From NCBI RefSeq assembly GCF_018687715.1, contig NC_056765.1, forward strand, positions 7,366,501-7,430,500: 64,000 nt of DNA, written 5' to 3'. The position numbers and the translations under genes are program-made. The notes under the pieces were generated by a model. That model worked only from the letters and a program-made list of their open reading frames with translations. It did not search any database and had not been told where the DNA came from. This DNA is from Carya illinoinensis (Eukaryota > Streptophyta > Magnoliopsida > Fagales > Juglandaceae). Positions 1-64,000 of the stretch are shown here, piece after piece. The first letter of the stretch is position 1. Every line of letters begins with the position of its first letter.

Positions 1-183
1 ATTCCCCCCACCTCACTTGTTTCCACCAGAATCTCTCTCTCCTTAACCCCGTAACAACCTGGAAGACCGTAATAACCACCCTCACGTGCCTATCGCACCC
101 TCCCACACCACCTCTTCTTTTCAAGAGATAAAAAGAAAGGAGACTATTCTCAAATATTGGGCATTACCTTTTTTTTTTTTAAA

Positions 184-620
184 TCTATTGGTATTCTAAA
201 GATAGAAAAAAGAAATGATCAATTTTAAAGCGTAGAACCCAAATTTAAATAGATCACAACTTAGCCATAAACTCCGTGCAATAGGAGTTTGTCTAAGCCC
301 ATAAATTGCTTTTTTAGTTTGCGGACATGATGAAAAAATTGAAGGTGGGCAAAGCTTAGTGGTTGAGTCAAGTACACACACTCAACAAAAGATGATCACC
401 ATGTATAAAAAGGCATTATGCACATGGAGTTGGATTGTCAACTATATATACAATATTAGAGGCTTAATGATTCCCATCATTGTTGGGATACTTTGTCTTT
501 TATATAATACAATATAATAAAAAAGAGCTTACTGTAATTCCATAAACTATAGGGAATTTCATTCAACAAAAGTAACTTCAACTCTTTGCACTTCCAATCT
601 GAAGACCCATGTCACTTGGG
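184..620. repeat. Duplicated CYP714 distal 5'-flank fragment (copy 1)
   Basis: Non-coding. It contains the flank block that recurs at about 1240-1500, 11715-11960, 28290-28525, 38810-39020 and 57940-58170. Recognisable pieces are 'GATCACAACTTAGCCATAAA', 'GAGTTTGTCTAAGCCC' and 'AGTTTGC.GACATGATGA'. It then continues into the sequence that normally precedes the 3' flank of the next P450 unit ('GAAGACCCATGTCACTT'). It marks the edge of a tandem segmental duplication unit. Bases 1-183 and 621-860 contain no gene; a short direct repeat 'GGTGGCTTCATCT' lies near 709-740. Confidence 0.75.
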
Positions 621-859
621 GGGATTTCTTCTTTACTCTTTAATTTGTGTTTGAATTTTTTAAGAAAATACGTACATTTGTACAATATTACACTTCCCGT
701 ACATCTAAGGTGGCTTCATCTGAGGTGGCTTCATCTAATATGTTAGATCTATTTTATGATAAAAATAATTTTACAATCTGAGGAAACCACATTAAGCTAC
801 ATCACTTTATAGAATTATTTTTGTGTAATCCTTTTGTCTCTAGAGTATTTCCCTTTCCC

Positions 860-1530
860 TTTTAAGAGTACTAAAATTACGATTCCCAAATCAATCTCTG
901 GCACGGCATTAAAATACTCTATGTTGTTGGTCAATCGAGATTTGAAATCTCAGGTTGAAAAATATGTATGAATAAAGAAAAAAATTGCATTAAGTATAAC
1001 ACTATTATATTATATATAATATGCACGTTTTTTTGAATAATAATAAAAACATAAACATATATCTTCAATCTTACTAGTTGTTTGAATTGTACAAGGATTA
1101 GACACTTACGTGGGTTTGAAAAAAAAATACTTTAATATAAATATATTTTTAGTTGTAAAGTAGATCTAACGGATTACATAAAAATATGTCAATTTGTAAT
1201 TTTATTTTGTGTAATATTCTTTTTGTGATGGTAGCAATATTCATTAATCTAAAGATGAAAATGAAATTAGCACTTATCGCTTATCATTTTTGAAGCCTAG
1301 AAGCCATACAAATTCAAAGAGATCACAACTTAGCCATAAGCAACATGCAAGAGGAGTTTGTTTAAGCCTGTAAAATCTGGCTTTCTTTAGTTTGTAGACA
1401 TTATGAGAAAATTGAGGGTGGGCAAATATGGCGGTTGAGTCATGTGCACAAACTCAAGAAGATGATGATCACCATGCAAAAATATTGCATTATGCACATG
1501 GAATTGAATTGTCAACAATGTACAATCTAT
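860..1530. repeat. Duplicated CYP714 distal 5'-flank fragment (copy 2)
   Basis: A second copy of the same flank directly after the first. It includes 'GAGTACTAAAATTACGATTC', also seen near 11378 and 38487, and the 'CACAACTTAGCCATAA' block at about 1325. It runs straight into the exon-1 scrap of copy A at about 1539. The exons 2-5 and 3' flank that should lie between have therefore been deleted. Confidence 0.7.
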
Positions 1531-1538
1531 ACAATAGA

Positions 1539-1660
1539 GATCGAAGCCTTTCCGGCTTCAGCACCAACGCATTAATTATACAACCATACAACAGTCCGGC
1601 GAAACCAAGAAATGCAATGGCAATTAATATCTTTGCTGCATCAAACTTGAGCTGCAACAT
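1539..1660 (-). pseudogene. CYP714 copy A: exon-1 remnant
   Basis: Only the N-terminal part of P450 exon 1 remains. On the minus strand an ATG at 1660 opens a reading (MLQLKFDAAKI...) that matches the start of exon 1 in copies B, C and E, through the membrane-anchor region to the 'KPERLRS' segment. Homology stops abruptly at about 1539, where the sequence switches to distal 5' flank. The proline-rich hinge, all catalytic regions and exons 2-5 are missing. The upstream flank (1661-1803) matches that of copy C, including a degenerate 'TATATCA'-type box. A non-functional deletion product. Confidence 0.85.
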
Positions 1661-1803
1661 GGCCCTAGTCTTCTTTGTCTTTCTCCGTTCCCCTAGAAAT
1701 GAGCTTCATTGACAGCTTGGTTTGTTTACCCATACGTATGTACACATGATATAATGAGTTTGGCTAGGCAATTTGGTCAAACCTCAACAATTCTTACAGC
1801 TCA

Positions 1804-2006
1804 TGACAAATATTAAAACTTGTGGAGAAAATTCTTACTTTCTTTATTGTGAAGTACGTACAAATATATAAATGTTACAAATAAGGTAGATCTTGAATAT
1901 ACATGATGAGGAATAAAAATTGAAATACAAAAGAATATGTTTATCTTATCATAACTAAGTTTGTTAGAGATAATGCTGAAAGAAATATGGCATAATGACT
2001 CTGATA
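1804..2006 (-). repeat. Copia 3' LTR (203 bp)
   Basis: Reads TATCAGAG...TTTGTCA on the minus strand. Paired with 6256-6458. The polypurine tract lies immediately inside it. Confidence 0.92.
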
Positions 2007-2013
2007 CTCTCCC

Positions 2014-2601
2014 TCAAGTTGGGTGGTGAATGTTTGAAGTGCCCAGCTTGAAAAGCAATCCAGATAAGTGAGTAGCTTTGAGGGGTTTAGTGAAAAGATC
2101 ACCAATGTTTTGTGAAGAAAAGATACTAGATGTTGATATCAAACAACTTTGAAGCTTCTTTCGAACCACATGGCAATCAATGTCAATATGCTTTGTGCAT
2201 TCATGGAAGACTGGATTTGCGGCAATGTGCAATGCTGCCTTGTTGTGACAGTACAATAGAGCTGGTTGAGGATGCAAAATAGTTAAGTCTTTCAAGAGAC
2301 AAACGAGCCAAGTGATCTCACGAACTGTAACAGCCATTGCTCGGTATTCTGCTTTAGTAGATGAGCAAGATATGGTGCTTTGTTTCTTTGATTTCCAAGA
2401 AATTGGAGAATTACCAAGAAGGATACAATAACCTATAATAGAATGCCTGTGGTCCATGCAATTAGCTAAATCAGAATCACGATAAGCTCTTAAGTGCATG
2501 GAGCTGTGAGATGGGAAGAAAATTCCTAGGCTGGGTGAGTTTTTGATGTAATGAAGCACACGGTGGGCTGCATCCAAGTGTGGTTGCCGAGGAGTAGACA
2601 T
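2014..2601 (-). pseudogene. Copia RNase H domain (pol C-terminus)
   Basis: An open segment of about 195 codons encodes the copia RNase H. It opens with 'STPRQPHLDAAHRVLHYIK' (the region after RT), then 'RAYRDSDLANC', where the canonical element has YSDADWA. It continues with the 'KSKKQSTISCSSTKAEYRAM' catalytic stretch and 'HNKAALHIAANPVFHECTKH' with its IDIDCH continuation. It ends just inside the 3' LTR with the usual 'DLFTKPL' motif. It belongs to the element at 1804-6458 and is separated by stops from RT upstream, so it cannot be made as part of a polyprotein. Host function is not expected. Confidence 0.9.
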
Positions 2602-3690
2602 GTATTAGCTCAATATATACCTGAACAAAGTAAGTGAGGTTTGGACGTGTAATGGTGAGATAGACAAGTCATCCACCGAGTCATCGATAAGTAGTAGGTT
2701 CAGCCAAGAGTGGTCCATCTGAATAGTTGAGTTTCAAATTTTGCTTCATTGGGAGGAGGAAGAGTGAGAATCGAGAAAACCAGTGTCTTGAAGGATATCC
2801 AGTGCATATTTTCTTTGACATAGAGAGATACCTTGTTTTGATGTTGCAACCTCAAGGCCAAGAAAGAATTTAAGATCACTAAGGTCTTTGAGCTTGAAAT
2901 GGGTGTTTAGATGAGTTGTTAGGTCATCAATAGCACCAAGATTGTTACTTGCAATAATTATGTCATCAATATAGATGAGTAGAGCTATGAAAGTGGAACC
3001 TTGCTACCGAGTGAAGAGAGAGTAATCTGATTTGGACTGAGTGAAACCACAATGAAGTAATGTGGATGAGAACTTGGAGAACCATTGTCTAGAAGCTAGT
3101 TTCAGACCATACAAATATTTGTTGAGGCGGCAAACTGAGTGCTCCTCCTATCGAGTGAAACCTAGAGGGAGAGTCATGTAGACCTTTTCATGAAGATCCC
3201 CACTTAGAAATGCTTTGTTGACATCTAGTTGTCGAAGGTACCAATTATGTGCATCAACAATAGCAAGTAAACACCTAAATATTACAAGTTTGGCAACTGG
3301 AGAAAATGTCTCGTGGTAATCGAACCCCTCTTGCTGTGTGTAGCCCTTGGCCACTAGTCTAGCTTTGTAACGTTCAATGTTGCCATCAAATTTATGCTTA
3401 ATGCTGTATACCCACTTACAATCGATGGCCTGTTTGTGAAGTGGTAAAGGAGTGATACTCCATGTATGATTGTCTTCCAATGCCTTAATCTTTGCAGCCA
3501 TGGCATCTCGCCAATGTTGGTGTTTCACAGCCTCACGGAAAGTCTTGGGTTCAGTGTGACAAGAAAGTGCAATAGAAAAACTACGATAGGAGGGAGATAA
3601 GTGATTATATGATATGAAGGAAGAAAGGGAATAAGGAGTACCTGACTTTGTTGAACCCTACTGGCTGGAAGAGTTGGTTTGGCATGACGG
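2602..3690 (-). pseudogene. Copia reverse transcriptase domain, frameshifted
   Basis: Decayed RT of the minus-strand copia. The clearest open part is 3148-3528, with '[14 protein letters not shown]', '[20 protein letters not shown]', '[20 protein letters not shown]' and '[18 protein letters not shown]'. These are hallmarks of copia RT up to the finger and palm regions. The remainder, towards 2602, is broken by stops. An antisense 'IYIDDIIIA'-like YVDD region is visible near 2945-2975. The reverse transcriptase is inactive in this copy. Confidence 0.88.
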
Positions 3691-4700
3691 CATGGCTAAT
3701 TAATAGTGGTAGTCTTGTAGATACGCTGGTGGACGACGAGCATGAGTGGAACGACGTGAGATGGATTCATTAGTGGGAAGTGAGGTAGACAAAGAAGGCT
3801 GAGGGGTAGGCATGCCAATGGAAACAATTGGATTTGGCAAGACAGGTGGATTCTTGTGTTCTGGTGGACTTGTAGGAGAGACTGCAGTTGTAAAGGGAAA
3901 GATACATTTGTAAAAAATGACATCCCTTGATATAAATGTTTGCTTGGTTTGTAAATCAAGAACCTTGTAGCATTTAGTAGAAAATGGGTATCCAAGGAAG
4001 ACACAAGCTCAGGCACGTGGGTCAAACTTGAACCTGTTATGAGCAATGGTAGAGGTATAACAAAGGCAACCGAAGACTCAAAGATGAGAGTAGCTTGGCT
4101 TGGATTTAAAGAGAACTTCATAGGGTGAAGGACCATAAAGTAGAGGTGTGAGAACATGATTGATAAGGTAAGTAGCTATGAGGATACAATCACCCCAAAA
4201 TTGTATGGGTAAGTTAGATTGGAACTGAAGGGCACATGCGACATTTAGGAGATGTTGATGTTTACGTTCGACTACACCATTTTGTTGTGGTGTAGCAACA
4301 CAACTACGTTGGTGAATGATGCCATTGTCAGTAAAGAAAGATTGCATATCAATTTCTAAGTCGTTGTCACTACGAATAATTTAAACCTTGGAAGAGAATT
4401 GTGTTTCAATGAGTTTAATGAAAGAAGATAATAAAGAATGAGTATGTGATTTGTGACTCATGAGATAGACCCATGCACAACGTGTGAAGTCATCGACTAT
4501 GGTTAAAAAATATTTTGAACCATCGTGAGAAGTAAGGGGCATTGGTTCCCATATGTCACAATGCAATAATTCAAAGGAGAAAGTAGAAGAAATTTTGCTA
4601 ATAGGAAAAAAAGATGTTGTTGTTTTGCTAAGGGGCAAACATTACAATGCTCATGTTTTGAAATAGAATTATTGAGTACATCATTATTCAAAGATGATAA
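3691..4700 (-). pseudogene. Copia integrase domain, interrupted
   Basis: GAG-pre-integrase and integrase core of the minus-strand copia. A zinc-binding 'HEHCNVCPLAKQ' piece lies at about 4620-4670. The core follows with 'HCDIWEPMPLTSHDGSKYFL' and 'TIVDDFTRCAWVYLM' (4381-4638). Then comes the catalytic-region '[20 protein letters not shown]' and '[11 protein letters not shown]' (4078-4347). Open stretches alternate between frames, so this is a broken ORF. The stretch from 3691 to about 4080 is the linker between integrase and RT. Confidence 0.88.
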
Positions 4701-4959
4701 ACTGGAAAAGGAAAGGTGGCCTAAACATCTATGCCATAAAGTTGTTGAAGAAGCATAAACAGAAGCAGAGTATGTGCGAGATGAAGAGGGTGGCAGTAAA
4801 TGATATAGGCCATGATGTCATTTAGGCAAACCAATCTTCCTCCATGACAGCTAGTCCTGGATGAAACACAAGTTAGAGAGAAATATGAGACAACAAGAGT
4901 TAGTGGAAATGAGCTTGCTGGCTGAAATTAAGTTAAACATAAATGATGGAACACATAAA

Positions 4960-6226
4960 ACATCAGTAAGATGTAGAGAAGGAAAGAGATATGATGCCAA
5001 TGTGAGAGGCAGTGACTGAGGTGCCATTGGGCAGATAGACTGGACTTGATATGGAAGAAGTGATTGTGGTGAGGGAGGAGATTGAAGTGACCATATGGTC
5101 AGTACCTCCTATGTCAAGTATCCAAGGGCGAAGTGAACAAGATGCAGAAAAAGAGTAGGAAATACCTGAGAGATTGGTGGGAGTCTGAGAAGAAAAAGGT
5201 TGTAAACTACCTGCAGCGGCATGATTAACCATAGGCTGTGGAGAGGAGGTATTGAAAAGACCAAGAAGTTGGTCACATTGCTCCTTGGTGAAAGGAAGTT
5301 AAGGTATGGTAGTGGTAACATCAATACCTAAAACTTGATTAATTGAAGATGGTTGATGAAGTTGATGTCTAGGAGGATAGCCATGAAGCTTGTAACAACG
5401 ATCAGTCGTATGGCCATGAATACGACAATGATTGCAAAAAGGCGCTCACGTTTAGAGGTGGAATATGAAGCATCTCATTTAGACTCAGAGTGAGTTGTAG
5501 GTTGATTGATGTGGCTGACTAGAGCAGCAGGTTCCACAGCAGAAGCACTGATGGAGGCAACTTCATGTGGACATTCTTACAAAACAAGGGAGAAAACTTT
5601 ATTGATAGTTGGAAGAGGATCCATCAAGAGAATCTGTCCACGAACAGAAGAAAAAGACTCATTGAGCCCCATTAGAAAATACATGACCTTCTCCTCCTGT
5701 TGATAAGCTAGAAGTGTTTTGGAGGCACCACAAGTGCAGTCTAGTATAGGCCGAAAATTATTAATTCATCCCAAAAACCTTTGAGTTGAGTGAAGTAAAG
5801 GTTGACAGATGTTTGATTTTGAGACAAGGAAGAGATAGCCTTTTGGATTTGAAATATATGAGGAGCATTGCTTTGAGAGAAACGTTCCTTGAGATCATTC
5901 CACATAACAGTGGCTGTGTCAATGAAAATGATGTTGGCAGCAAGGTCTTTGGAGACAGAGTTTAAGATCCAAGAGAGAACCATGTTGTTGCAATGAGACC
6001 AAATGTCAAACAAGGGATCAGTACGTTGAGAGGGATGAGGAAGAGAACCATCAATGAAACCAATTTTGTTCTTGGCACTAAGGGCAATGAACATGGAGTG
6101 GCTCTAGGTGGAGTAATTTTCACCAATTAAGGGTTGAGACACCAAAAGTGTGCTTGGGCTATCACCATTGTGCAAGAAGTAGAGGCTAGAGGGATTATCA
6201 GTCAAATTGTTGGAAAGAGAAGCCAT
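4960..6226 (-). pseudogene. Copia gag and protease region
   Basis: The gag ATG is at 6226 on the minus strand (MASLSNNL...), followed by 'NYSTWSHSMFIALSAKNKIG' and 'FIDGSLPHPS'. The UBN2-type gag core runs through 5741-6094 (e.g. 'VMWNDLKERFSQSNAPHIF'). A CCHC-like region (HGYPPRH / CFHCNHCRIHGHTTDRCYK-like) is visible near 5380-5450. The protease-like 'PWILDIGGTDHMV' (normally DSGATDH) lies at about 5100. Frameshifts interrupt it several times. Structural and processing functions are presumably lost. Confidence 0.8.
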
Positions 6227-6255
6227 CTATAGTAAGGATCGACTCTTTGATACCA

Positions 6256-6458
6256 TAACAAATATTGAAACTTGTGGAGAAAACTCTTACTTTCTTTATT
6301 GTGAAGTACGTACAAATATATAGATGTTATAGATCATGTAGATCTTGAATGTACATGATAAGGCATAAAAACTGAAATACAAAAGAATATGTTTATTTTA
6401 TCACAACTAAGTTTGTTAGAGATAATGTCTAGAGAAATATGGCTTAATGACTCTAATA
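6256..6458 (-). repeat. Copia 5' LTR (203 bp)
   Basis: Partner of 1804-2006. It starts TATTAGAG on the minus strand and is followed by the tRNA primer site at 6241-6255. Non-canonical TA termini are seen here, whereas the 3' LTR ends in CA. Confidence 0.92.
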
Positions 6459-6463
6459 GCTCA

Positions 6464-7784
6464 TGTGATCTTGATCGATGGCAACCATTACTTAATGGCA
6501 CATAGTTTATTGAAAAAACTCCAAAAAACTATATTCAAATTAAAAGGGTTATTGAAAAGATGAATGCTACAGTTACAAAAATATTATACAAAAATAATTT
6601 CATAAACTAACGTAACTTCATGTGATATGTCAGATCTGCTTTACAATAAAATTAACTTTATAATCTAACAAATTATATCAAGTTACGTTAGTTTATGTGA
6701 TTATTTTTGTGTGATCATTTTGTGATAGATTATTTCAATTTTAAAAATACAAAAGAGAAAATTAAAATTCTAGACTTTCATTACATTTTTTGTATTTAGA
6801 TTTTTAATTTTTTTTAATGGACCACTTGATCACATCACATGATGGTAGGATCCATTTCAACAATAAATCCTAAATAGCCAAAAATGATTATTGTATTAAA
6901 TTATTATATTCTTTGGTCTTTTCTTTCCTTGAGGTTAGTTGGAACGAATTATTGTATTAAATTTTGGAATAATTTATCTATTCAATCGGTTCTTTGAACT
7001 AAGAGAAAAAGAACATTAAATTTTAAAAATATTTTTATAGTTTGATGAATCACTACATCAAGACACATTAGTTTGTGAGATTATTTTTATATAATTTCAT
7101 TGGGGCTAAAGTATTTTTCAACAAATAGTTGTGCATCTACTCCGTCCACTCACTCTACATATATAAGATTAAATGCAGTAACATGATTTGTATGATTTGT
7201 CTATTCTTTCTCTAAAAAGAAATAGATCATTCAATTCCATACAAATAGCTAGCAATATGTTAATGATTATTGGATTCAAAGATGAGATAGTTTTAGATGA
7301 AAGTTGAATAAAATATTATTAGAATATTATTTTTTAATATTATTATTGTTTTGAAATTTGAAAAGATTGAATTGGGATTTGAAAAGGTTGAATTGTTCAT
7401 TATATTTTGTATAGGAGTTTGAGAAAATTGTAATAATGAGATGAGATGAAATGGTCTCTGAATCCAAACAGGCTTAATCTACTAATAATAGTTTGGGCCA
7501 CCACATAATTTTCTTGCCTCACTTTTCAAACAGTGGCCCACATTACCAAAGAGGTGAATTATTGGTTACACAGATGTCTATGTTATTATAGAAATATAGT
7601 TTTAAATGCTAACATTAACAACTTAGCTTCATGATTAAATGTGGAACTATTACAAGGCGACAAAAGTCTTGTACACATAATTTATTTATGTGTGATTTAA
7701 TGATTAAATTTTGTGTGAAAATTTGAATCTATGCTCACTTTTAACATTGTTCTCTTTTTAATACGATGATAATTAATTATAACA
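6464..7784. other. 5' flank of CYP714 copy A (intergenic)
   Basis: No gene. The sequence is colinear with 35920-37570 upstream of copy C, for example 'TTACTTAATGGCACATA', 'ATGGTAGGATC.ATTT.AACAA' and 'CTTGCCTCACTTT'. It breaks off where the LINE is inserted. It contains a MITE at about 7271-7474. Confidence 0.8.
7271..7474. mobile_element. AT-rich MITE ('GGATTCAAAGATGAGAT' family)
   Basis: A non-coding element of about 200 bp beginning 'TGGATTCAAAGATGAGAT' and ending 'GAATCCAAACAGGCTT'. The interior carries the typical 'AATATTATTTTTTAATATTA' core. It is absent from the matching position in the copy C flank. Related copies in either orientation are at about 39478-39690, 45936-46155, 55880-56050, 56980-57215 and, more divergent, 58375-58740. 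Confidence 0.75.
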
Positions 7785-8319
7785 TAGCAAAGGAATTTGC
7801 AAAATCTTCTCCTTACTCTTCTTCTCAGGATGTGCAGTCGCCAGAGATGTAGGGAAATGAGTCAAAGGCCATAAAGGGGGCTGTGGATGTTACAACGGAT
7901 GATGGTGGTGGGTTTTGTTAGTTTCAAATTCAAACTGTAACAGATGATGCGGTTACAACGACTTTAATGGACGAAAGGGTTGCTGAAATTCAGGAGAACA
8001 TGGGTGCTAAATTAATGGAGAAGGGGAGTAGGCAAGTTGATGGGGGCGCGTTTACATGGTTAGTTGTAGAAGATAAGGGATTCAGAAAGGTGGATGTTTG
8101 TGTAACTGACTTGAATAATGTTAATATTGATCCTGGGCTGATGGGTTTTTAAAGATCGAATTTAATGTCGATAGGGATGAGCTTAACAGGCCCGTTGAGA
8201 ACAAGCTCAATGGGCTATCTAGTAGGAAATGGAAGAGAGTGTTGTCTCTTAATGAAACGATACACCCATTGTCAACAATTGTTTAACCATCAAAAGTTGC
8301 TAGTAAAGTTTCTTATCAG

Positions 8320-9320
8320 ATGAATGTGGATTTGACTAAGGAGTATAATGCTGATGATGTGAAGGAAACTTTGCAACAAATGAATCCTACAAAGGCCCCT
8401 GGTCCTGATGGCATGCTACTAATATTTTTCCAAAAGTATTGGCATGTGGTTGAGAATTATATTACCTCAGCAATTCTACAAGCTTTAAATTTAGGTGTTT
8501 TTCCTTCTTCACTAAACCATACTCATATTACCCTTAGTCCTAAAAAGAAGTGTCATGTTAAAGTTGCTAACTATAGGCCCATTAGTTTGTGTAGTGAGGT
8601 TTATAAACTCATTTTCAAGATTCTTTCTAATAGATTGAAAAATGTCTTATCAAGGGTTATTAGTGAGAGTCAAAGTATTTTTGTTCTAGGCGCCTCATTT
8701 CTGATAATGTATTAATTGCTTATGAATTGGTACATTATCTTAAACAAAAAAGGAAGGGGGAAAAGCAATACATTCTTTAAAGTTAGATATGAGTAAGGCT
8801 TATGATAGGGTGAGTGGGGGGTTTATAACATCTGTTATGGAGGTGATGGGTTTCATCAGAGTTCGATAGAGTTGGTCATGTGTTCTGTTAGGTCTGTCTC
8901 CTTTTATGTTTTTATCAATGGAGAGCCTAAGGGTCCTATCATACCAACTATGGGTTTGAGACAAGGGGACCATTTTCCTTTTATCTGTTTCTCATTTGTA
9001 CTAAGGGTTTGATCTCCCTTTTAAGTTAAGGACTGCTAGGTTTTGGAAGGATATTTCTAATATAAAAATCTGCATATGGGTTCCTCATATTAATTATCTA
9101 CTCTTTGCCGATGATAGTGTTGTTTTTTGTAAGGCTGAGGTGGATGAGAATAAAAAAGTGCAAAAATTGTTGGAGACATATGAATTTGTCTTAGGTCAGA
9201 GGATAAATAAGGAAAAAGCTATGATTGTGTTTAGTGGTAATGTAAGTGTGGAAGCTAAGAAAGAAATCAAGAATCTGTGGAGTAATTGTGAAATTCAACA
9301 ATGTGAGAGGTAGCTTGGAC
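8320..9320 (+). pseudogene. LINE reverse transcriptase (broken)
   Basis: The RT begins around 8320 with 'MNPTKAPGPDGMLLIFFQKY' and 'VANYRPISLCSEVYKLIFKI', followed by 'LSNRLKNVL' (8320-8715). After a frameshift and stops it resumes. A 'LDMSKAYDRV' region is near 8785-8815, and the catalytic 'INYLLFADDSVVF' is at about 9093-9130, where FADD is the conserved LINE active-site box. The C-terminal 'QRINKEKAM' stretch follows. The succession of motifs is unmistakable for plant L1 ORF2. Multiple interruptions rule out activity. Confidence 0.9.
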
Positions 9321-9576
9321 TTCCACCTGTTATTGGGAGGTCAAAAAATAGAGTTTTTTAGTCTATAAAACAAAGGATTTGGCAAAATTTCAATCTTAGA
9401 AAGAAAAGTTGCTGTCACAAGGTGGTAAGGAAATTTTATTGAAAGCAGTAGCTCTATCAATCCCAATATACACAATGAGTTGTTTTCTTCTTCCTTTTAG
9501 TTTGTGTTATGAGTTGGAGGGTATGATGTCAAAATTTTGGTGGGGCCAAAAGGATAGTGAGAGGAAGATTCACTAG

Positions 9577-10650
9577 TTGAGCTGGAATAAAATGTGTCAA
9601 AGGAAATCTCAAGGTGGGATGGGGTTTAAAGATTTAAGAATTTTCAAGTTGGCTTTATTAGTAAAGCAAGGGTGGAGATTATTTCAAGATGAGAGCTCTT
9701 TAATGCACATATTATTAAATGCTAAATACTTTCTTGATACTAGTTTTATGCGAGCAAGATTGGGTAAATGTCCATCTTATACATGGAGGGGCATTTGGGA
9801 AGCTAGAAAATGGCTTGTGGCAGGGTGTAGGTGGAGAATAAGAGAGGAAAGCCTGTTAAGATTTGGCTGGATGAGTGGGTTCCAGGGCATCATTCTTTAG
9901 TTTCTAAAGGGGTTGTGGTTAGGGAGGAAACTAGATTTGATTTAGTAGACTCTCTTTTTGTGGATAATGAAAAAATGTGGGATATTCATAAACTTAGATC
10001 TCTCTTCAATCCAACTGTGGTAGCTGATATACTTAAAATACTGTTATGTTCTGCTGATGTCGAATATAAGAGGGTTTGGTCTCATGAGAGAAATGACATG
10101 TTCAATGTTAAAAGCTGCTATAGGTTTATTTATGCTCAGGTGGGATCTCAGATTGCAGAAACCTCAAATGTGCAGGGTCAATGTGTTCTCAGGAAGTAGT
10201 TGTGGAATATGCCAGTTCCAACCAAGATAAAAATCTTTGCATAGCGTGCATGCAAAGATGGATTACCTACTGGAATGAACTTAGTGCAGAAACATGTGTT
10301 AATTGATGCAACATGTACATTCTGCTTATCAGAAAGTGAGGATCTTCATCAGGCTTTGGTGAGTTGTGTTACTCTCCAGAGGATTTGGCAATCTTATTAC
10401 CCTGGGCTAGTCATTGACAAAAGGATGATAGTATTTGAGTTAGCTCTGAAAATTTGTGAAGGGACAATGAGTGAAAAGTTGCCTGTGTTTTTTGCTTTGG
10501 CTTGGAGTTTCTGTTATAGAAGAAATAAATATGTGCATGATCAGTTGTTGCTTAGTCCTAAACATGTAGTTGATAATGCTTTAACTATGTTGAGAAGTTA
10601 TGATCAAGTGAAGCCAAAGAATTGTTTACAGATTAATCAACATTACAGAT
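9577..10650 (+). pseudogene. LINE ORF2 C-terminal zinc-finger region
   Basis: Downstream of RT, 'WNKMCQRKSQGGMGFKDLRI' and 'FKLALLVKQGWRL' (9577 on) mark the conserved post-RT region of plant LINEs. The zf-RVT segment continues from 9831 and restarts after a stop near 10200. It includes 'PTKIKIFA' and a 'CTFCLSESEDLHQAL..C' cysteine/histidine cluster at about 10310-10370. Two frame changes are visible. Confidence 0.85.
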
Positions 10651-10654
10651 GGTA

Positions 10655-11133
10655 ACCTCCTCAATTTGACTGCTTGAAGTTAGATGTTGATGGTGCAGCT
10701 TTTACAGCTTTGGGAAAAATAGGTGTTGGTGCTGTGTTGAGAGATGCTTTAGGCCTAGTGCTTATGGCTGTGAGTAAATCTAAGGTTGAGGTTGAAGACA
10801 CTGCAGCTATAGAATTATTGGCTTTTCAGAGGGTTGCAATTGTGTGCTAGTATGGTAATTTCATAGCTTATGGTGGAGAGTGAGAGTTTGCTAATCGTGG
10901 AAGCCTTGCAGGAAAATAGCATGGATAATTTTGGGTTGGGAGTGTTATATCATGAAATTAAAAAGCTTTCCTTTTGCTTTGGTAGTTGTCTTTTTTCACA
11001 TGTTTATCAGGAGGGCAATATGGCAGCACATACACTGGCTAAAAATGCTTGTAAAGTTGAAAGTATTAATATGCGGTGGGATTATATTTCAAACTGTATT
11101 TCTCAAGTCATATGGCTTGATAATTATCTGTAA
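10655..11133 (+). pseudogene. LINE-encoded RNase H domain
   Basis: 'LKLDVDGAAFTALGKIGVGA' and 'VLRDALGLVLMAVSKSK' (about 10672-10785), the start of the plant LINE RNase H (RVT_3), are followed after a stop by 'VESESLLIVEALQENSMDNF' and 'FSHVYQEGNMAAHTLAKNA' (10870-11133). The last matches the conserved 'R..N..AH.LA..A' end of the domain. The catalytic chain is interrupted at about 10848. Confidence 0.85.
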
Positions 11134-11185
11134 TCGTTTTTCCTTTTGATTAATGAAGTTATAATTCCTAAAAAAATATAAATAA

Positions 11186-12291
11186 ATAACAATCGAACTT
11201 CTTAAAAATCCCTTACCCTCTCTCTCTCTCTAAACAATAAAAATAAACACATAATTTGGCCTTGCCGTACTGCATTCATAGTACTCCATGTAAATCTGCT
11301 CTTGCACAATTCATTTTCCCCTATTTCATTCATCCTTAATTCCCACAAAATTATCTACATTATAGATTTATTTTGGGAGTACTAAAATTACGATTCCCAA
11401 ATCAATATTTGATGCGGCATTAGAATACTCCATACTGTTTGTTTGTCGATCAAGCTAGATCTCTAGTTGAAAATAAATAAATGAATAAAATCTCTTCAGT
11501 CTTACTAGTTGTTTGAATTATACAAGTTCATGAGACACGTGGGTTTGACAAAAAAAATAATTTGGTATAAATATCTTTTAAGTTGTATAATAATGATAAG
11601 GAATAATCCTTAATCCCAAGGGATAATCCTTAATCAAAAGTCCAACTTAAAGATGATGCAAGAGATCGTTAATAACAATCTAGGAAAAGCCGATAACAAA
11701 AATATTGTTGACATAAATCTGTTGGTATTCTAAAGATGAAAAAAGAAATTATCGATTTTGAAGTCTAGAACCCAAATTCAGAGAGATCCACAACTTAGCC
11801 ATAAACTCGGTGCAAGATTGGAGTTTGTCTGAGCCCATAAATTACTTTCTTTAGTTTGCAGACATGATGAGAAAATTGAGGGTGGGCCACTGGGCAAAGC
11901 TTGGTGGTTGAGTCATGTGCAAAAACTCAACAAAAGATCATCATACAAAAGGGCAATATGCTCGTGGAGTTGGATTGTCAACAATATATACAAAAGAGGG
12001 TTAATGAGTCCCATGATTCTTGGGATACTTGTCTTTTATATGATACAATATAATAAAGAAAAGCTTGCTATAATTCCATAAACTATGGGGGATTCCAATT
12101 AACAAAAGTAACTCGAACTCTTTCATGCATTTCCAATTTGAAGACCCATGTCACATAGGAGGCACGTGTGGCCCATGGTTACAAGCATGTTGGCATGGCT
12201 AACGCCATGGCCTGCCGAGCTGCACTTTACTATGATCAGTAGCTTGACTTCGTTCCAACCCACGGAAACCATAAGGCCAGTACTCCATGAT
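11186..12291. repeat. Distal 5' flank of copy A joined to 3' flank of copy B unit
   Basis: Non-coding duplicated flank. It has a CT tract near 11217-11232, the 'GAGTACTAAAATTACGATTC' block near 11378, and the six-copy 'CCACAACTTAGCCATAAACT' block (about 11787-11960). From about 12140 it becomes the 3' gene flank ('GGCCCATGGTTACA', 'CTTGACTTCGTTCCA.CCCAC'), as at 32180, 39340 and 48110. It is interrupted at about 12292 by the composite insertion. Confidence 0.75.
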
Positions 12292-12590
12292 ATATTAGTG
12301 AACATAATTCACTACAAAAATTAAGGCATTTTGCATCCATGTACTTTCGCCACAAATGTCTACATTTCGCCGCAAATTAATTCACCCAACCCAAATCGGT
12401 TGTCGGGAAAGTGGTCAAAAGTAAAATGTCTGGGTTGATCAATTGCGGTGACCTTTGGATTGCGTCTGATGTAATAACTTTTACCACGAAGACAACTCAT
12501 GTTCATGCCAGGTTTACTTTTGATCAACAGTTAAAAAAAGGAGGAATTAGGATTCACCGCAAATAAAAATTGAAAAGCAGTGGTTCTACA
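12292..12590. other. Edge of composite insertion; CACTA-like sequence
   Basis: Host 3' flank ends here. A 20-bp sequence at 12292-12311 recurs exactly inverted at 20299-20318. It is followed by 'CACTACAAAAATTAAGGC' (12311 on) and repeated 'TTTCGCCGCAAAT' / 'CACCGCAAATAAAAA' motifs, which are typical of CACTA or Mutator-like non-autonomous elements. No ORF and no matching terminus were identified, so the classification is tentative. Confidence 0.4.
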
Positions 12591-13665
12591 CAACACTACA
12601 CCTAGAGGGGAGTGAATAGGTGTAATCCAATTTTTATGGCCTTTTGAAAATTAGTCAAACAAGCAGTTAATAAATGAATCAAATAACACAAATAATCAAC
12701 ACATGATTTGATCACGAAGTGGAAACTCATTTGAAGAACATGTTCAAAATCTAAAACCACTCTGGGTGTAAGACACCACCTCAAATCCACTATAGAAATT
12801 TTAGTTCGTTACAACCAATTTAGATACACTCACAAAACCTTTGTAGTAGCTAAACTTGGCTTGCAACACCACGAGTGACCCACTCGATCTCTACACACAT
12901 GTAGTGTCGGAACTCCGACCTTCTTATAGCTTCCCACGAGAACCTCTCGATCTCTGCATCAACAGCAGCTTCGGACTCTTCCGGCCAACAAATATGTCCA
13001 CTTCAATGGACTCAAGTAAGAGTTGGTGAGTGTTTTGTGGTGGATAAGTGTTTATCCAAGAGAGAATCAACCAAATGGGGGAGAGTTTGCTCTAAAAAGA
13101 TCTTGGAGGCCCTTAGGGTTTTAGCTCTGATTCTCCACCCTTAGAACAGAAGTTAAGTTGTTCTATTTATAGTTCCCATCAAATGAGGCGCTTCAAAACC
13201 CTACATTGTAAGATATCTGAAACATTGGCTCGAGCGAAGGTCGAGCACCACAATCTGCCTGAGTTCACTCGAGCTGAGCGTCGAGCGAGTGTCAAGCGAC
13301 ACACTCTGCCTGGGTTCGCTTGAGTTCAGTGTCGAGCGAGGGTCGAGCGGTTGACTCTGCCTAAGTTCGCTCGAGCTCAGTGTTGAGCGAGGGTCGAGCG
13401 GTGCAATCTGCCTAAGTTCGCTTAAGTTGCATGTCGAGCGAGGGTCGAGCGGTGCAATCTGCCTAAGTTCGCTCGAGCGCCCTGTTAAGCAAGGGTCGAG
13501 CGAAGTCACGTGTTCTGACCAATAACAGGCACACTTCAAGCACGCTTCAAGCCTTTCCTTAACAACACTTATTACAACACTATTTTACACAAATTTTCAC
13601 AAGAATATGCCAATACGCTCATTTTTTCCTCAACAAAAATTATCCCAAAAATATATATATATATA
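12590..13665 (-). mobile_element. LTR/leader-like retroelement fragment
   Basis: A non-coding block containing 'ACACCTAGAGGGGAGTGAAT', which on the minus strand gives the 'ATTCACTCCCCTCTAGGTG' sequence common in plant copia/SIRE-type LTR leaders. It also has 'TTCTATTTATAG' and ends in a 51-bp tandem array. The copia element at 13666 is nested in it, and similar AT-rich, ORF-free sequence resumes at 20024. No matching second LTR was found in the window. Confidence 0.45.
13225..13510. repeat. 51-bp tandem repeat array (about 5.5 units)
   Basis: Consecutive units begin GCCTGAGTTC, GCCTGGGTTC, GCCTAAGTTC, GCCTAAGTTC and GCCTAAGTTC at 51-bp spacing. Each contains 'GTCGAGCGAGGGTCGAGCG' variants. 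Because 51 is a multiple of three, the array stays open on the minus strand and yields a repetitive peptide (SSELRQ..PLDPRSTL). I read this as a by-product, not a gene. Confidence 0.9.
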
Positions 13666-13866
13666 TGTTGTAAACCAACTTGTATTATATGATCACATTT
13701 AACCATCGTAATTGATCAAGTTGTAATCGTCAATTAAGATCTTTATACCCCTATATATATGAGTGTTTCTAAGTTTGGAATATACCATTACTACAAGAAG
13801 CTCTCTCGTTCTCTCTACCTCTTTGAGCTCTCTCTCTTTCTTCCTCTTTTTCATATATTCACAATA
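13666..13866 (+). repeat. 5' LTR of the 13666-20023 element
   Basis: Carries 'CCTATATATATGAGTG' (TATA-like) and a pyrimidine-rich CTCTCT tract before its end. Followed directly by the primer-binding site at about 13867-13881. Confidence 0.9.
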
Positions 13867-14171
13867 CGTTATCAGCACGAGCATAAAGAAATTTCCACCT
13901 CCCAACTTCAATTTCTCTCTTATCTCTCTCCCCGGGTTTTCTAGTAAGAGATTTGAGAAGCAGCTCGAAACATTTGATGTTTTTAATTCTGTAGTGTTTG
14001 AATTGCTTTCTGGGTTTATTTCCCAGATTGTTTTCATTTTTCATTTTCCCATTTTTCTTTCTTCGAATAATCTCTCTCCATTTCTAAACCTTTACTCGGT
14101 TAGTACTACTCAAGGCTCAAAACCAGCTCGCCTTTAGTACGTAGCACAAATCCAACTTTAGTAGCCCAAAC

Positions 14172-14310
14172 CTCCCACCGGGCAAGACCGGTTACCCCAT
14201 GATCGGCGAGAGCCTCGAGTTCTTGTCCTCCGGATGGAAAGATCATTCGGAAAAATTCATCTTCGACCGCATGGCTATTGTTCTCGTCCAAAGTTTTCAA
14301 AACCTCTCTG
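14172..14310 (+). pseudogene. Captured CYP716-type P450 N-terminal fragment
   Basis: From 14172 the + frame reads '[20 protein letters not shown]' then '[15 protein letters not shown]'. This is the proline-rich hinge and first substrate-recognition region of CYP716/CYP85-clan P450s, which I know as PPGKTGWPVIGE(S/T)[17 protein letters not shown]. After a one-base shift the expected continuation 'SSKVFKTSL' appears at 14284-14310. There is no membrane anchor, no I-helix and no heme site. It sits inside the retrotransposon, is GC-rich unlike the surrounding sequence, and is unrelated to the CYP714 array, whose hinge reads 'GITGPPPTLLLGNIWE'. It is probably a transduplicated host fragment, too short to be functional. 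CYP716 enzymes oxidise triterpene scaffolds. Confidence 0.85.
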
Positions 14311-14619
14311 AGCTAATATTGACCGCTCGGCGTGGTGATCTGGCTGCCATGAAGCAGATCCACAACGGATCCGCAAAAAAACCAGCTGCTGATTATAGGT
14401 GGTGGCCATAGCCACCAGAAAGTCGGCGGTGAAGGTGGAACTCTCGGAGTCGGACCACCTGGTGCCGATTTAGTGTGGACCCCGTAAGGGCCGGGAGAGA
14501 GGATCGGACGGTGGAGGTTGAGCAGTCTACGAGGAGAGATCAGGCCGGCCTCATAACACCCATCGACGCCACATCGTCGTTCCGTAAGCAGCTCCTATAC
14601 CTGAAAAATTGCAAGCACC
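14311..14619. other. GC-rich captured-type sequence, source unknown
   Basis: Between the CYP716-like and RPS9-like fragments lies GC-rich, codon-like sequence. Readable pieces include '[15 protein letters not shown]' (14313 on, + frame) and 'ATSSFRKQLLYLKN'. I cannot assign these. They may be further captured exons. No complete ORF. Confidence 0.4.
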
Positions 14620-14686
14620 ATGACCCTGGACGAGAAGAACCCACGTCGGATTTTCGAGGGTGAAGCTCTTCTCAGGAGGATGAACA
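14620..14686 (+). pseudogene. Captured ribosomal protein S9 (uS4) fragment
   Basis: The + frame from 14620 reads M-TLDEKNPRRIFEG-EALLRRMN. This is, residue for residue, the segment I know from plant cytosolic 40S ribosomal protein S9 (...LLTLDEKNPRRIFEG... EALLRRMNRYGLLDE...). The match covers about 21 codons without an indel and ends after 'AACAG', where the host gene would continue with the RYGLL codons. It then turns into unrelated sequence. Without the remaining S4 RNA-binding domain it cannot act in the ribosome. It is best explained as an exon piece captured by the retrotransposon, next to the CYP716-like piece. Confidence 0.85.
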
Positions 14687-15770
14687 GTTCCCAATTTTCT
14701 TCACGAAGCTGCTGGGATATTTTGAAGAGAACCTGTGCGGGTACGGGACGGTTTTCAACGATGCACTTGGTTTATGTCCAATTTCTTGAACCAGATTTTT
14801 GGTTCTGGTTTCTAGTGACGTGGATTCCTCGACTACTATTAGCTGTCGATTAAAATTAACCATCTGATCTCTTCACCTCTCCGATAACAGGAGCGGGAAT
14901 TTAAGGAAGAAGACCCAGGCAAGTCTCTATTTTCATTGGCTCACCAACAAAGGATTTCAGGTCTCGAGTGATGGCTGTGAAAGGTAAAGTCAAAAATGGC
15001 TTCAGGTACATACGTCTCTTTCATCCCATCATTTCAGGCACCATGAAATCTGCTGAAATATTGCTGTGTATTATTGTCGTTATCCCTTGTATTCTAAAAC
15101 TTTGGAAAGTTCAACACGTTACGCACGCTTTTAACACGTGGGGGCCTAACTTTGTTAGGCATCAATATTAAAATCAAGATGAGGATAACGTAAATATTAA
15201 AGAAAGATAAAAGTATAGACAAAACTAAAGACTTTTGAAGGGATGACATGAGGGATGACGTCATCTTCTCCCATTTATCAACCTAGGTGTCAGATTTCTT
15301 CACAATTGATTAGATGGTGATACTATCAACTATGTTAGCCTCTGAATATGCTTGTCCACGTAGGAATAATACACCTTAGTGGCTAAACACGAGCTTCAAA
15401 GATGTGATCAGATTCATTAGTCAAATATAGCATTATAAAATTTTATATTTATTTACATAATTTACATGTCAGTTATATCTGGTGAATTAAAATTTAGATA
15501 ATTTATATTTCAGTTATATTTATAATAAATTTTTATTCACATAGTTTATATATAAATTCTATTTATTTTTTTATACTTGTTATGAATTATTGATGTTAAA
15601 TTTTATATTGAAATAGAAATTGAGCATCCCTAAAGGATCGCTTTAAATCAATAATTTTATTGAGTATCTCATAGTTTAAATGAGTGATACGTGTACCAAA
15701 AGCTCATTATGATTAATGCACTTGAAGTTGTATGATTGAAATTGTGTATTGAAAAGCCACTAAAAAAGAT
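14687..15770. other. Retrotransposon interior, unassigned
   Basis: The first part (to about 14960) still looks exon/intron-like. A frame reads 'FPIFFTKLLGYFEENLCGYG', and AG-flanked pieces such as 'TTTCAGGTCTCGAG' occur. The source is unknown. From about 15170 the composition reverts to AT-rich, stop-filled sequence without recognisable domains. Confidence 0.4.
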
Positions 15771-16505
15771 ATGTTTATAATGAATGTCTCGAATATACTC
15801 CTGAAGTAACAATATTGAGTATGCTCCTGAAGTAGCAATATCGAGTGTAAAAGTTCACAATATATTCTAAATCTATATCTGGTCTTTTAGTGGCTAAGCA
15901 AAATAATAAGCTTTTGATAAGAAATCATTAGTCACGTCCTAATAGTTCCACATTATTCCCTGAAGTGAATGATATTGAATTTATATCATTTTATTCCCTG
16001 AAGTGAAAAGAATGATTCATTTTATTCAAAGAAACCAATAGATTTGACGTGATATGATTTCGGGCCAGAAGCTCGTATTAAAAAAACTACTAGCTTTCTC
16101 TTTGAGATGATATTATACGATTATTAATATATGCCTCGAATATATGTTTATAATGAATGCCTCGAATATACTCCTGAAGTAACAATATTGAGTATGCTCC
16201 TGAAGTAGCAATATCGGGTGTAAAAGTTCACAATATATTCTAAATCTATATCTAGTCTTTTAGTGGCTAAGCAAAATAATGAGCTTTTGATAAGAAATCA
16301 TTAGTCACGTTCTAATAGTTCCACATCATTCCCTGAAGTGAATGATATTGAATTTATATCATTTTATTCCCTGAAGTGAAAAGAATGATGCATTTTATTC
16401 AAAGAAACCAATAGATTTGACGTGATATGATTTCGGGTTAGAAGCTCGCATTAAAAAAACTACTAGCTTTTTTTTTTAGATGATATTATACGATTATTAA
16501 ATTAA
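15771..16505 (+). repeat. 372-bp direct duplication inside the retrotransposon
   Basis: 15771-16142 and 16143-about 16505 are near-identical head-to-tail copies. Both start ATGTTTATAATGAATG and include 'CTCCTGAAGTAACAATATTG' and 'ACTACTAGCTTT.T'. Only scattered substitutions are visible, far fewer than between the two LTRs, so the duplication appears younger than the insertion. Confidence 0.92.
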
Positions 16506-17300
16506 ATATTATGATGCATCAAAAGTGATATAATTAAAAATATTTGTATCCTTTTATGATTATCTTGATCATCCAAAATCAATTACGATAAGTCGAATAA
16601 AATTTCATATGGAAGTCCATAAAAGAACGAGAAGATTCTTTTACTATAAACTCTTACCACCAGAAGTGGAAAGAAAAATTTGTTAGAAGCAAATAAAATG
16701 AAATAATTCGACGTTATCTTGATTATTATATGTGAACTGGAAGTTCACATGATAATTAAATTATGGATGTAATAAGATAAAAATGTCTCATATTTTAGCT
16801 GCAAAAATCCCAGCGAGGATTGAAGTCCTTATAGGACAATTAAGAAATTCAACAATCTAATGAACATAAGACATGTCTAAAGACATGTGAGACTTATTGA
16901 TACAAAATATAGGACATCTCGAAAGAGAAAAGCACAAATAATTTGGTGCTCCTGAAGAGGCCATACCCACAAAACAAGCAATAAAGTCCATCCAAATTTT
17001 CTGTATAAAATTCTCCTATATAAACTCTTGAAGAGTATAAATCTCCTAAAAAGTGCCTCCTGAAGAGGTTTTTCATGAAAATGTCTTTCCTTGAAGAGGG
17101 ACAGGTACCTGAAAATAACAAAATCTCGATACATTTCATGAGTAATGGAGAAATTATGGATAGAAATAAAATAGTTGTCGACAACATATTTCCATATAAG
17201 ATGGCAATTGACATTACCAGAAGTAACGAAAAAAGTGAATCTAGAACCATCGAAGAATACCGACGTAAAATATTGGCCAAATTTGAAAGAAACAATTCCT

Positions 17301-17770
17301 GTAGAATTGATTTCAGTAGTAAAATATGATGCATATGGACTTGTAGTCTAAACACCTGAAGAGGTGATGCTTGTTGAATATCAGTGGGTATTTATATAAA
17401 AGAAATGAAAATATGATATATAAATCACGAGTCAGTTTCTCACAGACAATTCTCGCAGAATTGATATCACTAGTAAAATGTGATACATATGGACTTCTAG
17501 TCCAAACACCTAAAGAGGTAATGCTTGTTGAATGTCAATGGGTATTTATAGAAAGGAAATAAAAATGTGATATATAAATCACGAGTTAGTTTCTTACAAA
17601 CAATTCCTGCAGAATTGATATTACTAGTAAAATGTGATAAATATGGACTTGAAGTCCAAATACCTCAAGATGTGATTTTTGTTAAATATCAGTGGATATT
17701 TATATACATTATATAAAATGCCTGAAACTTTTAATCTGAAAATGTGATATAGAAATCACAAGTTAGTTTC
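17301..17770 (+). repeat. Triplicated 154-bp segment of decayed copia RT
   Basis: Three tandem copies start at 17301, 17455 and 17609. Each begins (C/G)(A/T)(G)AGAATTGATAT and contains a decayed 'VEYQWVFI.KRNENMIYKSR' equivalent of the copia RT motif (V.CKWVF..K...(V)RYKARLVA). One RT finger region thus became three, after or during decay of the element. Confidence 0.9.
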
Positions 17771-18130
17771 TCGAAAAAATAATATTGATATGCTTTTAAA
17801 GTGGTTGAAATTATATTGAGATTTTTATTAGCTTGAAAGTTACCAAGAGTTTGGATATGCATGAGTAATTGCATATTTATATAGATCATTGGATCATGAC
17901 ATATATATGAAAATCCCTGAAGGATAAAGAATGCCTGAAGCTTCTGATCTGAATACATACAGAAATATGTATTATATCTGGAACAAGCTATTGTCAATAT
18001 ATTTTCAGTATCCATTGCAGTTTATATATATGATTTAAATGTCATTGAGGCTCCAGAAGAGCTCATGAAAACTGCACATATTTGAAATATAAATCTGAAA
18101 CCCTTGCAGCTTCAAGGGGAAGATGGATGA
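17771..18130 (+). pseudogene. Decayed copia RT palm region
   Basis: After the triplication the RT continues in fragments. At about 18005-18085 'VYIYDLNVIEAPEELMKTA' replaces the active-site stretch (normally YVDDLN.IGT.EEL). The catalytic DD is gone and stops intervene. This is part of the 13666-20023 element. Confidence 0.75.
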
Positions 18131-18313
18131 TATTATTAGTTCTAAAATACCATCTTTTAAATATAATTAATATTTCAGATTCATATTACGGGTTTGATAA
18201 GAAGTGTGTATTATTAAAGAAGAAATAAAAATGAGCACACAAAACATCTACCAGAAGATAAAAACACAAATATGAATATTTGTGAAATATTATTTTATTA
18301 TATCGAAGAAAAA

Positions 18314-18739
18314 TTACATAAATTTAAGGCATTTCGCCTCATTTTTTAAACGCTCTTGTTCTTCAAGAATCTGCATGGCATCCTTATCAAAAGAAGTAGG
18401 TAATCGAAAAGAAGATTTAAGTAAGGATTTTAAATTCCTATTATCTTGTTTTATTGCTCCTATCTTCATGTTGGACTCTAAAAGAAGTCGTTGAAAAATA
18501 GCAATATTCTCGTGGAGTTTGTCACTACAAGTTTTGGATTGCAATCGCTGAGAAAATGCGACAATTGATGATGAGTATCGGGTACCGAGACTCACAAGCT
18601 CATAGATAGCTTCATTATCTGACTTATTAGTCAGATCATTATTATATTGCATTATAGCACCTGTGCTAGAAGCAGAAACAGCTGATGAACGAGGTGCAGA
18701 ATACCTCATATATTGGCCATGAGAAGATTGCTGAGCCAT
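18314..18739 (-). CDS. Antisense ORF inside the retrotransposon (hypothetical, 141 codons)
   Basis: On the minus strand an ATG at 18739 opens 141 codons starting MAQQSSHGQYMRYSAPRSSA. The product has a Ser-rich N-terminus, a polar middle and a heptad-like C-terminal part ('LEEQERLKNEAK') that could form a short coiled coil. No domain is recognised. It lies within a segment (about 18130-19110) that splits the RT of the copia element, running opposite to pol. Upstream on its own strand are TATA-like boxes (18865-18872, CTATAAAAG; and 18968-18979) and a pyrimidine-rich leader, a plausible promoter and 5' UTR. Codon integrity here contrasts with the stop-filled pol around it. It may be an additional retroelement ORF, part of another inserted element, or chance. 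Confidence 0.4.
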   Translation of the reverse strand: MAQQSSHGQYMRYSAPRSSAVSASSTGAIMQYNNDLTNKSDNEAIYELVSLGTRYSSSIVAFSQRLQSKTCSDKLHENIAIFQRLLLESNMKIGAIKQDNRNLKSLLKSSFRLPTSFDKDAMQILEEQERLKNEAKCLKFM

Positions 18740-19119
18740 TACAGAGTAAGAATGCAGAAAGAAATTGCAAGATAAAAATGAAGAAAGAGATTGCAGAATA
18801 AGAATGCAGTATGATTACAGAAAAGTGAAGAATATGAGATTCGAATGAGATGAGCCGAATATCTCTTTTATAGAGAAAATTATGACAAATTACTTCACAG
18901 CATCTCTCGTGAAGTATCTCTTTACAAGAGACAAGAAGATATAGTATTATAGCTCTGCGGCACCTGACAGCTATATAAGAGTTGAAAAAGCTTGCGGTGC
19001 TTATCTGATCTAAAAAGCTGGCCACCTTTTTTGTTGAAAAATGAGGTTAGCGGTTTAATATTGATGAATTCTTCACTTACTGTGTTATTTATGAAAACTC
19101 CAGAAGAGCACAACTCCAG

Positions 19120-19620
19120 AAGAGTAGTGAATTTAATATTAAAATGATCTTGAATCAATATGGTGAATTTCACTATAAAGTCTTGAAGCACTTCTATATG
19201 GACAAAACTCATCCCCTGAGTACTCCAATGGTTACTCGATAATTTGATGAGCAGAAAAATCTATTTCGTCCTTGTAAAGACGATGGAGAATTTTTTGATC
19301 TTGAAGTACCTTATCTCAGTACAATTGAAGCCCTGAATATGTGATTATTTTATCAACATGGATCAAGTCCACAGTTAGTTGGATATACAGATGCGGGTTA
19401 TCTTTCAGATCCACACAAAAAGATCATTGCAATTCATGAGAAGAAAAATGAAATTGATGTCAAGAAGATACGGTCAAGTAATTATCTGGCAGATTTATTC
19501 TCTAAAGCATTACCAACTGCAATATTTAAGAAAATTGTACATAACATTGAAATGCGGAGAGTTGAAGACATATTATCATGCACTTTTCAGGGGAAGTAAT
19601 GTCTTGAAGACTTGTACTGA
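19120..19620 (+). pseudogene. Copia RT C-terminus and RNase H remnants
   Basis: At about 19178-19240 'HFYMDKTHPLSTPMV' is readable, followed by 'NLFRPCKDDGEFF' and 'LEVPYLSTIEAL'. RNase H pieces follow: 'QLVGYTDAGYLSDPHK' (about 19374-19420) and 'SSNYLADLFSKALPT' with 'FKKIVHNIEMRR' (about 19470-19560). All are standard copia pol C-terminal motifs in the right order, with stops between them. Confidence 0.85.
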
Positions 19621-19821
19621 TTGTACTCTTTTTCCTTTGCTAAAGTTTTATCTCTCTGGGTTTTCCTTTGCAAGGTTTTAATGAGGTAATCCTAAAACAC
19701 TTGGCGGTACACATGAATACTGTACTCTTTTTCCTTCGCCATTAGTTTTTTCCTACAGGGTTTTTCCTTGGCAAGGTTTTAACGAGGCATATTCTTTAAA
19801 TATGGTCATCCAAAGGAGAAG

Positions 19822-20023
19822 TGTTGTAAACCGACTTGTATTGTATGACCACATTTAGCCGTCGTAATTGACCAAGTCATAGTCGTCAATTAAGATCTTT
19901 GTACCCTTATATATATGAGTGTTTCTAAGTTCAGAATATACAATTAATACAAGAAGCCTCTCTTGTTCTCTCAACCTCTTTGAACTCTCTCTCTTTCTTT
20001 TTCTTTTTCATATATTCACAACA
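19822..20023 (+). repeat. 3' LTR of the 13666-20023 element
   Basis: Partner of 13666-13866, starting TGTTGTAAACCGAC and ending ACAACA. Preceded by the polypurine tract at about 19810-19821. Confidence 0.9.
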
Positions 20024-20318
20024 ATATATATATAAGCATAAAACCAATTAGTAGAAATCCAAGCCAAGAAATCCAAGACCAATGGAAAATCAATAAAAAT
20101 ACAAGCACAATAAAAATTAACCAAAAGAATAAAAAAAAAAAAAATGTCCTCCAAAAGGTAAAGATCATATAAAAGTTGAAGATGCAAATATGAGACATGG
20201 ATTTGACCTATATCATTGACAAAACATCCTCAGAGATATGTTTGCAATAATCATTGAATTTGAATTCGACCAATGTTTTCGAACCGTTTCATCAAGAATG
20301 AATTATGTTCACTAATAT

Positions 20319-20921
20319 GATTGCATCAACAATTCTAACCCAGCTCTGCCGTTGTGTCGCCCTTGTTGCTGCAGGTTTAGCTTGGTTAGGTGGTGGCCTT
20401 TGTCAACACCGACAAAGCACGCCTTCTGGAGCAAGTGTCTGTGCGCGAGAAAGATGGAAGCAGGGCAGAGGGACTCTGGGGTCTTGCCTTACTAGCACGA
20501 TAGGAATTGTGAGGTTGGAATTTGGAAGGCCCCGAAATGCCTTAATTGGAGGCTATGTATCATAGACGAAGTGTCCATGTTATATTTCGTGATAATTAAG
20601 TGAAATCACTGCTTGTTCTATAAGTTTAAACAACAAAATTGTAACAATAAACATGAACATTATAACATCATTCTTTCTTATTTAGAAATCAACAACTATT
20701 TTACAACTTGTAGGCAATAAGAAGTTGTAGGAAGGAACTTCACTTCGGACTTCAGAGTCTACCTGCTGTCAAATGAGGCGAGACAATTTTCAAAGACAGA
20801 AGTTACTACATATTAATTACATAGAAACAAAAACAAAGATAAAAACAGGGTACGTGAGTGTTATTTTTTATTTCCTTGTAGATATCGAACCAACCCAATC
20901 ACGAGGCATATAATATATAGC
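20319..20921. other. 3' flank of CYP714 copy B
   Basis: No gene. It is colinear with the 3' flanks of copies C (32290-32818) and E (48230-48740), for example 'ACACCGACAAAGC', 'GAAAGATGG.AG.AGGG' and 'TCAGAGTCTACCTGCTGTCA'. It is the 3' UTR and downstream part of the duplication unit. Small open frames here are not conserved between copies. Confidence 0.75.
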
Positions 20922-23153
20922 TTACAACTTCTTCACCAAGAGATGTACTCCATTTTCAGGTTCTATCACCATCCTAATAGTAGGTGCATGGCTGTACTTT
21001 GGGGAGAGGGAGAAGGAGAATTTAGAGAGAAGTAGTGCTATCAGTATCTTGAGTTCGACCATGGCCAAGTGCTGCCCAGCACACACACGGGGCCCAAATC
21101 CAAATGGCACGTACAAGTGCGGATGACTGCAAGCACCCTTAATTCCATTTGCAAATCTAGCTGGCTTGAACTTTAAGGCATCCGGTCCCCATATCTCTGG
21201 ATCAGTATGTGATGTCAACAACACTGTCCAAATGTTGACACCCTTTGGGATATTAAGGTCCCCCACTTTCATGTCCTTCAAGGCCTCCCTCGACACCACA
21301 GGGACAGGTGGATAAAGGCGCAACGATTCTTGTATCACCATCGTTAGCTTCATACCCAAAATGATCAATTATGTGCTTAGAAATGCATTCTTTACTCTTT
21401 GTGCTTAAAGATTCAGATATACGGTTTGCACACAGTGTAATTATTAGGTACACTAGAATACATAAATGTGGTATTTATCTCATATCGGCATACGATTACC
21501 TGTTTCATCTTACGAAGCATATCGGCATCGGGTGTCCCACCAGGGCAGATATCGAGAACCTCAACACGAACACGGTCTTGCCATTCTTGATTTGAAGCTA
21601 AGAGCATGAGGCACCATGTGGCAGAAACTGCAGTGCTCTCGTACCCAGCCAAGTATATGTTCTTGCAGTTGTCAACAATGAAACTTTCGGTAGCGTCCTG
21701 GCTTAGGTCACTGTTCTTAGCTCCCTCAAGAACCATATGCAGGAAATCCTTCTCATGATCAAAGGCTTTCTGTCTCTCCTTTACTCCCTCTAGTATCAAA
21801 CTACGGACTTCCTTTTGTAACCTCCATCCTTCCCTATTGCTTCTCGTAGGAAGGTACCTGAAACATGTAAAGTAGATATGTCCAAGCTGTTGCTTTAAAT
21901 GGTTCTGTAAGCAATGATATAATTTTAGAAATATCATTATTTTACCTTAAGGCAGGTATCCCAGTAGACAAACCTCTCCTGGACATGACCCCCATTAGAG
22001 CTCTTAATTTTAGGAAAATCTTTTACCCTTGCGCATAGTTGCTGCCAAAACAGGCCCTTGCGATCACATCACCAGAGAAACTTCTCATGTAATCGTCGAT
22101 GTGTATCTCTGCAGTTCCACCCTCAGTCTCAATCCTACTCCTCCATGAGTTTAGCAGTGGTGTGGTCGACTCGATAATTAAGTTTATCATTCCCTGCATG
22201 GGTTTAAGATCCAATCGACTTGTGTGTATGTCAATTAAAATTTGCTAGATTTACAAAAAAAAATCTTATAAGTTAAAACTGACATAATTTTAAGTAATAT
22301 GTCAAATTTATTTTATAAGAAAAATTTATTTTCAAATTTAATGTTTTGTATTAAGTTATGTTAATTTATAAACTTATTTTTATAAAATCTTTTTGTAGAT
22401 CATCTAAGTACTTTCTTGTATCAATTACCTACTAATTCGGGAGGCAACCAATATTATTTAATCTTTGCTAAAATAATCATACCTTGACCTTCTCCATGTA
22501 AAACTCAGGAGCAAGGATTTTGCTCTGCCTAGCCCATATAGCCCCATTTGAAGTGATAATGCCCCGACCAAGCAAAGGACCAAACTCTTCTTGCTGTTGC
22601 GATGGTTTCCCAAAGTCCAAGGATGTGCATGTGGTTATCTCTCTCAAAATGCCAGGTTCGTTTATGAATATTTTTGGTGAAATACCCAGAGAAAAGACAA
22701 ATAAATCACCTGTTCAAACATAAAACATACAGCAAATAAAAGAGCTTATAATAACTTCTGCATCTTTGGCAACTATCAATCTTCTTTCATAACACGAGAT
22801 CGAACTGAGAATTTGAGATAAATATATAGGATAGTGCAAGATGATGGAGACACACCATATTCTTTCCTCCATTGCTCTAAGAATGGAAAGATGAGAGCAG
22901 CACAGTTATGGGAGACGGGGATTTCTCCGGCGGGAGCCTTAACTGTGGTGGATAGGGCCTTCTTTATCTCCCAAATATTTCCGAGAAGCAAAGTCGGCGG
23001 TGGTCCGGTGATGCCTTGCTTTCTCAGTGCAGAACGAAGCCTGTCCGGCTTCAGCACCAGCACATTATACAGGCGTACTAACACCCCGGCGAAACCAAGA
23101 AATGCAACGGCAATGAATATCTTTGCCGCATCAAACTTGAGCTGATCCTCCAT
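20922..23153 (-). pseudogene. CYP714: CYP714-family cytochrome P450, copy B (nonsense codon in exon 3)
   Basis: Five exons on the minus strand: 22856-23153, 22483-22709, 21946-22193, 21500-21857 and 20922-21347, all with GT-AG borders, 518 codons in total. The ATG at 23153 precedes a hydrophobic anchor (AAKIFIAVAFLGFAGVLV) and the hinge 'GITGPPPTLLLGN'. Exon 4 has the I-helix 'AGYEST'. Exon 5 has 'ESLR' (ExxR), 'FKPARF' and the heme loop 'PFGFGPRVCAG'. CYP714 enzymes are ER-bound monooxygenases acting on gibberellins or, in some dicot subfamilies, triterpenoids; the substrate is not deducible here. Codon 232 is TAA (22023-22025), where copies C and E have GAA. The predicted product would stop at 231 residues, before the I-helix and heme site. 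Everything else is intact, so it is either a young pseudogene or a nonsense allele. Confidence 0.9.
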
Positions 23154-23232
23154 GGCCCTAGTCTTCTTTGTCTTTCACCTTTCATGTAGAAATGAGCTTG
23201 GTTGAGTTGGTTTGTTTCCTCATACGCACACA

Positions 23233-23240
23233 TATATATA
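23233..23240 (-). promoter_or_regulatory. Candidate TATA box of copy B
   Basis: TATATATA on the minus strand, about 80 bp upstream of the ATG at 23153. A box of the same type lies at the same distance in copy E, and in copy D near 42700-42710. Confidence 0.55.
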
Positions 23241-24119
23241 GTGATGATCATGAGTTTGGCGAGACAATTTGGTCAGGAACTTACCCGCGAGCCTCTTAAC
23301 ATAGCTTCATCAATATTTTTACGTGATTTATTAAAAAAAATATAAAAATATATTAAACTTAAAATGACTTCTGAAAATATAAAAAATAAAAATGATTCTC
23401 TTTATGATCATTTTTATATTTGTGTTTTTACTTTTCTTAATAAATCAGATCGCATCACATGATAATGTCACGTTAAGAATTAATATTATCAACAGCCAAT
23501 TTTAAATGACCCAATAGCATTATTGTATTAAATTATTGTATTCTTTCGTTTCCTTTTTCACTAAGGCCGTTAGTTGGAACGAAGTATTGTATTAAATTTT
23601 GGATTAATTTATCTATTCGGTTCTTTGAAAGAAGAGCAAAAAAAAAAAAAAAAGCATTAAATATTAAATACTGATAATGATAGTTGTCTACTTATCGTTT
23701 TTCTTTTATCTTTTATATAGATATCCGAATCTTTTGAGTTTTGACATAAAAAAATTAGAAAAATAGAACAACGTACTTTCAATATCTTATTTTTTTCAAT
23801 AACTTCATAAGTTTCTCAAAAGATATCAAAGACCCAAACGCAAGAAGACTTTGGTGCAATACCCTTGTTTCAATGCAATGATTTATTGTGCTATTTGTCG
23901 GTGGCTATAAGAAAAAGCGTCCTTTCCGGCCATATCTCCTGGCCGCATCTCTTTGTTGACGGGAATGAAAATACTGAGGCAATGGCGAGTTTGCGGCGAA
24001 AAAAATCGTCGACGGAATTGGCCATTTGCGGCCTAATTAGTTTTTCCTAATTTTTTTTGACCTTTTAAATGTATATATTTGTGGCGATTTCTTACCCACC
24101 AGTAATAGCTTAAAGGCTG
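23241..24119. other. 5' flank of copy B
   Basis: No gene. The proximal 400 bp match the upstream region of copy D (42700-43460). From about 23850 the sequence diverges into a foreign block with 'TTTGCGGCGAAAAAAATCG' and 'CATTTGCGGCCTAATTAG' motifs, reminiscent of non-autonomous DNA transposons. A nested element follows at about 24120. Confidence 0.55.
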
Positions 24120-24740
24120 TAATTGAGCCCAGCCGGTCTTCGACTTGTCAAGTTCGACTCGATTTAAAATATTCGAGCTTGAGTTTGAGTTTGAGATTTT
24201 TTTTTTATTCTTTGTTTGAACTCGACTCGATTAGCGAAACTTTCAACTTGAGCTCGAGCTGAAACTCGTCCCACAAACAAGTTCGAGTCGAGTCGAGCTC
24301 TTTTTGTTTATTTTTTGAATCAAATTTAATAATTAATAAATAAATAAAACGTCTAATATTGAATTTATATAATTAACAAGTAGAACCTCAATTGAATTAT
24401 AAAATTTTAAAAAATTTATAAGTAATTAATATCTAACTAGTTGATATTTATCTAAATTAATAATATATTATATGCCTACATATATTATTAATACATATAC
24501 TTGATATGATAGTATTTATTTATTTCATATATGGTTCCCACATACTAGTATATGAAATTATTAAATTTTATCAACTAATTATTATATAAATTATAAAATA
24601 GACCTATAAAGTATATTCACTATATAAATATAAGTAATTAGATTGCATATTACATATTTAATTATAAAAGTAGTGTGCTCATATTATTAACTAATACATA
24701 TATATATATATATGTGTGTGTGTGTATATACACATAGGTG

Positions 24741-24771
<31 letters not shown>

Positions 24772-25030
24772 CAATATATGATTGAGTTTTAATCGAGTCG
24801 AGCTAACAAGTTGACTCAAGCATAAACGAGAGGGTCTTAACAAGCCTTAGCAAAGTCGAGTCGATCAAGTTTTCTTGGATATGTGTCATTTGCCAATCGA
24901 GCAGGTATCTATTTTCACGAACAAACTTTTTTTTTTCACTAGTCAAGTTCGATTTGAGTTTAACGAGGTGATTACCGAGCAAGCTATCAAACATATTGAT
25001 TTATTTACTTGAGAGCTTTTTATTATTTAC
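24120..25030. mobile_element. Non-autonomous element with GAGCTCGAGCT-type repeats
   Basis: An ORF-free block whose two ends carry inverted-type 'TCGAGTCGAGCTC' / 'AATCGAGTCGAGCTAA' and 'CAAGTTCGACTCGA' / 'AGTCAAGTTCGATTTGAG' motifs around an AT-rich core. The core includes a (TA)n/(TG)n microsatellite at 24697-24772. It resembles dispersed plant 'CGAGCTCGAGC' repeats of hAT type. The termini were not defined. Confidence 0.5.
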
Positions 25031-25712
25031 GACATTTCCTTGCTCACCGAGATAAGTGTGTTGCGGCAATTCTAAAAGTTGTTTGACAGTGAATGAGTAG
25101 TCGCCGGGTTTGGACATTTGTTGGTATATATTTGCTTTCAGCTAAAATCAAATTACATAAATGTAATTCCGACAATGCCAATTAATAACATGTCAATTGG
25201 ACATTTGTTGGTATATATTCATGCCAAAACATACATAAGCATCGTGAACGGCATAATAACCACAAACCCAACACCATAATTTAATTATCGGGAACGTAAG
25301 TTATACACAAGATGTCATATATAAGATGAAAAATTATATACACTATACTATTATTTTACTTACATTCAATTAAGTAAGATGTACTGACATATTTACTACA
25401 ATTAAATGATCATTTATTACATGCTTCTTTATCATCAAATAATGATAAATACGTTACATTATATATAATAAGATACAAATGATATGATGTTATGGTATAT
25501 AGCATTACGCATATAAGATTAAATGCAATAATATCTACATGATTTGTCTGTTTCTTCTAAAAAGAAATAGATCATTAACCAATTCCATACAAATAGCTAG
25601 CAATACGTCAATTCTATTTAGAAACAATCTGCCAATAATAGTTTGGGCTCCCACATTATTTTCTTGCCCCACTTTTTAAAGAGTGGCCCACCTTACCAAA
25701 GAGGTGAATTAT

Positions 25713-26214
25713 TGGTTTGTCTATATTATTTTTGTGTTAGCATATATAGTTTTCGATGCATGCTAACAACTCAGGTCATGTCACTTATGTGAGATAGCCT
25801 GCAGTTACGTGAATTTGTAAATGGATTGCAAATAATTATTTGTTTTAAAAGTCAAAAAAGTAGATTATTAAGTGAAATACTTGATTAATTGGTGTTAAAG
25901 TGTAGAGTTAAGATTTGAATTCTAGACTTCTGATATATATATATATATATAATACAATGCTGGTTTGTCTATATTATTTTTACGTTAGTATATATGGTTT
26001 TCGATGCATGCTAACAACTCAGGTCATGTCACTTATGTGAGATAGCCTGCAGTTACGTGAATTTGTAAATGGATTGCAACATAATTATTTGTTCTAAAAG
26101 TCAAAAAAGGTAGATTATTAAGTGAAATACTTAATTAATTGGTGTTGAAGTGTAGAGTTAGGATTTGAATTCTAGACTTCTGCTATATATATATATATAT
26201 ATATAATACAATGC
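25713..26214. repeat. Tandem duplication of about 250 bp in copy B flank
   Basis: 25713-25960 and 25961-26214 are near-identical head-to-tail copies. Each starts TGGTTTGTCTATATTATTTT and ends with a (TA)n tract and AATACAATGC. They differ mainly in the (TA)n length and a few substitutions. Other CYP714 units have the sequence once at most, so this is a local, recent event. Confidence 0.92.
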
Positions 26215-26276
26215 GAAATGATTACCTCTTATCAAAAAAATTTCAATGAATAGAAAGAGATAGATTCTTAAATATT

Positions 26277-26775
26277 CCACAACGAATATTTGTGGAGGTT
26301 ACTGTGGTCCGTACGCAAGCTGGGTGCTCGTGCCGTTGAGGCTCGTGATGCCGATTGCCTGTGGAAGGTGTGCTGTCGGAGTTCATGCCGTGCTCGTGGT
26401 GGGGCTGTTTTTGTTGGTTTTGTTGGTTGTCTGGTTTTTAGTTTTAATATAGGTGTTTGTTGGTCTTGTTGGTTGTCTAGTCTGTTGTTTTAGTATAGGA
26501 TTATGCTATTGAACTGTTTTTGTTCATAGTAATTGTCTCCGCATTCCGCCTCCTTGGAGGTTGGAGGGGCCATCAAATCTCTGGTCATACAGAGTGGTTA
26601 CTCTCTCTTTTGAGAGTTTTAAGAAGTTTTTAGACAATGTCCGTCACTTTGTGTACGGGGAAGCTCCTGAACAGTTTGCGTTAGTTGATTTATGATCCGG
26701 TTCTCCTGATTTATAAATCACAGTTGTAACTTCGTTTACTAATGAATACAATGAAGCATATTTCCATCAAAAAAA
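26277..26775 (+). mobile_element. 5'-truncated poly(A) retroelement, 499 bp
   Basis: Bounded by a 15-bp duplication AGATTCTTAAATATT (26262-26276 and 26776-26790), with an A-tract immediately before the second copy. This is the signature of LINE-machinery insertion. Its last 150 bp or so ('GACAATGTCCG', 'CACAGTTGTAACTTCG') match the 3' end of the insert at 52991-54216. No coding domain is recognised. Confidence 0.85.
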
Positions 26776-26790
26776 AGATTCTTAAATATT

Positions 26791-28580
26791 ATATCTTAAC
26801 AGGGATCAAGTGATCACCGGATTGAATAAAAAATGCCGAAGTTTATCGTCATCATTTTTCGACTTCTAGTGACTAGTGAGAAATGGATTGAGACGTACGT
26901 TTAGGTTCTCAAACAAACCGACAATGTAACAGTAAAGTTAAACTAATATATAGAATCATTGGCTTGTAACTAGTTACATGTGTTGCATTTACTATATAGT
27001 ACCAAAAATTTATATACATGGACTTACTCCGTTGTATATATATTGCACATATAGAAGAGCTGTCGAGAGACATGAATTCATGCACGTAACACTTTCCATT
27101 AACAACAAATGAAAAGAAAAGTGTTAATAGTTATAAAAATAAATTTACAAATTAATATAATTATTTATATGATATATTAGATTATAAAATTATTTTTATT
27201 ATAAATTAAATAGATTATTTAATATAGATATTACATGAAATTATGTCAGTTTGTAAATTTATTTTATAATTTTTTTTTCTTGTTGGGAAGTCATACATAT
27301 ATGATGAAAGGGTATGAATAGAACCCCCCCTTCACAATCAAAGACTCGTGGTTAGCCTCTATCGTATCAAAAAATAAAACAGATTATGATAAATTGTATT
27401 ATATATATTCTAATTCAACGATCAATAACGTACAAAAGAGGGATTAATAAATGATTCCCATGATTCTTGAAAACTTGACTTTTATGTAATAAAAAAAGAG
27501 CCATAAATTATGGTGGAGCAAATGGTAGCCACTAATTCCTTTGTGGACTTGGCATGATCTTTGGGATGACAAATGGTACTGTATCAACGTGGCCCTTCAA
27601 GCTAGCTCAAAGGGGCTTGGATGGTGAGCTTGTCACGTAAAGGAGAAATTCTGCGTAGGCACTTAATTTGCATGTTGGTCCTTTTCAGAAATGAATCGAA
27701 CGCGCAATTGCCCATTATGGTTCAGCATTCGCCAAGAATCTGCCCAAGAGCTACACACATTCACAAACAAAAGAAAGAGATAGGTGGCACCAATAATATT
27801 GTCACATCATAATGTTGGTAGTTGTTAGAGAAAAATACAAGGTTCTTGAAGAAGTCCTTGTAAACATATATATCAACTCACCTGTGGAATTTTCTAGAGC
27901 CTGATATTTAGTTTCAGTGCTTGAACGAGTATTATTTTGTTATTTTTTTAGAGTTTTAAGAGATTCGACTATTGCCAAAATAATTAAGATCATATCTTAT
28001 GATAAAATGGCGATCATGAGTTTACTATGCCCAATCAACATAGAAAGCTTCTAAATGGAATGATGAATTGTGAGTGATTTGAATTTCAAGAGAGGAAGTG
28101 AATTTGAGATAGAGTGAAGGACTCGCTTAAAGGCATTGTAATTATTACTAGTAAGACGCTACATAATAGTCTAAAATAAAAATCCAAAGGATCCTTAATC
28201 AAAAGTCCAACCCAAAGATCTGCATGCTGCAAGAGACCGTCAATGACAATGTGGGAAAAGTCGATAACAAAAATACTGTTGACATAAATCTATTGATATT
28301 CTAAATACGAAAAGGAAGTGATCAACTTTTAAAGCCTAGAAGCCAAATTCAAAGATATCACAACCTTAGCCATGAACAACACGCAAAAGAAGTTTGCCTA
28401 AGCACGTAAATGACTATATTTAGTTTGCAGACATGATCATAAAATTAAGGGTGGGCAAAGCTTGATGGTTGACCCATATGCACAACTCAACAAGATCACC
28501 ATCCAAAAAGGCGTCATGCACGTGGAGTTGGATTGTATATTTCATTATAAATAATGTACCATCAAGTCAACCATGTATAC
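26791..28580. other. 5' flank of copy B, distal part
   Basis: No gene. It is colinear with the flanks of copy E at 52500-54800 and 55700-58200, for example 'GGCATGATCTTTGGGATGAC', 'TTCAAGGTTCTTG.AGAAGT' and 'AGGACGCTACAT'. It includes the six-copy block (about 28290-28525). Host homology ends at about 28580. Confidence 0.7.
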
Positions 28581-29354
28581 AATATGTAAAACCCAATCAT
28601 GTAGAAGGCCAGCCTGTGTAGTAGTCCAAAGCAGCAGCAAAAGGGCCCATCGCTTAGGCTCAAAACAACGCCGTTTTGACTTATGCCTCCAAACGCTAAT
28701 ACCCCCTTTGAAAAATGCTTGGGTCCCAATTTTGGGTTTCGACCATTTCTACCAAAACCTTTTTTTGTTACTTAGTAATTATGTAAGTTTTTTTTTAATA
28801 ATGTTTTCAATTTAAAAAAATATATATTTAAAGATATAAAAAATATATATATATGAAAAAAAGGCATCTAGCCTTATCAAGACTCATTCTCGAGCTACAC
28901 TCTCGATAAGTGTAGCATGACTCTATCCCATTTTCTTGCTTTTCCTTGACTTCTCTCTCTTCCTCTCCACGCCTTCGCCTTCCTCTTGTGAGCTCTGCCC
29001 ACGGCCCTTGTGCACCCAACTGCTCGCGCCACACGTCGTCAAACTCGGCCCCATCTCTACCATCTCTGACTGCTGCTCACCTCCTCCAATTTGAGCCAAG
29101 CCTTGTGACACCCGTGAAGAGGGCTTTTTGGCCTATAAATAGGCCGAGACTCCTCCCCCCTTTGATCATTTCTCTTTTTCCTCCGACAACCTCACTCCCT
29201 CCGTCACCACCTTCTCATCTTTTGGTCTCACTCACCTCTCTCAGAAGCCTCTTGTTCTTTATTTACCTAGTTTAAGGCTTCACTGTCGCAGTTTGCCACA
29301 CTCTGCGCACACACACCACTGTAGATCCTCCACCACCAAGTCACTCTTCGATCA

Positions 29355-29389
<35 letters not shown>

Positions 29390-30600
29390 TCAGGTTTAGA
29401 CTCACCAACCACCCAACTCCACCTTCCTCTCGACTTTTCCTCCTTGTCTCTCCCTTGTGTTCACTATCTCTCTGTCCCAGCAATGCACACACACTCACTA
29501 CCCCCTCTCTGTCCAAGGCTCCCAAGAGTACTGGAGAACCACCTCGACAACCACAAACGGAAATCACCACAACAAGCAAGCATGGCTCGGGATGCTTCAA
29601 TCATCTAGAAAACTTATCTATGCACTGTAAGTGGCTTTCAGATTGACCTTGGAATGACTGTAGTTAGAATTGTGAATTATGCTTTGATGTTGTGAACTGT
29701 GCGCTATGTAAAGTGTTGGTATAAACTGTGTAGTTCTGATGTGGTTATGCGTCGTGTGAACTGATAGGATAAATTGTATAGTTGTGATATGGTTGTATGC
29801 CGTATGAAGTGTTGGGATGAAATGTGCAGTTTGAGATGTGGTTGTGCTATGTGAAGTGATAGGGTAATTGTGTGGTTTGTGATGGGATATATGTGCAGTT
29901 CTGTGACATGCCATGTGAAGTGCTCTTTTTTCTATTTAAATGTTGTGTTTTGTATATTAAATATTGTTGTTTATGTCATTTCTCATGTAATTAATTATTG
30001 TATTTTTGGGTTGCATCATACTAAAATCTATAAATTGTTGGATTCTTGTATCAATGGATTTTGTAGGTGCATGCATTTCACAACCCCAAGTCTAGATGGG
30101 CATTATCTTGATGAAGCTCATTTGATCATTTGAGAGTGCATAAAACTAAGTAACATTTACTGGGTTGTCGTTGGGGAACAATAGACTTGGGCAAGACGGT
30201 AACGCTCTTAGGTCAACATCGCTACCTCTTTGTTGGTGGAGGCTAGAGAATGTTTGGTCACGAAACATCAAGTGATGAAGTAGGCATCTCTTGTTACGAA
30301 ATCATACACACGGTCTTTACTCATGGTGTGACAAAAGAAGTCAGAATATGTGGACGGTCCATAAAAGAGACCATTGTGCATACCTTAATAAAACAAATCT
30401 TTTCAAAATAAGACGTGATTTTTGGGTGTATAATGTCGTGTAAAAGATTTTACGTATACTTGAATTTGGTTAATTGCAAAATGTCAAATATTATAAATCT
30501 TTATATTTTCCTTATTTGCATAACTTTTCTTTTCCACCTGCATGTATTGAGTGTCAGGCTTAGTTCCACTTACTAAATATCCTAGTATCCAAACTAGCCT
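28580..30600. other. Unassigned block with TATA box and tandem repeats
   Basis: Absent from the other units, so probably an insertion. It has a pyrimidine-rich stretch from 28930, a clear TATAAATA at 29134-29141 set in a GGCCTA...TAGGCC palindrome, a (CT)n tract at about 29357-29386, and 48-bp tandem repeats at 29690-29915. This looks like a promoter plus leader, possibly an LTR, but no terminal repeats, primer site or recognisable protein were found. Confidence 0.4.
29690..29915. repeat. Imperfect tandem repeat, period about 48 bp
   Basis: Units run (G/A)TAGTT.TGAT.TGGTT.TGC..., with repeated 'GTGAA.TG.TAGG.T.AA.TGT' halves. Roughly four to five degenerate copies. Confidence 0.75.
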
Positions 30601-31313
30601 TTAGAGAGAGAGATGGAAGTAGTGCGGAGGGACTCTGCATATAACATATTAAATTTAGAATGTACAAACTTTTTGTTCAAGATCTTTTATTTTTATTTTT
30701 ATTTTTAAAAAACCAGTAAAAATTAGAAACAAAAGAAAACCACATAAAATCAAAATTTTTCAGAAAATCAAAATGATTCAACTTACAAACTAAAAAATAT
30801 ATATATTCTATTTTGAAAATAAAATAAAAAAATTTTAAAGATCAACTATACTAAAAATGAAATCACATAAACTTTAAATTTGTTTGAAAAACTTTAGAAC
30901 CAAAAGAACAACTCATAGTCTATTCTTTTCTTAAAAAATAAAATCAAATATTCAAAACGAAGCAAAGTTACATGTTGAAAAGATTAAAAAAAAATCAAAT
31001 AGATAAACTTAATATTAGAAAAAAATCAAAGGCTAAAAAATGATAAGATGTGAATAAAAACTATAAAAAGGCCCACCCATACGTACGTGGCGGACGGTAG
31101 GGCCACTCTCATAGTTATCCAAGTTCTGTAAGGTAATTTTTCATTAAAATATAAGAATAATAGTGTTTTTAATATATAAATACAAAATTGTTATTATTAA
31201 TAATTTTGCTAGACAATAATTATGTATTTTTGAGAACTATTGTAACTTTAAAAAAATGAACTCAACAATCATTGTTCAGCATAATTGAGATGGAGAGTTT
31301 TCGTATCAGTGGT
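30601..31313. other. AT-rich flank between copies B and C
   Basis: No gene. Starts with 'GTGCGGAGGGACTCTGCATAT', also present at about 39696 in front of the copy D remnant, so it is duplicated 3'-flank material. The rest is AT-rich without recognisable content. Confidence 0.5.
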
Positions 31314-31981
31314 AAGGCTGGGTAAAAATTTGAAATTCTGATTCTGCACTCACTCTGTTCCGACTTCGATTCCGACTTCGATTCTAATTGTCTGACTTCG
31401 ATATTCATGTACATATTTTATAAAAACTATAACTATAACTTATATAATTAGTTAAATTAAAAAATATATTAATATGAGCAAATTATTAAAAATATATACT
31501 ATACTTATATTATAATATAAATTGACTAATAATAATTTAGTAAATCTAAACATCATATTATTAACTATTACTACCATGTAACACTAATTTATAAAAACAA
31601 TTAATGTATGCAGTAAAACACTAATGTATAATAACATCTAATACTAATTATATAATAACTAATGTATAATAACATTTATACTAATGTATAAACATTAATA
31701 TTTAATAACATATATAATAACATTAATTTGTACAATGATTTATTTTTTAATTTTGGTTATGTTTTAATAAAATTAGAAATTTGAAAAAATATTTAAAAAA
31801 AAAAACTAAAATCTGGAAGCTCAAATCTGATTAGTGAAAGTTCAAAATTGTCAAATTAAAATTGTAAATGAGCTAAGAAAAAAAGCTTGAATCTGACTCG
31901 CTCCTACAAGTCGAAGGTAAGTCAAAATCGAAGTCGGAGGTAGGATACTCCGACTCCAACATAATCAATGCTCAGCTCTAA
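31314..31981. mobile_element. hAT-like MITE (probable)
   Basis: About 670 bp without ORFs. The ends are imperfectly inverted ('AAGGCTGGGTA' against 'TGCTCAGCTCTAA'), with further inverted arms built of 'TTCCGACTTCGATT' and 'AATCGAAGTCGGAGG'. Flanking 8-mers TCAGTGGT (31306-31313) and TAAGTGGT (31982-31989) differ by one base, consistent with an 8-bp hAT target duplication. Confidence 0.5.
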
Positions 31982-31989
31982 TAAGTGGT

Positions 31990-32818
31990 GTGTTTGGTGT
32001 ATAAAAAATAAGATTTCTAAATAGATTTTTTCAATTGTTAAAAATCTCTTAAAATGATTAAAACTAAAACTATTAAAAGAAATAAACCGTATGAAATCAT
32101 ATATATGATACCGCATATATATTAGTCTATTAGCACAACTCCAACTGATACCCCATGTCATGTTATAATTTGAGGCTGGCCAGGCCCATGGTTACACACG
32201 TCATGTTGGCATTGCTCTTGCCCTGGCCTGCCAAGCTTCAGTCTACTGGGATCAGCGTCTTCACTTTGTTCCACCCACGAAAACCAAAAGTTTATCATCG
32301 ATCCTCATTGCCGACACCGACAAACCATGCCTTCCGGAGCAAGCGTGCGCGTGTGAAAAAGATAAAAGCAGGCCCGCGGATGGACCTCTGGGTTCTTGGC
32401 GTACTCGCACGTACAAGAGGAAAGGTGAGACCGGATTAGGCCCTGAAATGCTTTAATTAATTTGAGGCTTTGCCATTGCCAAGGTCTCCACCTTATTTTT
32501 TGTGGGAACTCATGTGAAGTCACTGCACGTCCAAAAATTTAATTGATGGAGTCGGGAGAATTAACAACATATATAACATCATTCTTATTCAGAAATCCAC
32601 AACGATTTCTCCAGTTTTACACAATGAGAAGTTGTAAGACTGAACAAATTCACTTCGAACTTCAGAGTCTACCTGCTGTCACATGAGGCAAGACAATTCT
32701 CCACCACAGAACTTATTACATATACAAAAACATAAACAAAAGTAGGGTACGTGAACTTTATTTTCTACTTCCATGTAGATATCTAACCAACTCAATCACG
32801 AGGCATATAATATATAAC
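31990..32818. other. 3' flank of CYP714 copy C
   Basis: Colinear with 47940-48740 (copy E). Shared markers are 'AAAATCTCTTAAAATGATTA', 'CCATGTCATGTTATAATTTG' and 'TTCAGAGTCTACCTGCTGTC'. No gene. The antisense open frames here and in copy E look alike but are offset by indels. Confidence 0.75.
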
Positions 32819-35778
32819 TTACAACTTCTTCAGAAAGAGATCTACTCCATTTTCAGGTTCCATGAGCATCCTAATAGTAGGTGCATGGCTGTACTTTGGG
32901 GAGAGGGAGAAGGTGAAGTTGGAGAGAAGTAGCGCTATCAGTATCTTGAGTTCGACCATGGCTAAGTGCTGCCCAAGACACACGCGGGGCCCAAATCCAA
33001 ATGGCATGTACAAGTGTGGATGACTGCAAGCACCCTTAACTCCATTTGCAAATCTAGCTGGGTTGAACTTTAAGGCGTCTGGTCCCCATATTTTTGGATC
33101 AGTATGCAATGTCAACGACACTGTCCAAATGTTGACACCTTTTGGGATATTAATGTTCCCAAATCTCAGATCATTCAATGCCTCCCTAGGCACCGCGGGG
33201 GCAGGTGGATAAAGACGCAACGATTCATGTATCACCATAGTTAGCTGCATGTCCAAATCAAATTTTGTACTCAGAAATGCATTTACCCTTTGTGCTAATA
33301 GATTCAGATACGGTTTGCATACCGTATAATTATTATAAGTAATCTCATAATACGTACGCGTGGTTTTTATTTCATATCATAGAATGTTATGTTAATTCAA
33401 ATTTATATGATTACCTGTTTCATCTTACGAAGCATATCAGCATCAGGTGTACGACCTTGGCAGATGTCGAGAACCTCAGCACGGACACGGTCTTGCCAAT
33501 CTTGATTTGAAGCTAAGAGCATGAGGCATCATGTGGCAGAAACTGCAGTGCTCTCATACCCAGCCAAGTATATGTTCTTGCAATTGTCAACAATGAAATT
33601 TTCGGTAGCCTCCTGGCTCAGGTTACTGTTCTTAGCTCCCTCAAGAACCATATGCAAAAAATCCTTCTCATGATCAGCGGCTTTCTGTCTCTCCTTGACA
33701 ACCTCCAGTATCAAGCTGCGGATTTCTTTTTGTAACCTCCATCGTTCCCTATTGCTTCTCGTGGGAAGGAACCTGTAACATGTAAAGTGGATATCTCCAA
33801 GCTGTTGCTTTAGATGACTCTCTAGTCTACAACATTGGGATTGGCTTAGCCAAAATGTCAGTGCATCTCTAAAATTTGCCTAAATATCAATAAAATGGTT
33901 TTTATTAGAATAGTCAAAATAAGGAAGCTCTACATATGAGCTACAGTACCACCAAACTTTCCTTCAAATTTGGAGATACACTGTTCATCTTCAAAAAAAT
34001 TATTTTTTTCTTAAAATATATACCAACTTCAGATTTGGACATTGCTCATTTTCCTGGCCATTCGATTGGGCTTTTCACATTGGGATGCTGGATAAAATAT
34101 TGGATTATTAAATTATTAATTAACATATGATTAGTGTAGTTGCAAAATATGAAAAAAAAAAAGGTTAAAAATATTATTATTAAAAAAATAATATCATATT
34201 ATTATTTTGACTAATCTAATGTAGGGTTATATGGGTGCAGCTACTATGCCGCCCAGCGGTAAGCCAGACAGTTATTCTTTTGTATTTTTTTTCATATTTT
34301 TTAATCACTTTCGTAGTCACTAAATAAAATAAAAAAATATACACAATATATAATTAAAATCACTTCCTTAATGGAGTGGTATGCTCCAGGTGGCATACTA
34401 GTATTTCTCATCTTGAATAGTTTTGATTTTATGCAAAACATATACTTTATTGAAACCAATGTCATAAATTTTAAGAGGTTTCATCATTTATCTTTACTAA
34501 ATTACTAAATTGAAGAACCATCCTTATTTTTTTCTTGGATAAAATAAAAGAAAAAACTCATGAAAGAATTCAGCTCGCACCTTAAGCCTGGTATCCCAGT
34601 GGACAAAGTTGAAGTGGACGTGGCCCCTATTAGAGCTCCCAGTTTTAGGAAAATCTTTTCCCCTTGGGCATAGTTGCTGCCAAAACATGCTCTGGAGATC
34701 ACATCACCAGAGAAACTTCTTAGGTAATCGTCGATGTGTATGTCTGCAACTCCACCCTCAGTCTCAATCCTACTCTTCCATGAGTTCAGCAGTGGGGTGG
34801 TCGACTCGATAATTAAGTTTATCATCCCCTACATGGGTTTAAGATCACAATCTACTTGTGTGTATGTCAATTGAAAATTGCATGATTTACAAAAGAAAAT
34901 ATTATAAAAATAAATTTACAAACTGAAATAATTTTACTTGATGGTTAGATCTAAGTACTTCTGGTATTAATTTTAATGTTTGCTAAAATAATCATACCTT
35001 GACCTTCTCCATGTAAAACTCAGGAGCAAGGATTTTGCTCTGCCTGGCCCATGTAGCCCCATTTGAAGTGATAATGCCCTGACCAAGCAAAGGACCAAAC
35101 TCTTTCTGCTGTTCGGATGGTTTCCCAAAGTCCAAGGATGTGCATGTGGTTATCTCTCTCAAAATGCCAGGTTCGTTTATGAATATTTTTGGTGAGTTGC
35201 CCAGAGAAAATACAAATAAATCACCTGTTCAAACATAAAACATAAAGCGAAGAAAAGAGCTTACTTCTGCATGTTTGGCAACCATTAAGTTTTAAGGTAT
35301 TTTCTCCCCCATCTTCAATATTTTTTTAAAAAAATATTTATCACAAACTCTATCGATCCAAACCTATCAAATCGTAATTTTCATAAAAACTCATAAAAAT
35401 TATTTTAAATGATCAATCTTCTTTCATAACAGATCAAACTGAGAATCTGAGATAAATATTGCAAGATGATGGAGATCACACACCATATTGTTTCCTCCAT
35501 TGCTCAAAGAATGGAGCGATGAGAGCAGCACAGTTATGGGAGACGGGGATTTCTCCGGCAGGAGCCTTAACTGTGGTGGATAGGGCCTTCTTTATCTCCC
35601 AAATATTTCCGAGTAGCAAAGTCGGCGGTGGTCCAGTGATGCCTTGCTTTCTCAGTGCGGATCGAAGCCTTTCCGGCTTCAGCACCAGCGCATTATACAG
35701 GCGTACCAACAGTCCCGCTAAACCAAGAAATGCAAAGGCAATAAATATCTTTGCTGCATCAAACTTGAGCTCCTCCAT
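32819..35778 (-). pseudogene. CYP714: CYP714-family cytochrome P450, copy C (nonsense codon in exon 4)
   Basis: Exons on the minus strand: 35484-35778, 34998-35224, 34581-34828, 33415-33772 and 32819-33244, all GT-AG, 517 codons. Exon 1 is one codon shorter than in B and E (MEELKF against MEDQLKF). It retains the anchor, the 'GITGPPPTLLLGN' hinge, 'AGYEST', 'ESLRLYPPAP', 'FNPARF' and 'PFGFGPRVCLG'. Codon 338, directly after 'AVSAT', is TGA (33529-33531) where B and E have TGG. The product would end just past the I-helix and lack ExxR and the heme cysteine. Intron 3 is 808 bp instead of about 88 because of an AT-rich insertion (about 33820-34500). This is a pseudogene by one visible base change unless the stop is a sequencing error. 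Confidence 0.9.
33820..34500. mobile_element. Insertion in intron 3 of copy C
   Basis: Intron 3 is 87-88 bp in B and E but 808 bp here. The extra sequence begins around 'TCTACAACATTGGGATTGGC' and runs AT-rich to about 'CTAATCTAATGTAGGG' (34223) and beyond. It looks like one or two MITE-type elements. Termini and target duplication were not resolved. It does not disturb the splice sites. Confidence 0.55.
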
Positions 35779-37570
35779 GGCTCTAGTCTTGTTTGTCTTT
35801 CACCGTTCCCGTAGAAATGAGCTTTGTTGACTTGATTTGTTTCCCCATACGAACGTACACATTTGATATAATGAGTTTGGCAAGGCAATTTGGTCAAACC
35901 TCAACGATTCCTACAGCTCATTTGATCTTGACCGGCACCATTACTTAATGGCACATAATTTATTGAAAAAAGCCTAAAAATATATATTCAAATTAAAAAG
36001 ATTTTAGAAAGAAGAGTGTTACTGTTATAAAAAATTTTTGTAAAAATAATTTTATAAATTAATATAATTTTATATAATCTATCAGATCTATTTTATGATA
36101 AAAATAATTTTATAATCTTACAAACTATATCAAATCATGTCAGTTTATTGAATTATTTTTATATAATTACTTTTTAAGTAGAGTATTTCAATTTTATAAA
36201 AATAAAAGAGATAAATTAAAATTCTAGATTTCCATTACATTTTAGTATTTTGATTTTTAATTTTTTTTTAATGAACCACTTGACAATCACATGATGGTAA
36301 GATCAATTTGAACAATAAATTGTAAATAGCCAAAAATGATTATTGTATTAAATGATTATATTCTTTGGTACTTTTTTTCCTTGAGGTTAGATGGAACGAA
36401 TTATTGTATTAGATTTTGGAATAATTTATCTGTTCGTTTCTTTGAACTAAGAGAAAAAATCAATAAATTTTAAAAATAATCATATAATTTAACGAATCAT
36501 TGCATCAAGATACGTCAGTTTATGATATTATTTTTATATAATTTTTTTGTAATTAAAATATTTTGTAAGAAATAGTGGGTGCATCTACACCATTCACTCA
36601 TTCTACATATATATATATATATATATAATTGCAATAATATCTATATGATAAATCTATTCTTTCTATAAAAAAAAAAAAAAATAGATCATCAGAAATGCTA
36701 AACCCACCAATGTGGGTCTCGAATTTGTGTTCCGATTTTTTTTTATTTAATAATTAATGAAATATTTTTTAAGTGATATTGTGAATTTTTTTATCTTTTA
36801 AAAAATATTTAAAAATTAAAAAAAAATAAATTAAAAAATTAAAAAAACTTTTATTACTTTTCTCAGTAGATCCTTGGGCTACATCCCTCCCTCTGGAATG
36901 TAGCCCTACTCATGGATCATCCCATTCCATACAAATAGCAAGATATCTATTCTATTAAGAATTAATCTACCAATGATAGTTTGGGCTTCATGTACGTAAT
37001 TTTCTTGCCTCACTTTAAGATAAGGGACCACCTTACCAAGGAGGTTAATTATTGGTCACACAGATGTTGGGTAAAAGTCCCAAATCTACAGGCCTTATAC
37101 AATCATTTTGTAATAGTGTAGGTTCTGACAAGAAAAAGTGAGTTTTTGATATTTTTTTTTTTATAGTGGGATCCATTTTTTATATCATTTTTCTTGTATA
37201 AAGATAGTTTTCAATGCTAACATTAATAACTTAGCTTCATTAAATGTGACATCTATTAATTTTCATAGTTATAAATGCCTTGATTAGATATAAGTTTTAG
37301 TAGTAAGAAATTTCCTTTGTTAAAACGGTAGATTATTAAAAAATAATATTTTTTTAAAAAAAGTTTTCATAATAAAGTTTTTTTTTAATAAAAGACATAT
37401 ATTTGAGACTTAAATAAATCATTATTCAATTAAATGAGATTCTTTACTCGCCTTATCATATTTTTTCCACTCTCCTACGTGGCTACGGAAGTCTTGTACA
37501 CATTATTTATTCACGTGTGATTTATCTAAAGCTATGCTCATTTTTAGCATCGTTCTCTTTTTAATACGAC
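35779..37570. other. 5' flank of CYP714 copy C
   Basis: No gene. A degenerate TATA-like TATATCA (about 35865-35874, minus strand) replaces the better box of copies B and E. The sequence is colinear with the copy A flank (1661-1803 plus 6464-7770) and documents the empty site of the copia insertion there. Confidence 0.75.
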
Positions 37571-37575
37571 GATAA

Positions 37576-38270
37576 TGCGGAGTGTTCCATGCCCATACAA
37601 GGTCAAGAGTTGTGGCTTGACCAATAGCTTGGCCAGGAGTCGCAACTCTCACCATCCAAGATAAGCTTCTAAGCCTCCCTTTGTCAAAAATGGTGGCTGG
37701 TTGTCCTTTCAAACCTTACCTATAAGGAGCCTGCTACTCACACACACCGAAATCTTATGCCGATAAGTGCAAAACTTTTTTTTTTTTTTTTACTATTTTT
37801 TTTACCATTTTTTTAAAGTATTTAAATATTTTTTTAAAAAAAATACATATTCATTTAAAAACACTTACTTAATCACTAATTAAAAAAGTTTTCAGTAAAC
37901 ATTTTCGATAAATATTTTCTATGAGAATAGTATTCCCCTACCTATAAAAGGAGTTGAGTTGGTGTGGGGGAAAATTCAACGAGAGCTCAGTGAAGAACAA
38001 TTGAAAAGAGAGAGAAAGAAAAAGAGAGTAAGGGTGAGCTCTTAAAAAAAAAAGAAAAAAAGTTGAGTTAAATGAATTGTGATTTTACTTTCCTGTAATA
38101 TTTTTTGTGTTCCACTATTTAATAGTGAAACTCTTTCTCTATGGACGTAGACGGTTGCCAAAACATGTAAAATTCTTCATGTCACTAAGTGCAAGTGTAT
38201 CTTGAATTCTGCTGTGTAATTATTATATTTTCTTTAATATTATCTCTGGATCATTACGATTTTCTCAACA
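37576..38270. mobile_element. Solo LTR, 695 bp
   Basis: Starts TGCGGAGTG and ends CTCAACA (TG...CA), with GATAA on both sides (37571-37575 and 38271-38275). Removing it restores the host sequence found in copy A ('ACGATGATAATTAATTATA', about 7764). An internal 'CCTATAAAAGGAG' (about 37940) is a good TATA box for a + strand LTR promoter. The second LTR and interior are missing, as expected after LTR-LTR recombination. No related element was found in the window. Confidence 0.9.
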
Positions 38271-38305
38271 GATAATTAATTATACCAATGGAACTTCTAA
38301 AATTC

Positions 38306-38341
<36 letters not shown>

Positions 38342-39470
38342 CAATAAGAATAAACATATAATTTGGCCTTGCCGTACCGCATGCATGGTACTCCATGTAA
38401 ATATGTTTTTTAACAATTTATTTTCCCCCATTTCATTCATCCTTAATTCCCACAAAATTATCTACATTATAGATTTATTTTGAGAGTACTAAAATTACGA
38501 TTCCCAAATCAGTATTTGGTGCAGCATTAGAATACTCCATACTGTTTGTCGATCAAGCTAGATCTCTGGTTAAAAACAAAAACCAATTTCTTGATCAGTC
38601 TTACTAGTTGTTTGAATTATACAAGTTCATGAGACACGTTGGTTTGAAAAAATAATAATTTGGTATAAACATCTTTTAAGATGTATAATAATGATAAGGG
38701 ATAATCCTTAATCCGAATTAGAGATAATCATTGATCAAAAGTCCAACCTAAAGATGGTGCAAGAGATCATCGTCAATAACAACCTAGGAAAAGCCGATAA
38801 GAAAAATACTGTTGGTCTTCTAAAGATGAAAAAAGAAATTATCTATTTTAAAGCCTAGAACCAAATTGGAAGAGATCCACAAGTACTTAGCCATAAACTC
38901 CGTGCAAGAGGAGTTTGTCTAAGCTCATAAATTGCTTTCTTTAGTTTGCACATGATGAGAAAATTGAGGATGGGCAAAAGTTGATGGTTGAATCGTGTGC
39001 ACAAACTGAACAAAATATCAATTATCCTAGTTGGATTGTCAACAATATATACAATAGAGGGTTAATGATTCCCATGATTCTTGGGATACTTTGTCTTTTA
39101 TATAATAAAATATAATAAAGAAGAGCTTTGCTGTAAGGATAAGGAAAATGATATAATGATAACGTTGGTGATATGCCATTGTCCATTCCATAAACTATGG
39201 GGAATTCCATTCAGCAAAAGTAACTTCACTCTTTGTACTTCCAATCTAAAGACCCATCATGCACCCATGTCACTTAGGAGGCACGCGTACTTCCAATCTG
39301 AAGACTCATCATGCACCCATGTCTTTTATTGATCAGTAGCTTGACTTCGTTCCAACCCACGGAAACTAGAAGGCCAGTGCACCATTATTCTCGTTGCAGG
39401 TTAGGTTGTGTTGCAGGTTAGGTTGTGTGGGCTCTGTGGACACCGGAAAAACACTCTTTCTCGATTGAGA
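38271..39470. repeat. Distal 5' flank of copy C joined to 3' flank of copy D unit
   Basis: Duplicated non-coding flank. It has a CT-rich tract (about 38308-38342), 'GAGTACTAAAATTACGATTC' (38487), the six-copy block (about 38810-39020), and then the 3'-flank sequence 'CTTGACTTCGTTCCAACCCA' (39343). The direct repeat 'GCAGGTTAGGTTGTGT' lies near 39395-39430. Confidence 0.75.
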
Positions 39471-39477
39471 GAGATCT

Positions 39478-39690
39478 TCGGTGTGATTTGAATTCAAAGA
39501 TAAGATGATTATTGATGAAAGATAAAAGTTGAATAAAATATATATTGTTAAATATTATTTTTTAATATTATTATTATTTTGAAATTTAAAAAAGTTAAAT
39601 TATTTATTATATTTTATGAAAAAAATTGAAAAAAATTATAATGATGAGATGAGTTGAAATGACTTTTGAATCCAAACGAGGCCAAAAGCA
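39478..39690. mobile_element. AT-rich MITE (same family as 7271-7474)
   Basis: Begins 'TTTGAATTCAAAGATAAGAT' and ends 'TTTTGAATCCAAACGAGGCC', with the family core 'AATATTATTTTTTAATATTA'. Same orientation as the copy at 7271. Confidence 0.8.
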
Positions 39691-39928
39691 GTGTGGGGGA
39701 ACTCTGCATATCAGATAAAGATTTAGAATGTACAAGATTTTTTTAAAACTTTAAAATTAAAAACAAAATAAAAACTCATAAAATAAAACTTTTTCAAAAA
39801 ATTAAAATGATTCAAATTACATTTAAAAAAACTTATAAATGTGTACAAGCCACTTATAAACTTACATTTAGAATGGTCAAGCTGAGCTGACTGCTTTTGC
39901 TTTTACCGTAGCAGATGAAGTTGTAAAA

Positions 39929-40965
39929 ATGGATCCTAGATCCTACAAGGAAGCTATGGAAAGTATTGAGTCTCATAAATGTGTACAAGCCATGGATGAG
40001 AAAATGGATTCTTTGAAAAAGAATCATACATGGAAAATGGTTGTTAAGCCTGAAAAGGCTAAGCTGGTAGGGTCTAAATGGATCTGCAAAAGGAAAGAGG
40101 GCATACCAAGAGTTGAGAGTCCTAAGTATAAGGTTAGGTTGGTAGCAAAGGGATTCACTCAAAGTGAAGGGATAGATTTTAATGAAATTTTTTCACCTGT
40201 TGTTAAACATAGTTTAATAAGGTTAATTCTATCCTATGCTGCTTATGAAGATTTACACTTGAAGCAATTAGATGTAAAAATAGCTTTCTTGCACGGTGAA
40301 CTGGATGAGACTATTTACATTCAACCCCCTGAGGGTTATGTAAATGAGTCCAACAGTGGTCATGTCTGTTTATTTTAAAAATCATTGTATGACTTAAACA
40401 GTCTCCAAGACAATGGTACAAAAGATTCGACTCTCATATGTTGGACAATGGGTTTAAAAGGATTCATTATGATAGCTGTGTATATTTTAGGCATTTCGGG
40501 AATCACATTATCGACCTACTCTTGTATGTCGATGACATGCTTATAGCATGTAGAGATCTAATTGAAGAAGTCAAGTATATATTGAAAATAGAATTTGAGA
40601 TAAATGAACTTGGGCCAGCTAAGATGATATTAGGTATGGAAAGAGTTAAAGATAGGAAAAGAAAACTTCTCTATCTATCTCAAAAAAACTATATCGCCAA
40701 GATCCTCAATAGGTTTGGTATGTCTAATTTAAAACCTGTTAGCATACCAATAGGACAGCATTCAAAACTATCCATAAGTCAAACCTCTAAAACCAAGGAA
40801 GACATTAGATTTATGCAAGGTATACCCTATGCAAGTATGGTGGGAAGCATCATGTATGCTATGGTATGCTCTAGACCTGACTTAACCTATGTTGTTAGCA
40901 TAGTAAGTAGGTTTATGAGTAACTCTGGGAAGCCACATTGGCATGCTATAAAGTGGGTATTATAG
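39929..40965 (+). pseudogene. Copia reverse transcriptase (two blocks, one break)
   Basis: The first block (39929-40378) has 'MDEKMDSLKKNHTWKMV', 'VGSKWICKRKEG', 'YKVRLVAKGFTQSEGIDFNE', 'FSPVVKHSLIR' and 'LKQLDVKIAFLHGELDETIY'. After a stop at about 40376 and a short gap ('SLYDL...'), the second block (40438-40965) has the active-site motif 'LLLYVDDMLIACRD' intact, followed by 'LGPAKMILGME', 'YIAKILNRFGMSNLKPVSIP' and 'PYASMVGSIMYAMVCSRPDL'. These are diagnostic of the Tork lineage of copia. The catalytic YVDD survives, but the ORF is interrupted and gag, protease and integrase are missing. Confidence 0.92.
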
Positions 40966-41500
40966 TACTTAATTGGAATACAGTGTCTAAGTTTGAAGTT
41001 TGGAGGGGATGTGCAATAGGGGAGTGAGTTAAAGGGATTTATGGATTGTGACTATGCTGCTAATTTGGATACCAGAAAATCTTTGTCTGGGTATGTATTT
41101 ACAACATTTGGAGGGGCTATCAGTTGAAAAGCTAATTTACAATTTGTAGTTGCTTTATCAACAATTGAAGTTGAATATATTTCTATGACAGAAGTAATAA
41201 AAGAGGCTATGTGGTTAAATGGTTTTTCATATGAGTTAGGCATATTTAAAGGGGTTATCACAGTTTACTGTTATAACCAAAGCACTATACATCTTGCCAA
41301 GAATTCAGTATACCATGAAAGGTCTAAACATATAGACATTCGACTTTATTTTGTAAGGGATGTAATAGCATCTTGAGAGGTTAAAGTAGAAAAAGTTCCA
41401 ATTGAAAAAAATCTTTATGATATGATGACAAAATCCCTACCAGCTATTAAGTTTAGGCATTGCCTAAATTTGATTAATATGGGGAGCTATCAGAATTCAG
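40966..41500 (+). pseudogene. Copia RNase H remnant
   Basis: Readable pieces are 'GFMDCDYAANLDTRKSLSGY' (41037 on), 'ALSTIEVEYISMTEVIKEAM' (about 41150-41215) and 'YHERSKHIDIRLYFVRDVI' (about 41311-41373). The end motif 'NLYDMMTKSLPA' lies at about 41408. Several stops. Continues the RT upstream. Confidence 0.88.
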
Positions 41501-41572
41501 ATTACTTTGTAGGAACGGTCTAGAGGATGAAGATCACTTTGTAAGGATAAAAGACTTGACAAGGTGGAGATT

Positions 41573-42247
41573 TGTTGAAGATGTGCCAAGTTTTTACTTC
41601 AACGACTTGCCATTTTTCATGTATTTGTATTTCATTAATGACATTTTTGTAATATTGGTTAAATGGCAAACTTGTAATTATGTAGTTTCATATATAAAGT
41701 GCCTTTCGTGAAGTGATGAGTCTGAATTTTTTTACTTTTCGTTCTTGGACCTGCCATTGTCCTGGAGAGAAACAGAGAGTTTTGAAATCCTAGTTTTATC
41801 AAGATTAAATCAGCACTTAAGGTGAAGATCAAATACAAGAAATGTATGGTTTCATTAGAGGATAATACGAGGAAGTCACTCCCTATTTTATACTGTGAAA
41901 AATGGTTGAAAGTAATTGTAAAACTCTATTTTGAAGCATTCTTCAATAATAAATACTCATAAACTATTCCTGTCGTGGATATAGACCATTAGGATTGAAC
42001 CACGTAATTTCTTGTGTTGATTTCGCATTTCTTTTATTATTCTTGCTCTTATTTTGATCTTGCATGAGTATATACTATGATTTCAGATTTCTAAAGTGTT
42101 TAAAATGGAAAACTAAACTGATCACGTTAATCATATAATTTTCTTGGAGTTTTGGTTATCTCTTGTTTCAAATTAATTGCATATTACAACCAGTTACATT
42201 AATTTGATTATTTAAGTATTTGTTGTGAGAGAGTTGAAAATATAACA
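41573..42247 (+). repeat. 3' LTR of the Tork-like copia fragment
   Basis: TG...CA borders, preceded by a polypurine tract. It contains 'ATATATAAAGTGCC' (about 41691) as a likely TATA. No partner LTR in the window. Confidence 0.75.
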
Positions 42248-42317
42248 TCTTTCATAACAGATCAAACTGAGAATTTGAGATAAATATATAGGATATTACT
42301 AGGTGATGGAGACACAC

Positions 42318-42618
42318 CATATTGTTTCCTCCATTGCCCAAAGAATGGAAGGATAAGAGCAGCACAGTTGTGGGAGATGGGAATATCTCCAGCAGGAGCC
42401 TTAACTGTGGTGGATAGGGTCTTCTTTATCTCCCAAATATTTTCGAGTGGCACAAAGTCTGCGGTGGTCCTGTGATGCCTTGCTTTCTCAGTGCAGAACG
42501 AAGCATGTCCGGCTTCTGCACCAGCACATTATACAGGCGTACTAACAGTCCAGCGAAACCAAGAAATGCAACAGCAATGAATTAATATCTTTGCCCCATC
42601 AAGCTTGTGCTCCTCCAT
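42318..42618 (-). pseudogene. CYP714 copy D: exon 1 only
   Basis: The ATG at 42618 (MEEHKLDGAK...) matches exon 1 of the other copies, but a 4-bp insertion soon after 'AAGATATT' shifts the frame. Small indels also occur near 42440-42460 ('GTGGCACAAAGTC'). The exon-1 donor (ATG|GTGTGTC) at 42318 and about 70 bp of intron 1 are kept. At 42247 homology stops at the copia LTR, and exons 2-5 are absent. The upstream region keeps a TATATATA box near 42700-42710. The transcript, if any, would be non-coding. Confidence 0.9.
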
Positions 42619-43650
42619 GGCCCTAGTCTTCTTTGTCTTTCACCTTTCACGTAGAAATGAGCTTGGTTGACTTGGTTTGTTTCCCCATACGCACACATAT
42701 ATATAGTGATCATGAGTTTGGCGAGACAATTTGGTCAAACCAGAACAATTTCATCCTTGAGCGTTGCTCTGAACATCTGAAACTTACCCGCTTGCCTCTT
42801 AACATAGCTTCATCAATATTTTTACCTCATTTATTAAAAAAAATCTAAAAATATACTAAAATTAAAATGACTTCTGAAAATATAAAAAATAAAAATAATT
42901 CTCTTTATGATCATTTCTACATGAATTATGCTAGATACAGTTATTTTTGTGTACTCTTTGTACATTCCATTGACTTGATTGATCAAAATAATTATTTTAT
43001 ATTAAAAATAAGTAATGCAACCGATCATATTAGTGAAGTGCGTAAAAGACTACGTAAAAATGATTGCATATAAAATTTTTGTTTTGAAAAACTCATGAAA
43101 TTATTGAAAAAAAATAAGATACTGAAAGTACGTTGTTCTATTTTTCTATTGTTTTTTATGTCAAAACTCAAAAGATTCGGATATCTATATAGAAGAGAAA
43201 AGAAAAACGATTATAAGTAGACAACTATAATTATCAGTATTTAATATTTAATGCTTTTTGTCTTTTTTTTTTCCTTTGCTCTTCTTTCAAAGAACCGAAC
43301 AGATAAATTAATAAAAACTTTAATACAATAATTCGTTCCAACTAACGGCCTCAATGAAAAAAGAAACGAAAGAATACAATAATTTAATACAATAATGCTA
43401 TTGGGTCATTTAAAATTGGTTGTTAATAAGATGAATTCTATTATCATGTGATGCGACTTAATTTATTAAGAAAAGTAAAAATACAAATATAAAAAGAATT
43501 TTGTTATATATAATTATTTTTGTGTACTTTTTATATACTTTACTAATATAATTGTTTAAAATAGTTATTTTATATAAAAAAAATAATCCAACCAACCATA
43601 TTAATAAAATACGAAAAAATATATAAAAGTGACTGCATATTATTTTTTTT
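42619..43650. other. 5' flank of CYP714 copy D
   Basis: No gene. The first 700 bp are colinear with the copy B flank (23160-23700). An inverted, opposite-strand version of AT-rich sequence is seen near 43090-43400. It runs into the long inverted repeat. Confidence 0.65.
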
Positions 43651-45441
43651 ATTCAAATAATGGTCCACCTTACCAAATGGATTATTGGTTAAAAAATTCG
43701 GCGGGTACTGATAAGTACCACATCATTTTCAGTTTTTAAATTTCTAACTCAATCTTCTTTCTTTTTCAAACTTTTTGTATTTCGTTATTGACTTATAATT
43801 TTTAAAAGATTGGAGACTAACTTGAAAAAGAGAGGATTTGATTATATTTATAACAAACTTGGAAAAGATAGGAGATTGACTTAGAAATTTAGAAAGTGAA
43901 AAAGACGCTATAGTCATCGGTACCCACCGAATGCCATTCCAAGGTGGTGGCCATCAAGAGGCCTTCAATTCCATAGTGGTGGCCACGGCCTCCACTTTTT
44001 TATAGTTTTTTTTTTTTTTTAATTTCAAAATTAGAAATAAATATAATGATACTTTGATATTTAAAAAAGTCATTTTATGATATTTTTATAGATTTTTTTT
44101 GTTTTTTTAGATTTGAAAAAAAAAATTATTTTGTGTTTTTTCTTAAATAGAATCTAGTTATGGATAACCAGTTACATAACCAAATATGTAATCGGATCCG
44201 GTTTATCTTATCCTTACACCCAGATTCAATTCAGGTGGATAACCATCCAAATTCGTCTAGAATAAGAAGAAAAAAAAAAAAAAAAAAGGCTCGGCTTGGT
44301 TGCACACCCCTATCTATATATATTTTTGTGCTATTATAGTTTTTAACTTCTAACGATTAACAACTTATATTGCTTTATTAATGTGGTTACTATTAATTTT
44401 CATCGTTATAAATTTATTAAAAATTTTATATGCAGTTATTTTTACGCATTTTACTGATATGATTGATTGCATATTAAAAAAATTAACGCAACAAATCATA
44501 TTAATGGAATGCATAAATAATATATAAAGAAAAAATCTTCACAACCTCCCAACACCCCACATTTTTTTTTATTTTTATTATTTTATCTTTTATCAAATAT
44601 TTAATATATAAATAATGAATAAAATAATTAAATTAATTTAAAAATAATAAATTCAAAAAAAATATTAAAAAAATTAAAAAATTGAAAAAAGGTGGGGTGT
44701 TAGGGTGTTGGGAGGTTGTGTAGCAAAACCCATATAGAAAAGTGATTGTCTATAACAAAAATCTAGAAATATATATAGATAGGGGTGTGTCATCGGGCCA
44801 GATTTTTTTCTACCTCGTCCAGATCCTAAGAATTCGGAAGGTTATTCGCCCGAATTGAACCTGAGTGCTTAGGCATGATAAACCGGATCCGATTATAGAT
44901 CCGATTATGTAACTGGTTATCCATAACTGGATTTTATTTTAAAAAATGCAAAATAATTTTTTTATTTAAATCTCAACACAAAAAACAATTTTTTTAAATA
45001 TCAAAATATCATTATATTTATTTTTAATTTTGTAATTAAAAAAAAGAAGAAAAAAAACTAATAAAAGAGTGGAGGCCGTGGCCACCACTCTGGAATTAAA
45101 GGCCACTTGATGGCCACCACCTTGGAATGGTATTTGGTGGGTACTGATGACTAATGCGTATTTTTCAGTTTCTAAATTTCTAAGTCAATCTCCTATCTTT
45201 TCCAATTTATTATAAATATAATCAGATCCTCTCTTTTTCAAGTCAGTCTCCTATCTTTTAAAAAATTATAAGTCAATAACGAAATACAAAAAAAAAAAAA
45301 AAAAATTAAAAAAAAAAAAAAGAGAGAAAATTGAGTTAGAAATTTGAAAACTGAAAATGATGTGGCACTTAGCAGTACCCGCAAATTTTTTAACCAAAAA
45401 TCCACATCTTTAATTTTTTAAGATGGACCATTATTTGAATA
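43651..45441. repeat. Long inverted repeat, arms about 676 bp
   Basis: Left arm about 43651-44326, right arm about 44766-45441, in opposite orientation. The outer ends are 'TATTCAAATAATGGTCCA' and 'TGGACCATTATTTGAATA'. The inner ends are 'ACACCCCTATCTATATATAT' and 'ATATATATAGATAGGGGTGT'. Shared internal motifs include 'GGTGGTGGCCATCAAG', 'GTGGCCACGGCCTCCACT', 'AACCGGATCC' and 'TTATTGACTTATAATTTTT'. The spacer is about 440 bp. A single-arm version lies at 51480-51780 upstream of copy E. A transcript would fold into a long hairpin. Confidence 0.9.
44540..44721. mobile_element. Small MITE in the loop of the inverted repeat
   Basis: About 182 bp with terminal inverted repeats CACAACCTCCCAACA / TGTTGGGAGGTTGTG and an AT-rich centre. 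No ORF. The target duplication is unclear. Confidence 0.75.
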
Positions 45442-46160
45442 AAAATTTTATGTAAAGTAATGCTAGATATAAGTATGTGCCTTAGTTGTACGTAGTGCAA
45501 AATTTTTGCTAAAAGTGAACTCCATAAAAATAATTTATTTATTTTTTTAAAGTAGATCCGCTCGATCTTGCACAATTTCTTTCCCATAATATTTCATTCA
45601 TCATTCCCACAAAATTATATGCATTCTAGAGTTATTTTAGGACTAAAATTAGGATTCCCCAATCAATCCTTATTGTGTTGGACCCCTCACTTAAATATGA
45701 TATAAAAAAAGTCAAAACATCCATTCCATGCAGATTATACCGTGAGACAATGAATAGGACGTACGAACGGCCTTCACCATCCAAAGCCTCAAAGTTAGGC
45801 TCTATATATGATGTGAAAGGGTAAAACAGAATGAACTGATTACGATAGATTGTATTAAATGTCAACAGTCAATAGTATTATATGTTCAACCGTCAATAAT
45901 GTACAACAGATAGGGAATAAACGATTCCGTGATTAGGCCTAGTTTGTTTATACAAAACTTTTCGACCCATCTTATCTAATATCATCTCATTATTATAATT
46001 ATTTTAAATTTTATATAAAATAAAATAAATATTTTAATTTAATTTTTTAAATTCTAAAACAACAATAATATTAAAAAATATTTTTTAATAATATTTTTTT
46101 TAATTTTTAACTTTAATCATATCAACTCATCTCATCTCATTTATGAATATTAATTCTTGA
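45442..46160. other. 5' flank of copy D, distal part, with MITE
   Basis: No gene. The flank resumes in forward orientation after the inverted repeat, colinear with 52120-52650. It has 'AATGCTAGATATAAGTA', 'GTGAACTCCATAAAAATAAT' and 'AATGAATAGGACGTACGAAC'. The AT-rich MITE family copy at about 45936-46155 is in the opposite orientation to that at 7271. Confidence 0.7.
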
Positions 46161-47930
46161 AAACTTGTCTTTTAAATGATGTTTATGAATAAATGAACTG
46201 ATGACTAAAAGGAATAGAAAGGAAATGACTGAATGAATGAATAGAAATAAATAAATGTTTTATTGTATGAAAATACGTAACGACCATGATTGAATGAATT
46301 ATGGTATCAAAGGACATGACAGATTACAATACCTGGTAAGGAGTACTAGTAGTGCACCCAGTGCTACCCTCTAACTGAAAGGAATTCCCAACCTATGACC
46401 ATGGGCTAAATTTGGGTCTAAAAGATATCTAACCCCAACACACGGAGCGTAACAATTTGTATCAGTCAGAGAAAAAGTGAAAAGAATAAATGAATGCATA
46501 TATGTTTTAGTTTCTTTATGAATGAATATACAAGGTGTGGGAATATTTAATAAGAAAGGAAGACTTTTTTAAATAAAAACCTCACCTTGTATTACTTTCG
46601 AATGAAATGAATACTTATATAAAGTATGTAGAGAATGCATGATTAAAAATCTATATTATTATATTTTGACTGTATGAAGTAATACTTACTAAGTATTCAA
46701 CTCATTTTAATTTTTATATATGTCTAGGAAGAAGTGAGGAAGAAGCGTTAAGATAGACATGGCCCAATGGGCGAGTGACAAAAGTCTAGGTGGGTTTTTA
46801 TGTAACGTATAAAATGGTAATTTTGTAAAATGACTTTTATTTTAATTTAAAAATTTCCGCTACAAACTCTTTTTTATTTTTTATAATGAAATATTGTTCA
46901 TTTATTCATAAACGGACGTTATAACTCTATCATGAGAAATACAAGCCAACTACTAACTTTTCGAACCGTCCAGTATACAAATTTCTTTGTGACTGACATG
47001 ATCTTATACAGTACTGTGATAACCTCTCCAAACAAACCGTCTGAAAGACAACACTCTATCTTATAACACTATCTAAGACAACAACAAACGTCACACTCCT
47101 ATAGAGTGGAGAACATACTCTACGAACCCCTAATGCTTTTCATTTTGTGATTTTTTTTTTTTTTGTTTTTCTTTTTCCTAATACAACCTACAACAAAGTA
47201 AAAAAATAGAAAATATAAATACATGAAAAGCAGACAAACAAAGCATAAAATAGAGACCGACTTGGTGCTTGAGGGACACACGCCACCTTGGAGTATGATG
47301 GACAGTCTAGTCTAAAGCAACCTGTGGTCCTGGACTAAGAAAAGCCGAGCGTGGCGGCAGAAGAACACCTTTAACGGAGACACGTAGGATTCATGCTCCA
47401 ACTTTGGATTGAGTGTGTGATTCACGTGTAGCACCATTCGGCAAACTTTTTTATCCATCTAAAGGATCAACAGCTTGGAAATCCTACAGTGGAGCGCATA
47501 GTGGTTATTGGACGTCAAAGAGCACCAGATCGACCTTTTGCCATACTTTGCGTTGAAAAACAACAAAGAAAAAAAATGGAAAGAAAAACTAAAGAGGAAA
47601 GGGAAGAGAGATAAGGAAGGGTGAAGCTCCTCCCCCTTGCGCAGTTTCTAATCTAGGGGTTGGTTTCTAGAGAAAAGGAGGAGCCTCTCTCTCTAAAACT
47701 AGAGTCGGCTCTTAACTCTCTTTTAATTTATAGAGTAAATTTTATCTTAAAATTAGAACCTTTCATATATTGGGAAGGAAAGAGAAAAGTTTTAAAATAG
47801 TCAATAATTTTCGTCTCCTTTTCTAAAATCATTTTCTAAAGTTCTACCATAAAAACAAGCGTTACAAAAACTCTTTCAAAAAATAAGCCACCAATCATTT
47901 TTTAGAATAGTATCAACTAATATGTTGGGT
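46161..47930. other. Unassigned insertion-like block before copy E
   Basis: Host flank homology is lost from about 46180 and returns at about 47940. The block contains no recognisable protein. Features noted are a gene-poor AT-rich first half, a more complex second half (47270-47560), and a purine-rich stretch at 47570-47620. It could be a decayed LTR element, but no terminal repeats were found. Confidence 0.35.
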
Positions 47931-47939
47931 TTGTAAAAT

Positions 47940-48740
47940 TATTACTTCTAAATAAATTTTCTCTATTATTAAAAGTCTCTTAAAATGATTAAACCATATA
48001 AGATCATATATAAGAAGGGCATCATGCCATCATCCTTGCCCCAAATTTACTTGAACTCTAAGCACACTTCCAACTGACAATATTCCATGTCATGTTATAA
48101 TTTGGGCCTGGCGAGGCCCTTGGTTACACGCGTGTTGGCATTGCTCGTGCTGTGGCTTGCCAAGCTCCACTGTAATGGGATCAGCGTCTTCACTTTGTTC
48201 CCACCCACGAAAACAAAAGCCCATTGCATCATCGATCCTCGTTGCCGAACACCGACAAAGCTGGCCTTCCGAGGCGAGTGAGCGTGCACGAGAAAGATGG
48301 CAGAAGGGGCGGAGAGACTCTGGGGTCTTGGCGTACTCACACGAGAATTCTCGAAGAAAGGTGAGAACGAAAATGCCTTGAAATGCCTTAATTAATTTGA
48401 GGTTGTGTCTTTGCCAAAGTGTCCACATTATTTTTTGTGGTAACTGTGAAGTCATTACACGTCCCAAAATTGAAGTGATGGAGTCGTGAGAATTAACAAC
48501 AGATATAACATCATTCTTATTCAGAAATCCACAACTATTTCACAAGTTTTATGCAATGAGAAGTTGTAAGAATGAACAACTTTACTTCGTACTCCAGAGT
48601 CTGCCTGCTGTCACATGAGGCAAGACAATTTTCCATTACAGAAGTTACTACTTATTAAACAGAAACAAAGCAGGATCCGTGGATTTTATTTTCTATTTCC
48701 TTGTAGATTTGAACCAACCCAATCAGGAGGCATATAGAGC
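47940..48740. other. 3' flank of CYP714 copy E
   Basis: Colinear with 31985-32818 and 20319-20921. It contains the 3' UTR region of the intact gene. No separate gene is supported. Confidence 0.75.
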
Positions 48741-50997
48741 TTACAACTTCTTCACCAAGAGATGTACTCCATTTTTAGGTTCTATGATGATCCTAATAGC
48801 AGGTGCATGGCTGTACGTTGGGGAGGGGGAGAACGAGAAGTTGGAGAGAAGTACTGCTATCACTATCTTGAGTTCCATCATGGCTAAGTGTTGTCCAGCA
48901 CACACGCGGGGCCCAAATCCAAATGGCATGTACAAGTGCGGATGACTACAAGCACCCTTAATTCCATTTGCAAATCTAGCTGGGTTGAACTTTAAGGCAT
49001 CCGATCCCCATATTTCTGGATCAGTATGCGATATCATCGGCACTGTCCAAACGTTGACACCCTTGGGGATATTAATGTTCCCCAACTTCATGTCATTCAA
49101 GGCCTCCCTAGGCACCACGGGGGCAGGTGGATAAAGACGTAACGATTCATGTATCACCATCGTTAGCTGCATATCCAAATTGAATTGTGTAATCAGAAAT
49201 GCATTCTCTATTCGTTGTGCTAATGGATTCAGATACGGTTTGCACACAGAGTAATTATTAATTAGAAATCTCAAAATACATATGTGATTCTTATTTCATA
49301 TCATAGGATGTTATATTACTTCAAATTTTAATGATTACCTGTTTCATCTTACGAAGCATATCCGCATCGAGTGTACTACCTTGGCAAATGTCGAGAACCT
49401 CAGCACGGACACGGGCTTGCCATTCTTGATTTGAAGCTAAAAGCATGAGGCACCATGTGGCAGAAGCTGCAGTGCTCTCGTACCCAGCCATGTATATGTT
49501 CTTGCAGTTGTCAACAATGAAACTTTCGGTAGCCTCCTGGCTTAGGCCACTGTTCTTAGCTCCCTCAAGAACCATATGCAGGAAATCCTTCTCATGATCA
49601 GAGGCTTTTTGTCTCTCCTTTACTACCTCTAGTATCAAATTACGGACTTCCTTTTGTAACCTCCATCCTTCCCTATTGCTTCTCGTAGGAAGGTACCTGT
49701 AACATGTAAAGTGGATATGCCAAGATATTGCTTTAAATGGTTTTGTAAGGAATGATATAATTTTAGAAATATCATCATTTTACCTTAAGCCAGGTATGCC
49801 AATGGACAAACCCATCATGGACATGACCCCCATTAGAGCTCTTAGTTTTAGGAAAATCTTTTCCCCTTGCACATAGTTGCTGCCAAAACAGGCCCTTGCG
49901 ATAACATCACCAGAGAAACTTCTCATGTAATCGTCGATGTGTATGTCTGCAGTTCCACCCTCAGTCTCAATCCTACTCCTCCATGAGTTTAGCAGTGGTG
50001 TGGTCGACTCGATAATTAAGTTTATCATTCCCTGCATGGGTTTAAAATCACAATCTACTTGTGTGTATGTGAATTAAAATTTGTGAGATTTACAAAAACA
50101 AATATTATAAAAATAAGTTTACCAACTGACATAATTTTAAGTCTATGTCAAATTTATTTTATAAGAAAAAATTATGCTCCAATTTAATTTTTTGTATTAA
50201 GTAATGTTAGTTTATAAACTTATTTTTATAAAATCTTTTTTTTTAGATTAAGAACTTTCTTGTATCAATTACCTACTAATTCGGGAGGCAACCAATATTT
50301 ATATTTAATGTTTGCTCAAATATACCTTGACCTTCTCCATGTAAAACTCAGGAGCAAGGATTTTGCTCTGCCTGGCCCATATAGCCCCATTTGAAGTGAT
50401 AATGCCCTGACCAAGCAAAGGACCAAGCTCTTCTTGTTGTTCCGCTGGTTTCCCAAAGTCCAAGGATGTGCATGTGGTTAGCTCTCTCAAAATGCCAGGT
50501 TCGTTTATGAATATTTTTGGTGTGATACCCAGAGAAATCACAAATAAATCACCTGTTTAAACATAAAACATACAGCAAATAAAAGAGCTTATAACTTCTG
50601 CATGTTTGGCAACTATCAATCTTCTTTTATAACACGAGATCGAACTGAGAATTTGAGATAAATATATAGGATATAAGTGCAAGATGATGGTAGACACACC
50701 ATATTGTTTCCTCCATTGCTCAAAGAATGGAAAGATGAGAGCAGCACAGTTATGGGAGACGGGTATTTCTCCGACGGGAGCCGTAACTGTGGTGGATAGG
50801 GCCTTCTTTATCTCCCAAATATTTCCAAGTAGCAAAGTCGGCGGTGGTCCGGTGATGCCTTGCTTTCTCAGTGCAGATCGAAGCCTGTCAGGCTTCACCA
50901 CAAGCGCATTATACAGGCGTACAAACAGTCCGACGAAACCAAGAATTGCAACGGCAATGAATATCTTTGCTGCATCAAACTTGAGCTGATCCTCCAT
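48741..50997 (-). CDS. CYP714: CYP714-family cytochrome P450, copy E (intact)
   Basis: Five exons on the minus strand: 50700-50997, 50326-50552, 49784-50031, 49339-49696 and 48741-49166, all with GT-AG introns (147, 294, 87 and 172 bp). They join to 518 codons with no stop. The start at 50997 matches the other copies; an in-frame ATG lies further upstream at 51081. Domains: N-terminal ER anchor (about residues 8-28), hinge 'GITGPPPTLLLGN' (about 51-63), I-helix oxygen-binding AGYEST (328-333), ExxR (E384, R387), 'FNPARF' (437-442), and heme loop PFGFGPRVCAG (458-468) with Cys466 as the thiolate ligand. Length is normal for CYP714 (CYP72 clan). Family members oxidise gibberellins or, in CYP714E, triterpenoid C-23; which applies here is not visible. 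Neighbours are its own broken paralogues. Assignment to P450 is certain; CYP714 is from motif recall. Confidence 0.93.
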
Positions 50998-51080
50998 GGC
51001 CCTAGTCTTCTGTCTTCCACCTTTCACGTACGTAGAAATGAGCTTGGTTGGCTTGGTTTGTTTCCCCATACATACGTACA

Positions 51081-51088
51081 TATATAAT
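51081..51088 (-). promoter_or_regulatory. Candidate TATA box of copy E
   Basis: TATATA on the minus strand about 84 bp upstream of the ATG at 50997, in the same relative place as in copy B. Confidence 0.55.
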
Positions 51089-52990
51089 GAGTTTGGTCAA
51101 ACCTGAACTCTTTCATGATCCTTGAATTGTTGGATTAAATTTTGGATTAATTGATCTGTTTGACTCTTTGAATTAAGAGGAAATAAAAAATAAAAAAAGC
51201 ATTGTATAGTAAATACATCCGATGGTCCATATAAAGAAGACAGACATATTATATATATATATATATATAGTTTTGAATATTAATGTTGGTGCATCGATCT
51301 ACGTCGTCCATCAGTAATTCTGCATGGATAATATATTAAATGCAATAATATCTACATGATATCTGTTCTTTCTCTGTAGAGAAACTGATCGACCATTGAA
51401 TTCAATGCAAATAGCAATTAAGATGTCTTGCATTCTACTTGACCTGCCAATACACATAATTTTCTTGCCCCTTCAAATAATGGCCCACCTTAAAAAATTA
51501 AAGATGTGGATTATTAGTTGAAAATTTCTAAGGCAATCTTCTCTTTTTTTTCGTTATTGACTTATAATTTTTTTTAAAAAGAGGAGATTAGTGATTTCGA
51601 AAAGAGAAAATCTGATTATATTTACAAAAAAAAGTTTGAAAAGAGAGAAGATTGACTTAGAAATTTAAAAATTGGAAAAGTCAAGTAGTCGTCAGGACCA
51701 CCGAATGCCATTCCAAGGTGGTGGCTATCAAAAAGGCCTTTAATTTCAGGTCCAGTTGCACGACCCCATCTACATATAATATGTCTATGCTATTATAGTT
51801 TTCAACTTCTAACGATTAACAACTTATATATATAGCTTCATTAAATGTGGTTACTATTAATGTCCATAGTTATAAACTTATCAAAAATTCTATGCATGTA
51901 TAGTCACTTTTACTCTATTTTTTACGCACTTCACTGATATAATTAGTTATATATTTAAAAAAATTAATACAGTCAATCACATCAATATAATATGTAATGA
52001 GTATATAAAAATGATTGTATGTAGCAAAACTCCTTATTATAAATACTATTGTGTCCTTGGAAGTCTTGGAGAGTGTCTCTTTTTCTTTGCTATATATTCT
52101 TATAATTAAATGAAGAAATGCTAGATATAAGTAGCCTTAGTTGTACCTAGTGTAAGCCTTTTGTTAAAAAGTGAACTCCATAAAAATAATTCATTTTGTT
52201 TTTTTTAAGTAGATCTGCTCTTGCACAATTTCTTTCCCATATTTTATTCATCATTCCCACAAAATTATCTACATTCTAGAGTTATTTTAGGAGTAAAATT
52301 ACTATTCCCCAATCAATTTTTGGCGCGGCATGATTAGAATAGTAAGATGGGTGGCCGCCTCGTAGAAAATCCTTATAGTGTTGCACCCATCACTTAAATA
52401 CGATATAAAAAAGTCTCAAAACATCCATTCCATGATTATAACGTTATAGAGACAATGAATAGGACGTACGAACCTTCACCAATCAAAGACTCAAATTTTT
52501 TTTGATAGAAAAGACTCAAAGTTAGGCTCTATATATCACGTCAAAAAGTAAAACAGATTATGGTAGATTGTATTATATGTTCGGCAGTCAATAGTATCAT
52601 ATGTTCAACAGTCAATAATGTACAACAAATCAGGGCTTAAATAATTCCCATGATTAGGACTCGTCTGTTTTTATAAAACAGAGCCATAACTTATGGGGTC
52701 TGCTGATTTGACGGATCGGAGCATATGTGGGCGTGGCATGATCTATATATGGGATGACAAATGGTGTACCGTGTACGTATCAACTTGCCCCTTCAAGCAC
52801 AATGGGAGAGAGCCGATGGTGAGCCAATGAGCTTGTCATGCACGTAAAGGAGAAACTTTGGACCCTGATTAGAGGTTTGGTAAGCACGTTTACATATTGG
52901 TCCTTTTCAGAAATGAATATTCGAGCATGCACTAAAAAAAATAGATTTTTACGATTAATTTATTGCAACGAAAAAACTATTAGCAACTAG
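51089..52990. other. 5' flank of CYP714 copy E
   Basis: No gene. It contains a single diverged copy (51480-51780) of the arm that forms the palindrome upstream of copy D, an (AT)n tract at about 51250-51268, and distal flank shared with 45450-45900. Just before the retroelement lies an insert of about 60 bp starting 'CACTAAAAAAAATAGATTTT' that is absent at 56330. It resembles a CACTA-type terminus. Confidence 0.65.
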
Positions 52991-54216
52991 CTCTCTCTCT
53001 CATTTTGATATTTCAAAACTCAAAGCATTCATCCCTTTGCGCGAAGGGAAACTCAGAGCCGTCCCTTTGGGGAGGTGGGAGCCTCGGCTCCCTCCTCCCT
53101 CCCTCCCTCTTTCGTTTTTGTTCTTCTAGTTAGTAGTTTTTTCTGCTTTGTCTAGTTTTGAGAATAAGGTTGATCGGTGATGGACTGCGTTGATGGCGTG
53201 ACGCCGTGGCTCATCCATCTATCTCTCCCTCTTTCTGGTTGTAAACAGAGGTGAAATGCAAAGGGGACGGAGAAAGAAAGGGATGCATGACCCCTGTTTC
53301 GGAAAGGGGAGGTTGTTTTTTCTAAGTCGGTTGCTCCCAGTCGGTTGTTCTCGCTGTAAATGCTATGTTTTCAGAGCATAAAACAGAAGATTAGGTCCTC
53401 TTGCAGACGTGGAAGTTACCGAAAGGTAACGACGGCCTTTAGAGTGGCGGTATGCGATGCAGGGTGGGATGGGTCTCAGCGGGTGAGGTGCGAAAATGTT
53501 TTACTTGTGGATGTGCAGAAACCAGTGCTCCGGCCGAAGTGCAGTTCCTGTGAACCACGACGGAAGCCAGTGCTTGTGCGCTGGTGATCTCGTTGAGGGA
53601 AGGGAGGCGACGACAGATTAAAGAGGAAACCCTAATGTGCCTTCATGCAACCAAACGTGATCCAGGGGCTTTTGTTTATATGGGCCAGACGTGATCCACG
53701 GGCCTATCGTTTAATGGGCCAGACGTGGTCCATGGGATTTGGTGTTTATTGGACCCATTTGTTTTTGATTTAGAATGGATTATGTATTTTGTTTTTTAAG
53801 CACTTTATTTGTTTTATTTTATAAAAAAAAAAATAGGCTATTGGACTTGAGGTCCATAGCAGTAAAGTCCCACTCCTCTTTAGGAGGAATGTGGGTGACT
53901 ATCTCACTCCTCCATTGGAAGAAGGTGAGTGTTTGTACTCCTCCTCCTTGAAAGGATGGAGCGTGTTAGTATCTCTCTTTTTCGGAAGAGAGATCGTTTC
54001 AGTTCTGTTTGTTTAAACAGAGCGCTTTCTCAGTTTGACTGTAGTCAAGAGAGAGTATGTAGAAGTTAAGACAATGTCCGCCATAAAGAAATTTATAGGC
54101 GGAAGAGCCCCTCACAGTTGAGCAGTTTGGCTAGTAATTTGGGTTTTCCTGTATTATTTAGTCACAGTTGTAACTTCGGTTTTATTGAATGAAATAAAGT
54201 CTATTTCAAAAAAAAG
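52991..54216 (+). mobile_element. Poly(A) retroelement, 1,226 bp
   Basis: Bounded by a 17-bp duplication AAACTATTAGCAACTAG (52974-52990 and 54217-54233) and ending in an A-tract. Its last 150 bp or so are related to 26277-26775, so both belong to one family of 5'-truncated or non-autonomous non-LTR elements. It is GC-richer than the surroundings. An open + frame at 53360-53587 has no recognisable domain. It contains a 34-bp repeat (53648-53755, 'GGGCCAGACGTG.TCCA.GGG'). Confidence 0.88.
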
Positions 54217-54233
54217 AAACTATTAGCAACTAG

Positions 54234-55640
54234 GTGCAATTGCCTATTATGGTAATTTGACCATTCGCCCTTTGAAACAAGAAGAATGATCTCTTCACAT
54301 TATGCATTAATAGAATGAATTTGGAAAGGTAGACTCTGCCTCAAGAGCTACACATTCACCAAGAAAATGAAAACCGACGCTTGATAATATCGTCACATCG
54401 TAATGTTGGTGGTTGTGAGAGAAGAATTCAAGGTTCTTGTAGAAGTTCTTATAACCATATAAAACTTGTTGTGGAATTTTCTAGAGCCTATATTCAATTT
54501 TGGTGTTTGAACGAGCAATATTTCATTGTTTTTGAAGTTCTAAGGGATGAGATTATTTTCAAAATAAATAAGATATCTACAAATATTACAATGATGATCA
54601 TAAATTGACTTTGCCGTATGAGCATCAAAGAAAACTTGTAGATGGGATAATGAATTGCGAGTAATTAGAAGCATGAGAGGAAGTGAATTTCAGATAGTCT
54701 GAAGGATTGGCTTACTGGGAATCTAATGATGATTACTAGCAGGACGCTACATGCGAGTCTAAAACAAAAACCCAAAAGACAATCCTTAATCAAAAGTCCA
54801 ACCTAAATATGATACAAGAGATCATGAATATCCAAACTTGCAAAGGTGTTTCATTTTCTTTGCACGGCCATTATGACAGAATTTTGCCAGCATCAAATAA
54901 TCCAACATTCTTCTTTTTAATAGCTATATTTATTTTCTCGAAATTTATACACTTTTTAACAGTCTTTCAAAGAATAATTGGTTTGGTTAATAGAGATAGT
55001 AAACAAGAATTTGGATTGATATTATCCATCTTTATGTGGCCCTGCAACAAAAACTCCTATGCTGGACAAATGAAATCTTTATGAATGACGAAATTACTGA
55101 AGTTTCTCTAATTGAAGATTTATTGGCTACTTAATCTATGTGGATCCACATATTGGATGGATGTGTTTGGAAAACTTTCAAAGCTGAAAGAGCTGTAAGT
55201 TGTGCTAACATGGAACAATTCTTTTCCACCTTTCGTCTGTTTTAAATGGATGTGTATTGCATTATCTTATTTGTAGCCATTAGAGGAAAACTTTCAAAGC
55301 TGAAAGAGTTATAAGTGTTGCTAACATGATTCAATTTGTCTAACTTTTTCACCTTTATCTGTTTTTAAAAGGATATTGCTTTCTCTTGCTTGCAGGCATT
55401 TGGTGAAAATATTTGGAATTGTATTTGGCATGGAGCCCGTGAGGTGAGGGAAAAAAGAATTTGGGATTATATTTTGCATTTGCCTTTGAGCTTGGGTTTG
55501 GTTGTGATTTCTCTTTGATAAGCAAAGCTTATCATACAAACCAATACCATTGTTTTTTTTTCCCCCTAGTTGTAAGGAATTGTAGACACTTAGACAAGGA
55601 CATTTAAGATTTATGTTGTTCTGCAGATTTATTGTAAGGA
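54234..55640. repeat. Distal 5' flank of copy E, first copy
   Basis: Non-coding. 54234-54810 is colinear with 56330-56590 plus 57490-57860 and with copy B at 27690-28230 ('TTCGCCCTTTGAAACAAGA', 'AGGACGCTACATGCG'). 54820-55640 is different, unassigned sequence with the near-direct repeat 'GAAAACTTTCAAAGCTGAAA' at about 55170 and 55290. Confidence 0.65.
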
Positions 55641-55649
55641 ATTTTTCAG

Positions 55650-58370
55650 TCTCAAAACATCCATTCCATGATTATACCATGATAAACAATGAATAGGACG
55701 TACGAACCTTCACCAATATTCAAAGACTTCAAAGTTAGGCTCTATATATCATGTCAAAAAGTAAAACAGATTATGATAGATTGTATTATATGTTCAACAG
55801 TCAATAGTATTATATGTTCAACAGTCAATAATATTATATATTTGTTCAACAGTCACTGATGTACAAAACTTCTCAATCAATTATTACAACTTTTCTTATA
55901 AATTTCTATATAAAATAAAATAAATAATTTAATTTAATTTTTCAAATTTTAAAATAAAAAAATATTAAAAAAATTTATTCTAATAATATTTTATTTATTT
56001 TTTAAATTTTATCTCAACTCATATGATGATGTCATCTCATCTCTGAATATTAATTCGGTAAAACTTGTCTTTTACGTAATGAAAAAGAGCCGCAAGTTAC
56101 GGGGACTGCCGATTTGACGGAGCATATACATGTGGGCGTGGCATGATCTTTGGGATGACAAATGGTGTATGTATCAACTTGCCCCTTCAAGCACAATGGG
56201 AGAGAGAGCGGATGGTGAGCCAATGAGCTTGTCATGCACGTGAAGGAGAATTTCTGGACCCTGATTAAAGGTTTGGTAAGCACATAATTTGCATATTGGT
56301 CCTTGTCAGAAATGATCGAGCATGATGCAATTGCCGATTATGGTTTGATCATTCGCCCTTTGAAACAAGAAAGAACGATCTCTTTACATTATGCTTTAAT
56401 ATAATCAATTTGGAAAGGTAGAATCTGCCCCAAGAGCTACAGTGCTACACATTCACCAACAAATAAAATGAAAACCGATGTTTGATAATATTCTTGTATT
56501 GAATAAGAGATAGACGACACCAATATGCTCACATCATAATGTTGGGGGTTGTGAGAGAGAATGCAAGGTTCTTGGAGGGCCACCTCTTCCATTAGGTCCT
56601 AAGCTCCCCAGTGGAAGAAGGCCCAAAACAAATTCTAAGTAAAATTAATTAAAAAGAAAAGAAGACCTAATTAAAATAAATAAATAAATTAACTCAATGA
56701 GAAAATATTAAAAGTATCGAATAGATATTATGTCATTATTAGTTTTAAAAGTATCTCCACTTAATAATTATTTCTCGTACTCTCCTTGTAAAAATACACT
56801 TCTCTTTTGTCATTATTAGTTTAATATATAATATAAAAATTATAAATAGTAAAATCTAATTTTTAAATGTTTATAAAATATTTTTGTATTTTCCTTTGAA
56901 TAGGCAAGAGTCAAAATTTTCCCAAATACATAGATTGTTTATAGAACTTTATTAAAAATAATGATTATAATTGCTTCTAAAACCCGGTTTAGATTTAGAA
57001 AACATTCCATCTCACATTATCTCATCGTTACAATTTTTCTAAATTTTTGCACAAAATATAATAAACAATTCAAAATTTTCAAATCTCAATTTAACTTTTT
57101 CAAATTTTAAAACAATAATAATATTAAAAAATAATATTTTAATAATATTTTATTCAACTTTAATTTTTCATCTAAAATCATTCCATCTTAACTCTGAATC
57201 CAAACCAGCCCTAAGAGTCTAAAGCACGTCTTATAAAATTAAATTAGATCAATTCCTCTCGAAACCGATAATTTTTTAACAAAGATTAAGTCGATTATTA
57301 GTTGAAAAAGTGATATAAAATTCTAATCAGTAATTTACTTTATAAAAGGATGGGAATTATTTTTAAATAAAAAAGTAATGTAAAAATTAAATTTAAAATT
57401 ATTTTATTTTATTTTATTTTATTTTTTTAAATAAAAAAATTCTCGCTTAAAATTTCCGTTTTAGGCCCTACAACATATTGAGCCGCCTGGGTTCTTGTAG
57501 AAGTCCTTAGAACCATGATATAAACTTGTCTATGGAATTTTCTAGAGCCTATATTAGTTTTGGTATTTGAACGAGCAATATTTCAGTGTTTATGAGGTTC
57601 TAAGAGATGAGATTATTTTCAAAATAAATAAGATATCCACAAATATTATAATGATGATCATGAATTCATTTTGCCGAATGAGTATCAAAGAAAGTTTGCA
57701 GATTGGATGATGAATTGTGAGTAATTAGAAGCCCATGAGAGGAAGTGAATTTGAGATAGTGTGAAGGATTGGCTTAATGGGAATCTAATGATGATTACTA
57801 GTAGGACGCTACATGCGGGTCTAAAACAAAATTCCAAAGGACAATCCTTAATCAAAAATCCAACCTAAAGATGATGCAAGAGATCATCAATAACAATCTG
57901 CGAAAAGCCGGTCACAGAAATGTTGTTGACATAAAACTGTCGGTATTCTAAGGATGGAAAGGCCGAAATCATCAGCTTTCGATCAAGCCTAGAAGCCCAA
58001 TTCAAAGAGATCGATCACAACTTAGTCATATACATGGGCCATGGCCATGCAAAAAGAGATTGCCTAAGCCCTTAAATGGCTTTATTTAGTCGGCAACATG
58101 ATCCGAAAATTGAGGGTTGGCAATACTTGGTGTTTGAGGCATATGCACAACATCGACAAGATGACCCTGCAAAAAAAACATCATACATGCTAGTACTGGT
58201 TTTGGATTGTATATTTCATTAACAACAATGTACAATATATTCAAATCAACCATAATATATATATATATATGATTCCCACGATTCTTGGTATACTTTTCTT
58301 TTATATAATAATACAATATAATAAAGAAGAGTTTGCAGTAATTTCAAGATATGCATATAATTATTCTCAA
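55650..58370. repeat. Distal 5' flank of copy E, second copy, with two MITEs
   Basis: A second tandem copy of the 52400-54800 flank, starting 'CTCAAAACATCCATTCCATG' at about 55652. AT-rich MITE relatives are inserted at about 55880-56050 and 56980-57215. The latter ends 'GAATCCAAACCAGCCC', with its surrounding AT-rich block splitting the flank between 56590 and 57490. The sixth copy of the 'CACAACTTAG.CATA' block is at about 57940-58170. No gene. Confidence 0.7.
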
Positions 58371-58374
58371 AAGA

Positions 58375-58740
58375 GATTAAGATGTTTGGGAATAGAGATG
58401 GTTTCATCTCACCTCGTTTCAAAATTTATCATAATTTCCTTTCCAAACATCACCAAAATATAAATATTTTTTAATTTCAAATTTTTAACTTTTTTACCTA
58501 ATCATTATTCAATCATTACAACTTTCCTAAACTCTCAAATAAAAAATAAAAAATAATACTACTTTTTCAATTTTTAAAACAAAATTAATATTAAAAAATT
58601 ATATTCTAATAATATTTTTAACTTTATATATTTTTATTTAAATTTTTCTCTCTCATTTTTCAAAACTCAATAAAATATCTTAACTCAAAACTCAATCAAA
58701 CTAATCCACTATTATTCACAGATTTTTCATCTCATCTCCT
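58375..58740. mobile_element. Diverged MITE relative
   Basis: An AT-rich, ORF-free block with 'AATATTAAAAAATTATATTC' and 'CATCTCATCTCC', resembling the AT-rich MITE family in inverse orientation. Boundaries approximate. Confidence 0.45.
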
Positions 58741-58929
58741 TCACAAAATATGTTAGCTTTTGTAATCACAAATTGCATCAACTTTTGTGGTTCTATGCTC
58801 CCTCATATACTGTCAATCTCACAATGTCTGAGTGGCTCAGATCAAAATTTCAATAAATCCACTCTGATGAAGTCCCCTATATCCATCTCATTACACTCAC
58901 CCATCCAAAACCTTTTGTCTGTCTTGCTT

Positions 58930-60072
58930 AGGCCTGTGCAAAAAACCTAAAGACCCAACCCACTCGAATAGACCTGTTCGATAAAATCAATTTGGATTAG
59001 ATTTTGGGTCAAACCCACTAAATATTGGTTTCAATCCGATTAACCCAACTAACACGTTTATAAACTCTTAAGCTTGTAGATCAAACTCTAGCCGCCTAAC
59101 CCTCCCTATTCTCTTCATCATCACCATTGCCTCTCATCCCCATTCTCTTAAATCTCATAGGATAGAATGATCAAGAGAGAGTGGACCTGGCTAGTATCAA
59201 ATGGACAATCAACGTTGTGAAGCAAGAACTCACAGGTGTTGGCGCGTTTCTTCTTTTCACCAAGAGTTCCAAGAAATATGGCTCTCATGCCAGAGCCATT
59301 TTGTTGACACTACTACTAGTGCTTTTGCTAAACCTGCTATAAAGGGAGCCATGTAGAAGCTGACAAACCCAAAAGACCATCATTTCAATCTCCACATACT
59401 CATTGTTCATACCCCAATAGACCATCTGTTGGGTTTGCTACAGTTGGTATCTTGCAGTCGCTTTCACTTGGGCATCCCAACCTATCCAACCATGTTGCTT
59501 CAAAATTTGTTGCTCTCTAAACTGTTGAAGGACAAATATTATTTAGAGATCCACTTTCTACTGCCAAGGTTAGAAAATCCTTTTTTGTTGGAAAGGTTTT
59601 TTTTCCCAAACTTAAGGTTCATTGATGTAGATAAAAGCATGGTGCAAAGTGGTTGTATTCTTTAAAAATCATGATGGTCTCTATGTCTAGAAGTAAAATC
59701 ATATGTCTTTCTACGGTTATGTGGGTTTTTCTAGTTGGACTTGGTAGGGATGTTTTATTTTAATTTCTTCTATAAGTGGGTTTTTGTATGTAATTAAGCA
59801 ATTTTCAACCAAAAAGATCCTTCATTAGTACATCATATGCATGGTTGGAAAGTGGCAATCACTTTTTTGTTGATTTGTGGATGGCATTTAAGGGCTCAAT
59901 TAATGGAAAAAATCTTGAATATATTTTTTAAAAAGTAATACACACACACACACACACACACAAACCTTAGTTTGACCCTACCCAAATTGGCCAAATTGGT
60001 GGTCTCTTGCTGTCAGATCGGGTCAAGTCGAATCCAAACCCAATCAAAGAGTTTGGCAAGGTCACAGCCCTA
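58930..60072. mobile_element. hAT-like non-autonomous element, about 1.14 kb
   Basis: The ends are inverted: 'AGGCCTGTGCAAAAA' at the left and '...GTCACAGCCCTA' at the right (reverse complement TAGGGCTGTGAC). Both inner flanks carry 'GGGTCAAACCCA' / 'TCGGGTCAAGTCGAATCC' type pairs. The outside sequences CTTGCTT and CTTGCCA are similar, as an old 7-8 bp duplication would be. No transposase. An (AC)n tract lies at about 59940-59963. Internal sequence (59160-59680) is codon-like in places but not identified. Confidence 0.6.
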
Positions 60073-60680
60073 CTTGCCATAATCATCATCATGTTTCTCT
60101 TTCCCATTATCGTTATAATATCCATCACATAGCTTTTTCTTGGTTTTTGCTGGTTCTGCTACAGATTGAGAAAGGCTGGTGCTCTATAATTCGAGTAGCC
60201 TGCTGTAATTGATCTCTTGCCTCTGCAATGAAATGGATCACTACAGCAGCCTCAGAACAACAATACCAACCATCCATAGAAGGCATTACAGTATGCATGC
60301 AAAAACAGATGGAAAGGAAAGCACACATGGCAGCTTCCAAACACAACTAATATCAGATGAGACTCTTTTTAATGAAGACTGCGCAAGGAATACCTTGATG
60401 GCCTGGGGTATCTCTCTGCAAGATCAACACAATTCTGATTGTCCCCCTCTCACTTTGCACAAGAAAATCCACTCCCTTCATCAAAACAGTGAAGATCAAA
60501 TGGTGAGTATCATGCCATCTTCCTTTAATATCAACCCACACTTATTAACATCCATCAACTCACATTCACTTGTGAAAAAATCAACAATCATGTGGATTAG
60601 AAAACCCAGACCAAAACAAACTTCATTTTCAAGAGTATTATTACTTAGTTTGAACAGTTGAAAAGTCCAACATAACTGAC
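60073..60680. other. Unassigned sequence between hAT-like element and LINE
   Basis: Open frames exist on both strands (e.g. + strand 60209-60661). None shows a domain I recognise. It may be the 5' part of the LINE that follows. Confidence 0.35.
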
Positions 60681-60931
60681 CCCAAACCGGTCATTGTAAT
60701 GCAATCGGGCTCACACTCCCTGTGCAGCAATCCCTCACAAACCCAGCTCATTAAATTCTTAGCCCAACTCACTACTCAGACTTGGTCCCAAATCAATCAA
60801 CGAAAACAACTAGAACCACACAAATGATTTCTACACCACATCTCCCAACCAACTCAACTCACGAGGACTACCCTCATCACCTCCATCACTGAAACAACAA
60901 ACAAAAACAGAAGACACCCACATCTAAAAAT

Positions 60932-61138
60932 TTGAGAAATGAATCAAAGAAGAGGCGAATTCAAGAGGGACAAGGAGAGTCAGCTTCTCCTAGAGAGGGA
61001 TCAAAATTTTCAAACATCAAACAAGACAAGTCAAACCATGGAGACTACTCCAATTCTGAGACTGAAGAGGAAATCCCAATAGCCAAATACCTACAGAGAC
61101 TAAGACAACAAGAAATGAAAATCCAAGCAGATAGATGA
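60932..61138 (+). pseudogene. Possible LINE ORF1 C-terminal tail
   Basis: 68 codons, highly charged (KSKKRRIQEGQGES, SNSETEEEIPIAKYLQRLRQ), ending about 130 bp before the endonuclease start. Position and composition suit the end of a LINE ORF1 (RNA-binding protein), but no zinc knuckle is visible, so this is inference. Confidence 0.4.
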
Positions 61139-61269
61139 AGACCACAGTTCTCCCCTTATCACAAGGATGTCCAACACATGGGTAATGCGTCTCAGACCAA
61201 AAATCAAATTGTTTATACTCTTACTAATGAAGTCGAAATGGCAAGGCTTACGTTGCCACCAAATGAAAA

Positions 61270-62110
61270 ATGAAGACTTTATATTGGAACTGCATGGGTC
61301 TAGCTCAACCCCGTGCATTAAGAAATTTGAGGGCAAATATCAGGTTTCTAAAACCTAATTCAGTCTTTCGAAGACAATCTTGCTTGATGTAAATACTCTT
61401 GCAATTGTGAATAGATTAGGTTTTAACTTATATATAAATATCCCACCAAATATTAGATGGGGTGGACTTTTGTTTATGTGGAACCAAGGGATGGATGTAG
61501 AACCTGTGTTTTTTAATAGTAATGTAATGTCTATGTTTGTGTATTTAAATCTTTCTCATAATCCGTGGCTATTAAACCTTGTTTATTGCCCTGCTCAATA
61601 CAGTAAAAAGTAGAATTTTTGGGACACTATAAAGAACATAACCTCAAATTTCAATGGTCTTACTATTAGCATAGGGGATTTTAATTCTATGATTAGACAA
61701 TCTGAAAAAATTGGAGACAGGCCCTTTGCTTGTTCCTCTAAACCGATTAGGCTTAGAGCTTATATGGAAACAAACAGGATAATCAACATTGGCTGTCATG
61801 GTCCAAAATACACCTAGACTAATAATAGACATGGCTATAGGAATATCAAAGAAAGATTAGATAAAGGGGTTGCCAACCACCAATGGATGAATCTATTTCT
61901 CAATGCCACTCTTCAGCACCTCCCTATCACCTTCTTGAACCACTCTCCAATCTTATTGGACACTATGGGAAGAAACTACGTAAGGATTTCCTTTAAGTTT
62001 GAAGAATTTTAGATCAGAGACCCTACCAGCCAAATGGTGATTCGTAAAGTTTGGAGCATTAACTTTGTTGATACTCCCAGTTTCATCTTTTCTAGAAAAC
62101 TAAAAGAGGT
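61270..62110 (+). pseudogene. LINE endonuclease domain (broken)
   Basis: Begins at the ATG at 61270 with 'MKTLYWNCMGLAQPRALRNL', the conserved start of the apurinic-type endonuclease in plant L1 (W N C.G). It continues in shifting frames: 'GGLLFMWN' (about 61453), 'WLLNLVYCPAQYSKK' (61566-61610), 'GDFNSMIRQSEKIGDRPF' (about 61675-61730, the catalytic GDFN motif), and a degenerate stretch to about 62100. Stops at about 61357, 61611 and 61815 inactivate it. Confidence 0.88.
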
Positions 62111-62579
62111 GAAAAAAAAAACTCTAAAAACTTGGAACATAAATCATTTCGGACACATTCAGACCTCTATAAAAAATTTGTTCATAAGCCTTGTCCGAAA
62201 TCCAGAATAAAGATCCCACTAATCAGGAAACTCGTCTTGAAGCGAACTTTAAAGAACAGCTCAATGAACAACTTAGGAGAGAAGAAATTCTATAGAGGTG
62301 GAAATCTAGACTCCAATGGTTAACTACAACCGATCTCAATACAAAATTCTTTTTCTTGTCAACTACTATCAGAAGGAGATCGAACTCCATTGAAAGCATG
62401 AAATTGAACCACAACCATTGGACATCTAATCAAATGACATTCAAAACAATTTTTTGGAATATTTCAAAAATATTTATAAATCTTCCAACCCAGCCACACA
62501 AGTGGTTTTAGAAGAACTCTTCCCCAAAAAAATTTCTGAGGTAGACAATAATTTTCTTTGTGAAACCCCTCCAAGGAGG

Positions 62580-63520
62580 AAATCAATGCCACATTAAATG
62601 GTACTCCTTCAACAAAAGCACCTGGTCCTGATGGGCTCATTGGTCTCTTCTAGAAAGCAGTATTGGGACATTATCAATCTTGATTTTATAGCAGCCATAA
62701 AAAAAAATTTCATTCATGGTAAGCTGCTAAAAGAATTTAGCCATACTTATATTGCTATCATCTCGAAAACAAGCAACCCAAACACTGTGAATCAATTCAA
62801 GCCCATCAGTTTCTCCAATGTTTGCTATAAAGTTATAGCAAAAATCCTTGCAAACAGGCTCAAACAAATTCTTTCAATGATCATTTCTCTCCATCAAACT
62901 GCCTTTGTTCCAAGAATAGTCATCCAAGATAATACCACCTCGTTCAAAAAGTTTTTCATCACTTAGAAAAGAAAAGAAGGAAGAATGGCTTATGGCGGCT
63001 GTTAAAATTGACATAAAAAAAAAAAAAAAAATCTTTTGACTTCATGGAATGGAACTTTATCTTGAGCATTTTTTCAACTCTTGGTTTTCACATAAACTAG
63101 ATCAATTGGATCAAGTAATGCATCACTACTATTTCTTATTTTGTGATTATAAATGGGAACCCTTGTGACTTTTTTCACCGCTCCCGGGGACTCAAGCAAT
63201 AAGATCCCCTATCTCCTTTCCTTTTCATCTTGGGGATTAAAATCCTTACTAGTCTCATTTATAGAAATGAAAACATGGGGCTCCTTAAGGGTATAAAAAT
63301 TAGTAGAAACAATACACCCATTTCCTATCTTCTGTTTATAGATGACCTCATCTTATTTGAAAAAGCCTTTCATCAAAATGCCAAAGGTTTTCTAAATTGT
63401 TTGGAAAAGTATACTTCATGTTCTGGCCAAAAAAAAGTCCACACCAACAAGTCTTACATTCAATTCAATAATAATACTTTGCTTCATGATAAAATGGGGA
63501 TAAAAAAATCTTTTTAGATA
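62580..63520 (+). pseudogene. LINE reverse transcriptase (broken)
   Basis: 'STKAPGPDGLIGLF' (about 62608-62650) is followed by a stop, then 'NTVNQFKPISFSNVCYKVIA' and 'KILANRLKQILSMIISLHQT' with 'AFVPRI' (to 62966). A poly(A)-interrupted region follows. The active-site box is 'FIDDLILFEKAF' (about 63335-63370), where LINEs normally have FADD. 'CSGQKKVHTNKSYIQF' ends the readable RT. Not functional. Confidence 0.9.
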
Positions 63521-63559
63521 TAAAATTACCTCATCAAAGATAAAATATTTAGGTCTCCC

Positions 63560-64000
63560 CCTTTCCTTCAAAGTCTAAAAAAAGTTTCACTTTGAATAAA
63601 TTTAAGAAAGATCTTTGAGAAACTTGCAGGATGGAAGGCAAAATTACTCTCCTAGGCTAGTAGAACTACTCTAATTCGCTCTATTGCCAGTTCCATCCCC
63701 TCCTATGCCATGTTTACTCTTATGATCCCAAAGAATGTCACCAAGAAGATTGATAAAGCATTTTCCAGATTTTGGTGGAGCTTTCCCCCTTAAAATCCAA
63801 AATCTTTACACCAAAATCATAAAAATCCATTTGCATGCTCAAATCTTTAGGGGTCTAGGTCTTAGACAAACTTCTAATTTCAATAAAACTCTTTTGTGCA
63901 AATTAGGTTAGAATATGATAAATGGGAACATTGCCATTTGAAAAAAAAATGCTCTATTAGGAAAATATCTGTACAACTTAAATTTCTTTAACACTCTCCC
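63560..64000 (+). pseudogene. LINE post-RT region, incomplete at window end
   Basis: Fragments such as 'RLIFEKLAGWKAKLLS', 'RTTLIRSIASSIPSYAMFTL', 'FWWSF' and 'GLGLRQTSNFNKTLLCKLG' (63600-63910) match the conserved segment after RT in plant L1 ORF2. The element continues past 64000. Confidence 0.8.

Follow-up and report, generated by a model that had tools for sequence, protein, structure and literature searches.

Gene capture by LTR retrotransposons is already known from Bs1 of maize, an LTR element that holds pieces of three unrelated host genes according to the review PMC13317346, and gene fragments inside other maize LTR elements are reported by Baucom et al. 2009 (PMC2774510). In the papers considered here, such captures mostly concern one gene at a time. 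Jumps of reverse transcriptase between templates are described for mini-Tnt1 in tobacco, where template switching is found together with trans-mobilisation of a defective copia element (PMC2923131), and reportedly for Triticeae elements (PMC1950507); in both cases the jumps described occur between element RNAs, not host mRNAs.

Gene-fragment cargo, sometimes from several genes, is also a property of Pack-MULEs and Helitrons. To our knowledge, these are DNA transposons that as a rule show no intron loss in their cargo. In retroviral non-homologous transduction, host RNA is joined via short homologies in the course of reverse transcription, which is also what is proposed below; we know of it only for single cargo genes, not for a recurrent patchwork in a germline family. 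Finally, the copia lineage Bianca uses a primer binding site (PBS) complementary to a half tRNA-Ile that carries inosine, a site that Neumann et al. 2019 (PMC6317226) report for no lineage other than Bianca.

The locus described here combines features of these systems. It lies in the window, a stretch of 64,000 nucleotides of Carya illinoinensis (C14:7366501-7430500), which was compared with the genome (674 Mb in 17 contigs). The element has a primer site of the Bianca type and copia-type pol remnants, and differs from Bianca in that the copies examined show no frame of gag-pol length and carry patchworks of host-gene pieces. As in Bs1, internal fragments of several unrelated host genes are present, whereas the many short pieces that fill one slot of the element differ from one group of copies to another, a variety of cargo that the account of Bs1 consulted here (PMC13317346) does not describe. 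Open-access papers yielded no report of a family with differing multi-gene patchworks in one slot, nor of such host-gene capture in Bianca.

Architecture of the element

The LTR retrotransposon spans 13666-20023 of the window and presents the hallmarks of its class, namely two LTRs, a PBS after the 5' LTR and a polypurine tract before the 3' LTR. Its features are as follows.

13666..13866, + strand: 5' LTR, starting with TG; its final bases are ATA, compared with ACA in most sister copies, and its end is set by the position of the PBS
13867..13880, + strand: PBS of 14 nt directly after the 5' LTR, sequence CGTTATCAGCACGA
13881..13921, + strand: short leader common to one subgroup of copies, with 80-84% identity to five leader matches (L042-L046)
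14972..17718, + strand: region shared with sister copies, which starts here; 79-88% identity to sisters, mostly non-coding
17024..17329, + strand: copia pol remnant recognised by eye, without credible Pfam match
19345..19599, + strand: remnant of the RNase H end of pol, recognised by eye
19812..19821, + strand: polypurine tract AAAGGAGAAG, read from the sequence, before the 3' LTR
19822..20023, + strand: 3' LTR, which pairs with the 5' LTR

The two LTRs are 89.5% identical over 200 bp, and the element is flanked on both sides by ATATA, the length of a 5-bp target site duplication, yet within an AT repeat. Neither gag nor an intact pol was found in the window element, only scraps of pol that were mostly recognised by eye; the RNase H remnant has a longer form in the sister L050 (Pfam RNase_H, 0.0013, below its cut-off). 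Across nine copies (L051 ending at its locus end) no intact gag-pol was detected, the longest stop-to-stop frame being 228 aa, which is too short for gag-pol and sets these copies apart from autonomous copia elements. Sense frames of the shared region were listed for five copies.

Several further observations concern the element and its surroundings. Positions 15766-16127 and 16139-16500 form a direct duplication of 362 bp (96% identical); alignments of sisters to one half overlap those to the other, so that sisters seem to have a single copy. The shared region also contains, at 18314-18814 on the - strand, an open frame of 166 aa that is antisense to the element, has no credible Pfam match and is perhaps an older, fixed capture. 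Immediately upstream of the element, 13230-13484 is a tandem repeat with a 51-bp unit, and similar units adjoin the sister L054 (9231-9343). Downstream, exons of similar P450 genes follow in series on the - strand (20922-21946, 32819-33376, 48741-49779 and 50557-51096), perhaps a tandem cluster adjoining the element; we take them to be of CYP714 type. Among them, 20922-21368 is recognised by Pfam (p450, 2.5e-39) and the others were recognised by eye.

A patchwork of host sequence behind the leader

The initial annotation had placed a GC-rich island with fragments of at least two unrelated host genes at 14130-14760. The fragments are real, and both their number and the extent of the island were understated: genome searches with 14130-14960 and 13860-14200, followed by re-alignment, resolve twelve mostly touching pieces of 35-167 bp from more than two genes within 13973-14913, in a patchwork that runs from 13922 (first matched piece at 13973) to 14971.

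Patch 1: 13973..14055, + strand, 93% to C2:8119697
Patch 2: 14040..14148, + strand, 90% to C6:6882867; 11-bp microhomology with patch 1
Patch 3: 14143..14309, + strand, sense, CYP716-type P450, 92% to C15:42003469 (E 3e-61)
Patch 4: 14308..14359, + strand, sense, ankyrin-repeat protein, 85% to C2:35462918
Patch 5: 14397..14453, + strand, sense, phenylalanine ammonia-lyase (PAL) type (Lyase_aromatic), 95% to C9:34029279
Patch 6: 14450..14492, + strand, P450 of CYP76 type by eye, match inside sister copy L054 (= L025); nothing in Pfam
Patch 7: 14491..14541, + strand, sense, CRT-like transporter gene, 92% to C14:28838754; partly in sister L054 too
Patch 8: 14545..14619, - strand, antisense, V-ATPase proteolipid (ATP-synt_C), source on C7, with a 13-nt deletion
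Patch 9: 14621..14687, + strand, sense, RPS9 (uS4), 100% over 67 bp to C6:27268902
Patch 10: 14786..14826, + strand, matched only in sisters L042, L051 and L052, where it is inverted
Patch 11: 14817..14865, + strand, 90% to C3:23781355
Patch 12: 14879..14913, + strand, PP2C-like ORF by eye, 94% to C1:31029778; nothing in Pfam

Together, the twelve patches account for 791 of the 1,050 bp of 13922-14971. The sequence between and after the two genes first noticed, which had been described as codon-like and of unknown source, thus mostly resolves into further host pieces, and some stretches stay without a match, the main ones being 14360-14396, 14690-14785 and 14914-14971. Genome-wide E-values of the patches range from 3e-61 down to 1e-5 for the shortest piece, which rules out chance similarity. 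More than two parental loci were located: ten of the twelve patches match loci outside known element copies, and the other two (6 and 10) match sister copies only. Four loci that had appeared to be source genes (L025, L028, L029 and L032) turned out to be the sister copies L054, L053, L051 and L052, respectively, and patches 6 and 10 are therefore without a located source gene.

The source frames of the ankyrin, Lyase_aromatic, ATP-synt_C and Ribosomal_S4 pieces are confirmed by Pfam, the last of these being the ORF at C6:27268902, and the CRT-like frame reaches 4e-5, below the curated cut-off; Pfam returned nothing for three further source frames nor for the CYP76-like frame. It also gave nothing credible for the window's own frames, because the pieces are too short. 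In the PDB, the 24 aa of the RPS9 patch match plant 40S S9/uS4 (E 5e-8). By eye, the P450 source at C15:42003469 looks like the beginning of a gene that we assume to belong to the CYP716 family, and the Pfam p450 profile is silent on the 205-aa ORF of this locus. The assignment relies on DNA identity and on the appearance of the source frame, together with a similar database protein (P0001, resembling the same P450 start) with 82% identity over 50% of the CYP716 frame; PDB matches of this frame to P450s are weak (E 0.095). Both genes named by the initial annotation are thus confirmed, the CYP716-type piece at 14143-14309 and the RPS9 piece at 14621-14687.

The frames of the island are short and broken, and their inspection gave no indication of a coding function. 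The suggestion that a transcript from the 5' LTR could act as antisense RNA on CYP716 and RPS9 genes is unlikely to hold, since both patches lie in sense orientation and such a transcript would not be antisense to either. The V-ATPase piece (14545-14619) is the only antisense one among the window patches of known gene; it retains 19 nt of intron 1, and an overlapping piece is present in the sisters L051-L053.

Bases shared by neighbouring sources were read by eye at the eight junctions where patches touch or nearly touch, using a sister copy as a stand-in for one source at the fourth, fifth and last of them; three further boundaries, separated by 13-98 nt of unmatched sequence, were left out of the count. 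In order, the shared bases number 11, 5, 2, 4 and 2 at the first five junctions and 5 or 3 at the last, whereas the sixth and seventh share none and have insertions of 2-3 nt and 1 nt, respectively. At least 2 bp are therefore shared at six of the eight junctions, a level expected at 16% of random junctions (p ~3e-4; 2e-3 if the match rate is set to 0.30).

Sister copies and the primer-site edge

Besides the window copy, 23 sister copies were compared: fourteen (L010-L023) found via the region downstream of the island, five (L042 and L047-L050) via the leader and four (L051-L054) via shared patches. These 24 copies are a chosen sample of a larger family. In 22 of them the PBS stands directly after the LTR (15 exact, seven with one mismatch), and it was not found in the examined stretches of L013 and L020. 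The complement of the PBS corresponds to nucleotides 27-40 of tRNA-Ile(AAU), in a numbering that we assume, except for a C opposite A34. A34 is inosine in the mature tRNA according to PMC6317226, and the site thus shows the half tRNA-Ile complement with C opposite inosine 34 that characterises Bianca. The tRNA-Ile motif occurs 14 times in the genome, two of the sites being called tRNA-Ile(aat) by ARAGORN. On these grounds, the element is best classified as a member of a non-autonomous, Bianca-type Ty1/copia family, its lineage being assigned by the primer site, with only short pol remnants present.

According to the 80 nt after the PBS, the 22 copies fall into seven groups (single linkage), the largest of which contains ten copies including the window and retains the short leader; L051-L053 may have joined it only via CT-rich sequence. 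Comparison of seven group representatives gives an identity of 0.82 for the final 10 bases of the LTR and 1.00 for the PBS, which was itself the search pattern; over the 40 nt that follow, it lies at 0.21-0.31 in all bins. The same edge is seen from single copies: when the start of L016 was used as query (best 40 of 213 candidates scored), 20 of the 26 matches listed end exactly at the last PBS base, one is the query itself, and the remaining ones end at 47, 55, 65 and, twice, 444. Foreign sequence thus begins at the base after the PBS in several lineages. For L017, by contrast, 19 of the 24 matches listed end 1-8 nt past the PBS, and the window copy keeps its short leader between PBS and island.

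On the other side, the shared region starts at 14972-14992 in the alignments of ten of the first fourteen sisters and at 15120, 15272, 15272 and 15503 in the other four (L022 having an additional separate piece further up); in L047-L054 it begins at about 15435-15550. Between primer site or leader and shared region lies a slot of 920-4,859 bp (14 slots measured), which is filled by different sequence in sister copies. Being bounded in this way by the PBS or short leader and a family-wide region, the island is very probably not a separate insertion with its own target duplication. The expectation that several copies would carry the same island did not hold: it is absent from all 23 other copies, three short stretches of it recurring in some, the window itself is the only full-length match among the 18 genome matches listed, and eight of the twelve patches have no match in the sisters examined.

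Some other fillings are common to three or four copies each. For L014, L015 and L019, the comparison included some 300-440 bp of upstream sequence, yet alignment begins only with the LTR, and their unlike upstream flanks therefore mark separate insertions; the sharing of one filling by such copies indicates that patched elements have transposed again. In six other copies whose LTR pair was resolved, the two LTRs are 88-97% identical; the pair of L051 is lost to the locus end, and L054 gave a different, 84% repeat instead. Modules are also shared between otherwise unlike fillings: the slot of L010 is part L012-like and part L014-like, and four window patches (6, 7, 8 and 10) are found again in sisters, the last of them in inverted orientation. 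This sharing indicates recombination among elements too, so that not all pieces are fresh captures, and the patchworks may have been built over several cycles.

Host genes were sought in the sister slots as well. The slots of L047, L014, L017 and L016, plus a short part of L051, were searched against the genome, the best 40 of the candidates being scored for L047, L017 and L016. The L014 and L017 slots each match about eight further loci, mostly as touching pieces; among the scored candidates, the L016 slot matches four or five further loci and the L047 slot two or three. Five of these source loci were read (L060, L063, L064, L065 and the CRT-like gene, L026), and some of the others may be further patchworks. 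Altogether, ten sister slots yielded host-gene pieces or matched further loci, at the DNA level in L014, L016, L017 and L047 and at the protein level in L023, L048, L050, L051, L052 and L054. Five of the 29 sister-slot frames gave a gene match in Pfam, and the PDB returned nothing for two L017 frames. The protein matches are the following.

L023 slot, sense: CTP synthase, 1e-8 (Pfam)
L048 slot, antisense: protein kinase, 5e-6 (Pfam)
L052 slot, antisense: B-box zinc finger, 1e-5 (Pfam)
L054 slot, antisense: GH17 glucanase, 7e-6 (Pfam), just under its cut-off
L054 slot, sense: CRT-like, 2e-4 (Pfam), below its cut-off
L051 slot, sense: ascorbate peroxidase, 4e-11 (PDB)
L050 slot, sense: U2AF35, 1e-12 (PDB)

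Both the window and L017 contain neighbouring stretches that match the CRT-like gene at C14:28.838 Mb. Two side observations concern opposite orientations. In the L047 slot, the pieces at 705-874 and 896-1049 correspond to a single locus (C13:9.29 Mb) but run in opposite directions, as though the copying process had folded back. The locus at C4:942970-943450 (L064) has two pieces in common with L016, again in opposite orientations, and a 20-nt internal repeat; it is probably another patchwork rather than a gene.

Spliced and antisense pieces

Three sister pieces cross introns of their source loci, and in all three, which are sense, a GT-AG intron has been precisely removed. In L014, the exon ends CTTACGAG and AGGCTCT are joined, between which C3:6552300 has GTTAGT...AATAG (C3:6552334/6552853); the joined stretch is also present in L010, L015 and L019, and the spliced piece is longer in L010 than in L014. 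In L016, TTGCTTTCTG joins GTAATATATA, and C3:17784700 has GTATGG...CCTCAG between them (C3:17784731/17785390). Finally, in L051, CCGTCTCGC is directly followed by ATGGCACTC, and in the ascorbate peroxidase gene on C13 GTACGA...GTGCAG lies between them (C13:12505761/12505966). These three exact removals show that spliced RNA was copied, a conclusion that applies to these pieces and not to every piece. Intron-crossing pieces came to notice by splitting into two adjacent matches, and one that retains its intron gives a single match and would escape; three spliced pieces out of three therefore give no measure of frequency. The island of the window itself showed no spliced piece.

Orientation was assessed for 14 distinct pieces of window and sisters, on the basis of splice signals or of a match (family, PDB or DNA) to a readable gene. 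Ten are sense (CYP716, ankyrin, PAL, CRT-like, RPS9, CTP synthase, ascorbate peroxidase, U2AF35 and the two spliced C3 genes) and four antisense (V-ATPase, the protein kinase of L048, the B-box of L052 and the GH17 of L054), which rules out a simple scheme of sense pieces only and hence mRNA only. The window V-ATPase piece, being antisense and retaining 19 nt of intron, further means that mature sense mRNA was not the sole source. As to the lack of introns in Bs1-type captures, the observations in this family are mixed, with three spliced sister pieces and intron sequence in one window piece.

Origin of the patchworks

Taken together, the start at the PBS edge, the use of one slot, the microhomology at junctions and the pieces with introns removed speak for reverse transcription, and host sequence was probably picked up by template switching during this process in a non-autonomous Bianca-type Ty1/copia family. 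Proteins supplied in trans would mobilise the element RNA, and priming would be by the cut 5' half of tRNA-Ile. The minus-strand DNA would copy the 3' part of the element and then quit the template, at edges that lie between 14972 and about 15550 depending on the copy. Synthesis would proceed from one short host RNA to the next, some of these templates, at least, being spliced mRNAs, and each switch would take place where a few bases of microhomology are shared. In a last step, the end of the cDNA would be joined to strong-stop DNA, which consists of the LTR and the 14-nt primer site, and for this reason the foreign segment would start at the primer-site edge. The patched copy would integrate and then be able to transpose again, and co-packaged copies would exchange modules. 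We infer the supply in trans, the order of strand transfers, RNA rather than DNA as the source of every piece, and whether one cycle or several were involved. The antisense pieces and the intron remnant are the weak points of this reading: the former would require switching in plus-strand synthesis, or antisense transcripts, and the latter unspliced RNA or DNA. The L017 edges at 1-8 nt past the PBS and the leader kept by the window copy also count against it.

A variant that overlaps with the template-switching explanation is a stepwise build-up, in which older pieces would be inherited and one or two gained or lost per cycle, mainly by recombination between element RNAs and never with a dozen switches in one cycle. 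It accounts for the modules common to otherwise unlike fillings (such as the two parts of L010), for the recurrence of patches 6, 7, 8 and 10, and for the spliced C3 piece that is longer in L010 than in L014, whereas the uniqueness of the whole window island among the matches listed, with eight patches that lack a match in the examined sisters, speaks against it; we regard it as possible but less likely than not.

Patching at the DNA level is less probable still, and we regard it as unlikely. Breaks in integrated or linear element DNA would be filled by a polymerase (e.g., Pol theta) copying unlinked sites, and the patched copies would have transposed later. Short pieces in both orientations, microhomology and intron sequence are the look of plant filler DNA, and the window island, with its antisense piece that retains intron sequence, resembles it in these respects; three precise intron losses do not fit this route, however, nor does a foreign segment that occupies one slot of the compared copies and starts at or near the PBS edge or short leader. 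A separate gene-carrying DNA transposon (Pack-MULE or Helitron) nested inside the element, a kind of element that often carries gene fragments according to PMC13317346, can be dismissed as highly improbable, since there is no inverted repeat of at least 20 bp at the island ends (diverged ends could be missed), unrelated fillings occupy the same slot of sisters with edges set by the PBS or leader and the shared region (the comparison by which a Helitron was judged), and three introns were removed in sister pieces.

Significance

Beyond the template-switching reading itself, the family may possess a standing capture slot, an idea that we put forward tentatively, as a serious possibility. Reverse transcription would often miss the primer site and end by chaining scraps of host RNA that are end-joined to strong-stop DNA, and with each transposition burst a fresh random selection of the cell's transcripts would enter the germ line. 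The tRNA base that follows the PBS complement, G26, presumably carries a modification that stops reverse transcriptase; a half-tRNA primer, whose copy would stop at this modified base, precisely at the start of the foreign segment, may be what permits such an ending.

A family of this kind, in which the chains of short and partly spliced host transcripts in one slot differ between copy groups, would provide a natural record of template switching and a source of chimeric sequence, as well as a way to read which RNAs were present at the site of reverse transcription. It would also make it possible to test directly at which point, and by what route, foreign RNA joins the reverse-transcription cycle in plants.
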